A stretch of DNA of 41,498 nt, from NCBI GenBank assembly GCA_020352495.1, contig CP070677.1, positions 1,725,968-1,767,465 on the forward strand, given 5' to 3'. Below the pieces are notes generated by a model. It saw only the letters and a list, made by a program, of their open reading frames with translations. It was not told where the DNA came from and did not search any database. Position numbers and translations under genes: made by a program. Source of the stretch: Candidatus Latescibacterota bacterium. Its GTDB lineage: Bacteria > Krumholzibacteriota > Krumholzibacteriia > WVZY01. Below are positions 1 to 41,498 of the stretch, in pieces (position 1 is the stretch's first letter; every line of letters begins with the position of its first letter).

Positions 1-1300
1 AGAGCCCATTAAGCATCTCCGCCGGGAGAACAGTCTGTTGAAACATCTCGATAACGTGTGGATATTCGAGACGGACCCGTTCGATATCCTTGTACTTCTG
101 CTCAATGATCTCATCCATGTTGTTGTAGTGTATGAATTCGAGCATCACATCTGAGGCAACGTACCAGGTTTTGGGAATCCGAAACGGCGAGTCCGAGCTG
201 GCGCCACCGTCTGTTCTTTTCAAGATCTGCGATGCCAGAAACAACCCCGCGCTCTTGCCCCCGAGCTTTCCGTGGCTCTCCGGTGAGAAAACCACGTTCT
301 GGAGGAGGTGATAAAGGTCATCGATATCTACGTGATCCTTCGCCGTCTCGATGTAATCAAGACGGTTCGACAGAATGCACTCGATCAGAAGGACTTTCAG
401 ACCCCTCGCCAGGGGGTAACGATCATACGTCTCCTCACGGGTGGTGAAAAAATACCGCCGAAGGCTGCCGGACACTTCAGAGAGTGGGAGACGACGGCGC
501 ACCGTCCGTAGCAATGCGCCGAGCTTGTCTTCCTGGATCCACATCTGTATGCGGGAGAGGATCTCGTCACAACCCAGATGACTTGCGGCAATTCGAAATA
601 TCTTTTCGGTAAATTCCGTGGAAAAGTCCAATAGCCTGCTCAGACGTTGTCCTTTGATGTCGTCGCCGTTCAGATTGTCGCTGACAATGTCTTGACGCTC
701 ATCTGCCCGTCTCAGGTTCTCCGCCTCTTCGATGCCGCTCCAACACAGGTGGTTGAGCATCTTGTTGGAGATTCGAAGAAAGAGCGCGTTATCGGTCTGA
801 CGAATGAGGTCCAACACGGATTCCCAATCCCCTCTGCCGGTCTCCGAGGGATCCCGGTCGGCGGTCTGCCATTCCTGGAAGACGTGCTTCATCTTCTTGT
901 AGGTCAGGAAGTGATTGAGTCTGTCCGCAATAGTCTCGATGAGTTTTTTCTCTTCTTTGAGGAAGGGACCGATGTCGGCGGCAGGCGTCTCTTCTGTGTA
1001 GCAGACTTCGATCGTTCCTACCACTTGGTCTTGCTGTACGATGTTTGCGCTAAGTTTCCAAGGAGTCTCTTGGTATTCCCTCGAACGGTACTCGCGGCCT
1101 TCCAATGTGATTTGCGCAACGCAGCTGTCCGGGAACTGCCATCCCGGTGGGATCGCTTCAATGATGCTCTCACAGACGTGATCGATGTCCGCGTCCGGTT
1201 CCCTCAGGGTTTCCTCGATCGCATAGAGGCATGTGAGCTCTTTAGCTCGTTCCGTGAGAGCCTCCAAGAGCCTAATCGCTGACTGTGTTTGTTCTTTCAC
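1..1300 (-). CDS. GAF domain + PEP/pyruvate-binding (PPDK N-terminal) protein, 3'-truncated by window edge
   Basis: The minus strand is open from a GTG at 1298-1300 to the left edge, giving 433 codons with no stop. A GGGGGG stretch (1310-1315) about 10 nt upstream can serve as ribosome site, and an in-frame TGA lies just before the start. Residues about 15-150 form a GAF-type sensory domain (begins ERAKELTCLYAIEE; core VVGTIEVCYTEE; KEEKKLIETIADRL near its end). A helical linker follows. From about residue 335 the text GKLGGKSAGLFLASQIL is the first strand-loop of the PPDK/PEP-synthase N-terminal ATP-grasp domain, which continues past position 1. The gene overlaps the 3' end of the neighbouring PEP-binding gene by 29 nt, so translation is probably coupled. 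The GAF resembles the second GAF of the histidine kinase at 11529-13304. The family is known; the ligand is not. The plus-strand reading frame at 647-1282 is only a shadow of this gene. Confidence 0.88.
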   Translation of the reverse strand, partial: MKEQTQSAIRLLEALTERAKELTCLYAIEETLREPDADIDHVCESIIEAIPPGWQFPDSCVAQITLEGREYRSREYQETPWKLSANIVQQDQVVGTIEVCYTEETPAADIGPFLKEEKKLIETIADRLNHFLTYKKMKHVFQEWQTADRDPSETGRGDWESVLDLIRQTDNALFLRISNKMLNHLCWSGIEEAENLRRADERQDIVSDNLNGDDIKGQRLSRLLDFSTEFTEKIFRIAASHLGCDEILSRIQMWIQEDKLGALLRTVRRRLPLSEVSGSLRRYFFTTREETYDRYPLARGLKVLLIECILSNRLDYIETAKDHVDIDDLYHLLQNVVFSPESHGKLGGKSAGLFLASQILKRTDGGASSDSPFRIPKTWYVASDVMLEFIHYNNMDEIIEQKYKDIERVRLEYPHVIEMFQQTVLPAEMLNGL

Positions 1301-3050
1301 AGAAGATCACCCCCCGTCCGCTCCTTCCGTCAACTTTGATATGGAGAGGTGAAACCAGCGTGACGTGACGGACATGCTGCGACTCCCGGACTTGCCTCTG
1401 ACGTTCCAACCATTCCCACTTGACGGGATATTGCCCGGTTTTGTCCGTGGAAAAATAGAGAATCCGGAGGCAGTTGACGTTGTGGAAGAAATGCGAACCC
1501 TGGCTCATGTCCACGTTCATTCCGGATGTTGAGGCTTCAACGACAACCTTGGCTCCGGACACCTGCCCCCACTTCACCGGTATGCCCAACCAGGGATCGG
1601 AGGTTCCGAGTCGCCCCATGACCACGAGGAGATAAGGGAGTTTCGCCGCGAGAAGCTCTCGGTTCATCTCCTCCAGTTGCGCCGCTACCAACCACGTATC
1701 CTTGGCGGAAAAGGCATCGGGTTTTACGTAGACCACGTCCTTGATCGTGTCCAGCTGTCCATTGCCCAAGACCTCTTCGGATGCCACGATGACGTGTTCT
1801 CCCTGGAGTTCGTGCTCCTCGATCTCAACCCGATCGTCGGAAACGCACATCGGTCGAACTTGAAGGAAACCCAACCGGGCACACGCGTTTCCACCGTGAC
1901 CGAAATTGGCGGCGAACTCGATCTCGACAGGATTTCCCAAGTCATCCTCACAGATCTTCAGAAGGTCTCTGACCACGTCATTCAACGGGATGTCGCCCAG
2001 TTCCAACAAAGGGGCGAAATTCAACACTCGCGGACCCCGTAAGCCGGTGCCCATGGTGATGCGATCGGATTGCGGATCATAGGTCGAAGCCACCTCGCGA
2101 AGCACTCCATCCTCTTCTGCGTGCCGGAGATCCCCCGCGTAGAGGTATTCCGTCTCTTTGATTGGGTCGTACGTCGGTGGTTTACCCATGTTTACCGCCC
2201 AAAATCGAGTCTGAGTCTGCGTGAGAAGCTCCTTTGTAGAGCCGAAGGGCGGTTTTGCTCTGGGATGAGCGGGGCAGTAGGTCCAGCTCCTACCTCCGTC
2301 CACAATCGTCTTCCCCAATCCCAGCGCAAGGCTCACTACACCCTTCTCCGGTGGGGTATTCCCAAACGCATAGAAGTTGTACGAACGAGCTACTCCGGAG
2401 ACGCTCGGGTAAAACCGATCGCCATGGCGAAGGCCCACGATCTCTTGAATGATGACGGCCATCTTCTCTTCTTGATGTGACCGCCCCATGGCTTGACGGT
2501 AGCTCTTGGCGTCTCGGGAGAAGGTCGAGACATAAACGAACTTGACTGCCTCGACCAGCGTACGTAGACGTGACTCCGTGCTGAACTGATTGTTTGGCAC
2601 CATCTTGGTGTCGTAGACACCCGCAAACGGTTCGTTGAGGGCGTCTTCCAGCAGACCTGATGACCTGACAGCGAGGGGAACGTGTACGTCGGAGATGAGT
2701 TTTTTCAGTTCACCGACCAGCTCTGCCGGCAACTCCGCCCTTTGAAAAGCGTTTGCCATGTGTTGGTCTTTCGCATCCGATAAGGCGATGTCGTACAGGC
2801 GGTTCTCCTCCATGAACAGGTCGAACCAATCAGTGGCGATCACCCAAAACCAAGGAATGTCCACTTTGATGTTCGGATAAGCATCGGTGTCGAGCGCATT
2901 CGCCATTATGTTTTCGAACCGCACCAACCCTTGTGCTTTTCCGCCCATCTCTCCTTTCCCAATCCGGGCGAACCTGCCGTGGGGAGGGTTTGAAGCCCCC
3001 TCGGCCCTCGGGTGATGTTTTTCGATGGGTCTATTCTCTTTGTCAGACAT
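1272..3050 (-). CDS. PEP/pyruvate-binding domain protein (PPDK N-terminal ATP-grasp type)
   Basis: 592 residues from an ATG preceded by AGGTAGGTG. The PPDK/PEP-synthase N-terminal fold is visible: GKGEMGGKAQGL at 31-42, VRSSGLLEDALNEPFAGVYDT at about 128-147 (the RSS..ED and FAG.Y segments that hold ATP and phosphate), and the closing acidic strand plus LQVRP at about 396-400. In true PEP synthase or pyruvate phosphate dikinase this domain binds ATP next to a swivelling phospho-His domain with a TSHAA-like motif and a PEP/pyruvate TIM barrel. I see neither here. After residue 400 there is only a tail that includes SQGSHFFHN. It is therefore unlikely to be a complete PEP synthase, and a phosphotransfer or regulatory role is possible. 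It lies 75 nt after the glutamate-synthase-like gene and its last codons contain the start of a second PEP-binding gene. Confidence 0.88.
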   Translation of the reverse strand: MSDKENRPIEKHHPRAEGASNPPHGRFARIGKGEMGGKAQGLVRFENIMANALDTDAYPNIKVDIPWFWVIATDWFDLFMEENRLYDIALSDAKDQHMANAFQRAELPAELVGELKKLISDVHVPLAVRSSGLLEDALNEPFAGVYDTKMVPNNQFSTESRLRTLVEAVKFVYVSTFSRDAKSYRQAMGRSHQEEKMAVIIQEIVGLRHGDRFYPSVSGVARSYNFYAFGNTPPEKGVVSLALGLGKTIVDGGRSWTYCPAHPRAKPPFGSTKELLTQTQTRFWAVNMGKPPTYDPIKETEYLYAGDLRHAEEDGVLREVASTYDPQSDRITMGTGLRGPRVLNFAPLLELGDIPLNDVVRDLLKICEDDLGNPVEIEFAANFGHGGNACARLGFLQVRPMCVSDDRVEIEEHELQGEHVIVASEEVLGNGQLDTIKDVVYVKPDAFSAKDTWLVAAQLEEMNRELLAAKLPYLLVVMGRLGTSDPWLGIPVKWGQVSGAKVVVEASTSGMNVDMSQGSHFFHNVNCLRILYFSTDKTGQYPVKWEWLERQRQVRESQHVRHVTLVSPLHIKVDGRSGRGVIFCERTNTVSD

Positions 3051-3125
3051 AGCACCTACCTCTGTCGGGTGGCAGACGATCTTGGTGGTTCCGCCACACC
3101 GCCCGCCCTCAACACGGGGTGAAGT

Positions 3126-4715
3126 TTATCCGTTTAGGATCCTCTCCACCTCCACCGCATCAACATCTTGAATGTAGCTGATCCCACTGATCTCTGCCGC
3201 GTCCCTCGTCAGCGCTGCGATATCGTCACGGGTTATGTTGCTCAGATCGAATTTACGGGCTCCACACATTAGCTGACGCAGCCCTTGAGCGAGCCGCTCA
3301 TAGTACGTGTAGAGTCCGATCGCCCCCGTTGGAAGTCTATCGAACGCTTCATTGCCCAGCTCCTTGCGCAGTTCCGGTGCGGTGACGAATATCTCATCTT
3401 TGGTGCTGCCAAAGCGCTCGACATACACGGGGATCTCGTGTTCCTCGATAGTACGTCCGATGGTCTTGCCGACCATGGCGGCGGCAATCGGAGAGCGAGC
3501 CATACCCACGAGCTTTACAAACGGCGCACCCAGAGCGAGACCTTTGAAAATCTGGTCTTCAAAAGTAAACCCTCCGGCGACGGCCAGTCCCGGCACGTAC
3601 TCGCCTTTGTCGGCCAACGCCTTTGTGTACGTGTATAACAACGAGTGGAGCTCCACCGGCGGCATGCCCCATTCGTTCATCATGCGCCAGGGACTCATAC
3701 CCGTACCCCCTCCGGCACCGTCCACCGTTAGCAGATCGATCTTGTACTTCGAAGAGAACTTCACCGCCCGTGCGAGGTCGGCGGGCCGGTAGGCTCCCGT
3801 TTTTAAGAAAACGTACTTGGCGCCCGCCTTGCGCAGCTCTTCGACACGCGCGGCGAAAGAGTCCTCACTCACCATTCCAACACGGGAGTGCCTCTCGAAC
3901 TCTTTGAACGAGCCACGTTGGAACGCTTCGATGACATGGGGGTCCGTGGGGTTGGGAAGCACCACATATCCCCGCTCGTACAGTAGCTGGGCTTTCTCGA
4001 GATCCTTGATCTTGACCTCGCCGCCAATGTTTTTTGCGCCCTGACCCCACTTCAGTTCCACGATCTCGACACCGAGCTCTTGGATGGCGTATTCCTGTAC
4101 GCCAAGTCTCGTGTCCTCCACGTTGGCCTGAACGATGATGGCGCCATATCCGTCACGCTGGTGATCCTGGTACAGTTTTACTCTCCTCTTGAGATCCACC
4201 GTGTCCACGATTTTCCCATCCTTAAATACAGCCTCGGGATCCATACCGACGACGTTTTCGCCAATGGTCAGACCTGTACCCGCCAAAGCGGATCCAATGG
4301 CCAAACCCGCCCAGTTGTTCTTGGCAATGTTTGTGGACCCAATGCCCGGTATGATCCAAGGCTGGCGGAACTTGATACCTTGGTCGTGTCCGAAGTGCAC
4401 CTCGAGGTTGACATTGGGAAAGATTGCCTTGTCCGAGTCCGCCTCGATGCCATGGGCGCCAACAGCGGTGCCCATGATGTTGAAGTGCGAGTAGTCGACG
4501 GGATAGACCTTTTCCGACGCCGTAGTGATGACTCCAAATGGTTGCGGGTAGATCACCTCGTGGCCCCGGTAGGCTGATTTTCCGATTTCGCACATCCCGA
4601 CGCAGCCGTCCACGCAGGTGACGCACATGCCGGAGCCGGGAGTGACCGATCCCTCCGTCCTGTTATTGGTCAGGGTCGCCGCAGAAGAGTTAACTCTCGA
4701 CAGTGTTTGAAACAT
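3126..4715 (-). CDS. FMN-binding glutamate synthase-like protein with N-terminal Cys cluster
   Basis: 529 residues, related to the FMN/synthase domain of glutamate synthase (GltB central domain; archaeal-type). The phosphate/FMN barrel motifs are present: LKWGQGAKNIGG at 221-232, VDGAGGGTGMSPW at 331-343 and AVAGGFTFEDQIFKGLALGAPF at about 379-399. There is no N-terminal glutaminase domain, so any nitrogen or electron donor must come from a partner. Where GltB has the cysteines of the 3Fe-4S cluster, this protein reads LVGMARSPIAAAMVGK, without cysteine. Instead four cysteines are packed at 31, 34, 38 and 42 (CVTCVDGCVGMC), a possible Fe-S or metal site. The ATG at 4715 lies inside the end of the Fe-S subunit gene (26 nt overlap), so the two are probably co-translated. 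The substrate is not proven. 'Glutamate synthase' is a family name here, and the lost cluster argues against simply assuming that reaction. Confidence 0.88.
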   Translation of the reverse strand: MFQTLSRVNSSAATLTNNRTEGSVTPGSGMCVTCVDGCVGMCEIGKSAYRGHEVIYPQPFGVITTASEKVYPVDYSHFNIMGTAVGAHGIEADSDKAIFPNVNLEVHFGHDQGIKFRQPWIIPGIGSTNIAKNNWAGLAIGSALAGTGLTIGENVVGMDPEAVFKDGKIVDTVDLKRRVKLYQDHQRDGYGAIIVQANVEDTRLGVQEYAIQELGVEIVELKWGQGAKNIGGEVKIKDLEKAQLLYERGYVVLPNPTDPHVIEAFQRGSFKEFERHSRVGMVSEDSFAARVEELRKAGAKYVFLKTGAYRPADLARAVKFSSKYKIDLLTVDGAGGGTGMSPWRMMNEWGMPPVELHSLLYTYTKALADKGEYVPGLAVAGGFTFEDQIFKGLALGAPFVKLVGMARSPIAAAMVGKTIGRTIEEHEIPVYVERFGSTKDEIFVTAPELRKELGNEAFDRLPTGAIGLYTYYERLAQGLRQLMCGARKFDLSNITRDDIAALTRDAAEISGISYIQDVDAVEVERILNG

Positions 4716-5442
4716 GGCGTTCTGCTCCTTTTCGCTTCGTTTCCTTTTTCTCGGAAATCTGTTGTTTTCCCTTCACGATCTCACAGGCCACACAGGGATC
4801 CATGTAGCACATCATGTCATCGAACTGATTCTTTTCCACGCACGGCGGAGAGAGGTTGGCGCAACCACCGCAGACAGCTTTTTCAGGCTCGGTATAGGTG
4901 CATCGGAGCGTGCAAACCGGGCAGACGTAGATGCAGCCGCCGCACAGTCGGCACTCCTCCGACTTGATGTCAAACGGGGTGCCAATGCTGCGGTGTTCTC
5001 CTCGGCCGCGAAAACCGATCGCTTTGGCGACCATTTCCTCTTCACACATGCGCACACAAAGACCGCAAAGAATGCAGTCTTCGTATTCCTGGTTGAATCG
5101 CTGCCTGCGCACATCATGCTTCGCCGCCAGATCCTGGATCACCTTTGATTGCGGGCACGACGCCAGCATGAGCTCCAGGATCATCTTGCGTGCCTTGACC
5201 ACACGGGCTGACGCGGTTCTGACGACCAAACCCTCTTGCACCGGATAAGAGCAAGAGGTGACGAGTCTCGTTTTTTCTCCTTCTCCGATCTCCACTACGC
5301 ACAACCGGCAGGCACCGTATGGCGATAGCCCTTCCATGTGACAGAGCGTCGGAATGGGAAAGCCCAGAAACTGTGCGGCTTCCAAAATGGTCGTTCCCTT
5401 CTCTACACTTACTTCCAAGCCATTTATCTTGAGTGTAATCAC
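4690..5442 (-). CDS. NuoG/HydA-N-like iron-sulfur subunit (2Fe-2S plus 4Fe-4S, no hydrogenase domain)
   Basis: A GTG at 5440-5442 with GGGAGG 8 nt upstream is chosen over a longer frame from 5520, whose first 26 residues are basic and unlike the family. This gives 250 residues. A plant-type 2Fe-2S ferredoxin domain carries Cys34, 45, 48 and 64. Two classical 4Fe-4S motifs follow (Cys123/126/129/133 and 164/167/170/174). Eight further cysteines at 177-220 (CTLRC, CGGC, PPC, MMC, DPCVAC) suggest one or two extra clusters. The H-C3 cluster and the H-cluster domain of NuoG or [FeFe]-hydrogenase are absent. Start and stop overlap the NuoF-GltD gene by 4 nt (GTGA). Such subunits carry electrons between NuoF-type flavin subunits and ferredoxin in the cytosol. 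This one most resembles the Fe-S subunit expected in a Stn-type transhydrogenase. Confidence 0.88.
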   Translation of the reverse strand: MITLKINGLEVSVEKGTTILEAAQFLGFPIPTLCHMEGLSPYGACRLCVVEIGEGEKTRLVTSCSYPVQEGLVVRTASARVVKARKMILELMLASCPQSKVIQDLAAKHDVRRQRFNQEYEDCILCGLCVRMCEEEMVAKAIGFRGRGEHRSIGTPFDIKSEECRLCGGCIYVCPVCTLRCTYTEPEKAVCGGCANLSPPCVEKNQFDDMMCYMDPCVACEIVKGKQQISEKKETKRKGAERHVSNTVES

Positions 5443-8400
5443 GCGCTCTGCCTCCCACTTTCGATTTCGTTTTGTTTTTCTTCCTTGCCCTTGGCGAATT
5501 CCAGATCGCATCGCAGACACCGCAGCGCCTCTCGCCCAGCCTCCGTCTGAGAGAGGGTTACCTCGACCTCCGCGAAGTTGCGTTTACGCCATTCCGCCGG
5601 TGCGCGGGGTGTCTCGGAGCGGGCGGCGCTCAGGGCAGCTTCGTTCTCGACGGGTTCCACATAGACCTCGGGCAGGCTTGGCCTGACCGGTTGAAGCAGG
5701 TGTTCCTTCTTGAGAAACCGTTCGATGATAACGGCCGCCTTCTTGCCGTCGGCTATCGCTTCGACCACCGTGTTGGGGCCACGGACCACGTCCCCCGCGG
5801 CGAAAACCCCCGGCCGGTTGGTCTGCATTGTGGCGCGATTGACCCGCACCGTGTTCCAAGCGGTGATATCGAGCCGACTCGATTTGGCAGGGGTGATGGC
5901 ATCGATACCGGAATCTTCACCGATAGCGACGATGAGGGTGTCGAGGTCTACGACATGCTCGGTGCCCTTGATCGGTACCGGTCTGCGCCGGCCGCTCTCG
6001 TCGGCATCGCCAAGTTCATTGCGGACGCACTCGAGCGCTGCTAGGCGGCCGTTTTTGCCGACGATTCTTACCGGCGTGACGAGGGTTTCGATACGAATAC
6101 CCTCCTGGTCCGCCGCCTCGATCTCCTCCCCAAAGGCCGGCATCTCGTCACGTGTCCGTCGATAGAGGATGGTGACATTGTCCACTTCTTTGAGACGAAC
6201 TGCCATACGGGCCGCATCGATGGCGGAGTTGCCACCCCCGATGACACCTACCTTGCCTTTCGCAAGCTGCTTTTCGCGCAGGTTGAAGGCCTTCAAAAAC
6301 TCGATGGAGGGGTACACACCCTCCAAATCCTCGTTCTCAAGGTGCAGAGGTTTGCTCTTGTGGGCACCGATGGCGAGAAGAACAGCCCCGTAACCTTCTT
6401 CGAACAACCCGTCGATTTCCACGTCACGACCGAGCGCGACACCACACTCCAGCTTGATGTTCTTGTCGAGAAGTGCTTCGATCTCCTTCTCAATTATTTC
6501 GCGTGGCAACCGATAGGAAGGAATGGCACAGGTGAGCATGCCACCCGGCTCTTCTTCCGACTCGAAAATCGTGACCTTGCAACCCTTGAGCGACAAATAG
6601 TGGGCCGCGCTGAGCCCCGCGGGTCCCGCGCCAATAATCGCTACCCTCGGCGGGGCGCCGTCTGGCCACTTTTGTCTTAACGGCTTGTAGGTTGAGGGTT
6701 CGATCCGATCGGTAACGAATCGTTTTAAGGCCCGTATGGCCACTGGTGCGCCCCCTGTCGCACCGGCCCGGCATTTCGCCTCGCACGGATGGTGGCAGAC
6801 CCGGGCACAGACGGAAGGAAACGGGTTGGGTTCGCGGATGACCCGGTAGGCCTCCTCGTATTCCCCGCGTCCGATGTGAGCTACATATCGCCAGGCCTCG
6901 GTTCCTAATGGGCAGGCGGACTGGCATGGCGCGCCCACAAGATCCTTGCAGACGAAAGCATCGCAACGTTTGTCCTTGATGTGTCGTTCGTACTCTTCGC
7001 GAAAATAGCGCAACGTGCTGAGCACCGGATTGGGCGCCGACTGTCCAAGACCACACATCGACGTGTCCCTGACGACGTGGGCCAGCTCCTCCAGCAGATC
7101 CAGATCCTCCATCGTCGCCTCACCTTTGGAGACGTCGTCAAGGATCTCGTACATGCGTTGGGTTCCCTTCCGGCAGGTGAAACACTTCCCACAGGATTCG
7201 TCTTTGAGGAAACGCATAAAGTACTTGGCGTCATCCACCATACAGGTGTCCTCATACATAACGATCATTCCGCCCGACCCCATGATGGAACCCGCCTTCA
7301 CCAGGCTGTCATAGTCGATGGGTAGATCAAACATTCGGGCAGGGATACAGCCGCCGGAAGGTCCGCCTGTCTGAACGGCCTTGATTTTGCCTCCGCCGGG
7401 AGCGCCCCCACCAATGTCGTAAACAACCTCCGAGATCTTGATGCCCAACGGGACCTCGACCAACCCTGTGTTTTGGATTTTGCCGACGAGGGAAAAGATT
7501 TTGGTCCCGGTGTTTTCCGGAACCCCGATCCTGGAGTAGGCCTCACCGCCGTTCTTGATGATCACGGGAACGTTGGCGAGCGTTTCGACGTTGTTGATAC
7601 ACGTGGGGTGTCCCCCGATCCCCTTTTCGATTGGGTACGGGGGCCGTTGCCGCGGTTCGCCCGTGAAGCCTTCGACGGATCGGATTAACGCCGTTTCCTC
7701 ACCACACACAAAGGCGCCCGCGCCCCGCACGATCTTGATGTCGAAATCGACCCCGGCACCTAAAATGTTCGTTCCCAACAGCCCCAAATCTCGGGCCTGG
7801 CGAAGTGCAATGATCGCGTGTTTTATGGCGACGGGATACTCGCTGCGTACGTAGATGTAACCTTGGGTTGCGCCGATGGCAATCCCGCCAATGAGCAGAC
7901 CTTCGATGATCGCGTGGGGATTACCTTCCAGAAGGCTCCGATCCATATAGGCGCCGGGGTCTCCTTCGTCGGCATTGCAGACGATATACTTCTGCTCCGC
8001 CCCATTCCCCGAAGCTCTGGCAAGCTCCCATTTTTTGCCCGTCTGGAAACCGGCCCCGCCCCGACCCCTCAGACCCGATTTCTTGATTTCCTCGATGATC
8101 CAATCCGGATCAATATTCGAAAAAACTTTCTCGGTTGCCGCATACCCATCCAGCTCGATGTAGTTGACGATCCGGATCGGATCGAGTCTCTGGTTGTCCC
8201 CGAGGATGGTGCGTTTTTGCTTTTTGAAGAAAGGAATTTCGTCTTGGTCGTGGTATTGTCTTTTGTCGTGAGGGTCCCTGTAAACAAGGCTCTCGTCGAC
8301 GAAACCACCCACCGCAGCCTCGATCACCCTGGGAACATCCTCCATCTTGAGCTTGGGGTAGAGGTGCCGGCCGGGCTCGACGAGAATAAAGGGGTCCATC

Positions 8401-8624
8401 TCGCAGAATCCCTGACATCCCGTCACCCGAAGCCCGACTTTCGTTTGAAGGCTTCGATCGAGAATGTACCGCTTGATGATCCGTAAGATATCGTTCGATC
8501 CACTGGCCTGCCCACCCGTACCGGCGCAGACCACCAAGGTGGGCTTGTCGTATTGGAGTTTTTTATCATCCTGTATGCGCTGCCGAAACTCGACGAACTC
8601 CGAAACACTTGAGAGCCTGCTCAC
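5439..8624 (-). CDS. NuoF-GltD fusion: NADH-binding flavoprotein joined to NAD(P)H:FAD oxidoreductase
   Basis: 1061 residues from a GTG at 8622-8624 with AGAAAGG upstream; a longer frame to 8744 has no family-like extension. Domain order: a thioredoxin-like 2Fe-2S domain (1-105), the NuoF NADH/FMN core with GLRGRGGAGFQTGKKWE at 184-200, an SLBB domain (about 375-430), and the NuoF 4Fe-4S cysteines 478/481/484/524. Next comes a GltD/NfnB-type double 4Fe-4S domain (Cys554-618), then an FAD site GAGPAG at 665-670 and an NAD(P)H site GGGNSA at 796-801, ending in the GltD-like REALRCLRC. Only three of the usual four cysteines of the first 2Fe-2S site are seen (33, 70, 74; the fourth position reads CAGTGG). 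This architecture is known from the Sporomusa-type electron-bifurcating transhydrogenase subunit StnB and relatives. It would bring NADH and NADPH flavins into one cytosolic polypeptide. It lies 40 nt after the NuoE-like gene. The GltD half could alternatively feed the glutamate-synthase-like neighbour. Confidence 0.93.
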   Translation of the reverse strand: MSRLSSVSEFVEFRQRIQDDKKLQYDKPTLVVCAGTGGQASGSNDILRIIKRYILDRSLQTKVGLRVTGCQGFCEMDPFILVEPGRHLYPKLKMEDVPRVIEAAVGGFVDESLVYRDPHDKRQYHDQDEIPFFKKQKRTILGDNQRLDPIRIVNYIELDGYAATEKVFSNIDPDWIIEEIKKSGLRGRGGAGFQTGKKWELARASGNGAEQKYIVCNADEGDPGAYMDRSLLEGNPHAIIEGLLIGGIAIGATQGYIYVRSEYPVAIKHAIIALRQARDLGLLGTNILGAGVDFDIKIVRGAGAFVCGEETALIRSVEGFTGEPRQRPPYPIEKGIGGHPTCINNVETLANVPVIIKNGGEAYSRIGVPENTGTKIFSLVGKIQNTGLVEVPLGIKISEVVYDIGGGAPGGGKIKAVQTGGPSGGCIPARMFDLPIDYDSLVKAGSIMGSGGMIVMYEDTCMVDDAKYFMRFLKDESCGKCFTCRKGTQRMYEILDDVSKGEATMEDLDLLEELAHVVRDTSMCGLGQSAPNPVLSTLRYFREEYERHIKDKRCDAFVCKDLVGAPCQSACPLGTEAWRYVAHIGRGEYEEAYRVIREPNPFPSVCARVCHHPCEAKCRAGATGGAPVAIRALKRFVTDRIEPSTYKPLRQKWPDGAPPRVAIIGAGPAGLSAAHYLSLKGCKVTIFESEEEPGGMLTCAIPSYRLPREIIEKEIEALLDKNIKLECGVALGRDVEIDGLFEEGYGAVLLAIGAHKSKPLHLENEDLEGVYPSIEFLKAFNLREKQLAKGKVGVIGGGNSAIDAARMAVRLKEVDNVTILYRRTRDEMPAFGEEIEAADQEGIRIETLVTPVRIVGKNGRLAALECVRNELGDADESGRRRPVPIKGTEHVVDLDTLIVAIGEDSGIDAITPAKSSRLDITAWNTVRVNRATMQTNRPGVFAAGDVVRGPNTVVEAIADGKKAAVIIERFLKKEHLLQPVRPSLPEVYVEPVENEAALSAARSETPRAPAEWRKRNFAEVEVTLSQTEAGREALRCLRCDLEFAKGKEEKQNEIESGRQSA

Positions 8625-8664
8625 CGCTACACCTTTCTCTTGAATGCTCGATCCAACAAATTGA

Positions 8665-9516
8665 TCACTCCAGGGGTACCCCGCCCGGGTCCAACATATG
8701 ACCCCGACAACCACGGCGGGCACAGATCTGGACGACGCCCCCACCGCGAACGATCATCGGCACCATGGGTGCTCCACAATCGCTGCATTTACCCCCACCG
8801 ATAAGCTCGGCATGACAGTGGGGACAGAACATGTGGACGATTTCGTCGATGGGGATCTCATATTCCGAAGCTACCTTGTAACTTCCGTACAAGCTCGAAA
8901 GGGCCAGCCAACCGTGTTTGTTGCCAAAGGAGATCGTCACGCGAATGGAAGGGTGGCCGTCGATGACATGCCTGGGGTCCATGAGACTGTGATTACAACG
9001 CGCGCAACTCACTTCCACGGGGAACACACGGTCGTCTGTTTCGATTTCGATGAGGTCCAAACCTTTTTGGGTTCGCTCGATGATGTCCCTGACCTCCGAG
9101 GTCCTGACCTTTGAGAAATAGTGGCCATCCGCCACAACCACGGGACCCAGCGCGCAAGCTCCCAGGCAATTAACGGTCTCCAACGAAAACTCTCTGTCGG
9201 ATGTGGTCTCCCCCGATCGAATTCCCAGCTCCGTTTGGCACGCTTCCGCTATCCTTGGACCGCCTTGCACGTGACAGGCTGTTCCCAGACAAACCGAAAT
9301 GAGGTGTTTGCCCCTGGGCTTCAGACTGAAGGCTTTGTAGAAAGTCGCCACGCCGTAGATGTCCACCAACGAGCGACCGGTTTCCGCGGCGATCATCCTC
9401 AACTTATCCTGCGGAAGGTAACCATACGTAGCTTGGAGACGCTCCATACGGGCTATGAGCCCCCCTTCGTCTCCGTCAGCTTCTTCAATAACGGTTTTTG
9501 AGTGATCCGGTTTCAT
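8665..9516 (-). CDS. NuoE-like [2Fe-2S] subunit with C-terminal zinc-ribbon extension
   Basis: The ATG at 9514-9516 is preceded by AAAAGGGA at a good distance; an ATG nine codons upstream has none, so 283 residues are proposed. Residues 1-155 are a NuoE/HndA-type domain: a helical start with YGYLPQDKL and VDIYGVATFYKAF, then the thioredoxin fold with 2Fe-2S ligands Cys76, 81, 117 and 121. Ordinary NuoE stops near 160 residues. Here about 125 more residues carry four cysteine pairs: 171/174 (CARC), 231/234 (CPHC), 244/247 (CSDC) and 265/270. These look like two zinc-ribbon units rather than redox clusters. The subunit should sit next to the NuoF-like core and pass electrons from a 2Fe-2S centre. 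The tail may dock the other operon products. Confidence 0.9.
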   Translation of the reverse strand: MKPDHSKTVIEEADGDEGGLIARMERLQATYGYLPQDKLRMIAAETGRSLVDIYGVATFYKAFSLKPRGKHLISVCLGTACHVQGGPRIAEACQTELGIRSGETTSDREFSLETVNCLGACALGPVVVADGHYFSKVRTSEVRDIIERTQKGLDLIEIETDDRVFPVEVSCARCNHSLMDPRHVIDGHPSIRVTISFGNKHGWLALSSLYGSYKVASEYEIPIDEIVHMFCPHCHAELIGGGKCSDCGAPMVPMIVRGGGVVQICARRGCRGHMLDPGGVPLE

Positions 9517-9564
9517 GTCGTCCCTTTTCTTTGTCTGTGGCATACCGATTCGGGTTCCACGACA

Positions 9565-9762
9565 TCAATGCTCTTCGACGTATTGTTCACAGTGCCACAC
9601 TCCACCCTCACATTTTGGAAGAAGACATGTCTCGCGTTTCGCGCAGTTCGCGCACAAACCTTTGTAAACTCCGGCACCTTTTGCAGGTCCTTTTCGGCTT
9701 GCATGCTCGCTCGGAGGTTGGTCCCCCGCCTGCTTTCGAGACCCAGAGTGTTGGCGAGCCAT
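9565..9762 (-). CDS. Small Cys-rich protein, first gene of the redox operon
   Basis: 65 residues. An ATG at 9760-9762 follows GAGGAAA at a slightly long spacing. The first 33 residues are basic and low in complexity. The C-terminal 32 carry a compact motif, KGLCANCAKRETC then KCEGGVWHCEQY, with cysteines at 37, 40, 46, 51 and 58, plus H57. This looks like a small zinc-finger-like module or a metal site. I have the impression that similar short proteins accompany NuoE/NuoF-type redox genes elsewhere, but I cannot verify this. It lies 48 nt before the NuoE-like gene and 145 nt after the proposed sigma-54 promoter, making it the first product of the operon. Function is unknown; an assembly factor or regulatory subunit is possible. 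Confidence 0.72.
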   Translation of the reverse strand: MARQHSGSRKQAGDQPPSEHASRKGPAKGAGVYKGLCANCAKRETCLLPKCEGGVWHCEQYVEEH

Positions 9763-9906
9763 CGTTTTGTTTTTCCTCGGCGAAATTGGTTGTCCGTTTC
9801 GTTTCCGTGACACACGGATCCTGCACAATCCGGCCGTTAGATCAGCCAATGTTGTGCGTTGTTGTGGTTCTCTCCATTTGCAGCTGACACGACAACGCAG
9901 TTGCAT

Positions 9907-9922
9907 ATCAATCCGTGTGCCA
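9907..9922 (-). promoter_or_regulatory. Probable sigma-54 (-24/-12) promoter for the redox operon
   Basis: Read on the minus strand the sequence is TGGCAC-ACGGA-TTGAT, against the sigma-54 consensus TGGCAC-N5-TTGCA. The GG at -24 is intact. The -12 dinucleotide, exactly 10 nt later, is GA instead of GC. A start near 9895 would give a leader of about 130 nt before the small Cys gene. The gene just upstream encodes a GAFTGA-containing activator, the class that works only with sigma-54. The mismatch at -12 keeps confidence moderate. Confidence 0.55.
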
Positions 9923-10077
9923 GTGACGAATGGGATTGGGGACGGCACATAGAGGCCGCCGTACGGGCAGATCTTGATCGGATAAGCCTTAGCTCAATCG
10001 CATCTTATGACGGGATAGGCGCTGGCCGTGTCTTCTTTCGTGCATGGGTGTGACACTTTAAGGTGGGCGTATTACCC

Positions 10078-10112
10078 CGGGGCGTTTCTCCCCAGTGGGG
10101 CGAAACGTCCCG
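10078..10112. repeat. Long interrupted palindrome; possible activator site or terminator
   Basis: Arms of 11 bp, CGGGGCGTTTC and GAAACGTCCCG (one mismatch, a G-U pair in RNA), enclose a second 4-bp stem CCCC-AGT-GGGG. The dyad lies about 165 bp upstream of the sigma-54 promoter and 68 nt after the response regulator stop. This is a usual place for an NtrC-family upstream activating sequence. On RNA it would also form a strong hairpin ending the kinase/regulator transcript, but no U-tract follows on either strand. Confidence 0.5.
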
Positions 10113-10179
10113 CCGACTCGTGTGGAACGTTGGACCGGAAGGGTGAGGTCCGATACCGACGGACGCCGATGTTGGATAC

Positions 10180-11532
10180 CTACGCTGACCCTGGATCGAG
10201 CCGCTTCATTTTTTCGCGGAGCGTCTTGCGGTCGATCCCTAAAATCTCAGCGGCTCGGGTCTTGTTGCCACCCACCAATGCGAGCACGTCGCGAATGTGC
10301 GCGGCTTCCACTTCATCCAGCGTCCGATGCAGCCCCTTGTCCCTTACGCCGGTGTAGCGCATCAAGTGAGGTAAGTCAGGCACATCGATGACATCCGAAT
10401 CCGTCATGACGACCAGGCTTTGAACCACATTTTCGAGCTCGCGCACGTTCCCCGGCCACGCGTAGTTTCTCAATATTTCGAGGGCCTTGTCCGAAAACCG
10501 GGGTTCGGGTTTTTCGACTTCCTCGGAGTACTTCCGCGCAAAATGGCTAGCGAGCAGAATGATGTCATCCGCACGATCCCGTAAAGGAGGAATGGCGATC
10601 TCGATGACGTTCAAACGATAATAAAGATCTTCCCGGAAATTTCCTTTTTTTACCAAACCCAAAAGCACCTTGTTCGTCGCCGCAAGAATCCTTACGTTGA
10701 CCTTTCGCGGTTGTGTGGAACCCACCATAAAGATCTCCTTCTCCTGAAGGACCCTCAGCAGCTTGACCTGCATGGCAAGGCTTGTCTCGCTGACTTCGTC
10801 CAAAAAAATCGTGCCCCCGTCCGCCGTCTGAAAAAAGCCCGCCCGCGATTCCAAGGCTCCTGTAAAGGCGCCCTTGACATACCCAAACAACTCGCTTTCC
10901 AACAGACCCTCTGGAATCCCGCCGCAGTTGACCGGAACGAAGGGCGCAGAAGCACGTTTGCTGCTGTAATGGATTGCCCGGGCCACCAGTTCTTTGCCCG
11001 TGCCGCTCTGACCGGTGATCAACACCGTGGCAGGTGTGGACGCAGCTTTGGCGATGGCGCTGAACACTTGTCTCATTGGCTCCGATTCACCAAGAATTCC
11101 GTACCTAGACCCGATGGTCTGCGGGAGCCGGTCCTCGCTGGCTATACGCAGTCTGCGCTTGTCCAATGCGCGTCTCACCGCTGAGAAGAGCTCCTCGTCC
11201 GTGAAGGGTTTGGTGAGGTACTCCTCCGCCCCGGCCTTGATGGCGTCCACCGCGCCCTCAACGGTAGCGTAACCGGTGATCATCATCACTTCGGTGTTCT
11301 TTAGGTTCTCTCGCACGTATCGAATCAGATCCATTCCTGAACTCTTCGGCATCTTGTAGTCCGTGATCACGAGATCCGCGATTACGTCGTCAAGGATCTT
11401 GATGGCTTCCGCAACACCGGGAGCTGTGAACACTTCGTAGCCCCCGGACCTGAGGTTTCGCTCGAGCATTTCCAGGGTCTCTGGGGAATCGTCCACAATG
11501 AGGATGCGCTCTTTCTCCGTTGCGTTCTTCAT
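10180..11532 (-). CDS. NtrC-family sigma-54-dependent response regulator
   Basis: 450 residues in the classical three-domain order. The receiver has DD at 14-15, phosphoacceptor Asp58 (VITDYKMP) and the Thr/Lys region near 86-108. The AAA+ domain has Walker A GQSGTGK at 174-180, the sigma-54 contact loop GAFTGA at 221-226 and Walker B FLDEV at about 243-247. A Fis-type helix-turn-helix lies at about 424-446 (NKTRAAEILGIDRKTLREK). Its ATG overlaps the histidine kinase stop by 4 nt, so the pair is translationally coupled. All residues needed for phosphorylation, ATP hydrolysis and sigma-54 activation are visible. It should bind DNA and open the promoter of the adjacent redox operon; the dyad at 10078-10112 is the best candidate site. 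Its own control region is not evident. Confidence 0.95.
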   Translation of the reverse strand: MKNATEKERILIVDDSPETLEMLERNLRSGGYEVFTAPGVAEAIKILDDVIADLVITDYKMPKSSGMDLIRYVRENLKNTEVMMITGYATVEGAVDAIKAGAEEYLTKPFTDEELFSAVRRALDKRRLRIASEDRLPQTIGSRYGILGESEPMRQVFSAIAKAASTPATVLITGQSGTGKELVARAIHYSSKRASAPFVPVNCGGIPEGLLESELFGYVKGAFTGALESRAGFFQTADGGTIFLDEVSETSLAMQVKLLRVLQEKEIFMVGSTQPRKVNVRILAATNKVLLGLVKKGNFREDLYYRLNVIEIAIPPLRDRADDIILLASHFARKYSEEVEKPEPRFSDKALEILRNYAWPGNVRELENVVQSLVVMTDSDVIDVPDLPHLMRYTGVRDKGLHRTLDEVEAAHIRDVLALVGGNKTRAAEILGIDRKTLREKMKRLDPGSA

Positions 11533-13304
11533 GCTTTGCTCTCGTCGGGCTTTTCGGGGTTAAAAAACGGTAGGTGCACACGAAACCGCGTGCCTTTTCC
11601 AGCTTTTGTTTCGACCAAGATCTTGCCACCGTGCGAAGTAACGATGCCGTGAACCACGGCGAGCCCCAGCCCTGTCCCCTCATCTACATCCTTCGTAGTA
11701 AAAAAGGGCAAGAAGATTCGGTCCTTCAGCTCCTCGGTCATACCTGTACCGGTATCCTCGACGCTAAAACAAATTTCCGCTTTTGTCGCACTCGTCTCGA
11801 CGGTGAGGGTCCCGCCTTGCGGCATGGCCTGTATCGCATTGACCACCAAGTTGACAAGGACCTGGTTGATCTGGCCGGGATCTACCGTAATCTCCGGCAG
11901 ATCGGCGGCCAGGCGACGAACCAACTTGATGCCCGCCTTCATACACCGCGCCTCGAAAAAGTATATGCCATCGTTCACAATGTCGTTTAGATTCACTGGC
12001 TCTTTTTTGGGTGGAAGTTGCCGTGCAAACGTCATGAGTTTCTTTATGATCTCACGGGCATTGAGCGAGGCCGACTCAATGTTTTCGAGGTCTTTTTCCA
12101 CCTGGGCTGGCAGTTCCGGTGATTTCTTCGCCAACTGAGCGAATCCAAGAATGTTGCCCAGAGGTTCGTTTAGTTCGTGCGCCACCCCGGCGGCCAGCTG
12201 GCCAATCGTTGCTAGACGATCGGCGTGTCTCAACTGCTCTTGCAGGGACGTTTTCTCCTCTTCCGCCTTGGCGCGTTCGTAGTAAATCGCCACCTCTCGC
12301 GCCACACTGTCGATGAGGCTCCGCTCTTCGGCCAAGAATGGTCCCTCATCCAAGGTCAGCTTGTTCTCGAGATAAACCACCTCCACGAACCCGACCCGTT
12401 TGTTTTCGACAACAATGTCGGATACCTGCCGGTAGGGTGACTCACGGAAATTTTCGGTCGCGTAAGACTGACCGTTCAACACGATTCGGGCGCACGTGAT
12501 TTCGGGATAGAGCCAAGCGGGGGGAAGCAGTCTCACGATCCCTTGAATGATCTCGTCAAAGGAAGCTTCCGGTTGTGCGACCACGCGCGCGATCCCGTAT
12601 AAACACGTTATCTCCTTAATTCTCTCTCTTAGTTCGACCTGGGCATATTGATGCGAAAGCGCGACCCCAAGCACTGCGGATATGTCCTCGTAGAAGTCGA
12701 TATCGCGGGCGGAGAAAAAAGCGTCCTTCTTGCTTTTGAGCTGCAGAAGTCCTATGCACTCCTCTTCGAGCCGAATCGGAAGCAACACGACACTCTTGTA
12801 AGGTCCCCCAAGACGCAAGATCGGTGTTTGGGACGTCTGCCCCGCAGGTCCATCCGAACCCTTCGCGTCGACAAGATCGTTAGCCCAAAAACTGCCACGT
12901 ACAGTGACGTAAGGATGCAACCTGTCGATCGACCCTTTGATAACGTGACAACACAACTTTTCCGTATCGAACTCGTTCGGGTCATCCGGCGGCGGGGTCG
13001 TTTCTTCGCCCAAAGGGCAGGGTACGAGGATAAAACCAAAGGGCATCTTTTTCGCCTCGGTTACCGAACATCGAAAGTGTTTGTCCGAGCCTTCTTTGAC
13101 CCATATCTCAGTGGCGTGGCACCCGGAGTGTCTTCTGATCGTTTCCGATACTCTTGGAAGGAAATCCTTCCGCAAGAGCCCCCGCGCCGAGTACCTGAGC
13201 AGCTCATAACACAAATCGCGAAATTGTTCGACATCGTCCCGGCCCGAAGGGTCGAAGCGCTCAGAACGTTGGGTGCGCTTTCCAGAGGTTTCGTCAATGC
13301 TCAT
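11529..13304 (-). CDS. Cytosolic GAF-GAF sensor histidine kinase
   Basis: 591 residues from the ATG at 13302-13304. A TTG 23 codons upstream extends the frame, but that part looks non-coding and neither start has a strong ribosome site. No membrane segment or signal peptide is seen, so the input is intracellular. A first GAF-like domain (about 20-205) is followed by a second (about 215-350) starting RERIKEITCLYGIARV. HisKA carries phospho-acceptor His376 in AHELNEPLGN. HATPase_c has the N-box NQVLVNLVVNAIQAM, G1 DTGTGM and G2 GTGLGLAVVHG. The second GAF resembles the GAF fused to the PEP-binding protein at the far end of the locus, in opening motif, PPxW, and V-G-x-[IV]-EV. A shared metabolite or redox signal is a reasonable inference. 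It is coupled by ATGA to the response regulator. Confidence 0.93.
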   Translation of the reverse strand: MSIDETSGKRTQRSERFDPSGRDDVEQFRDLCYELLRYSARGLLRKDFLPRVSETIRRHSGCHATEIWVKEGSDKHFRCSVTEAKKMPFGFILVPCPLGEETTPPPDDPNEFDTEKLCCHVIKGSIDRLHPYVTVRGSFWANDLVDAKGSDGPAGQTSQTPILRLGGPYKSVVLLPIRLEEECIGLLQLKSKKDAFFSARDIDFYEDISAVLGVALSHQYAQVELRERIKEITCLYGIARVVAQPEASFDEIIQGIVRLLPPAWLYPEITCARIVLNGQSYATENFRESPYRQVSDIVVENKRVGFVEVVYLENKLTLDEGPFLAEERSLIDSVAREVAIYYERAKAEEEKTSLQEQLRHADRLATIGQLAAGVAHELNEPLGNILGFAQLAKKSPELPAQVEKDLENIESASLNAREIIKKLMTFARQLPPKKEPVNLNDIVNDGIYFFEARCMKAGIKLVRRLAADLPEITVDPGQINQVLVNLVVNAIQAMPQGGTLTVETSATKAEICFSVEDTGTGMTEELKDRIFLPFFTTKDVDEGTGLGLAVVHGIVTSHGGKILVETKAGKGTRFRVHLPFFNPEKPDESKA

Positions 13305-13806
13305 GACTCGTACTGTGTTTTTTGGTGATGCCGAACCGAGCCCCCGTTGCGGAGCTAACCAGTTACTGCGCAAGGCGATACGCAGTTCTCCAGCGTGTCA
13401 TCTGGGACGTGACGGCCGTTCGAGTCGGCGGACCGTCGAATTGATTCTACTTCGCTCCTGCCGTAATGTCCAGCGGTGGTGTCGGTGGCCGACTCGACGC
13501 ACCCCTCGACTTGAGAAATTAAAGAGCGGCAAGACATGCAATTCGACCCTCCCACGTGGGGTAACCATGACAAACGGCCAACCCGATAGTCGGACGACCT
13601 TCAGTACAAAGAACCCGCTTGAGATCGGATCGATCCCACAATACCGCGCGCTGGGACTCCAACCCAGGGAGGCAGGAGTACCTACGGACTGAAACACTAC
13701 CATGTGGAGGTTCGAACTTGGGCCTCATTCGGGGTGGAATACTGCTAGCTCCAAGGCAATCTCAATAAATGCTTGGAATCCGTACGCTAGTGTCAGATGA
13801 CGACGG
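13305..13806. other. Intergenic region with no supported gene
   Basis: About 500 bp upstream of the histidine kinase. Open frames here have no ribosome site, no recognisable motif and unlikely composition. A 9-bp inverted repeat, GTCGAATTG near 13433 and CAATTCGAC near 13540, lies about 100 bp apart and may be chance. The GGTTCGAAC string near 13709 does not fold into a tRNA. The kinase promoter must lie here, but I cannot place it. Confidence 0.5.
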
Positions 13807-14274
13807 TCAGAATGACTTTTTGACTCGGACCCCGAAAACGGTTTGTTGGCGGGAGTCCAACCATGCAGCCGGTTCCAATTGGAGCTTTCTGTTGAAGTAG
13901 CCTTCGGCTCGATACGCGCGATACATATTGACGGCCGACAGTACGGAACAAGTCGCCCCAATTGCAGTTACTGTCACCGCCAAACCTCGCTCGTCTGAGT
14001 CGCTATACTCGAGTAGCCTGACACCAACCGACGTCGCTGCGATGCCAAACCCCAATCCCCAAGCGGCGATTGTCAAACTGGGATCGTCATTCGCGAGCTC
14101 GCCCAGATTGACAATGATGAATCCTGCACTGATCGGAACTACGACCACCCCTATTGCGACCACGAGCATGCCTTCGCCCAGATCTTCAAAACCAGAGGAA
14201 TCTGCTCGGCTGTCGCACAAAAACCAACAGAGAAATAGCACAGCGACCAGGACAACACTGACTATTCTTCTCAT
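13807..14274 (-). CDS. Small exported or membrane protein, unknown function
   Basis: 155 residues if the ATG at 14272-14274 is used; it is directly preceded by GGGGAGG, closer than usual. An ATG eight codons upstream adds MSPPDWGG and spoils the signal peptide. MRRIVSVVLVAVLFLCWFLC is a good signal or anchor segment with possible cleavage after SRA. Three further hydrophobic stretches follow (about 36-58, 66-84 and 95-113). The hydrophilic C-terminus ends VRVKKSF. No family is recognised. It lies 105 nt after the outer-membrane barrel gene on the same strand and may be co-transcribed with it. Confidence 0.6.
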   Translation of the reverse strand: MRRIVSVVLVAVLFLCWFLCDSRADSSGFEDLGEGMLVVAIGVVVVPISAGFIIVNLGELANDDPSLTIAAWGLGFGIAATSVGVRLLEYSDSDERGLAVTVTAIGATCSVLSAVNMYRAYRAEGYFNRKLQLEPAAWLDSRQQTVFGVRVKKSF

Positions 14275-14379
14275 ACCTCCCCAATCCGGCGGGCTCATTG
14301 TTCAACGGATCACCAGCCTCATCACCGCGGAATCTTTACGATAATTCAAGGGTCGAGGCACGTGCGCCTGACAGTCGTC

Positions 14380-15066
14380 TTAGAAATATGCACTTAAACC
14401 GAACGACACGCCCCTTGCCTGGAAATCACCCATGTGCCTGGTTTGTTCGGTGTGAGTCGGGTTCGCAGTCCTTGCCTCCGAGGATGACTTTGTGTATCGG
14501 TAGAGCAGCTCGACTCCGTACTCGGCATGGAGGCTTATTCTCGATGCCGCGAACCATTCGACTCCAACCAGGCCGGATATTCCGGTCGCCCACGAGGTCG
14601 ATTCGCTTCTTACACTCCCGATTTCACGGGCCGCCTCGGTGTCGGCGTTCGAAAAGCTGACCAGTGGACCACCGCCAAACAGTAGCTTCACCGGGGATCC
14701 GGGATTTGAATACCGAATATACTGCAAATCGAGTCTCACGAACTGCCTGGATTCATCTCTGTTCTCGGTGTTCGCGACGCTATCATTCTGCGACACCGTG
14801 CTGTTAACGTCAGCAATACCAAAACCCATCCCGAGACCGGCACGAAATGCCGATCGATCGGAGCGATGACGCTTCACGGACAATACAGCCCCCTGAAATG
14901 CGTCCAAGCTGAAGTTGTCATTGACTTGAAACTGGAGCGCCCACGCTCCGGCACGAAGAGCTGGTTGCTGTTTTGGAGGCTCATCTAGCGACTGGGAATT
15001 GGCGGGGACAACGAGGGCAACAATTGCGAAAAAGGCTACCACGAACAAAACATCGGTTTTTTTCAT
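14380..15066 (-). CDS. Outer-membrane beta-barrel protein, unknown family
   Basis: 228 residues; ATG preceded by AAGGGAGAG. A signal peptide (MKKTDVLFVVAFFAIVALVV) ends near ANS-QS. The mature part is rich in alternating polar/hydrophobic strands and glycine (AFRAGLGMGFGIADV, VKLLFGGGPLVSF, GISGLVGVEWFAAS, ISLHAEYGVELLYRY) and ends GVSFGLSAYF. A terminal aromatic residue is typical of barrels inserted by BamA. Eight to ten strands fit the length. Nothing indicates a substrate. This is a structural call, and other small-barrel families are equally possible. Confidence 0.78.
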   Translation of the reverse strand: MKKTDVLFVVAFFAIVALVVPANSQSLDEPPKQQPALRAGAWALQFQVNDNFSLDAFQGAVLSVKRHRSDRSAFRAGLGMGFGIADVNSTVSQNDSVANTENRDESRQFVRLDLQYIRYSNPGSPVKLLFGGGPLVSFSNADTEAAREIGSVRSESTSWATGISGLVGVEWFAASRISLHAEYGVELLYRYTKSSSEARTANPTHTEQTRHMGDFQARGVSFGLSAYF

Positions 15067-15422
15067 CTGGCTCTCCCTTTCCTCGGGGGTGGTTCACAAT
15101 GTCAACTCACGATCGCTCGACATCTCGCTGTGTGACCGTTCACCTCCTCGAAGGGGGAGCTATTTCATTCTACACCGCGATACGTCCATGAGTTTCCACA
15201 AAACCTGATTGTCTCGGGAAGGTTCAAATCAGGAAGCCGCACCTTGGCAAGGCCAGTTCACGGCAAATGCTCTTACGTCGTCCAGGCCGGGGAGGAATGT
15301 GGTTATGTGAAACACTGATCGGTTTGGCGCTAAGCCGCGGCCGAGCCTGGCGCGACGGGGGTCCTCCGGCGGCGTGTCGGGCCGGAGCCGCCAATTCAAG
15401 AGGCCCCACACAAACGCTTTCC
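15067..15422. other. Intergenic region with no supported gene
   Basis: About 356 bp between the barrel gene and the small membrane peptide. Overlapping minus-strand frames at 15224-15474 are GC-rich and have no ribosome site. I do not recognise them. One could be part of a dispersed repeat, but nothing in this window repeats it. The leader of the barrel gene lies here; a TTGACA at about 15098 (minus strand) has no matching -10. Confidence 0.4.
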
Positions 15423-15566
15423 TTAACCTTTTGTCTTGCGCTGCGGAATCAAGAACAAGCCAAATAGAAGGCAAAGCACGAATAACACAAAGAATTTTTC
15501 AAGCCCCGGCACGAAGCCGAGACATCCAAGGAATCCGAGAAAACCCAAGAAGCCCAAACGATTCAC
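15423..15566 (-). CDS. 47-residue (GFL)n membrane peptide
   Basis: A short frame on the minus strand. GTG at 15564-15566 is preceded by AAAGGAGAGG at ideal spacing, and the stop TAA is at 15423-15425. The peptide opens VNRLGFLGFLGFLGCLGFVPG and continues as an almost uninterrupted hydrophobic segment (KFFVLFVLCLLFGLFLI), ending in a basic tail PQRKTKG. Four G-F/C-L triplets in a row are typical of a family of tiny bacterial and archaeal membrane proteins with 'FLGFLG' repeats, whose role is not established to my knowledge. Two short helices in the membrane with a cytoplasmic basic tail are likely. The ribosome site and clean fit make it much better than chance. Confidence 0.7.
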   Translation of the reverse strand: MNRLGFLGFLGFLGCLGFVPGLEKFFVLFVLCLLFGLFLIPQRKTKG

Positions 15567-15617
15567 TTGTCCTCTCCTTTTGTTGGGTCCGGGGGTTCAG
15601 CTGTTCGTTCAACACGT

Positions 15618-15623
15618 ATTATA
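15618..15623 (-). promoter_or_regulatory. Probable -10 element of the (GFL)n peptide gene
   Basis: Minus-strand TATAAT lies about 50 nt before the GTG and leaves a leader of roughly 45 nt. No convincing -35 hexamer is found at 16-18 nt. Confidence 0.35.
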
Positions 15624-15707
15624 TTACAGTCTCATTCTCAGTTTCTGGTATCCCGAAGAATCCGGGACAATGCCAGTCCTAACGTCGCTCAGCTCGGGGG
15701 ACCATGA

Positions 15708-15733
15708 AGGGCCGGCCCACAAGGACCGGCCCT
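15708..15733 (-). terminator. Hairpin after the secreted TWG-tail gene
   Basis: Perfect 8-bp stem AGGGCCGG / CCGGCCCT with a 10-nt loop, 27 nt beyond the stop of the gene at 15760-16446. There is no U-tract, so it may be a weak terminator or only an RNA-stabilising hairpin. Confidence 0.4.
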
Positions 15734-15759
15734 CCAAAGAAGCGGACAAGTTCCCTTCG

Positions 15760-16446
15760 CTAGTCGTATAGAGCTTTGATCGCGCCCCATGTGGTGGGTT
15801 GAGCGGGAACTGTCTCCAGTGGGATGAGGACCATGTGCGCGGCGGGGTTGAGCTGCGGCATCCATGGCCCGCCGTCAACCGACAGCTCGACGAACACGTC
15901 GAAAAAGCTGTCGATGTGATACAGCCCCCCACCAAGGTCCACGATGTCTGTCTGCCCCAGAGACGCCAAAGCTGGGCTCTCCTGGACCGCGATATCGTAA
16001 CCTCCAACACTGCCCGAGAGGGACATGGATACGATCTCCGCATCGAACAGCCCCGTCGTGTTGCCCCACTTGTTGTACACCCTGGTGGTCACGGGGCCGG
16101 TCAGCGTAACCCACACAGAGCCAAGCCCCATATCCACTTTGGTGTCCAGAATGGAGTCGAATGTTTCGACCTCGTCGTTTCCCATCTGCTGCCGGAAAAC
16201 GTTCGTGAAGCACCTATGCCGAGGGGTGCACATTTTGACGGGGCCAGGAAACTCGGCGGCCAGGCCTTCTGCCATGTAGAGACTGATAAGGTTATCGCAA
16301 TCAGGGGGATCCGACTCTGGCGGAAGCGCGGGGTCCGCGAGTATCACTTGCGCCCCGGCTTCGGAGGGCCACCCGGCGCTGAGCGCCACAACGAATATCC
16401 CCACGAGAAGGGGGACACTCCAGGTCACCTTTCTCAAAAGCGTCAT
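15760..16446 (-). CDS. Secreted protein with C-terminal TTWGAIKALY tail
   Basis: 228 residues; the ATG follows AAAGGAGAGG. The signal peptide (to about AGA-QV, residue 33) has a long hydrophobic core. The mature protein has no recognised domain. It looks beta-rich with a few cysteines (CDN, MCTPRHRC) and phrases such as VWVTLTGPVTTRVYNKWGNTTG. The last residues, TTWGAIKALYD, match the ends of two other exported proteins in this window (18631-19179 and 19384-19956), which otherwise do not resemble it. This points to a common C-terminal tag. A hairpin follows the gene. Confidence 0.8.
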   Translation of the reverse strand: MTLLRKVTWSVPLLVGIFVVALSAGWPSEAGAQVILADPALPPESDPPDCDNLISLYMAEGLAAEFPGPVKMCTPRHRCFTNVFRQQMGNDEVETFDSILDTKVDMGLGSVWVTLTGPVTTRVYNKWGNTTGLFDAEIVSMSLSGSVGGYDIAVQESPALASLGQTDIVDLGGGLYHIDSFFDVFVELSVDGGPWMPQLNPAAHMVLIPLETVPAQPTTWGAIKALYD

Positions 16447-16835
16447 GACCTCTCCTTTCTGTTGGAGATCACAGCGTCTATGTGTGCGTGACTTTTTTGT
16501 TCAGCGGTTGGGTGTCGCTGTTCGAGGTGTGGCTGGTCGCTGCGGCACTTATTTTACCTCTGCTACCTGCAATAGTCAACCCGGAACGTCGCGACTAGCA
16601 CAGGCTTGCGTTGTTCTGTGAACGTCAGATCCAGTGATCGTTCTGTGTGATTTAGTGAATTCTCGGGAACCCGACCGGATAGATTCGCATCCCTGAGCGA
16701 ACCCTTTGTTAAGTCGACGGTTTTTAAGAAAAACAATTAATCGCCTGCCGCTAAGCTGCACGAGCACATTGAAAACTCCACTCCAACAAAACTACCGTTT
16801 GCTCGCGTCAGTTTGAGCCGCCTGTCACGCGTTAC
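16447..16835. other. Intergenic region with no supported gene
   Basis: About 390 bp. The 63-codon minus-strand frame at 16576-16767 lacks a ribosome site and family features. A small A/T hairpin GTTTTT-AAG-AAAAAC near 16720 lies downstream of the SRPBCC gene and could help end its transcript. Nothing else is seen. Confidence 0.4.
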
Positions 16836-17276
16836 TTAGTCATCTTTTTCCAAAAATTCTTTGAGACGTTTTTTGACAAAAAATGTCCAACCCTCGATGC
16901 AGCTCTCCCTCGAGAATTCAGGGATATCCTCAGGAAAACTTTCCTTGACTTGATGTGTCATTTTCAATTTTGTCTGATTGTTCTGCTCGAATAATTCGAA
17001 CACTACGTAGGAATCCCCTGGGTAGCCATCATATCTCCAATCATATTTGATCATTTTCAGAGGCACTACTTCTGTCACTTTCCACACGTGTAGGAAATCT
17101 CTACCTTGACTCCGTACATTAAATTGAGTCTCAAATCCTACTTCGGGTTTGAATGACGGGATATTCTCAAAAAACCATCTACGCATTTGGTCAATCTCCG
17201 TTATGGAATTCCAAACGGTGTCAATTGACCTGTTAAAGGTCTGTTCCACGATAATTGGCCCATCATCGGTTCTCAT
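16836..17276 (-). CDS. SRPBCC / AHSA1-like (START-fold) protein
   Basis: 146 residues; ATG preceded by GGAGGTACC. The fold pattern of the Aha1/SRPBCC family is seen: an N-terminal strand then FNRSIDTVWNSITEIDQMRRWFF, the mid-strand VGFETQFNVRSQGRDFLHVWKVTEVVP, the turn YDWRYDGYPGDSYVVFELFE, and a C-terminal helix FSRESCIEGWTFFVKKRLKEFLEK. Such proteins bind small hydrophobic ligands in a cavity or help Hsp90-like proteins, and the ligand cannot be told here. Base composition is clearly more AT-rich than the neighbours, so the gene may have been acquired. It lies 79 nt after the DUF2284 gene on the same strand. Confidence 0.85.
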   Translation of the reverse strand: MRTDDGPIIVEQTFNRSIDTVWNSITEIDQMRRWFFENIPSFKPEVGFETQFNVRSQGRDFLHVWKVTEVVPLKMIKYDWRYDGYPGDSYVVFELFEQNNQTKLKMTHQVKESFPEDIPEFSRESCIEGWTFFVKKRLKEFLEKDD

Positions 17277-17355
17277 GGTACCTCCATTTCGAGCTATATT
17301 GTTGGTTTGGAGACAAGCGGTTCAATGGTGGCGCGCTGGTGCCGGCCGGTACATC

Positions 17356-17895
17356 CTATTCGACTAGTAACAGACCGAATCGGTCCATCTTCTTTGTATA
17401 ATCGGTGAGTACTTCGATTTGGTAACCACAATTCCTTGCCGTGGCAAAAACATCTACACCCAGAGCTTCAGGTGAAGGCCTGGCATTCTCTGGGCGCTGG
17501 CACTCGTCCTTGTTTGGCGGGCAATCTTCACAGAAATTACAGGGATCAATAAAGAGAACCAGCGCTTTGTGAAAGCCGGACAAGAAAACATCGCGTTCGA
17601 GCTTAAGCAGCCTCCCATTGATCTTTCTAGTGTACGCATGACGGTCGTCGGGATCCTCGACCGCTATGGGAAAGTGAAAAATCGCGATTTGTTGATATTC
17701 CGTGAATAACCTTTGACACTCATCAACACTTGGTGTGTTTGGCGGGCAGGTTGCAGTCTTGCCGAAATCTTTGCAGCCGAACATGCACTTCATGCGGACC
17801 CACTGTCCCAACACGATCGCGTCAGGATCAATCCATTTGAAATCTCGACAACCGCGTTGATCAAAGATCGCTTCTAGTTGTGTTCGTTCAATCAT
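17356..17895 (-). CDS. DUF2284 Cys-rich metal-binding protein
   Basis: 179 residues from the ATG at 17893-17895, which has AAGGGGAT upstream; a frame 43 codons longer lacks a ribosome site. Cysteine groups of the DUF2284 family are present: VRMKCMFGCKDFGKTATCPPNTP in the N-terminal half, then DPCNFCEDCPPNKDECQRPENARPS. The ending ARNCGYQIEVLTDY is also typical. The family is predicted to bind metal or an Fe-S cluster in the cytoplasm, with no established reaction. It appears co-transcribed with the SRPBCC gene. Its base composition is also lower in GC than the surroundings. Confidence 0.85.
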   Translation of the reverse strand: MIERTQLEAIFDQRGCRDFKWIDPDAIVLGQWVRMKCMFGCKDFGKTATCPPNTPSVDECQRLFTEYQQIAIFHFPIAVEDPDDRHAYTRKINGRLLKLERDVFLSGFHKALVLFIDPCNFCEDCPPNKDECQRPENARPSPEALGVDVFATARNCGYQIEVLTDYTKKMDRFGLLLVE

Positions 17896-18041
17896 AAATC
17901 CCCTTGTGAATGATTGACTTCTACTGTACCGCAATCCTTTTTTAGTTTTTACGTTACCATATTTTGGAAGGACTACCAACCAGCACTCGTCGACTTTACC
18001 GACGTGTTGGGTGCCTTGGATCAATCCTGATCTCGCCAGGA

Positions 18042-18521
18042 CTATAGATCATCGGGACAGGTTACGTCGCGGAGTTGGAAAGTGATCTGTTTGTCTGTTC
18101 TAGGAATAAGAGCCCATGCGCCAAGAACGATCAACATCTCGCATTCGCCCTGAAAACCACCCTCTACCTCAACTTCGACTTCCGTAAATGTTTCACGAAC
18201 TCGTACGATGTCGAGGCACCCCTCGCAGCCGCCGCCCTTGAGAGACACGTAGACCAGTTCCTGTCCAGCGACGGGTCGTGGAGGAAGCCATTCCTCCTTG
18301 ATACGCTCAGGGAAACAACTCGTCGTCAGCGATCTGAAGTCAGCTTCGGTCCGTACCACATATGAAAACAGATCCCCTTCCGAATTCAGCAGGCATCCCG
18401 CGCAGCTTCCGCTATTCAATTCGGACCCGATCGTAGTCGGAGTCTTGACACCTTGATTGCACGCTGATACTACAAGTACCGCCAGAACAGCAAATGTCAG
18501 GCTTGCTTCTCTCACTCGCAT
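18042..18521 (-). CDS. Lipoprotein, unknown function
   Basis: 159 residues from the ATG at 18519-18521, eight nt after GGGAGGA; an upstream in-frame start would add ten residues before the signal peptide. MRVREASLTFAVLAVLVVSAC is a lipoprotein signal with lipobox VSAC (Cys21). The mature part carries paired cysteines (CAGC, CEGC and three more) and a run of acidic beta-strand text (FTEVEVEVEGGFQGECEM). No named family is recognised. Disulfides in the periplasm are likely. It follows the Cys-rich exported gene at 18631-19179 by 109 nt on the same strand. Confidence 0.78.
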   Translation of the reverse strand: MRVREASLTFAVLAVLVVSACNQGVKTPTTIGSELNSGSCAGCLLNSEGDLFSYVVRTEADFRSLTTSCFPERIKEEWLPPRPVAGQELVYVSLKGGGCEGCLDIVRVRETFTEVEVEVEGGFQGECEMLIVLGAWALIPRTDKQITFQLRDVTCPDDL

Positions 18522-18630
18522 TTGTTTATCCTCCCGACCACGCGGGATCAAATCCCCGTCTGGTCAAACTTCAACGACTCATCTCATTCGAACCGAGTCG
18601 CGCAGCGTACTTTCAGTGTTGCTTTCCGCA

Positions 18631-19179
18631 CTATTCGGCGTATAATGCTTTTACTTTCCCCCAAGTGGAATATTTCGTGGGCACATCGCAGGTGCAGCTA
18701 AGATTGGAATTGACGATACCCGTTCCGCCGGTCGCGTAAACCGTCTCGTGGTTGCAGTCCACCACTTCGATCCGACCCGAGGGCGCTGCCGGGTCCGGTA
18801 GTACGGGATAGTAGCAACAGGGTTCGGTCAGCCCTTGCGTGAAATAGTTGATCGCGCAAATGTAGATCGGACTGGAAAGGCACGTCCCATAGCTGACCGC
18901 GATTCCCGTCTGTGAATTGCCCCAGTAGAGGGCGTAGACGAATGTATCGGAGAGATACATAGCGTCCAAACACGGTGGCTGTGGGGCATAGAATTGGGCC
19001 GCCACCGCCCCCGGCGTGTTAACGTGGACGATGTGATAGCTCGTTAAACCCGATTGGGTATCTGGAAGATTGCAGTCCGTTCCACCGGGATCGGCGAAAA
19101 TGCCAATACTCCCGGGCTGACCAGCCGCCGGTAAGGCGAATATCACCGTGGCGACGACGACCACAAAGACGGTTTTCAC
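18631..19179 (-). CDS. Cys-rich secreted protein with TWGKVKALY tail, paralogue A
   Basis: 182 residues from a GTG with GGGAGG five nt upstream. The signal peptide ends near AAG-QP (residue 20). The mature part starts GSIGIFADPGGTDC and has about a dozen cysteines, including CC in LTEPCCYYPVLPDP. It shares a full-length pattern with the gene at 19384-19956: IG[IV]F.D.GG..C, GNSQ.G, INYF.QG.TE.CC, PDP.A.SG..EVVDC and the tail STWGKVKALY. Function is unknown; a disulfide-stabilised extracellular beta protein is likely. The promoter at 19225-19233 belongs to it. Confidence 0.82.
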   Translation of the reverse strand: MKTVFVVVVATVIFALPAAGQPGSIGIFADPGGTDCNLPDTQSGLTSYHIVHVNTPGAVAAQFYAPQPPCLDAMYLSDTFVYALYWGNSQTGIAVSYGTCLSSPIYICAINYFTQGLTEPCCYYPVLPDPAAPSGRIEVVDCNHETVYATGGTGIVNSNLSCTCDVPTKYSTWGKVKALYAE

Positions 19180-19224
19180 CCGTACCTCCCAAGTGTGTCG
19201 TAGGCTAAAAAAGGCCCGGTCTCA

Positions 19225-19233
19225 ATTGTACCA
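19225..19233 (-). promoter_or_regulatory. Extended -10 promoter of Cys-rich paralogue A
   Basis: Minus strand TGG-TACAAT, giving a leader of about 39 nt to the GTG at 19179. No good -35 at 17 nt. Confidence 0.5.
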
Positions 19234-19383
19234 TAGCACGAGGTTTTCAATGAGACACTTCCCCACACGCGTTTGGAGGATGAGCGGGCTTTCAGTTTTT
19301 CGGCCTGTCGACTTCTCGGTCCATCGACGCCCAGGGCTCGATAAACGCAAAAGCCGGATCGGCTTGGGGGACGGGCGTCGTTA

Positions 19384-19956
19384 CTACCGCTGGAACAGCG
19401 CCTTGATCTTCCCCCACGTGGATGACTCGATCGCGACGGGATAACAGAACGGTGGCATGAGACACGCACAGTTTGCGCTGGAATTGATCAGATCATCCAT
19501 CCCAAGGACGAAGACGACCTGGTCTTCACAGTCAACGACTTCGACTTGTCCCGACGATGCGCCGGGATCGGGTTCGATACCGTACCAACAACACTCCTCC
19601 GTGTAGCCCTGAACGAAATAATTGATGGTGAGTATCTGGAAGTTGCCCGTAATACACTGGTCGTAGTCAATCGACACACCGTCTTGAGAGTTGCCTACCG
19701 TCCCGGAGAAAACCGCCGTATCCGACAGCCAGGTTACCAGATGCATGCAGCTTGACATCGGCGCGGCAAACCGCGATCCGGTCGCACCCTGAGAGTTCAC
19801 GTGAAGAACGGTGACCGTCATAAGACCCGGGCTCGTGTCGTACAACAGACAGAAACACCCGCCCGTATCCTTAAAGACACCAATGTCTTCCGCATGCCCG
19901 GATCCAATGGCACCAAGGAGGGTCACCGAGATCACCAACAACCACATTCGTATCAT
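19384..19956 (-). CDS. Cys-rich secreted protein with TWGKIKALF tail, paralogue B
   Basis: 190 residues; the ATG is preceded by GGGGG at 6-8 nt. The signal peptide ends near GHA-ED (residue 22). The mature part begins DIGVFKDTGGCFC and matches paralogue A through INYFVQGYTEECCWYGIEPDPGASSGQ and EVVDC, and the C-terminus reads SSTWGKIKALFQR. Cysteines are many and partly in the same places. The two genes lie 204 bp apart in the same direction, each with its own promoter, so this is an old tandem duplication rather than an operon copy. Function is unknown. Confidence 0.82.
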   Translation of the reverse strand: MIRMWLLVISVTLLGAIGSGHAEDIGVFKDTGGCFCLLYDTSPGLMTVTVLHVNSQGATGSRFAAPMSSCMHLVTWLSDTAVFSGTVGNSQDGVSIDYDQCITGNFQILTINYFVQGYTEECCWYGIEPDPGASSGQVEVVDCEDQVVFVLGMDDLINSSANCACLMPPFCYPVAIESSTWGKIKALFQR

Positions 19957-19994
19957 GCTTGGCCCCCAATTTTTGTGAAGCTCACCTTACTCTT

Positions 19995-20003
19995 AGTATA
20001 GCA
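19995..20003 (-). promoter_or_regulatory. Extended -10 promoter of Cys-rich paralogue B
   Basis: Minus strand TGC-TATACT with a leader of about 32 nt before the ATG at 19956. The -35 position is a poor match. Confidence 0.5.
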
Positions 20004-20250
20004 GCGTCTGTGAAAAACGGCATTGTCCGGGACAAATCGTTATTCCAGCAGGCCCGCCCCAAACAACAACGAATTGGCCATGAGTCTAGCCATCATAGGA
20101 TAACGGTCCAGCGAAGAGAGACAATACGATGCCAGATTTTCAAGCCAATGATGTTGTCGGCGGAGTTGATTGCGATTGTGTTGGCGCCGAACCTGTCTTT
20201 GGCCGGGAGCACGACGGCTCAAGTTCGACCGAGATCCAGTGCGCGTTTCG

Positions 20251-20259
20251 TGATACAAT
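20251..20259 (+). promoter_or_regulatory. Extended -10 promoter of the Ser/Thr kinase gene
   Basis: TGA-TACAAT about 75 nt before the kinase start, with no recognisable -35. The 19957-20333 gap holds only this and the divergent promoter of paralogue B. A 53-codon frame across it (ATG near 20130) lacks a clear ribosome site and is not called. Confidence 0.42.
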
Positions 20260-20333
20260 GTACGGCAACGTGATCGACGACCTCTGCTAACGCTTCCCTT
20301 TTTTGTTACACAACGATCTCTTAGAGGACAGGA

Positions 20334-22472
20334 ATGATCGGACGGACCATTTCTCACTACAAAATACTCGAGAAGCTCGGCGAAGGCGGAATGGGCATTG
20401 TGTACAAAGCCGAAGACACAAAGCTCAAACGAATCGTTGCACTCAAGTTTCTCCGTAGCGCCGCATTCGGGAGCGAGGAACAGAAGACTCGCTTTGTCAG
20501 AGAAGCGCAGACCGCGGCTGCGTTGGATCACGCCAGTATCTGCACCGTATTTGAAATTGACGAGGTCGATGATCAGATATTCATTTCGATGGCGTATGTC
20601 CACGGCGTGAATTTGAAGGAGCTTCTACAGTCCGGTCCGTTGGACATCGACGAGGCCTTGAGGATCGCGGTCCAGGTTGGGCGCGGGCTCGAGGCGGCCC
20701 ACACGAAGGGCATCATTCACCGCGACATCAAGTGTTCGAATATTATGGTCACACGCCAGGGGGCGGTCAAGATCACCGACTTTGGTCTTGCGAAGATGCC
20801 GGGCGGCACGGAGATCTCAAAAACGACAATTGGAGCCGGAACACCCTCTTACATGTCACCGGAGCAAGCAAGCGGGAGTGCGGTCGATCACCGGACGGAC
20901 ATCTGGTCGCTTGGAGTTTGTCTCTACGAAATGCTCACCGGTGAGCTGCCGTTTAAGGGCGATTTCGACGCCGCGGTCGCGTACTCGATATTGAACGACG
21001 ATCCAAAACCCGTCTTCGAGTTTCGTCCTGAAATACCCCAGGGGGTCGAGGGGATTCTTGCCAAAACGATGGCTAAGAACCCCGATGATCGGTATCAGAA
21101 GATGTCGGAGTTACTGGATCATTTGGAGTCCCCGGAGTCTGCTCCGGCTCTTGTTGCGACGGGCAAATCAGCGCGCACTGACAAAACACGGCCATCGATT
21201 GCCGTGCTCCCATTTGAAGACATGAGTCCGAACCGAGATCAGGAGTACTTCTGCGATGGTGTCGCTGAAGAAATCATGAACGCCCTCAACCAGGTTGAGG
21301 GACTCCAGGTTGCCGCCAGAACATCCGCCTTTGCGTTCAAACACAAAGCGGAGGACATTCGCGAAATCGGTAGAAAGCTGAGCGTGGGAACACTACTCGA
21401 GGGCAGTGTGCGAAAGGCGGGTGACAACCTCAGAATCACGGTGCAGCTGACGGACGTAGCCGAGGGTTTTCGCCTCTGGTCCCAGCGATTCGACCGTGAA
21501 CTGAAAGATGTGTTCGCGATCCAGGAGGAGATAGCGGCAAACGTCGTACAGGCACTGGAAGTCGAACTGAGCGAGAAGGACGGTCGCATCCTGGCAAAGA
21601 CATCCACCGAAGACCACCAAGCGTATGATCTCTATCTCCGCGGTCGGCAGTTCTACCGACAGACGCACCGCAAAGGGATCAACTATGCAATCGAAATGTA
21701 TGAACATGCCATAAAAAGGGATCCATCCTATGCGCTCGCGTACGCCGGATTGGCGGACTGCTATTCCTACCTGTTCAGCTTTTTCGACAGCAACAGAGCC
21801 AATCTCGAACAAGCTATGACCCTGAGCCAAAAATCCCTCGAGCTAGACCCTGAACTCGCCGAGGCTCACGTGTCACGCGGACGAGCGTTTTACTACAACA
21901 CGCGGTACGATGAGGCTGAGAAAGAGTTCGAGACGGCGATTCGATTGAATCCCACCCTTTTCGCCGCCTATGAGTCATACGCCCGCAACTGCTACAGCCA
22001 GGGCGATCTCACAAGGGCCGCGCAACTGTTCGAACAGGCTGTGAGTATAGATCCGGAGAATTTCAACGCCCCCTTGCTTCTTGCGCAGACCCGTAGAGCG
22101 CTTAATCAGAACGAAAAAGTCAAGCAGGCGCTCAAAACGGGATTGGTGAATGTCAAAAAGCATTTGGAGTTGAATCCGGATGATGCACGCGCGTCGTATA
22201 TGAGGGCGATAGGACTGGCCGTCGCTGGAGAGAAGAAGGAGGCCTTGGAGTGGATCGAAAGAGCATTGTCAATCGATCCCGAAGATCCAATGATCCTCTA
22301 TGGGGCCGCCTGTGTCTATGCCCAGACAGGCAAGGAGGAAGAGGCAATTACTCAACTCGAGAAAGCTCTCAGTGCAGGATGCTGCCACAGGGATTGGGTC
22401 GAAAGGGATAGCGACTTTGACTCGCTCCGCGACCATCCTCGGTTTAGGGCTCTCCTGGCAAGACTCGATTGA
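20334..22472 (+). CDS. Ser/Thr protein kinase with TolB-like and TPR domains
   Basis: 712 residues; ATG after AGAGGACAGGA. Kinase domain 1-275: glycine loop GEGGMG at 16-21, Lys38 in VALKFL, catalytic HRDIKCSN (Asp131), DFG at 149-151 and the APE-like SPEQ. Residues about 288-420 are the TolB-like region common in such proteins: PSIAVLPFEDMSPNRDQEYFCDG, then LEGSVRKAGDNLRITVQL and LWSQRFDRELKDVFAIQEEI. TPR units fill 430-700 (DPSYALAYAGLADCYS, NPTLFAAYESYARNCYSQGD, DPEDPMILYGAACVYAQTGKEEEA). No membrane helix is seen, so it is cytosolic. Kinases of this layout are numerous in environmental FCB and related genomes, and targets are unknown. All catalytic residues appear intact. Confidence 0.93.
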   Translation: MIGRTISHYKILEKLGEGGMGIVYKAEDTKLKRIVALKFLRSAAFGSEEQKTRFVREAQTAAALDHASICTVFEIDEVDDQIFISMAYVHGVNLKELLQSGPLDIDEALRIAVQVGRGLEAAHTKGIIHRDIKCSNIMVTRQGAVKITDFGLAKMPGGTEISKTTIGAGTPSYMSPEQASGSAVDHRTDIWSLGVCLYEMLTGELPFKGDFDAAVAYSILNDDPKPVFEFRPEIPQGVEGILAKTMAKNPDDRYQKMSELLDHLESPESAPALVATGKSARTDKTRPSIAVLPFEDMSPNRDQEYFCDGVAEEIMNALNQVEGLQVAARTSAFAFKHKAEDIREIGRKLSVGTLLEGSVRKAGDNLRITVQLTDVAEGFRLWSQRFDRELKDVFAIQEEIAANVVQALEVELSEKDGRILAKTSTEDHQAYDLYLRGRQFYRQTHRKGINYAIEMYEHAIKRDPSYALAYAGLADCYSYLFSFFDSNRANLEQAMTLSQKSLELDPELAEAHVSRGRAFYYNTRYDEAEKEFETAIRLNPTLFAAYESYARNCYSQGDLTRAAQLFEQAVSIDPENFNAPLLLAQTRRALNQNEKVKQALKTGLVNVKKHLELNPDDARASYMRAIGLAVAGEKKEALEWIERALSIDPEDPMILYGAACVYAQTGKEEEAITQLEKALSAGCCHRDWVERDSDFDSLRDHPRFRALLARLD

Positions 22473-23159
22473 TTCCCGCCACATCATTGCCCCCAACAGA
22501 CGTCAGGCCGAAGAACCAATCCGGCGCCCCCCGAGGAACCATCGCGAACCATGAGAAGCGACCGGGAGCATTGTAGCCATGGCACACACGCCGTTAACGA
22601 TCGTCACGATCTACAAAGACTGCTCCGGAGAGGTTGTGGAGACAATTGGTCGCGATGCCGACTAAACACACTTCGGCGGCTAGTCATCGGGTTTCGGCAT
22701 CTTCTTTTTTGCGATTTTCGATACCAAGCTGGATTCGGCTTTTGAAGCCATGGGGGGCAATCCTGCCACAACGGCCGTTTCCGTCCGAGTCCGGTGCGCA
22801 CAGACGAAAACACCACGCCGTCCGATTGCGAGTCAGTGGACAACCTAGGTAAGTGTATTCTTTCATTTGAGTTGCAGTCCTTGCTGTTGGTTGACGGGTT
22901 GATCGCTCCACGTTGTGCGAGGTGTCTCTTCCCGACCGATTCGTGGCAAATCGATATCCCTCAATATTGTCGAGTTCGGCCGAGAAGTCAACTCGCCTCC
23001 AATGGTCCGCAAACCACCGGAGCCCCACAGCTGTCCGTGTTCGCGAGCGGTCCTGCCTGGACGTGATCCAGCCAGGTTCCCCGTGTTCGCGTTCTAATGG
23101 CAACCCGAACACCATACGTTCGTAGATACCCATACAATGATATGGCCACGAGACGATCG
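22473..23159. other. Intergenic region with no supported gene
   Basis: Nearly 690 bp between the kinase and the FN3 lipoprotein promoter. Frames on both strands (for example minus 22684-23256) lack ribosome sites and show no domain. The GGCTTCAAAAGCC hairpin near 22740 looks anticodon-arm-like but has no matching D or T arm. It may be decayed sequence. Confidence 0.5.
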
Positions 23160-23188
23160 TCGACACATCGTTGCGTTTGTTGTACAAT
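23160..23188 (+). promoter_or_regulatory. Sigma-70 type promoter of the FN3 lipoprotein gene
   Basis: TCGACA - 17 nt - TACAAT, each hexamer one base off consensus. A start near 23195 gives a leader of about 34 nt containing AAGGGG before the ATG at 23229. Confidence 0.6.
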
Positions 23189-23228
23189 AGTAAAGGGCAC
23201 GATCGAGGAGTTAAGGCAAGGGGCTCCG

Positions 23229-24347
23229 ATGAATACGTCTCGCAAGATACTGTCATTTGCTGCCCTTCTTTCCGTGCTGATTTTCGGGGCTTTCGCGATG
23301 ATCAGCTGTGGTGACGACGGGAAACCCGGCAAATCCGATGACATCATAGGCCCCCAACCAGACACGATCCCTCCCGCAGCCGTCACCGACTTGAGACTCC
23401 GCGCACCGACTCATCAAACCCTTGCCCTCGCGTGGACCGCTCCTGGAGACGATGGACACACCGGGACGGCGGAATGCTACGACATTCGTTGGCACAAATC
23501 CATGATCACCAAAGACAACTGGGAACAGGCGACGCCACTCGACCCGAGTGCTGTACCAACCCCAAAGCCCTGTGGAGAAATAGAGACAACTGTTGCAAGG
23601 GGATTGGATTCGAGCACCCGTTACTACTTCGCGCTCAAGACGATCGACGACGCCGCCAACGAATCGACGTTGTCCAACTGCGCCTCGGGAACAACGCTTC
23701 AGGAATCTGACCCACCGGCGGATGTCACCGACCTCGTCGCGACCGCGATCGACGAAACCTCATTTGAGCTGACATGGACGGCGCCCGGTGACGATTGGAT
23801 GTCGGGGACAGCGACCGCCTACGACATTCGATATTCAGCTTGGCCGATTGTCGACGAGACGGCTTGGGCGGGGGCGTTGCCCGTGACTGAGACACCTTCG
23901 CCCAGACCGGCGGCAGAACAAGAGTCATTCATCGTTACGGGAATGAGCTCCCCTAACAACTTTTTTGCACTCAAAACCGTAGACGAGCAGAATAACTGGT
24001 CCGGGCTCTCCAATCTGGCAGCCGGCCTGGGGATCGGTGAAGATCTCTGGGCGGTTCCGTCTGGGGTCACCATCGGCGAAACCATGTACATCGTGTTCAG
24101 AGCGTCTAATTCGAATTTTACGCGAGTGAGCCTCCACGAGTATTTTTGGTGGTGGGAGGACAAAACTTGTGGCGACAAAATCGTCGAGGACATTGTCTTA
24201 GAAACATTCCCCGGCGGGGTACATATCATCACGTATGACTTCTACGACGACGAATTCAATCGATATCACCCAACCGGTTACTACCATTTGTCCGTTTGTT
24301 GGGGACCGATAATGAGACAATGGACCTACGCAGTGTTGAGTGAATGA
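23229..24347 (+). CDS. Lipoprotein with two fibronectin type III domains
   Basis: 372 residues from the ATG at 23229, which follows AAGGGG and the promoter; the frame is open 44 codons further upstream, but that part precedes the promoter. The lipoprotein signal MNTSRKILSFAALLSVLIFGA ends in lipobox MISC (Cys26). Two FN3 repeats begin PPAAVTDLRL and PPADVTDLVA and share LAWTAPGDDG / LTWTAPGDDW, YDIR and YFALKT / FFALKT. The last 100 residues are different (GEDLWAVPSGVTIG to the end). They include GGVHIITYDFYDDEFNRYHPTGYYHLSV, which recalls the closing strands of a FlgD-like domain in divergent form. It is probably anchored in the outer membrane facing out. Partner and function are unknown. 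Confidence 0.85.
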   Translation: MNTSRKILSFAALLSVLIFGAFAMISCGDDGKPGKSDDIIGPQPDTIPPAAVTDLRLRAPTHQTLALAWTAPGDDGHTGTAECYDIRWHKSMITKDNWEQATPLDPSAVPTPKPCGEIETTVARGLDSSTRYYFALKTIDDAANESTLSNCASGTTLQESDPPADVTDLVATAIDETSFELTWTAPGDDWMSGTATAYDIRYSAWPIVDETAWAGALPVTETPSPRPAAEQESFIVTGMSSPNNFFALKTVDEQNNWSGLSNLAAGLGIGEDLWAVPSGVTIGETMYIVFRASNSNFTRVSLHEYFWWWEDKTCGDKIVEDIVLETFPGGVHIITYDFYDDEFNRYHPTGYYHLSVCWGPIMRQWTYAVLSE

Positions 24348-24583
24348 GCGCTATCGCCCACCCGTGTCGTTTCCTTCCAAACTGATTGATGCCGTACTGA
24401 GCGTTTGGGTATCACCGCGCATCTCACAGACACGAACCCCGAAAATCATCGCCCACCGGAGAAGCCAATCTAAATCGGCTATTTACACGGAGAACGAGGT
24501 GGCGCATAATAGTTGAGTCTGGCAAAGACACCGCCGCAACGATCGCACCCTCGGCACATTCTCAAAAGTAGTCGCTAGTAATT

Positions 24584-24611
24584 GGGCGATTTGAATCGCC
24601 CTGTATTTTTT
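24584..24611 (+). terminator. Rho-independent terminator
   Basis: Stem GGGCGATT / AATCGCCC (8 bp) followed by TGTA and six T's. It lies 236 nt after the FN3 lipoprotein stop and 75 nt before the next gene, so it separates the two units. The rest of 24348-24685 shows no gene. Confidence 0.75.
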
Positions 24612-24685
24612 CTCGATTCAATGCGCTGGCATAGTCACATCGTGTGTGTCGGTGCCGCCGAACGTCCAAACGGTAAGGAGGTAAC

Positions 24686-24910
24686 ATGCACTTCGGAGTC
24701 GCAAAAAAGGCGCTTGCGTTGTCGATGGCAATTATGATGACTGTCACCGTTTTCTTCCCTTCCAGAGTAGTCACCGTTGGCGGAGAGTTGGACATACGGA
24801 CGATCGACCAGGTTCAATATGTGGATCCCCAATTTGACGTTCCTTTTCCGGATGACGTCGTTAACTTTCACGTTCCGCCGGATGTCGACATTGAAGAAAT
24901 GGATTGGTAA
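24686..24910 (+). CDS. 74-residue exported acidic peptide
   Basis: ATG preceded by AAGGAGGTAAC, one of the best ribosome sites in the window. MHFGVAKKALALSMAIMMTVTVFF is a signal peptide or anchor. The rest (about 45 residues) is acidic and rich in V, D, P and Q (VDPQFDVPFPDDVVNFHVPPDVDIEEMDW), with no cysteine and no known domain. It ends 23 nt before the beta-propeller gene, so both are probably one transcript. A small partner, propeptide-like factor or secreted peptide is possible; I do not recognise it. Confidence 0.72.
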   Translation: MHFGVAKKALALSMAIMMTVTVFFPSRVVTVGGELDIRTIDQVQYVDPQFDVPFPDDVVNFHVPPDVDIEEMDW

Positions 24911-24933
24911 CACCGCAACCAGGAGGAATTGCG

Positions 24934-25941
24934 ATGCGCAGATTGACATTCCTACTCATTTGGACGGTGTGTGGCGCCAGCGCTACCCTATCCCCGGAGA
25001 CCACCCACGCCGACGACGTCATGATCTTTACTGCCAACCAGGAATTCCTTTCTCGAATATATGTTCTGGATACCGCGGGTAACGTGGTCGATTTCCACCA
25101 GTACGATTTTTACCGGTTCGTTGGTATGGAAGTCGTGGAGGGTGAGTTGTACGTCGCTGAAGCATTCGCCCCGAGGGTTTATAAGGTGGATCCAGAAACC
25201 GGCGATCTGGACGTATTCATCGACGACTGGTCGCTATTCTATTTTTACGATGTTGCCTTTGACGGCACGTATTTCTACGTGGATGAATGGGATTTGAACC
25301 GTTACGACATCAACGGCGACTACGCCGGCACGGCGAGTTTTGACGAAGACGTGCTTGGGTGCGCGTGGGATGGCGAGTACTTTTGGACGCTCGATGACAC
25401 CAATCTGATCAAGTGCTGGGATTTGTCGGGATGGCCATCCGTGACGGCCGTTCCGGACAACAACTTCACTCCGCCGTCGCCTCAATGCCGCGGGCTCTAC
25501 TTCGATGGCGAGTACTTCTGGAGCGCCGAATCCGGCGACACGCCTGGTTGGATCTACAAGTTTGACTATTCGGGCAAGCCGATCGAGGAATGGGTCGAGC
25601 CCGCCTTTAGCGGCTGGGGGACGGCGCTCATCGAAGACCCCGGCACGGGGATATCGCCGAAACCGCTCTCAGCAGACATCGCATTTGGGTTGAAGGGCAA
25701 CTATCCAAATCCTTTCAACCCCACAACGACTATCCACTTCACCCTTCCGAGAGCCGGGTTCGCCGAGTTAACGGTATACGATGTCACCGGTAGGAGGATC
25801 CGCACCCTGATTTCCACTTTTATGGAGGCGGGAGTCCACAAGGTGCCGTGGGACGCGGCTGGACTCGCGAGCGGCGTTTATTGGGCGTTGCTCAGAGCGG
25901 GCGGCCGGACCGCCACCCACAAGATGTGGCTTCTGAAATGA
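24934..25941 (+). CDS. Secreted beta-propeller-like protein with FlgD-like C-terminal domain
   Basis: 335 residues from the ATG at 24934 with AGGAGGAATT upstream (a start ten codons earlier would break the signal peptide). The signal peptide ends near THA-DD. The middle part has repeated propeller-like blades: GMEVVEGELYVAEAFAPRVYKVDPETGDL, DVAFDGTYFYVDEWDLNRYDINGD, GCAWDGEYFWTLDDTNLIKCWDLSG, GLYFDGEYFWSAESGDTPGWIYKFD. From about residue 248 comes the FlgD-like immunoglobulin domain, GNYPNPFNPTTTIHFTLP, VYDVTGRRIRTL, and a final MWLLK. Such tails are associated with extracellular delivery in FCB-type bacteria. The binding target is unknown. Confidence 0.87.
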   Translation: MRRLTFLLIWTVCGASATLSPETTHADDVMIFTANQEFLSRIYVLDTAGNVVDFHQYDFYRFVGMEVVEGELYVAEAFAPRVYKVDPETGDLDVFIDDWSLFYFYDVAFDGTYFYVDEWDLNRYDINGDYAGTASFDEDVLGCAWDGEYFWTLDDTNLIKCWDLSGWPSVTAVPDNNFTPPSPQCRGLYFDGEYFWSAESGDTPGWIYKFDYSGKPIEEWVEPAFSGWGTALIEDPGTGISPKPLSADIAFGLKGNYPNPFNPTTTIHFTLPRAGFAELTVYDVTGRRIRTLISTFMEAGVHKVPWDAAGLASGVYWALLRAGGRTATHKMWLLK

Positions 25942-26037
25942 CCGGACAGTTTCCGCCTGTCAATGAGGCCCGGTTGTCACATTGTTGGGGTCGGCTACGC
26001 GCAAGCGACCGATGACCGGAATATGACCGGCTCGTGA

Positions 26038-26367
26038 TCAAATGAGATCGTTTGGAGCGATTTCCCAATGCACTTCCGGTGCAACGGTCTCACTCGTCTC
26101 CTGCGGCGGTTCACGCAATACGTCGCGTTCCCGCTCCGAGAGGGGCATCGTTTGGCCTGCAAAAAAGGATAGCGTGATCGCGATCACTATGTTGGCGGCG
26201 GCCAAATAGAGAGGTATTGGCCGTCTCCAGAAACTGGTCTCATCGGTCCGCAGACCACGACCTCCAAAGACCCGGCCGAAACGGGTAAGAACAGACCTCT
26301 TGACCCGTGCACTTGGTTCGCTTTTGAACCGCATCAATAGTTCCTCGATATCAAAATCCTTTTTCAT
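26038..26367 (-). CDS. Putative anti-sigma factor, single-pass membrane protein
   Basis: 109 residues; its ATG overlaps the ECF sigma stop by 4 nt and follows GAGGGAGAGAA. A charged cytoplasmic start (MKKDFDIEELLMRFKSEPSARVKRSVLTRF) leads to one membrane helix (IPLYLAAANIVIAITLSFFAG, about 51-71) and a short acidic exterior. No HCC zinc motif is present. Position directly after an ECF sigma gene and the topology suggest an anti-sigma role, but this is inference from context. Confidence 0.65.
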   Translation of the reverse strand: MKKDFDIEELLMRFKSEPSARVKRSVLTRFGRVFGGRGLRTDETSFWRRPIPLYLAAANIVIAITLSFFAGQTMPLSERERDVLREPPQETSETVAPEVHWEIAPNDLI

Positions 26368-26933
26368 TTTCTCTCCCTCTTCTTGTGGGACCCCCCCAGC
26401 TCTCCCTTCAGTATCTTGACGGCGTTGAACATTCGACTCCTCGCGGTTCCTTCGGGTATTCCGAGGACTTCGGCGATGTCACCGTATGGCATCCCCGACC
26501 CGATCCTCAGAGAAACGACCTCACGAAGATGGTCGGGGAGCCCGCTGACAAGGCGAATCGCGGTCTCTTCCATCAGCTCCGCCGATTCGTCCCTAACCGA
26601 ATGGTCGTCTAGTGGAATTCTGTCGAACTCATTCGGATCGAGCACAACAATCTTTGACCGTTGACGGACATGGTTGCGCCCCACATTTAGAGCTATAGTA
26701 TAGAGCCAGTGAAAAAACGGATGAGTTGGCTGGTAAGAGCCAATGCCGTCGATGGCCCTGAAGAATACCTCTTGTGTCAAATCATCCAATACGCTTCGAT
26801 CCGGCCCGGCAAAAGATGCCAGGGCCCTCGCGATGCCCGTCGCGTGACGATCATAGATCTCCTCGAATGCGGAGATGTCACCCTGTTTCGCGCGACGGGC
26901 CAGGTCTTTGTCACTAAGGCTTTTGTTTTTCAC
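26364..26933 (-). CDS. ECF-type RNA polymerase sigma factor
   Basis: 189 residues. Region 2: AFEEIYDRHATGIARALASF and LDDLTQEVFFRAIDGIGSYQ, with HPFFHWLYTIALNVGRNHVRQR. Region 4: LPDHLREVVSLRIGSGMPYGDIAEVLGIPEGTARSRMFNAVKIL, a clear helix-turn-helix for the -35 element. The gene overlaps both neighbours by ATGA: the TPR gene upstream and the anti-sigma gene downstream. ECF factors usually regulate their own operon in response to an envelope or intracellular cue. Confidence 0.93.
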   Translation of the reverse strand: MKNKSLSDKDLARRAKQGDISAFEEIYDRHATGIARALASFAGPDRSVLDDLTQEVFFRAIDGIGSYQPTHPFFHWLYTIALNVGRNHVRQRSKIVVLDPNEFDRIPLDDHSVRDESAELMEETAIRLVSGLPDHLREVVSLRIGSGMPYGDIAEVLGIPEGTARSRMFNAVKILKGELGGSHKKRERK

Positions 26934-28063
26934 TTTTTCTGGAGCGATTTGATCACATACGATAGCCTGTCCATCTCATGGAATTCCGTTATGTCCAGTG
27001 CTTTGTCGAGCAGTAGTCTCATCGTGTCAGCACTCACGCCCTCCTGATTGGCCAGATTGTACACGCAGCTAATGTAGTTGGCCAATAGTCGGGAATGGCC
27101 TGGCACCAGATCCCACGAAAAGCTCCAGTCGGTCGCCGAGTCCAACCGATACTTTTCGAGAAACAAACGTGCCGACTCTTCCGGGGTGAGTCCCTTACCC
27201 GATGCGCGCAAATTCATTCCCTCGGTAACCAGTTCGGGGGAAAAGCCAAGGTCCCCAAAATCGACCGACGCGGCAAAGTACACGGGGGCCTTTTGCTCAT
27301 CGATCATTCTTTTTAGCAGTGTGCTCGAGAGGGATAGGTCGTCCTCGGCTTCGATTCGACCCCCGGGTTTTACGGAGGGATACCGCTCGAATAGAGCCTC
27401 GACATAATCGTTCACGTTGAGGAGGTGGCGGTTGACGACTGCGACGTCACTCCTAAAACCCATTCCCGCCTGCAATGCCAAAGGCGGAAACGTATCGTTA
27501 TCACCGTTGGTTATGAGGACAGCGCCCTGGGGCAGTCCGACCAGCATATTGTATGCATAGTCCTCTAGGGGCCGGGGGATGACCCGTTGTCTGAATATGG
27601 TTTTGAGCACCTCCTCCGATTTGGCGAGCTCCCCACGCGAATTGTAGATGACGACAAGTGTCTTGAGCCCGTGCTCGTGATCGGGGGCGATACCCCTGCA
27701 TCTTTCGAGAAGCTCGGTGGCCCTCTCCGTGTCGTGTTTGTACTTGGACAGTATCTTCCCGAGAAAGGCAAGCGCTGCCGCGTCTTCGGGCGCGATCTCC
27801 ACCGCGCGTTTCCCGGCAATGTATGCCGCCTCCACCTCCCCGGCGTACTCGTATGCCATTCCCAAGTTGACAAGGGCTACCGGCGATTCGCCGTGTTTGG
27901 CGATATATTCCTTCCATTCTCTCGCCAGCTCGACATATGAAGCCTGATCGAGCTCCCGTTCGGTGAGCCGCGGGACGATCTGTGGTTGAGACAACCCAAC
28001 CCCCGCGTCGAACAGAACAAACAAAAGGCATGCGGCAATGGTCCTTCGCGCGTATACGTTCAT
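26930..28063 (-). CDS. Exported TPR protein with DUF2723-like GDNDTF segment
   Basis: 377 residues from the second of two adjacent ATGs (28061-28063), six nt after AAGGAG; the first ATG would sit too close. A signal peptide (NVYARRTIAACLLFVLFDAGVGLS) precedes TPR units (SPVALVNLGMAYEYAGEVEAAYIAGKRAVEIAPED, DAAALAFLGKILSKYKHDTERATELLERC). After residue 175 it reads GAVLITNGDNDTFPPLALQ and then SDVAVVNRHLLNVNDYVEALF. This closely recalls the C-terminal segment of DUF2723-type membrane proteins (NGDNDTFPLWYLQ, PDVRVVNLSLL), here without their membrane part. The 3' end overlaps the ECF sigma start by ATGA. Envelope location and operon position suggest it may be linked to the signal read by the sigma factor. 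Confidence 0.85.
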   Translation of the reverse strand: MNVYARRTIAACLLFVLFDAGVGLSQPQIVPRLTERELDQASYVELAREWKEYIAKHGESPVALVNLGMAYEYAGEVEAAYIAGKRAVEIAPEDAAALAFLGKILSKYKHDTERATELLERCRGIAPDHEHGLKTLVVIYNSRGELAKSEEVLKTIFRQRVIPRPLEDYAYNMLVGLPQGAVLITNGDNDTFPPLALQAGMGFRSDVAVVNRHLLNVNDYVEALFERYPSVKPGGRIEAEDDLSLSSTLLKRMIDEQKAPVYFAASVDFGDLGFSPELVTEGMNLRASGKGLTPEESARLFLEKYRLDSATDWSFSWDLVPGHSRLLANYISCVYNLANQEGVSADTMRLLLDKALDITEFHEMDRLSYVIKSLQKK

Positions 28064-28372
28064 CATCGTCTCCTTACAGGTAGGGAATTTCTGCGGTACC
28101 CCTTTGTTAGAGAACACGCAAGGGAGCAAAACGTTCACGAGAATCGGGTAGGGCATGCGAGATATTTTGTGGCAACCGTGTATTTCCCACCGTCCATCGA
28201 AGAAAAAAATGGGCCACCGGGCGCTCCTGGGGCATGAAACGTGCGTAGATCGGGCCCAGCGGCATGCAACGGCACGCTACGAGCGGCAAAAAACGATATT
28301 GCCACCCCACGGGTCGAGTTGCTAACCTGCACGGGATTCTGGGCAGGCTTAGACAAAAAGGAGGTCGGAGTC
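28064..28372. other. Divergent intergenic region
   Basis: 309 bp between the TPR/ECF operon (minus) and the OmpA-type lipoprotein (plus). Both sets of promoters should lie here, but no pair of hexamers with proper spacing stands out. An ECF-specific motif cannot be judged from one copy. Confidence 0.4.
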
Positions 28373-29038
28373 GTGAGAAAAACTCTTGTTGTTGCGTTAG
28401 TTGCGGTGTTGGTGGTAGCGATGATGGGCTGCTCATGGAGCCGGAAGACCAAGGGCGCGATCATCGGTGCGGGCACCGGTGCGGCGGTCGGAGGCGTCAT
28501 CGGCAAAAAGGCGGGAAACACGGCGGCCGGAGCGATCATCGGTGCCGCGATTGGTGGTGCCGCGGGCGCATACATAGGCAGCTACATGGACAAACAGGCA
28601 GCCGAGATGCAGCGTGATCTGGAAGGCGCGAAGATCGAGCGAATCGGAGAAGGCATCAAAATCACTTTTGATTCGGGTCTTTTGTTCGACGTAGACAGGG
28701 CCACTCTAAAGGCCGCGAGCAAAAGCAACTTATCGAACCTCGCCACCATCCTCAACAAATATGAGGACACTGAAGTTCTACTCGAGGGTCACACGGACGC
28801 GACAGGCTCCGACGAATACAACCTCGAGCTGTCCGAGAAACGCGCGCAGTCGGTCGCTAACTACCTCGCGAGCCTCGAGGTCAACCCCACGCGCTTTACG
28901 ATCATGGGATACGGCGAGGATCAACCCGTCGCCGATAATGAAACCGAGACAGGGCGGCAACAGAACCGCCGTGTCGAGGTAGCCATTTACGCAAACGACA
29001 AGCTGAAGAAAGCGGCGGAGGAACAAGCCGGCGGATAA
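28373..29038 (+). CDS. OmpA-family lipoprotein with glycine-zipper
   Basis: 221 residues from the GTG at 28373 with a perfect AAGGAGGT seven nt upstream; the open frame reaches 44 codons further but without a signal peptide start. VRKTLVVALVAVLVVAMMGC is a lipoprotein signal (lipobox MMGC, Cys20). A glycine-zipper stretch (AIIGAGTGAAVGGVIGKKAGN, AIIGAAIGGAAGAYIGSY) follows. The OmpA C-terminal domain has ITFDSGLLFDVD, LLEGHTDATGSDEYNLELSEKRAQSV, and MGYGEDQPVADN with NRRVEVAI. The Asp and Arg that hold peptidoglycan diaminopimelate are present. It resembles YiaD/Pal-type proteins and should tie the outer membrane to the cell wall. Confidence 0.92.
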   Translation: MRKTLVVALVAVLVVAMMGCSWSRKTKGAIIGAGTGAAVGGVIGKKAGNTAAGAIIGAAIGGAAGAYIGSYMDKQAAEMQRDLEGAKIERIGEGIKITFDSGLLFDVDRATLKAASKSNLSNLATILNKYEDTEVLLEGHTDATGSDEYNLELSEKRAQSVANYLASLEVNPTRFTIMGYGEDQPVADNETETGRQQNRRVEVAIYANDKLKKAAEEQAGG

Positions 29039-29064
29039 GCATCGCTGCCATTGATGGGAACATG

Positions 29065-29079
29065 AACCGGGTGCCGGTT
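29065..29079 (+). terminator. Small hairpin after the OmpA-type gene
   Basis: AACCGG-GTG-CCGGTT, 6-bp perfect stem, 27 nt after the stop, with only a short T run. Weak terminator candidate. Confidence 0.35.
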
Positions 29080-29290
29080 TGACCAGCCCCTTTAATAGCA
29101 CCCCTCAGTAACTCAGGGTGGGATGGTCATACCGGCATCCGGCGTTTCACGAACCGACATTACGGGCCCGATCTCGACTCACTCGATTCGTGCCATACGA
29201 AGGCTACGGCAGATAAAGAACCCCCAGTCTTGGTGTACTTCGCCGGACCCGCCGGCCCCCTTGGGATCGAACACAACAGGAGGGATCCCA

Positions 29291-29848
29291 TCATCTTGCC
29301 GGCGCCCCACGACGATAAACCTGCGAATCATACCAGATCGGCTCGAGACGATTGAGAAACGCATCGAAGATCTCGCCCTCGATTCTACCCGTCGAGTTGC
29401 AGTCGAACCATCCCGCGATACGTTCGACCACCCCCGACCCTGCCGTAACGTACCGCCCCTCGACGACGGCGTTGATTCTCAGAATCACCGCCCCATCGGA
29501 AAGTGGCGAGAGGTGCAAAATGAGTTGAGCCCTCAGCCTATCCACCCGCGCCGTCGAACCGGGCCATCTACGACAGGCATACGGGTCTCTGTTCGTGCCC
29601 ATCGTCAGCTGCTCCGTGGCGATGGACCCCGACTCCTCGGTCATGCCTTCGATAGTCCATCCGTACTCTTCGAGCACGCCGACAACCGTCCACCACGCGT
29701 CCTCGAAAGGCACCTCGATCGTGACGAACCAACCGTCGTCATACGATAATTGATACCCGGCGGCCGACGTCACCACATCCGGTCTATGAGCCCTTGTGCA
29801 TGACAAAAAGAGGATCAGCGATAGAACCGCCGTAGTCACCTTGGCCAT
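29291..29848 (-). CDS. Lipoprotein, unknown function
   Basis: 185 residues; ATG six nt after AGGAG. Signal MAKVTTAVLSLILFLSC with lipobox LFLSC (Cys17). The mature region has EVPFEDAWWTVVGVLEEYGWTIEGMTEESGSIATEQ, a pattern seen in small envelope lipoproteins with a BamC-like or DUF-type alpha/beta fold (helix, then a strand with an 'S/G-x-I-x-T-E' turn). Two cysteines later in the chain may pair. It lies 47 nt after the gene at 29896-30396. I cannot name a family with confidence. Confidence 0.72.
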   Translation of the reverse strand: MAKVTTAVLSLILFLSCTRAHRPDVVTSAAGYQLSYDDGWFVTIEVPFEDAWWTVVGVLEEYGWTIEGMTEESGSIATEQLTMGTNRDPYACRRWPGSTARVDRLRAQLILHLSPLSDGAVILRINAVVEGRYVTAGSGVVERIAGWFDCNSTGRIEGEIFDAFLNRLEPIWYDSQVYRRGAPAR

Positions 29849-29895
29849 ACGTTACTCCTCGCTTGATTCTGTATTACGGATTGGGACTCGCCCGT

Positions 29896-30396
29896 CTAGC
29901 GGTCCGGGTGCCAACGGACACGAAGATTCCACCTGGGATCATCCGCCTTGGCCGATCCACCAAAAAACGCACCGAGCGCAGCCATCGCGCCGGCCAGATA
30001 CCATGAGGTCCGCTCGTCCCAAGCACCGGTAGTCATTCCCAAGGCGCCCACAGCCAACCCGAGCGTCATCCCGATATCGGCGCCCTGGATCGCGCATTCC
30101 AGCCGCGACAACCTGTACGTTTCATAACCAAACATCAGCCGTGTATTTCTCGCAAGGTACATTGACAGGGGCCGTGCCGTATTCGTTTGAAAGGGTCTCA
30201 GATTAGGCGGTGTGTCTGAACCGGGAGACAAGACGAGAGCGCTGTCACCGACGGCGGCGACGGGCGATGGTGGGGTGGGTGGTTGCTTCTCCGCGTCGGC
30301 GGTCGTGGTCTGTGACTGCGATCGTGTCGTCGACACGAGAAGAACGAAAATCAATGGGGCGACCCACACCGGAACATATTTGCTACGGACGGTCAA
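29896..30396 (-). CDS. Small exported protein with glycine-rich helices, unknown
   Basis: 166 residues, starting at a TTG (30394-30396) eight nt after AAGGA; no better start exists nearby. A signal peptide (VPVWVAPLIFVLLVSTTRS) leads to a Pro/Ser/Thr-rich linker of about 50 residues. Two glycine/alanine-rich hydrophobic segments follow (IGMTLGLAVGALGMTTGAW and YLAGAMAALGAFFGG). The C-terminus is basic. It probably forms a short transcript with the lipoprotein downstream. No family is recognised. Confidence 0.58.
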   Translation of the reverse strand: MTVRSKYVPVWVAPLIFVLLVSTTRSQSQTTTADAEKQPPTPPSPVAAVGDSALVLSPGSDTPPNLRPFQTNTARPLSMYLARNTRLMFGYETYRLSRLECAIQGADIGMTLGLAVGALGMTTGAWDERTSWYLAGAMAALGAFFGGSAKADDPRWNLRVRWHPDR

Positions 30397-30525
30397 TGGT
30401 TTGTTCCTTACATAAACGACCGTGAGTATAGCACGCGGGAGTTCCCAAAACCAGACACCGATTACCCTTTGGTACCGGCCACCTGTTGCGCAACACGCCC
30501 CGACACTGTTCGATGAGAGAGGCTC

Positions 30526-31401
30526 TCACAGATCGAACTCCATCTCGTATTGCGAAACGAACATATCGAACCCAAGCTTTTCCAGCAGCGTCCGCATTCC
30601 CGTATCCGAATGCTCGACGTTGTTGAGCCGGATGGACTCGACGCAGGGATCCAACTCGTTCACGAGACGCATCAAGAGACCCGAGGCGATGCCTCTGCGG
30701 CGTAAACCCCTCTTGACCACCAATGTCATCACCCAGTTGAGCAACGGGTAATAGACGATCAGACCGACACACTCGCCGTTGACAAACGCGCCATACAGCT
30801 CGACTTCATCGGGGATGCGACGGATCGAAGCAAAACTATTTTCCCAAGACGGGCGCCATTCCAGATGATCATCAAACGACTCGAGTATGTCTTGTCCAAC
30901 GGGCTGAACGTCGAGTTCCGCGATGGCCTCGGTGTCATAACTAAAGCCTGTCTTCTTGCGTTCCAACTGAAAACAATCGAATTCACGAGCGATCTCAAAC
31001 CCGGTTTTCCTATAGGCCCTGATGGCGGGTTCGTTGACCTGAAGGACTTCCAAGACAAACTTCTTGACCCGTTCCCCTCTTAGCCGGGGGAGGACGTACT
31101 CAAACATCCCGTTGGCCAGCCCCTGCCCCCGGTAGTCGGGTACGATACCGGTGCCTATATCGTATGCGGATTTGACGTCTCCCCAACGGTCGATCCCGAT
31201 CACCGTAACCCCCACCATCCGCTCTCCGTCAAAAGCGCCAACCGATGAGCCAAAATCGACTCCGTTCTTGATCGCTCGGTTGAACAGCATTTGCTCGGTC
31301 ACATCGCTTACTTTCAGATGATAGTCTGCGAAGGCTTCGAGAAATGTCTTGTAGACTTGTGGAAAGTCTTCCACGGCAAGAAACGCGTATCTAACGGCCA
31401 T
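30526..31401 (-). CDS. Tandem GNAT N-acetyltransferase
   Basis: 291 residues; ATG after AAAAGGAGAATG. Two GNAT domains. The first (about 1-145) has GTGIVPDYRGQGLANGMFEYVLPRL, the acetyl-CoA pyrophosphate loop Q/R-x-x-G-x-G/A, and VLQVNEPAIRAYRKTGFE. The second (about 160-290) has LVVKRGLRRRGIASGLLMRLVNEL and ends LLEKLGFDMFVSQYEM. The second domain keeps the core acetyl-CoA loop. The substrate is not evident. It is cytosolic and appears to be a single gene. The 450 bp upstream is shared with the divergent propeller gene. Confidence 0.88.
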   Translation of the reverse strand: MAVRYAFLAVEDFPQVYKTFLEAFADYHLKVSDVTEQMLFNRAIKNGVDFGSSVGAFDGERMVGVTVIGIDRWGDVKSAYDIGTGIVPDYRGQGLANGMFEYVLPRLRGERVKKFVLEVLQVNEPAIRAYRKTGFEIAREFDCFQLERKKTGFSYDTEAIAELDVQPVGQDILESFDDHLEWRPSWENSFASIRRIPDEVELYGAFVNGECVGLIVYYPLLNWVMTLVVKRGLRRRGIASGLLMRLVNELDPCVESIRLNNVEHSDTGMRTLLEKLGFDMFVSQYEMEFDL

Positions 31402-31851
31402 TCACATTCTCCTTTTGAGCCCTCACTTGGATCCAAATTCGTCGTTTCGTTGGTATCAACCCGACACCCGTCGTTGATGACTACCGAACTTAAACCGAAG
31501 TTCCATGAAATTTGATCCCTCGAATGTCAGGATATTACACCACAAGTAGACCCGCGTTCATGGCCAAACCCGAACCCGACCTCGAGCGTTGAGGTAAGAT
31601 CCCGCAGCAATCCTTTGGTTTTACGTGGGTTGGGCCGGTCCCAATTGGTGTCGTGGGCCTGGCGGATTTCGCTCTGCCAGATCGCCAAATCCCGGGACAC
31701 ATTGAGTGGGGCGGTGTTTCAAGATTTATACGGCCGGCACGACTCTTCCCCACACACGTCGCGCCTCGCACTTCGAGAAGAGGGGCTGTCACGCCTGACA
31801 TGTGGCGTTTTGGGTCGGCGCGGCGGCCTCCACCAGCAAAGGGAGAAGCAA
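31402..31851. other. Divergent intergenic region
   Basis: 450 bp between the GNAT gene (minus) and the propeller gene (plus). Overlapping frames here have no ribosome site. A weak stem ACGCC/GGCGT followed by TTTT at 31791-31811 lies just before the propeller ribosome site. No clear promoter is seen. Confidence 0.4.
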
Positions 31852-32943
31852 ATGATGGTCTCGAGGTTAGGTGTTTTAACAATTGCCGTGGCTCTCGCCT
31901 GTGGCAACGGTCTCGCGGAGGACCAAGACGTCGTACTCTACAACGGCGGTCCCCAACACACGGGTGTCTATGACACAGAACCCCTGACCGAACTCAAAGG
32001 GCTAAAATGGAAGTTCGAAACAATCGGAGAGGTCACGTCTCCACCGCTGATCCACGACGGGATAGTGTATTTCGGGGATTGGAAAGGGTACTTCTATGCC
32101 GTCGATGTGAAAACAGGGGAAGAAAAATGGAGATTCCTCGCCGGCGAAGCCGCAGCGGGTCCGCCGACATTGTGCGGGGGGATTGCGTATTGGGGGTGCC
32201 GAGCGGGATTCTTTTATGCATTGGACAGCGTCACAGGGGAGGAGAAATGGCGGATCGAGGTCGACGGAGGGATTTGTTTCCCGCCGCTCATTAGAGGCGG
32301 GTTGGCCTATTTCACCAGCCACGCCAAACAACTGTACATTGCCAACATCAAAACAGCCGAGCTCGTCGATACGATCAAGACCGATAACGGAATGTGCTGC
32401 AGTCCCTCACTGCTGGATGGGGCTGTATACTTTACTGACTGGGACGGAAACGTCTATGCGATGGACGTGGAGACTCGGACCCAAAAATGGAGATTTAAGG
32501 CAAAGAAAAAGATCTACCACGCGCCCGCCATCTACGAAGGGACCGGATACGTCGGGAGTCATGACAGTACGGTCTACGCCATAGATCTCGAGACGGGGAA
32601 AGAACGATGGCGTTTCAAAACCGACGGTCCCATTGGCAACGATCCAGCGGTTGGAGAGGGCATCGTTTATCTCAGCACGAGAGATAGCCACTTTCACGCC
32701 CTCGACGCCAAAACCGGGCGAGAGATCTGGAACCTCAAGAAAGAAGGGAAGGTGTATGCAAAGCCTGCCTTGGCGGGCAACGTCGTCTACTTTGGTGGTG
32801 GTGATTACTTTCTTTACGCGCTGGACCCGCGGACGGGGGTCGAAAAATGGAAGTTCCAAGCGGCGAATATGGTGTGCAACCCCGTCGTCCACGGCGGAAT
32901 GGTATTCTTTGGAAGCGGCGCGGCTCTATATGCTCTGGAGTGA
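31852..32943 (+). CDS. PQQ/BamB-like eight-bladed beta-propeller protein, exported
   Basis: 363 residues; two adjacent ATGs (31852 and 31855) follow AAAGGGAGAAG. A short signal peptide (VSRLGVLTIAVALACGNGLA) ends before EDQD. The chain is built from repeats of about 40 residues with the BamB/PQQ-enzyme pattern: PP[LT].....G.[VI]Y[FW]G....[GD]..YA[LV]D..TG.E.W.F. Examples are IVYFGDWKGYFYAVDVKTGEEKWRF, VYFTDWDGNVYAMDVETRTQKWRF and GYVGSHDSTVYAIDLETGKERWRF; seven to eight copies are visible. Catalytic residues of quinoprotein dehydrogenases are not evident, so a binding or scaffold role is more likely. No FlgD-like tail is present. It may be periplasmic. yjbQ follows 61 nt later. Confidence 0.9.
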   Translation: MMVSRLGVLTIAVALACGNGLAEDQDVVLYNGGPQHTGVYDTEPLTELKGLKWKFETIGEVTSPPLIHDGIVYFGDWKGYFYAVDVKTGEEKWRFLAGEAAAGPPTLCGGIAYWGCRAGFFYALDSVTGEEKWRIEVDGGICFPPLIRGGLAYFTSHAKQLYIANIKTAELVDTIKTDNGMCCSPSLLDGAVYFTDWDGNVYAMDVETRTQKWRFKAKKKIYHAPAIYEGTGYVGSHDSTVYAIDLETGKERWRFKTDGPIGNDPAVGEGIVYLSTRDSHFHALDAKTGREIWNLKKEGKVYAKPALAGNVVYFGGGDYFLYALDPRTGVEKWKFQAANMVCNPVVHGGMVFFGSGAALYALE

Positions 32944-32954
32944 GTTCTGAGGTG

Positions 32955-32963
32955 TGATAAAAT
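32955..32963 (+). promoter_or_regulatory. Extended -10 promoter before yjbQ
   Basis: TGA-TAAAAT in the 61-nt gap before yjbQ, with no -35 match. Confidence 0.38.
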
Positions 32964-33004
32964 GGGAGGGGTTCGTGTGTATCGAATAGTAGAGAGGGAA
33001 ACCA

Positions 33005-33436
33005 ATGAGCTGGTTCCAGAAAGAGATCACCCTTTCCCCAAAACGACGAGGATTCCACCTCGTCACCACCGAAATCGAGGCGAAAATCCCCGAGATTGGA
33101 CGTTTTGAAATCGGTTTGGCTCACATTTTCATCCAACACACGTCCGCGTCACTGACACTCAATGAAAACGCAGACCCCACCGTTCGCACCGACATGGAAT
33201 CGCACTTCAACCAGATGGTTCCGGAGAACGCTCCCTACTTTATCCACACAATGGAGGGATCCGACGACATGCCGGCTCATCTCAAGTCCGCCATCCTCGG
33301 AAGCAGTGTCGTGGTCCCCATCACGCGGGGCCGGTTGAATCTCGGGACGTGGCAGGGAGTCTATCTCTGTGAGCATCGCAACCGCGCCAGGGGCCGCCGG
33401 CTCGTCGTCACGATTACCGGAGAGAACAAGTCGTAG
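33005..33436 (+). CDS. yjbQ: YjbQ / UPF0047 family protein
   Basis: 143 residues; ATG preceded by AGAGGGAAACC. All hallmarks of the family are present: GLAHIFIQHTSASLTLNENADPTVRTDME, HTMEGSDDMPAHLKS, VPITRGRLNLGTWQGVYLCEHRN and the final RRLVVTITGE. The family (about 135-145 residues) includes proteins with weak thiamine-phosphate synthase activity ('secondary thiamine-phosphate synthase'); the true role is not settled. The conserved histidines that bind metal are kept. Cytosolic. The gene converges with the C25 peptidase gene 102 bp away. Confidence 0.95.
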   Translation: MSWFQKEITLSPKRRGFHLVTTEIEAKIPEIGRFEIGLAHIFIQHTSASLTLNENADPTVRTDMESHFNQMVPENAPYFIHTMEGSDDMPAHLKSAILGSSVVVPITRGRLNLGTWQGVYLCEHRNRARGRRLVVTITGENKS

Positions 33437-33538
33437 GCCGTTTTCCTTTGTCGGCGACGCCCTGGACCGTCGCAAGATCGGCGGCACGTTATGTCGGCAG
33501 TGTCGGTGACGTGAACGATCGGCCGGCTCTCACAGGAA

Positions 33539-35890
33539 TCAACGGATCAAAACCATCTTTTGGGTCACCGACTGATCGGCCGCTGCGAACTTCACAAAGT
33601 AGACGCCCGACGCGACCTTTTCACCATATGTGTTTGTGCCATCCCAAGGCGCCGAATGCGGACCGTCCTCGAACGTGCGGTTGACCACCCGTTTGATTTC
33701 CCGTCCAGATACGTCGTAAATACGGATCTCGACCGTGGCTCGACTCCGAAGGCTAAAGACGAACGTCGTGCCATCCGTTACCGGGTTTGGCAGAATCGCA
33801 AAGTTGGGAACGAGCCCCTTCGCGCCGTCTCCCGCGATTCCCGTTCCGACCGATGTGTACGCCGTGCCCTCATACGGCAGGTAATTCAAGGCGGTGCTTG
33901 TCACTTGAAGGGTGTCGCTGCCCGCCACGTCGATTTGAAAGGTGATCTGACCCGACACGTCCGTTGAGCCGTGATCATAGATGGTACCGGAGCTGCCCAT
34001 CACGCACACCAGGGCGTTTTCGATCGGAGCCTGGCCTTCGGTTTCGACCGTCACGGTAAAATCGCTTGGCCCGATGGGGACGTTCTCCGGATGGCTCACG
34101 ACCTGTGTAGCGGGCTCCGCCGTCCACATGGCGAGCGCAGCGTCACCAAATAGAATTAGCTCTAAGATACAGAAATCGTAGTACCAGTACTGGTCACCAA
34201 GCGGGACGTAAACATCTTTGGATATCCCGTGGGCCGCTCCGATCCTGAAGAGATTCTCCCTAAAAACCTTCCGGTAGAACTCGAGGCTCAGCATCTCTGA
34301 AGGTCCCACGTCCGGTGGCGTTCCCAAACCCACGCGCGAGTTCATAATGACCGCTACAGCACCACCGTTGGCGTTGTTCATCAAGTGCTCGGCGAAACAA
34401 TCACCGTCGACATCCCCCGCGTCGAACGCTCCCGAAATACATGCGATCGAGTTGTGAACACCAAGCGCGTCACCGTTCACCAGGGCTTTGGCGTCGGTGC
34501 TGTACATCACAGTATCCGAGTTTGCGAAGTAGACCCCGTTTTGATTACCGTGCGCCGCATAGTGACAGTAACCCACGCCACCATTGATTTCGGCTATGAC
34601 ACCTGCACGACTGATGGTCCCCTGGCTTTGGTACTGCTTGACATCGTTCCATGGCGGCGGCGTGCAATCGGCAATCGAATCGTTGACGATATCACCATGG
34701 TAATTCGCCCAGAGTTCGACGGCGGGTAGCAAACAGTTCTCTATATATCCGGCAGGCGGGTTCTTTTCATAAGTCAACACCTTGTGCACGAAGTTCGTGG
34801 CTTCCGCCGGAGTCTCTATCGGGGCCCGACCGACAAACACGTCCGAATACATGTCGAGTGTGTCGAGCCCCGGCTCCCCATAGATGTGATTGTCATTTGA
34901 GTCCCACGTACCGTCGAGATCTGAAAAGTACAGATCGACGGGCATGTAAAAGCCGCTCAGAGTGTCCGATTGTGAGATATTCCGCTCCGGGACCACCCCG
35001 AGATCTCCGGCAAGTGTGACATACATCGTCCCCCAGTTTGCGTTTGCGTCTATGATGAAATTCCTCACCTGTTCCGCTGCATCCCAACCGGGATATTGCA
35101 GCACGACCTCGGAGACGGTCATTATCTTTGAGGGAAAACCGTGTTGGGTCCGCCACTCTCGGAGCGGTTCGACAAAAGGTACGAGCGTCTCACCGGTGAT
35201 GATGACGTGCACAAAGTCACCGGCATCTAGCGACGGCGCCGCGTGGGCCGGAGCGCGGGGGGGTGGGGCGCATTTGGCGATCTCATGAGGATTTTTCACA
35301 AATTGCCTCAAGGCCTTTGACATCTCTTTTAGCTGAAACGGCGTGCGTGTGTTGGGCGAACCTCTCGTTACGACGTAATCGACGACGAGCGTGGCACGCC
35401 GAAGATACTCGAGCTTACCCTTGGCCGGATGGTACCTGAACGGTGTGACGCGGAATCCCGCAACGCGGAACCCTCCGGCATTTCCCGATCTCAGGTGGGC
35501 GACGGGCGTGTCGGGAACGGGTCCCGTCGATGCGTAGGCATCCCGGTGTGGGGGGACAAAAACGGCCTCCTGCCCTGACAAGGGGCGAGGTGGTTGGGCG
35601 GGATAGAGCACAAAAACACCCTCGATCTCGCACCACTCCGCATCTCTCAACGTTGTGCGGGTTACACGCGAGCCCTGAGGAACAACAAAAGAGAGACAAT
35701 ATGAAGGAATTCGCGGTGAGCCGGGAGGTCCCTCAGGGAACGAATTCCGGAGCACGATCAGATCGAATCCATCTTTCTCGAGGATTTGGAATGCCCCTTC
35801 GGGCATGGTAAATTCGTAGGTGAGTTGACTGGCCCCCACCAGAGTGGAAGACAGCAGTAGCGTGACGGCAAGTAGGCAGGCACGTTTCAT
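33539..35890 (-). CDS. Gingipain-like C25 cysteine peptidase with FlgD-like C-terminal domain
   Basis: 783 residues; ATG after GAAGGGGG. A signal peptide (MKRACLLAVTLLLSSTLVGAS) is followed by a propeptide-like region to about 210, with FRVTPFRYHPAKGKLEYLRRATLVVDY, typical of the C25 propeptide. The caspase-like domain starts near FVHVIITGETLVPFVEPLREWRTQHGF. It has catalytic His447 in HYAAHGNQNG and Cys484 in IACISGAFD, and AHGISKDVYVPLGDQY after it. An immunoglobulin-like linker, VEIRIYDVSGREIKRV, and the final FlgD-like tail ending TQKMVLIR complete it. The active-site pair is intact, so it is likely an active secreted protease that is cleaved at its N-terminal propeptide. It stands alone on the minus strand. 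Confidence 0.92.
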   Translation of the reverse strand: MKRACLLAVTLLLSSTLVGASQLTYEFTMPEGAFQILEKDGFDLIVLRNSFPEGPPGSPRIPSYCLSFVVPQGSRVTRTTLRDAEWCEIEGVFVLYPAQPPRPLSGQEAVFVPPHRDAYASTGPVPDTPVAHLRSGNAGGFRVAGFRVTPFRYHPAKGKLEYLRRATLVVDYVVTRGSPNTRTPFQLKEMSKALRQFVKNPHEIAKCAPPPRAPAHAAPSLDAGDFVHVIITGETLVPFVEPLREWRTQHGFPSKIMTVSEVVLQYPGWDAAEQVRNFIIDANANWGTMYVTLAGDLGVVPERNISQSDTLSGFYMPVDLYFSDLDGTWDSNDNHIYGEPGLDTLDMYSDVFVGRAPIETPAEATNFVHKVLTYEKNPPAGYIENCLLPAVELWANYHGDIVNDSIADCTPPPWNDVKQYQSQGTISRAGVIAEINGGVGYCHYAAHGNQNGVYFANSDTVMYSTDAKALVNGDALGVHNSIACISGAFDAGDVDGDCFAEHLMNNANGGAVAVIMNSRVGLGTPPDVGPSEMLSLEFYRKVFRENLFRIGAAHGISKDVYVPLGDQYWYYDFCILELILFGDAALAMWTAEPATQVVSHPENVPIGPSDFTVTVETEGQAPIENALVCVMGSSGTIYDHGSTDVSGQITFQIDVAGSDTLQVTSTALNYLPYEGTAYTSVGTGIAGDGAKGLVPNFAILPNPVTDGTTFVFSLRSRATVEIRIYDVSGREIKRVVNRTFEDGPHSAPWDGTNTYGEKVASGVYFVKFAAADQSVTQKMVLIR

Positions 35891-36218
35891 GGTGCACCCC
35901 CTTCGGGCATCGCCCTCCAGCCGTCGAGGACACGGCGATCACTCGATCGCCCGTCTTGTGGGATGAGCGCAAGATCTCCGCTGACACTGCTGGTCCCCTG
36001 CGTGCCAAGCAGATATCTGCCGGAGCCCGGTGGCCAAACCACTCCCGGCGCTCAACCGGGACGGCCGCCTTTGGCTCCTCAAAGGTTCATTCTTGCTGTC
36101 GTCGAGCTCAGGTGCTTCTCGTATATAATTATAGCACGTACTGACCTCTTCCCCCACATCGGATGCCTCCGGTGGTGAGTTGACGAGGCAGAGACGAGTG
36201 GTTTACGTGCAATGGGGA
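35891..36218. other. Intergenic region upstream of the C25 peptidase
   Basis: 328 bp on the minus strand between the outer-membrane protein and the peptidase. Apart from the -10 element listed at 36128-36136, no gene, repeat or terminator is supported. Confidence 0.4.
36128..36136 (-). promoter_or_regulatory. Extended -10 promoter, probably of the C25 peptidase gene
   Basis: Minus strand TGC-TATAAT, a full consensus -10. The leader to the ATG at 35890 would be about 230 nt, which is long, so another start cannot be excluded. Confidence 0.45.
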
Positions 36219-36848
36219 CTAACGCAAAACCAGGAAGGACAGATTGACTGTTTTTTGGTCCGCCGAATTGAAATAGCCGTCCCACGGCACCAATTGAAGG
36301 GTGAGCTGAAGCCCCGTGTCGATATGTTTCAATTTGTACATCAGCTGAGTGGATAGATCGATCCCAAAGCTTCCGTAGGCGATACCTTCTCCTTCGTTGC
36401 CATAGATCACATTGACCAAGACGCCAAACCCGACGAGGGGCTGAACGTAGAACGAATTCGCCAGATCGAGTCTCGTGCCCACCATGAGGCCGTTGGCTCC
36501 ACCCATATAAATATCCAGATTACGGTAGTACGCTGCGTCGCTCGGGCTTGGATCCGAGGCATAATTGATGTCCTCGATATCATGGACGAACAACTGCCCC
36601 TTGAAGTACACGTTGACTTTGGAGACATGAATCGGAACGAGAAGACCCAGCGTAAAACCTGTATCGTCCAGTCTGTGTGTAGTAAAATTGTGACTCAACG
36701 TGACATCACCGATTACGTGGTTCACACCCACAAAGAGCCCCCGCGTCCTCTCTGCGTTCACAGGCAAAACGCCGACCGACAGGCAAAAAACCGTCGAAAC
36801 GGCCAACACACAACAACGACGCCTCAACGAAAGCGGTTTGATTTTCAT
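36219..36848 (-). CDS. Outer-membrane beta-barrel protein, unknown family
   Basis: 209 residues from the ATG at 36846-36848 after GGAGGGACA; a frame 51 codons longer overlaps the preceding gene and lacks a signal. MKIKPLSLRRRCCVLAVSTVFCLSVGVLPVNA is a signal peptide. The mature part alternates strands with glycine-rich turns (GLFVGVNHVIGDVTL, GFTLGLLVPIHVSKVNVYFKG, NLDIYMGGANGLMVGTRLDL, VQPLVGFGVLVNVIYG, GSFGIDLSTQLMYKL) and ends VNLSFLVLR. Eight to ten strands fit. It follows the NTF2-like lipoprotein gene by 70 nt, so they likely share a transcript. Confidence 0.76.
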   Translation of the reverse strand: MKIKPLSLRRRCCVLAVSTVFCLSVGVLPVNAERTRGLFVGVNHVIGDVTLSHNFTTHRLDDTGFTLGLLVPIHVSKVNVYFKGQLFVHDIEDINYASDPSPSDAAYYRNLDIYMGGANGLMVGTRLDLANSFYVQPLVGFGVLVNVIYGNEGEGIAYGSFGIDLSTQLMYKLKHIDTGLQLTLQLVPWDGYFNSADQKTVNLSFLVLR

Positions 36849-36918
36849 TGTCCCTCCATTACTGACACCCTTTGACGTCCGGCTGTCTGCCCGACGTGCG
36901 TCAAACCATGAACAGCAG

Positions 36919-37512
36919 TTACTCGACCGCCTGGCTTTCCCGCCAGATCTTTCCCATTTGAACGAGCAGCTCGCCCGCCTCCCGGGTGATTCTATAGGCA
37001 CCCTTGGGTGTGACGATTTTTTCGTAGACGTCCGGGCGATTTCTTCGAATCCATGATCTCAATATCGAGAGCTGCTCTGCGTATTCCCTCAGATGGGGTG
37101 TGTCGCGTGTGATTTCCCTTCGTTGGAGCAACCCGTTTTCAAAAATGAGACGGGGGTAGTGCCGCAGCTCGTATACCCTCAGGGCCTCCAAAAGCTCGTT
37201 TTTTTCCACCAGTTCGAATTCGACCGTGTCACCTCGCACTTCAATATTATTGAACTCGAGAACGGACTTCGCACCGGCGTCGAATTCGAACGGCGCCAGA
37301 AGATTTTCTCTTCCGATCGTCTTCTGGCCCCGGGTGTCCCACACGACATCGATCGCTGTCATTGCCCTCAACGTTTCGATATCGTGGTGCTCCCAAGCTT
37401 CAAGGTATCTCTTGGCTATCTTTCTAATATCCGACGAGTCGTCCCCGCCGCACGACAGCGCGGCAAGGACGATCGGGATCACGACAGCGAGCCGAATGAG
37501 TTTCCCAACCAT
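36919..37512 (-). CDS. Lipoprotein with NTF2/SnoaL-like domain
   Basis: 197 residues from the ATG at 37510-37512 six nt after AAGGAG; an open extension of 21 codons is arginine-rich and unlikely. The lipoprotein signal MVGKLIRLAVVIPIVLAALSC has Cys21. The mature part begins with an NTF2/SnoaL-like pattern: DIRKIAKRYLEAWEHHDIETLRAMTAIDVVWD, then SVLEFNNIEVRGDTVEFELVEKN and YPRLIFENGLLQR. A further C-terminal helical part (HLREYAEQLSILRSWIRRNRPDVYEKI) is unusual for the family. It is probably bound to the outer membrane. Ligand or role is unknown. Confidence 0.76.
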   Translation of the reverse strand: MVGKLIRLAVVIPIVLAALSCGGDDSSDIRKIAKRYLEAWEHHDIETLRAMTAIDVVWDTRGQKTIGRENLLAPFEFDAGAKSVLEFNNIEVRGDTVEFELVEKNELLEALRVYELRHYPRLIFENGLLQRREITRDTPHLREYAEQLSILRSWIRRNRPDVYEKIVTPKGAYRITREAGELLVQMGKIWRESQAVE

Positions 37513-37773
37513 CCAATTCTCCTTGCGATTGCGCCGACGGCGCCTGAATTTCAAAAAAGTCTTAGGGATATTCAAAAGGATATTTCAAGACGCCGTCTTC
37601 GTCGAGTCCAACATCGCTCCCACCGGTTGTCCGCATACCGGATCCGCCGCCAATAGTCCCTGGACGCGTGGTTGGACACGAAACGCGTTGGGGCGACAGT
37701 GTGCACCGGTGAGGTGACGCCTGCACCTGTAGGGGGCGCCGGAACCGTCACCATAGCGGTGAAACGCAAGTTG

Positions 37774-37782
37774 TGCTAAAAT
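37774..37782 (+). promoter_or_regulatory. Extended -10 promoter of the M28 peptidase gene
   Basis: TGC-TAAAAT about 55 nt before the ATG at 37836. The remaining 37513-37773 gap shows no gene or second clear promoter for the divergent lipoprotein. Confidence 0.45.
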
Positions 37783-37835
37783 CGAGAGTTGAATATATTA
37801 CACAGGAGACCACCGATGGTCACAAGGAGTTGGTA

Positions 37836-40328
37836 ATGCGTTTGCTCGTAATCGGTTTGGCTGTTCTGGCACTTCTTCCCGCCACGATTCTTTCCGCACC
37901 AGACAAGACCGCTCTGGTCACGATCGAGAGCCGGGATCCGTTTATTGCGGAACGGCTTTTGGCCACCGATGTGATGATCGTCCGCGACATGGGTCGCTAT
38001 CTTCTCGCCCTGGCCGACGAGCGGGGAATGGCGACGCTGGACGCCTTGGGTCTCCGGTGGGAAATCCTCGATGACGACACCGAGGGCAAGACCTACTACA
38101 CGGTTGACTTCAGGGACGAGAAACGTCTCCGTGCCGCCGCCTCACGTATTCGAATCCTCAAACAAGACGGATTGGCCGGCGTGATCGAAGCCTCACCCAG
38201 GGAGGCCCTGACGATAGCAGGGGATGGCTGCGAGATAGCCCGAGTCTTCCTTCGGCCGATACGACTCTCTCCCGTTGTCAAACCCATGCCAAGACGGGCG
38301 CCGGCGCAGCCCGACCCCCTTATCGAGGAGATGGTGGACTCGGTCTCGACCGACCGGATCAACTCCCACGTGCAACGTCTGCAGGATTTTGTTACACGCT
38401 ACTCCTCGCACGATAGTTGTCTCGCCGCGTCCCAATGGATTGGTGACCGCTTCGAATCCTACGGGATCGACAGTGTCTACTTTCACGACTTTAGCGCTCT
38501 GTATTACGACAACGTCGTGGCCGTGCTCCCAGGAATCGTCCATCCGGATAAGATCGTCATTATCGGCGGGCATTACGATTCCATCACATCCAACCCGGAC
38601 GACTGCCCGGGGGCCGACGACAACGCATCGGGGACGGCGTGCGTCCTGGAATGTGCGCGGATTCTGAGCGATTACGAGTTCGACTATACGCTCACGTTCA
38701 TTGCGTTTTGCGGTGAAGAGCTGGGGCTTCTGGGAAGCGAGGCCTATACCAGCGAGGCCGCGGCCAGAGGAGACGACATCATCGGCATGGTCAACGTGGA
38801 CATGATCGGATATGTCGAAGCCACCGACGAACTGGATCTCGATATCATCGATAATCCAAGCTCGCTTTGGATGAGACAACGTATCATGGACGTTGGCGCG
38901 CTCTATGTGCCGGAACTCTCCGTGGTGAAAGGCACGCTCATAGGAGGGAACAGCGATCACCGGTCGTTCTGGGACAACGGCTACGACGCGATCATGTTTT
39001 TCGAAGACAGCGAGCAATGGAGCCCGTTCATCCACACGGCAAACGATGTCGTTGGATTGAGCTATAACTCACCGCTTCTTGCCGAGCGTTCGGTGAAACT
39101 CGCCGTCGCGTTTCTGGCTGATCTCGCCAGGCCATTCGTTCTGGGTATCGACCACACGCCTCTCGATCACACGGAGGACGAGAGCAATCCCTATCGAGTG
39201 GTGGCGAAGATCCTGGCGGCGGGAACGCCCAACCCTGACTCGCTTCTTGTTCGTTATTCGACGACCGGAGGTGGATGGAACACCCTTACGTTGAACCCTA
39301 CCGGTGCCCCAGATGAGTACGAGGCGTTTATCCCCGCGCAGCCCGGTGGGACGGTTGTCGACTACTACCTGATCGCCGAAGACATGACCGCAAACCGCGT
39401 GACGGATCCGGAAGACGCTCCTTCGGAGGTCCACGCGTTTGCCGTTGGAACACCAACGATTGTTTTTGAAGACGACTTCGAGGCCGATCGTGGATGGACG
39501 GTTGGTGATATCGATGACGACGCGACGGCGGGGATATGGGAGCGCGACGAACCGTATGGGACCTATGTGGGTGACGAACAAGTCCAGCCCGAGGAGGACC
39601 ATACCGAAGCACCGGGTGTGATGTGCTTTATCACGGGTAATGCGCCGAACCCGTCACAGAGTAACGATGACGTCGACAACGGGAAAACCACTCTCTTTAG
39701 CCCGATATTCGATCTCAGCTCCTACGCCAACGCGTGGCTGAGCTACTACCGGTGGTACACGAATGATACAGGAACTCTCGGGTGGGATGTTTGGGTTGTT
39801 GATGTGTCATCTGACAGCGGAGCCACATGGGTGCGTCTCGAGACGGACTCGATATCCGACCGAAGCTGGAAGCCGGTGGAACACAATCTGCTCCATTTTG
39901 TCCCGATGACATCCGGGATCCAGCTCCGCTTTGTCGCAAGCGACGAAGACCCCGGTTCGGTTGTGGAGGCGGGAGTCGATGATTTTCTCATACTCACCTA
40001 TCAGGGATCGGGATCAGCAGTTCTCCCCGGTCGACCGGCGAAACCTACGACGGCACAACTCGAGCAGAATTTCCCCAATCCGTTCAACCCGGAAACCGTT
40101 ATTCGATTCACCATCCCCGAACCCGGGGGAAAAGCTACACTGAGAGTCTACGATGTGACCGGACGTGCCGTGGCCACCTTGATCCGTGGGGAGAGAGTCT
40201 CCGGAACCCGCGCCGTTCGGTGGAACGGGACCAACGATGCCGGTTACGACGTTCCGACCGGCGTGTACTTCTACAGACTCGAGATTGGGGAACAAAGAAT
40301 CTCGCGAAAGCTCGTTCTTCTGCGGTAA
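37836..40328 (+). CDS. Secreted M28-family zinc peptidase with FlgD-like C-terminal domain
   Basis: 830 residues from the ATG at 37836 after AAGGAGTTGG. A signal peptide (MRLLVIGLAVLALLPATILSA) is followed by a propeptide-like part to about 165 and the M28 aminopeptidase fold from about 170 to 430. Metal and catalytic residues are in place: His246 (GGHYDS), Asp261/262 (GADDNASG), Glu294-295 (CGEELG), the Asp of VNVDMIGY, and the later His in FIHTANDV. An immunoglobulin-like part and a MAM/lectin-like beta region (IVFEDDFEADRGWTVGD to DDFLILTY) follow. The C-terminal FlgD-like domain begins LEQNFPNPFNPETVIRFTIP and ends RKLVLLR. It is likely a secreted, surface-delivered aminopeptidase that feeds on peptides. 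Nothing marks its specificity. Confidence 0.92.
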   Translation: MRLLVIGLAVLALLPATILSAPDKTALVTIESRDPFIAERLLATDVMIVRDMGRYLLALADERGMATLDALGLRWEILDDDTEGKTYYTVDFRDEKRLRAAASRIRILKQDGLAGVIEASPREALTIAGDGCEIARVFLRPIRLSPVVKPMPRRAPAQPDPLIEEMVDSVSTDRINSHVQRLQDFVTRYSSHDSCLAASQWIGDRFESYGIDSVYFHDFSALYYDNVVAVLPGIVHPDKIVIIGGHYDSITSNPDDCPGADDNASGTACVLECARILSDYEFDYTLTFIAFCGEELGLLGSEAYTSEAAARGDDIIGMVNVDMIGYVEATDELDLDIIDNPSSLWMRQRIMDVGALYVPELSVVKGTLIGGNSDHRSFWDNGYDAIMFFEDSEQWSPFIHTANDVVGLSYNSPLLAERSVKLAVAFLADLARPFVLGIDHTPLDHTEDESNPYRVVAKILAAGTPNPDSLLVRYSTTGGGWNTLTLNPTGAPDEYEAFIPAQPGGTVVDYYLIAEDMTANRVTDPEDAPSEVHAFAVGTPTIVFEDDFEADRGWTVGDIDDDATAGIWERDEPYGTYVGDEQVQPEEDHTEAPGVMCFITGNAPNPSQSNDDVDNGKTTLFSPIFDLSSYANAWLSYYRWYTNDTGTLGWDVWVVDVSSDSGATWVRLETDSISDRSWKPVEHNLLHFVPMTSGIQLRFVASDEDPGSVVEAGVDDFLILTYQGSGSAVLPGRPAKPTTAQLEQNFPNPFNPETVIRFTIPEPGGKATLRVYDVTGRAVATLIRGERVSGTRAVRWNGTNDAGYDVPTGVYFYRLEIGEQRISRKLVLLR

Positions 40329-40386
40329 CCGCTCTGATGCGGCGGTCAAAAACGACAAAGCTTGTCCTCCCGAGACCGCCACTCGA

Positions 40387-41274
40387 TTACTTTCTCTCCC
40401 GACTTCCCCCCAGGTATATAGCCACGAGGGCCAAAGACGCGCCGGCGACATCCACAATGTCCGTTGGTCGCGAGAAAAACAGAATGTCCCAGATGAACGC
40501 GAGCGTGGGTTGCAGCAAGAGGATGAGTCCTGCACGCGAAGCTTCCACCTTGACCAGTGCGCGACTGATCGTCATCCAACCGATTGCTTGACAGATGACC
40601 CCGTATGCAAGAAGCGATGACCAGCTCTGCCAGTCTGGTATGTGGAACGACTCTCCCTGGAGACGGCCTTCAACCCCCATCACGACAGCGGTAACCAACG
40701 ATATGATGCAGAGATTTGCCGCCGCGGCAAGACGCCGCGTCTCCCACTGTGACCTCTGGAGGACGAGCAGGTACGCTGCATAGGTGATGGCTGTGGCAAC
40801 ACCACACAACACACCGATCTTGTAGCTGCTCTCGAGCCGCGACCAGTCGATACCCACGATCAAAAAGAGTCCAAAAATCGCAAGCGGGATCGAAACGAGG
40901 TATTTCCAATCGATCCTTTCGCGAAAGACGGCAATCCCGAATGCCGCTAGAAAAAAGATTTGGAAATTCCCGATGATCGTTGCCAAACCGGGCCCGACGT
41001 AGTGAATCGACCGATGCCAAAACGTCAGATCGGCTGCGAAAAGGACACCGCACGTGCTCGCCAGTGCGAACGGCCGAAAACCGGCCCACAGCTTCTCACC
41101 CCGGGTCAGAACGATGACCAGTAGAAACATCCCGCCAAAGAGGTTTCGGTAAAACCCCGCCATCGTTGGGCCGACGTCCGCGAGCTTCACAAACACCGGT
41201 GAAAAGCTGATCATGGTCGCACCGACAAGGAGCTGGACCATCCCGAGGCGAAAATCACTCATTCGTGCCATCAT
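40387..41274 (-). CDS. EamA/DMT-family inner-membrane transporter
   Basis: 295 residues from the ATG at 41272-41274 (GAGG five nt upstream); a frame 53 codons longer has no membrane-family match. About ten hydrophobic helices form two EamA repeats: MVQLLVGATMISFSPVFVKLADVGPTMAGFYR at the start and LLAYGVICQAIGWMTISRALVKVEASRAGLILLLQPTLAFIWDILFF near the end. EamA proteins export or import small metabolites such as amino acids, and the substrate is not evident. The C-terminus is short and basic. It is divergent from the gene at the right edge; its own promoter is not clear. Confidence 0.9.
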   Translation of the reverse strand: MMARMSDFRLGMVQLLVGATMISFSPVFVKLADVGPTMAGFYRNLFGGMFLLVIVLTRGEKLWAGFRPFALASTCGVLFAADLTFWHRSIHYVGPGLATIIGNFQIFFLAAFGIAVFRERIDWKYLVSIPLAIFGLFLIVGIDWSRLESSYKIGVLCGVATAITYAAYLLVLQRSQWETRRLAAAANLCIISLVTAVVMGVEGRLQGESFHIPDWQSWSSLLAYGVICQAIGWMTISRALVKVEASRAGLILLLQPTLAFIWDILFFSRPTDIVDVAGASLALVAIYLGGSRERK

Positions 41275-41384
41275 CGAAGCCTCGATATCCCCTTTTGCGG
41301 AGTCATTGTTCGACCAAATCGCGCCGACCGACTGGAAATGCTGAATGGTAAAAGATTCGAATGCTCCGAGCAAGCAAACAAAAC

Positions 41385-41414
41385 TTGTTGGCAGCCACGT
41401 CGCTCCTCTATAAT
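41385..41414 (+). promoter_or_regulatory. Sigma-70-like promoter of the right-edge gene
   Basis: TTGTTG - 18 nt - TATAAT (full -10). A start near 41421 fits a leader of about 30 nt to the TTG at 41451. Confidence 0.45.
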
Positions 41415-41450
41415 CGCCAGTGACCTGAACCAACTGGAAGGAGACCTGAG

Positions 41451-41498
41451 TTGACGGGGATTCGAGCCCCCCGGGGGGGGATCGCCACAGGATTGGGG
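41451..41498 (+). CDS. Start of a plus-strand gene, truncated by window edge
   Basis: A TTG at 41451 follows AAGGAG (41438-41443) with seven nt spacing and a promoter at 41385-41414. The 16 visible residues read TTG-initiated TGIRAPRGGIATGLG and contain no stop. They are too short to identify; a glycine-rich nucleotide-binding start is possible but not supported. Confidence 0.5.
   Translation, partial: MTGIRAPRGGIATGLG

What the first reader, a model, noticed from the sequence alone, without database searches (positions are those of the whole stretch)
15760..19956. Shared C-terminal tail [ST]TWG-x-[IV]-KAL-[YF] on three exported proteins
The proteins at 15760-16446, 18631-19179 and 19384-19956 all have signal peptides and end TTWGAIKALYD, STWGKVKALYAE and SSTWGKIKALFQR. 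The first is otherwise unrelated to the other two. A short, strictly terminal conserved motif on unlike secreted proteins is what a sorting or processing tag looks like. I know of no named signal of this form.
Basis: partly seen in the sequence, partly recalled or inferred. Interest (0 to 1): 0.7.

Follow-up and report, generated by a model that had tools for sequence, protein, structure and literature searches.

The report
New C-terminal tag on secreted proteins
About 55-60 otherwise unlike exported proteins of this bacterium, and one to fifty per genome across several related phyla, end in the same ten-residue helix, which takes the place of the known type IX secretion tail and looks like an undescribed protein sorting tag.

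Summary
An unanchored DNA pattern for WGx[hydrophobic]K[AS]x finds 46 sites in the 4.3-Mb genome, none with the pattern reversed; 45 lie in frame within 18 residues of a stop. Consensus: [VI]-P-[TAV]-E-x-[ST]-T-W-G-x-[IV]-K-[AS]-[LM]-[YF]-x-x-COOH. The tail sits on about 16-20 unrelated exported families and in 78 of 80 genomes of the phylum (probably Krumholzibacteriota). It is multi-copy in Eisenbacteria and Latescibacterota, and single-copy on one small Fn3-like secreted protein in Ignavibacteria, Rhodothermus, Calditrichota and Marinimicrobia relatives. Pfam, NCBIfam and the open literature searched do not describe it. The genome also holds the type IX system: SprA, PorU and about 140 type A sorting domains. 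Among 485 genes examined, 57 end in the tail, 25 in the type A domain, none in both, and homologues carry either. Exosortase is absent. A predicted structure shows a detached helix. Best reading: a short helical C-terminal sorting signal standing where a type IX sorting domain would stand, probably read by that system. The receptor, and type IX dependence, are inferred, not shown.

The parts
15763..15810 (-). C-terminal tail VPAQPTTWGAIKALYD of the 228-aa exported protein (singleton family)
15760..16446 (-). Exported 228-aa protein carrying the tail; no Pfam or NCBIfam family
18634..18684 (-). C-terminal tail VPTKYSTWGKVKALYAE; predicted free helix (residues 172-181) outside the globular domain
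18631..19179 (-). Exported 182-aa cohesin-fold-like protein of a paralogous family with about 25-30 members in this genome
19387..19437 (-). C-terminal tail VAIESSTWGKIKALFQR
19384..19956 (-). Exported 190-aa paralogue of 18631-19179 (41% identity)
33539..35890 (-). Comparison, not a carrier: C25 peptidase ending in a T9SS type A sorting domain (Por_Secre_tail), evidence of the coexisting type IX signal in the same window
37773..40328 (+). Comparison, not a carrier: M28 peptidase ending in a FlgD_ig / type A-like C-terminal domain

Best explanation
The tail ([VI]P[TAV]ExSTWGx[IV]K[AS][LM][YF]xx-COOH) is a short, modular C-terminal sorting signal. The carrier leaves the cytoplasm by an ordinary Sec signal peptide (inferred from the N-termini). 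In the periplasm the tail, a free amphipathic helix on a flexible linker, is bound by a receptor that sends the protein to the same outer-surface destination as proteins with the type IX (T9SS) type A domain, since the tail and that domain replace one another on homologous proteins. The likeliest receptor is part of the T9SS, by analogy with the PorV and PorP/SprF beta-barrels that read type A and type B signals. Shown here: the motif, its strictly terminal place, its spread, its exclusivity with type A domains in the genes examined, its absence from the family libraries. Inferred: the helix (prediction), the sorting function. Unknown: the receptor, whether the tail is cleaved, the final location. 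I hold 'targeting or sorting tag' at about 0.75 and 'read by the T9SS' at about 0.45.
For: Terminal in 45 of 46 genome hits and 30 of 30 phylum-sampled hits although the search pattern had no stop codon. Carried by about 16-20 unrelated exported families. Window genome has SprA, PorU and 140 TIGR04183 domains. Among 485 genes called around tail loci 57 end in the tail, 25 in a type A-like end, 0 in both; within one homologous family 25 tail, 3 type A-like, 3 other; within the beta-helix family 8 and 2, with three tail-less homologues confirmed by TIGR04183. In 248 Bacteroidota genomes SprA is found in 191, and all 73 genomes with a WG[ST][IL]K[AS][LMI]F site are among those. 18 of 22 named tail-bearing genomes show SprA, 0 of 5 chance-hit genomes do. 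AlphaFold2: tail outside the confident globular fold, helical. In the single-copy family the tail is the best conserved part of the protein.
Against: No receptor, cleavage or localisation data. The SprA association is confounded by ancestry: all tail-bearing lineages belong to the FCB group, where T9SS is common. SprA was not found in some tail-bearing genomes (12 of 78, 4 of 22), though fragmentation and weak model scores can explain it. Known T9SS signals are beta-structured and 43 residues or longer, unlike this helix (PMC11969387, PMC10202324). Most SprA-positive Bacteroidota lack the tail. The swap data come from regions chosen around tail genes or their paralogues.
Confidence: 0.5

Rival explanations
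1. Docking or retention tag: the helix is not a secretion signal but binds a fixed scaffold (an outer-membrane, peptidoglycan-linked or surface matrix protein), holding the protein in place after export by another route.
For: Invariant W, G and K and a small-residue face (G+1, A/S+5) suggest a specific protein partner. In many lineages a single protein carries a nearly invariant tail, as for a fixed complex. One carrier is a predicted lipoprotein, already membrane-anchored.
Against: No scaffold found in neighbourhoods. Replacement by the T9SS type A domain on homologues points to a shared delivery role.
Confidence: 0.25
2. Receptor-free membrane anchor: the amphipathic helix inserts into a membrane leaflet facing the periplasm or the cell surface.
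For: Amphipathic by hydrophobic moment (0.52 at helix angle against 0.26 at strand angle); short and terminal.
Against: Membrane-binding helices tolerate wide substitution; here W-G and K are fixed and a glycine follows the tryptophan across phyla. The residues after Y/F differ in charge between lineages.
Confidence: 0.12
3. CTERM-type signal cleaved by exosortase, rhombosortase or a similar membrane protease (the core resembles the IPTLxxWG of IPTL-CTERM).
For: Resemblance V-P-T-x-x-x-W-G to IPTL-CTERM (recalled from memory, a lead only).
Against: No transmembrane helix or basic end follows; the chain stops 8-11 residues from W. Exosortase absent from the window genome and from tail-rich, at least 96% complete relatives such as G038, G039 and G053.
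Confidence: 0.03
4. Structural end-cap of a fold, shared by common descent of the carriers, or a periplasmic degradation tag.
For: Several carriers are true paralogues; some periplasmic proteases read C-termini (general knowledge).
Against: Carriers fall in about 16-20 unrelated families. The tail is outside the predicted fold. A permanent degron on dozens of exported proteins makes little sense, and the last residues vary.
Confidence: 0.05

Closest known systems
T9SS type A C-terminal domain (TIGR04183 / PF18962), including the short 43-55 aa form of Prevotella intermedia (PMC11969387)
   Same: C-terminal module on Sec-exported, otherwise unlike proteins, many per genome; found on homologues of tail carriers in this very genome; same host lineages with SprA and PorU
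   Different: Type A is an Ig-like beta-sandwich of about 70-80 residues (3-stranded and 43-55 aa in the short form) with motifs B, D and E; the tail is about 17 residues, predicted helical, shares no motif and does not match the models
T9SS type B (TIGR04131) and type C (ChiA) signals (PMC10202324, PMC12618676)
   Same: Alternative T9SS signals beside type A, type B read by cognate PorP/SprF barrels
   Different: About 100 residues or more with several motifs; no family match for the tail proteins
PEP-CTERM / MYXO-CTERM / GlyGly-CTERM / LPXTG sorting signals (PMC1569441, PMC11980579, PMC3237569)
   Same: Short, strictly terminal homology on unlike exported proteins, dozens per genome
   Different: Tripartite: signature, transmembrane helix, basic end, processed by a membrane or surface enzyme; the tail has no transmembrane helix and exosortase is absent here

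Membership tests
T9SS type A sorting domain (TIGR04183) | Match to the family model over its cut-off at the C-terminus | tested here: not met
   Tail proteins give no TIGR04183 hit, while tail-less homologues do
T9SS cargo (any type) | T9SS translocon and sortase in the genome | tested here: met
   SprA_N PF14349 at G000:C1:1464951; PorU NF033707, 556 bits, at G000:C1:2491366
T9SS cargo (any type) | Sec signal peptide | tested here: met
   Heuristic only: 39 of 46 in this genome, 26 of 30 across the phylum; the heuristic is loose (37% of other genes pass)
T9SS cargo (any type) | Secretion or surface location depends on SprA | not testable with these tools
   Needs a deletion mutant
CTERM sorting signals (PEP-CTERM, IPTL-CTERM and the like) | Transmembrane helix and basic cluster after the signature | tested here: not met
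   Chain ends 8-11 residues after W
PEP-CTERM / exosortase | Cognate exosortase in the genome | tested here: not met
   PF09721: no match in G000 or in at least 96% complete tail-rich relatives such as G038, G039, G053
T9SS type B / type C signals | About 100-residue domain with its own conserved motifs | tested here: not met
   No NCBIfam or Pfam match in tail carriers; tail is about 17 residues

The most novel reading that the evidence does not exclude
The tail defines a separate, undescribed export or surface-targeting pathway of the FCB superphylum, older than its phyla, with its own receptor: ancestrally serving one small Fn3-like secreted protein (still single-copy in Ignavibacteria, Rhodothermus and Calditrichota relatives) and expanded to dozens of cargo proteins in Krumholzibacteriota, Eisenbacteria and Latescibacterota.
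Probability: 0.3. Interest if true: 0.88.

Novelty: new variant of a known kind. Interest (0 to 1): 0.72.

Why it matters
C-terminal sorting signals have been entry points to whole secretion and surface-anchoring systems (LPXTG, PEP-CTERM, T9SS). This one is conserved across several phyla, carried by dozens of proteins per genome in some, and absent from the family libraries and open papers searched. It would let the surface proteome of several uncultured phyla be predicted from sequence. It also asks whether the type IX translocon reads a short helical signal besides its beta-domain signals; how the T9SS recognises different signals is named as an open question in PMC10202324.

Tried and rejected
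Chance: the reversed-pattern control gives essentially no hits. Exosortase: absent. Recurrent neighbour encoding a protease or transporter: a Pfam tally of 65 genes flanking tail genes shows none; the commonest family is FlgD_ig, in 5. Conserved neighbourhood of the single-copy family: maf and B12-binding mutase genes in Ignavibacteria relatives, other housekeeping genes elsewhere, no partner visible. Genes around sprA (lptF/lptG-like permeases, an M28/glutaminyl-cyclase-like gene, nusA-infB; named by eye from the translations) gave no receptor candidate. Literature for the motif strings: no paper. Non-FCB hits of the public scan (Chloroflexota, Clostridium, Salinisphaera, Desulfobacterales) are mid-protein or spurious ORFs.

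Full report
Observation. Proteins 18631-19179 and 19384-19956 are paralogues at 41% identity; 15760-16446 shares nothing with them but the tail. The window is 1725968-1767465 of a 4.31-Mb single-contig genome, 91.5% complete.

Genome-wide census. The pattern TGGGGNNNNRTNAARGCNYTNT gives 26 hits against 0 for the reversed control, the relaxed one 46 against 0. No stop codon is in the pattern, yet 45 of 46 hits are in frame within 18 residues of a stop, 43 at 9-11. With a looser motif 56 proteins were collected; the columns read [VI]-P-[TAV]-E-[EPD]-[ST]-T-W-G-[KRA]-[IVL]-K-[AS]-[LMI]-[YF]-x-[ED]. W, G and K are invariant by the definition of the search, but T(-1) in 51 of 56, E(-4) in 43 and P(-6) in 41 were not imposed. 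Degenerate W-S and W-N forms occur as well. All synonymous codons are used at the conserved positions, so selection acts on the protein.

Carriers. After cutting off the tail, the carriers fall into about 16-20 families (some split by masked or broken ORFs): a cohesin-like beta-sandwich family (fold match), parallel beta-helix proteins, a four-member family resembling CARDB (by eye), a diheme-like protein, a predicted lipoprotein pair of which one member has a degenerate tail, and singletons. They are short (median 204 aa) and Cys-rich (3.9%) compared with type A cargo (677 aa, 1.05%). The Cys richness is weaker across the phylum (about 2%), so in part it belongs to one expanded family.

Spread. 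In the phylum 78 of 80 genomes and 42 of 43 genera have the site, 0 to 45 per genome, with a handful of reversed-control hits in all. One hit per genome was read in 30 genomes: 30 of 30 terminal, W at 8-11 from the stop, 26 with a signal-peptide-like start. Contigs of these genomes coincide in length and content with public records titled Candidatus Krumholzibacteriota and UBP1 (JAUWCL010000045, DHHB01000020), and the same-genus relative with CP070631, titled Latescibacterota; I infer the GTDB phylum Krumholzibacteriota. A scan of 84,980 species genomes, capped at 100 stretches, returned almost only the FCB group. Counts per genome are about 5-55 in Eisenbacteria, Latescibacterota and unnamed bins, 2-3 in Aegiribacteria, and 1 in Ignavibacteria, Rhodothermus, Calditrichota and Neomarinimicrobiota. 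Some titles (Fibrobacter, Chitinivibrionia) are on bins that fall in the window's phylum and are probably misnamed.

The single-copy family. In Bacteroidota sensu GTDB every true hit that was read is one small protein: signal peptide, an Fn3-like domain (Foldseek hits include Fn3 modules), linker, and R-T-W-G-S-I-K-A-[ML]-F-R at the very end. Across 14 sequences 9 columns are invariant and 5 of them are in the tail. Neither Pfam nor NCBIfam describes it. This suggests the tail is old and that its use on many proteins is an expansion (inference).

Link to type IX secretion. The window genome has SprA, PorU and 140 TIGR04183 domains; two proteins with such ends lie in the window. Among 485 genes called around tail loci, 57 end in the tail, 25 in a type A-like end, none in both. 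In the cohesin-like family 25 members carry the tail, 3 the type A-like domain, 3 end otherwise; in the beta-helix family 8 and 2. Three of these tail-less homologues were checked and hit TIGR04183 above cut-off. The tail therefore stands where the type IX signal would stand. In 248 Bacteroidota genomes SprA is found in 191; all 73 genomes with a WG[ST][IL]K[AS][LMI]F site are among them (at least 2 of the 73 read as spurious; hypergeometric p about 1e-10 if genomes were independent, which they are not). Of 22 named tail-bearing genomes 18 show SprA, and none of the 5 chance-hit genomes does. The reverse does not hold: most SprA-positive Bacteroidota lack the tail.

Structure. AlphaFold2 gives the window protein 18631-19179 a confident beta-sandwich (pLDDT above 90) and a helix at 172-181 in a tail of pLDDT below 50; the single-copy protein behaves likewise, with pLDDT about 62-65 at its helix. 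The tail is thus not part of the fold, as expected of a recognition peptide. Low confidence of a tail is weak evidence on its own.

What is excluded. CTERM-type processing needs a transmembrane helix after the motif and a cognate membrane protease (PMC11980579); here the chain ends instead, and exosortase is absent from this genome and from tail-rich, nearly complete relatives. A structural-element explanation fails on the number of unrelated carriers. Type A, B and C signals are domains or regions of 43 to about 100 residues or more (PMC11969387, PMC10202324) and the tail matches none of the models scanned.

Verdict. A real, undescribed C-terminal tag. That it is a targeting or sorting signal I hold at about 0.75; that the type IX system reads it at about 0.45. 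The receptor is not identified.

Noticed in passing
L147:199-597, L168:6437-6850, L165:1320-1733 and others: A widespread single-copy ~135-aa secreted Fn3-like protein of Ignavibacteria, Rhodothermus, Calditrichota and Marinimicrobia relatives, ending RTWGSIKA[ML]FR, without any Pfam or NCBIfam family; often next to maf.
   Followed up: partly
window 18631-19956 and about 30 paralogues in the genome: An expanded, Cys-rich family of exported proteins whose model resembles cohesin modules by Foldseek (best E 2.9e-5), with no Pfam match; function unknown.
   Followed up: partly
L296, L298, L299, L300 and L295 around sprA: sprA lies beside lptF/lptG-like permease genes and nusA-infB in several lineages, often with an M28/glutaminyl-cyclase-like gene directly downstream (named by eye).
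   Followed up: no
window 20334-22472: Ser/Thr kinase with TPR repeats; 13 related sequences turned up among the 485 genes sampled near tail genes.
   Followed up: no
G000:C1:1477553-1478347 (L096): An ORF begins like nicotinate-nucleotide adenylyltransferase (NadD) and ends as a tail-bearing cohesin-like protein; a fusion or an assembly error.
   Followed up: no
public records DYDD01000049, JACQXT010000101, CP070631: MAGs titled Fibrobacter sp., Chitinivibrionia and Latescibacterota appear to belong to the window's phylum (matching contig coordinates), so their names are probably wrong.
   Followed up: partly
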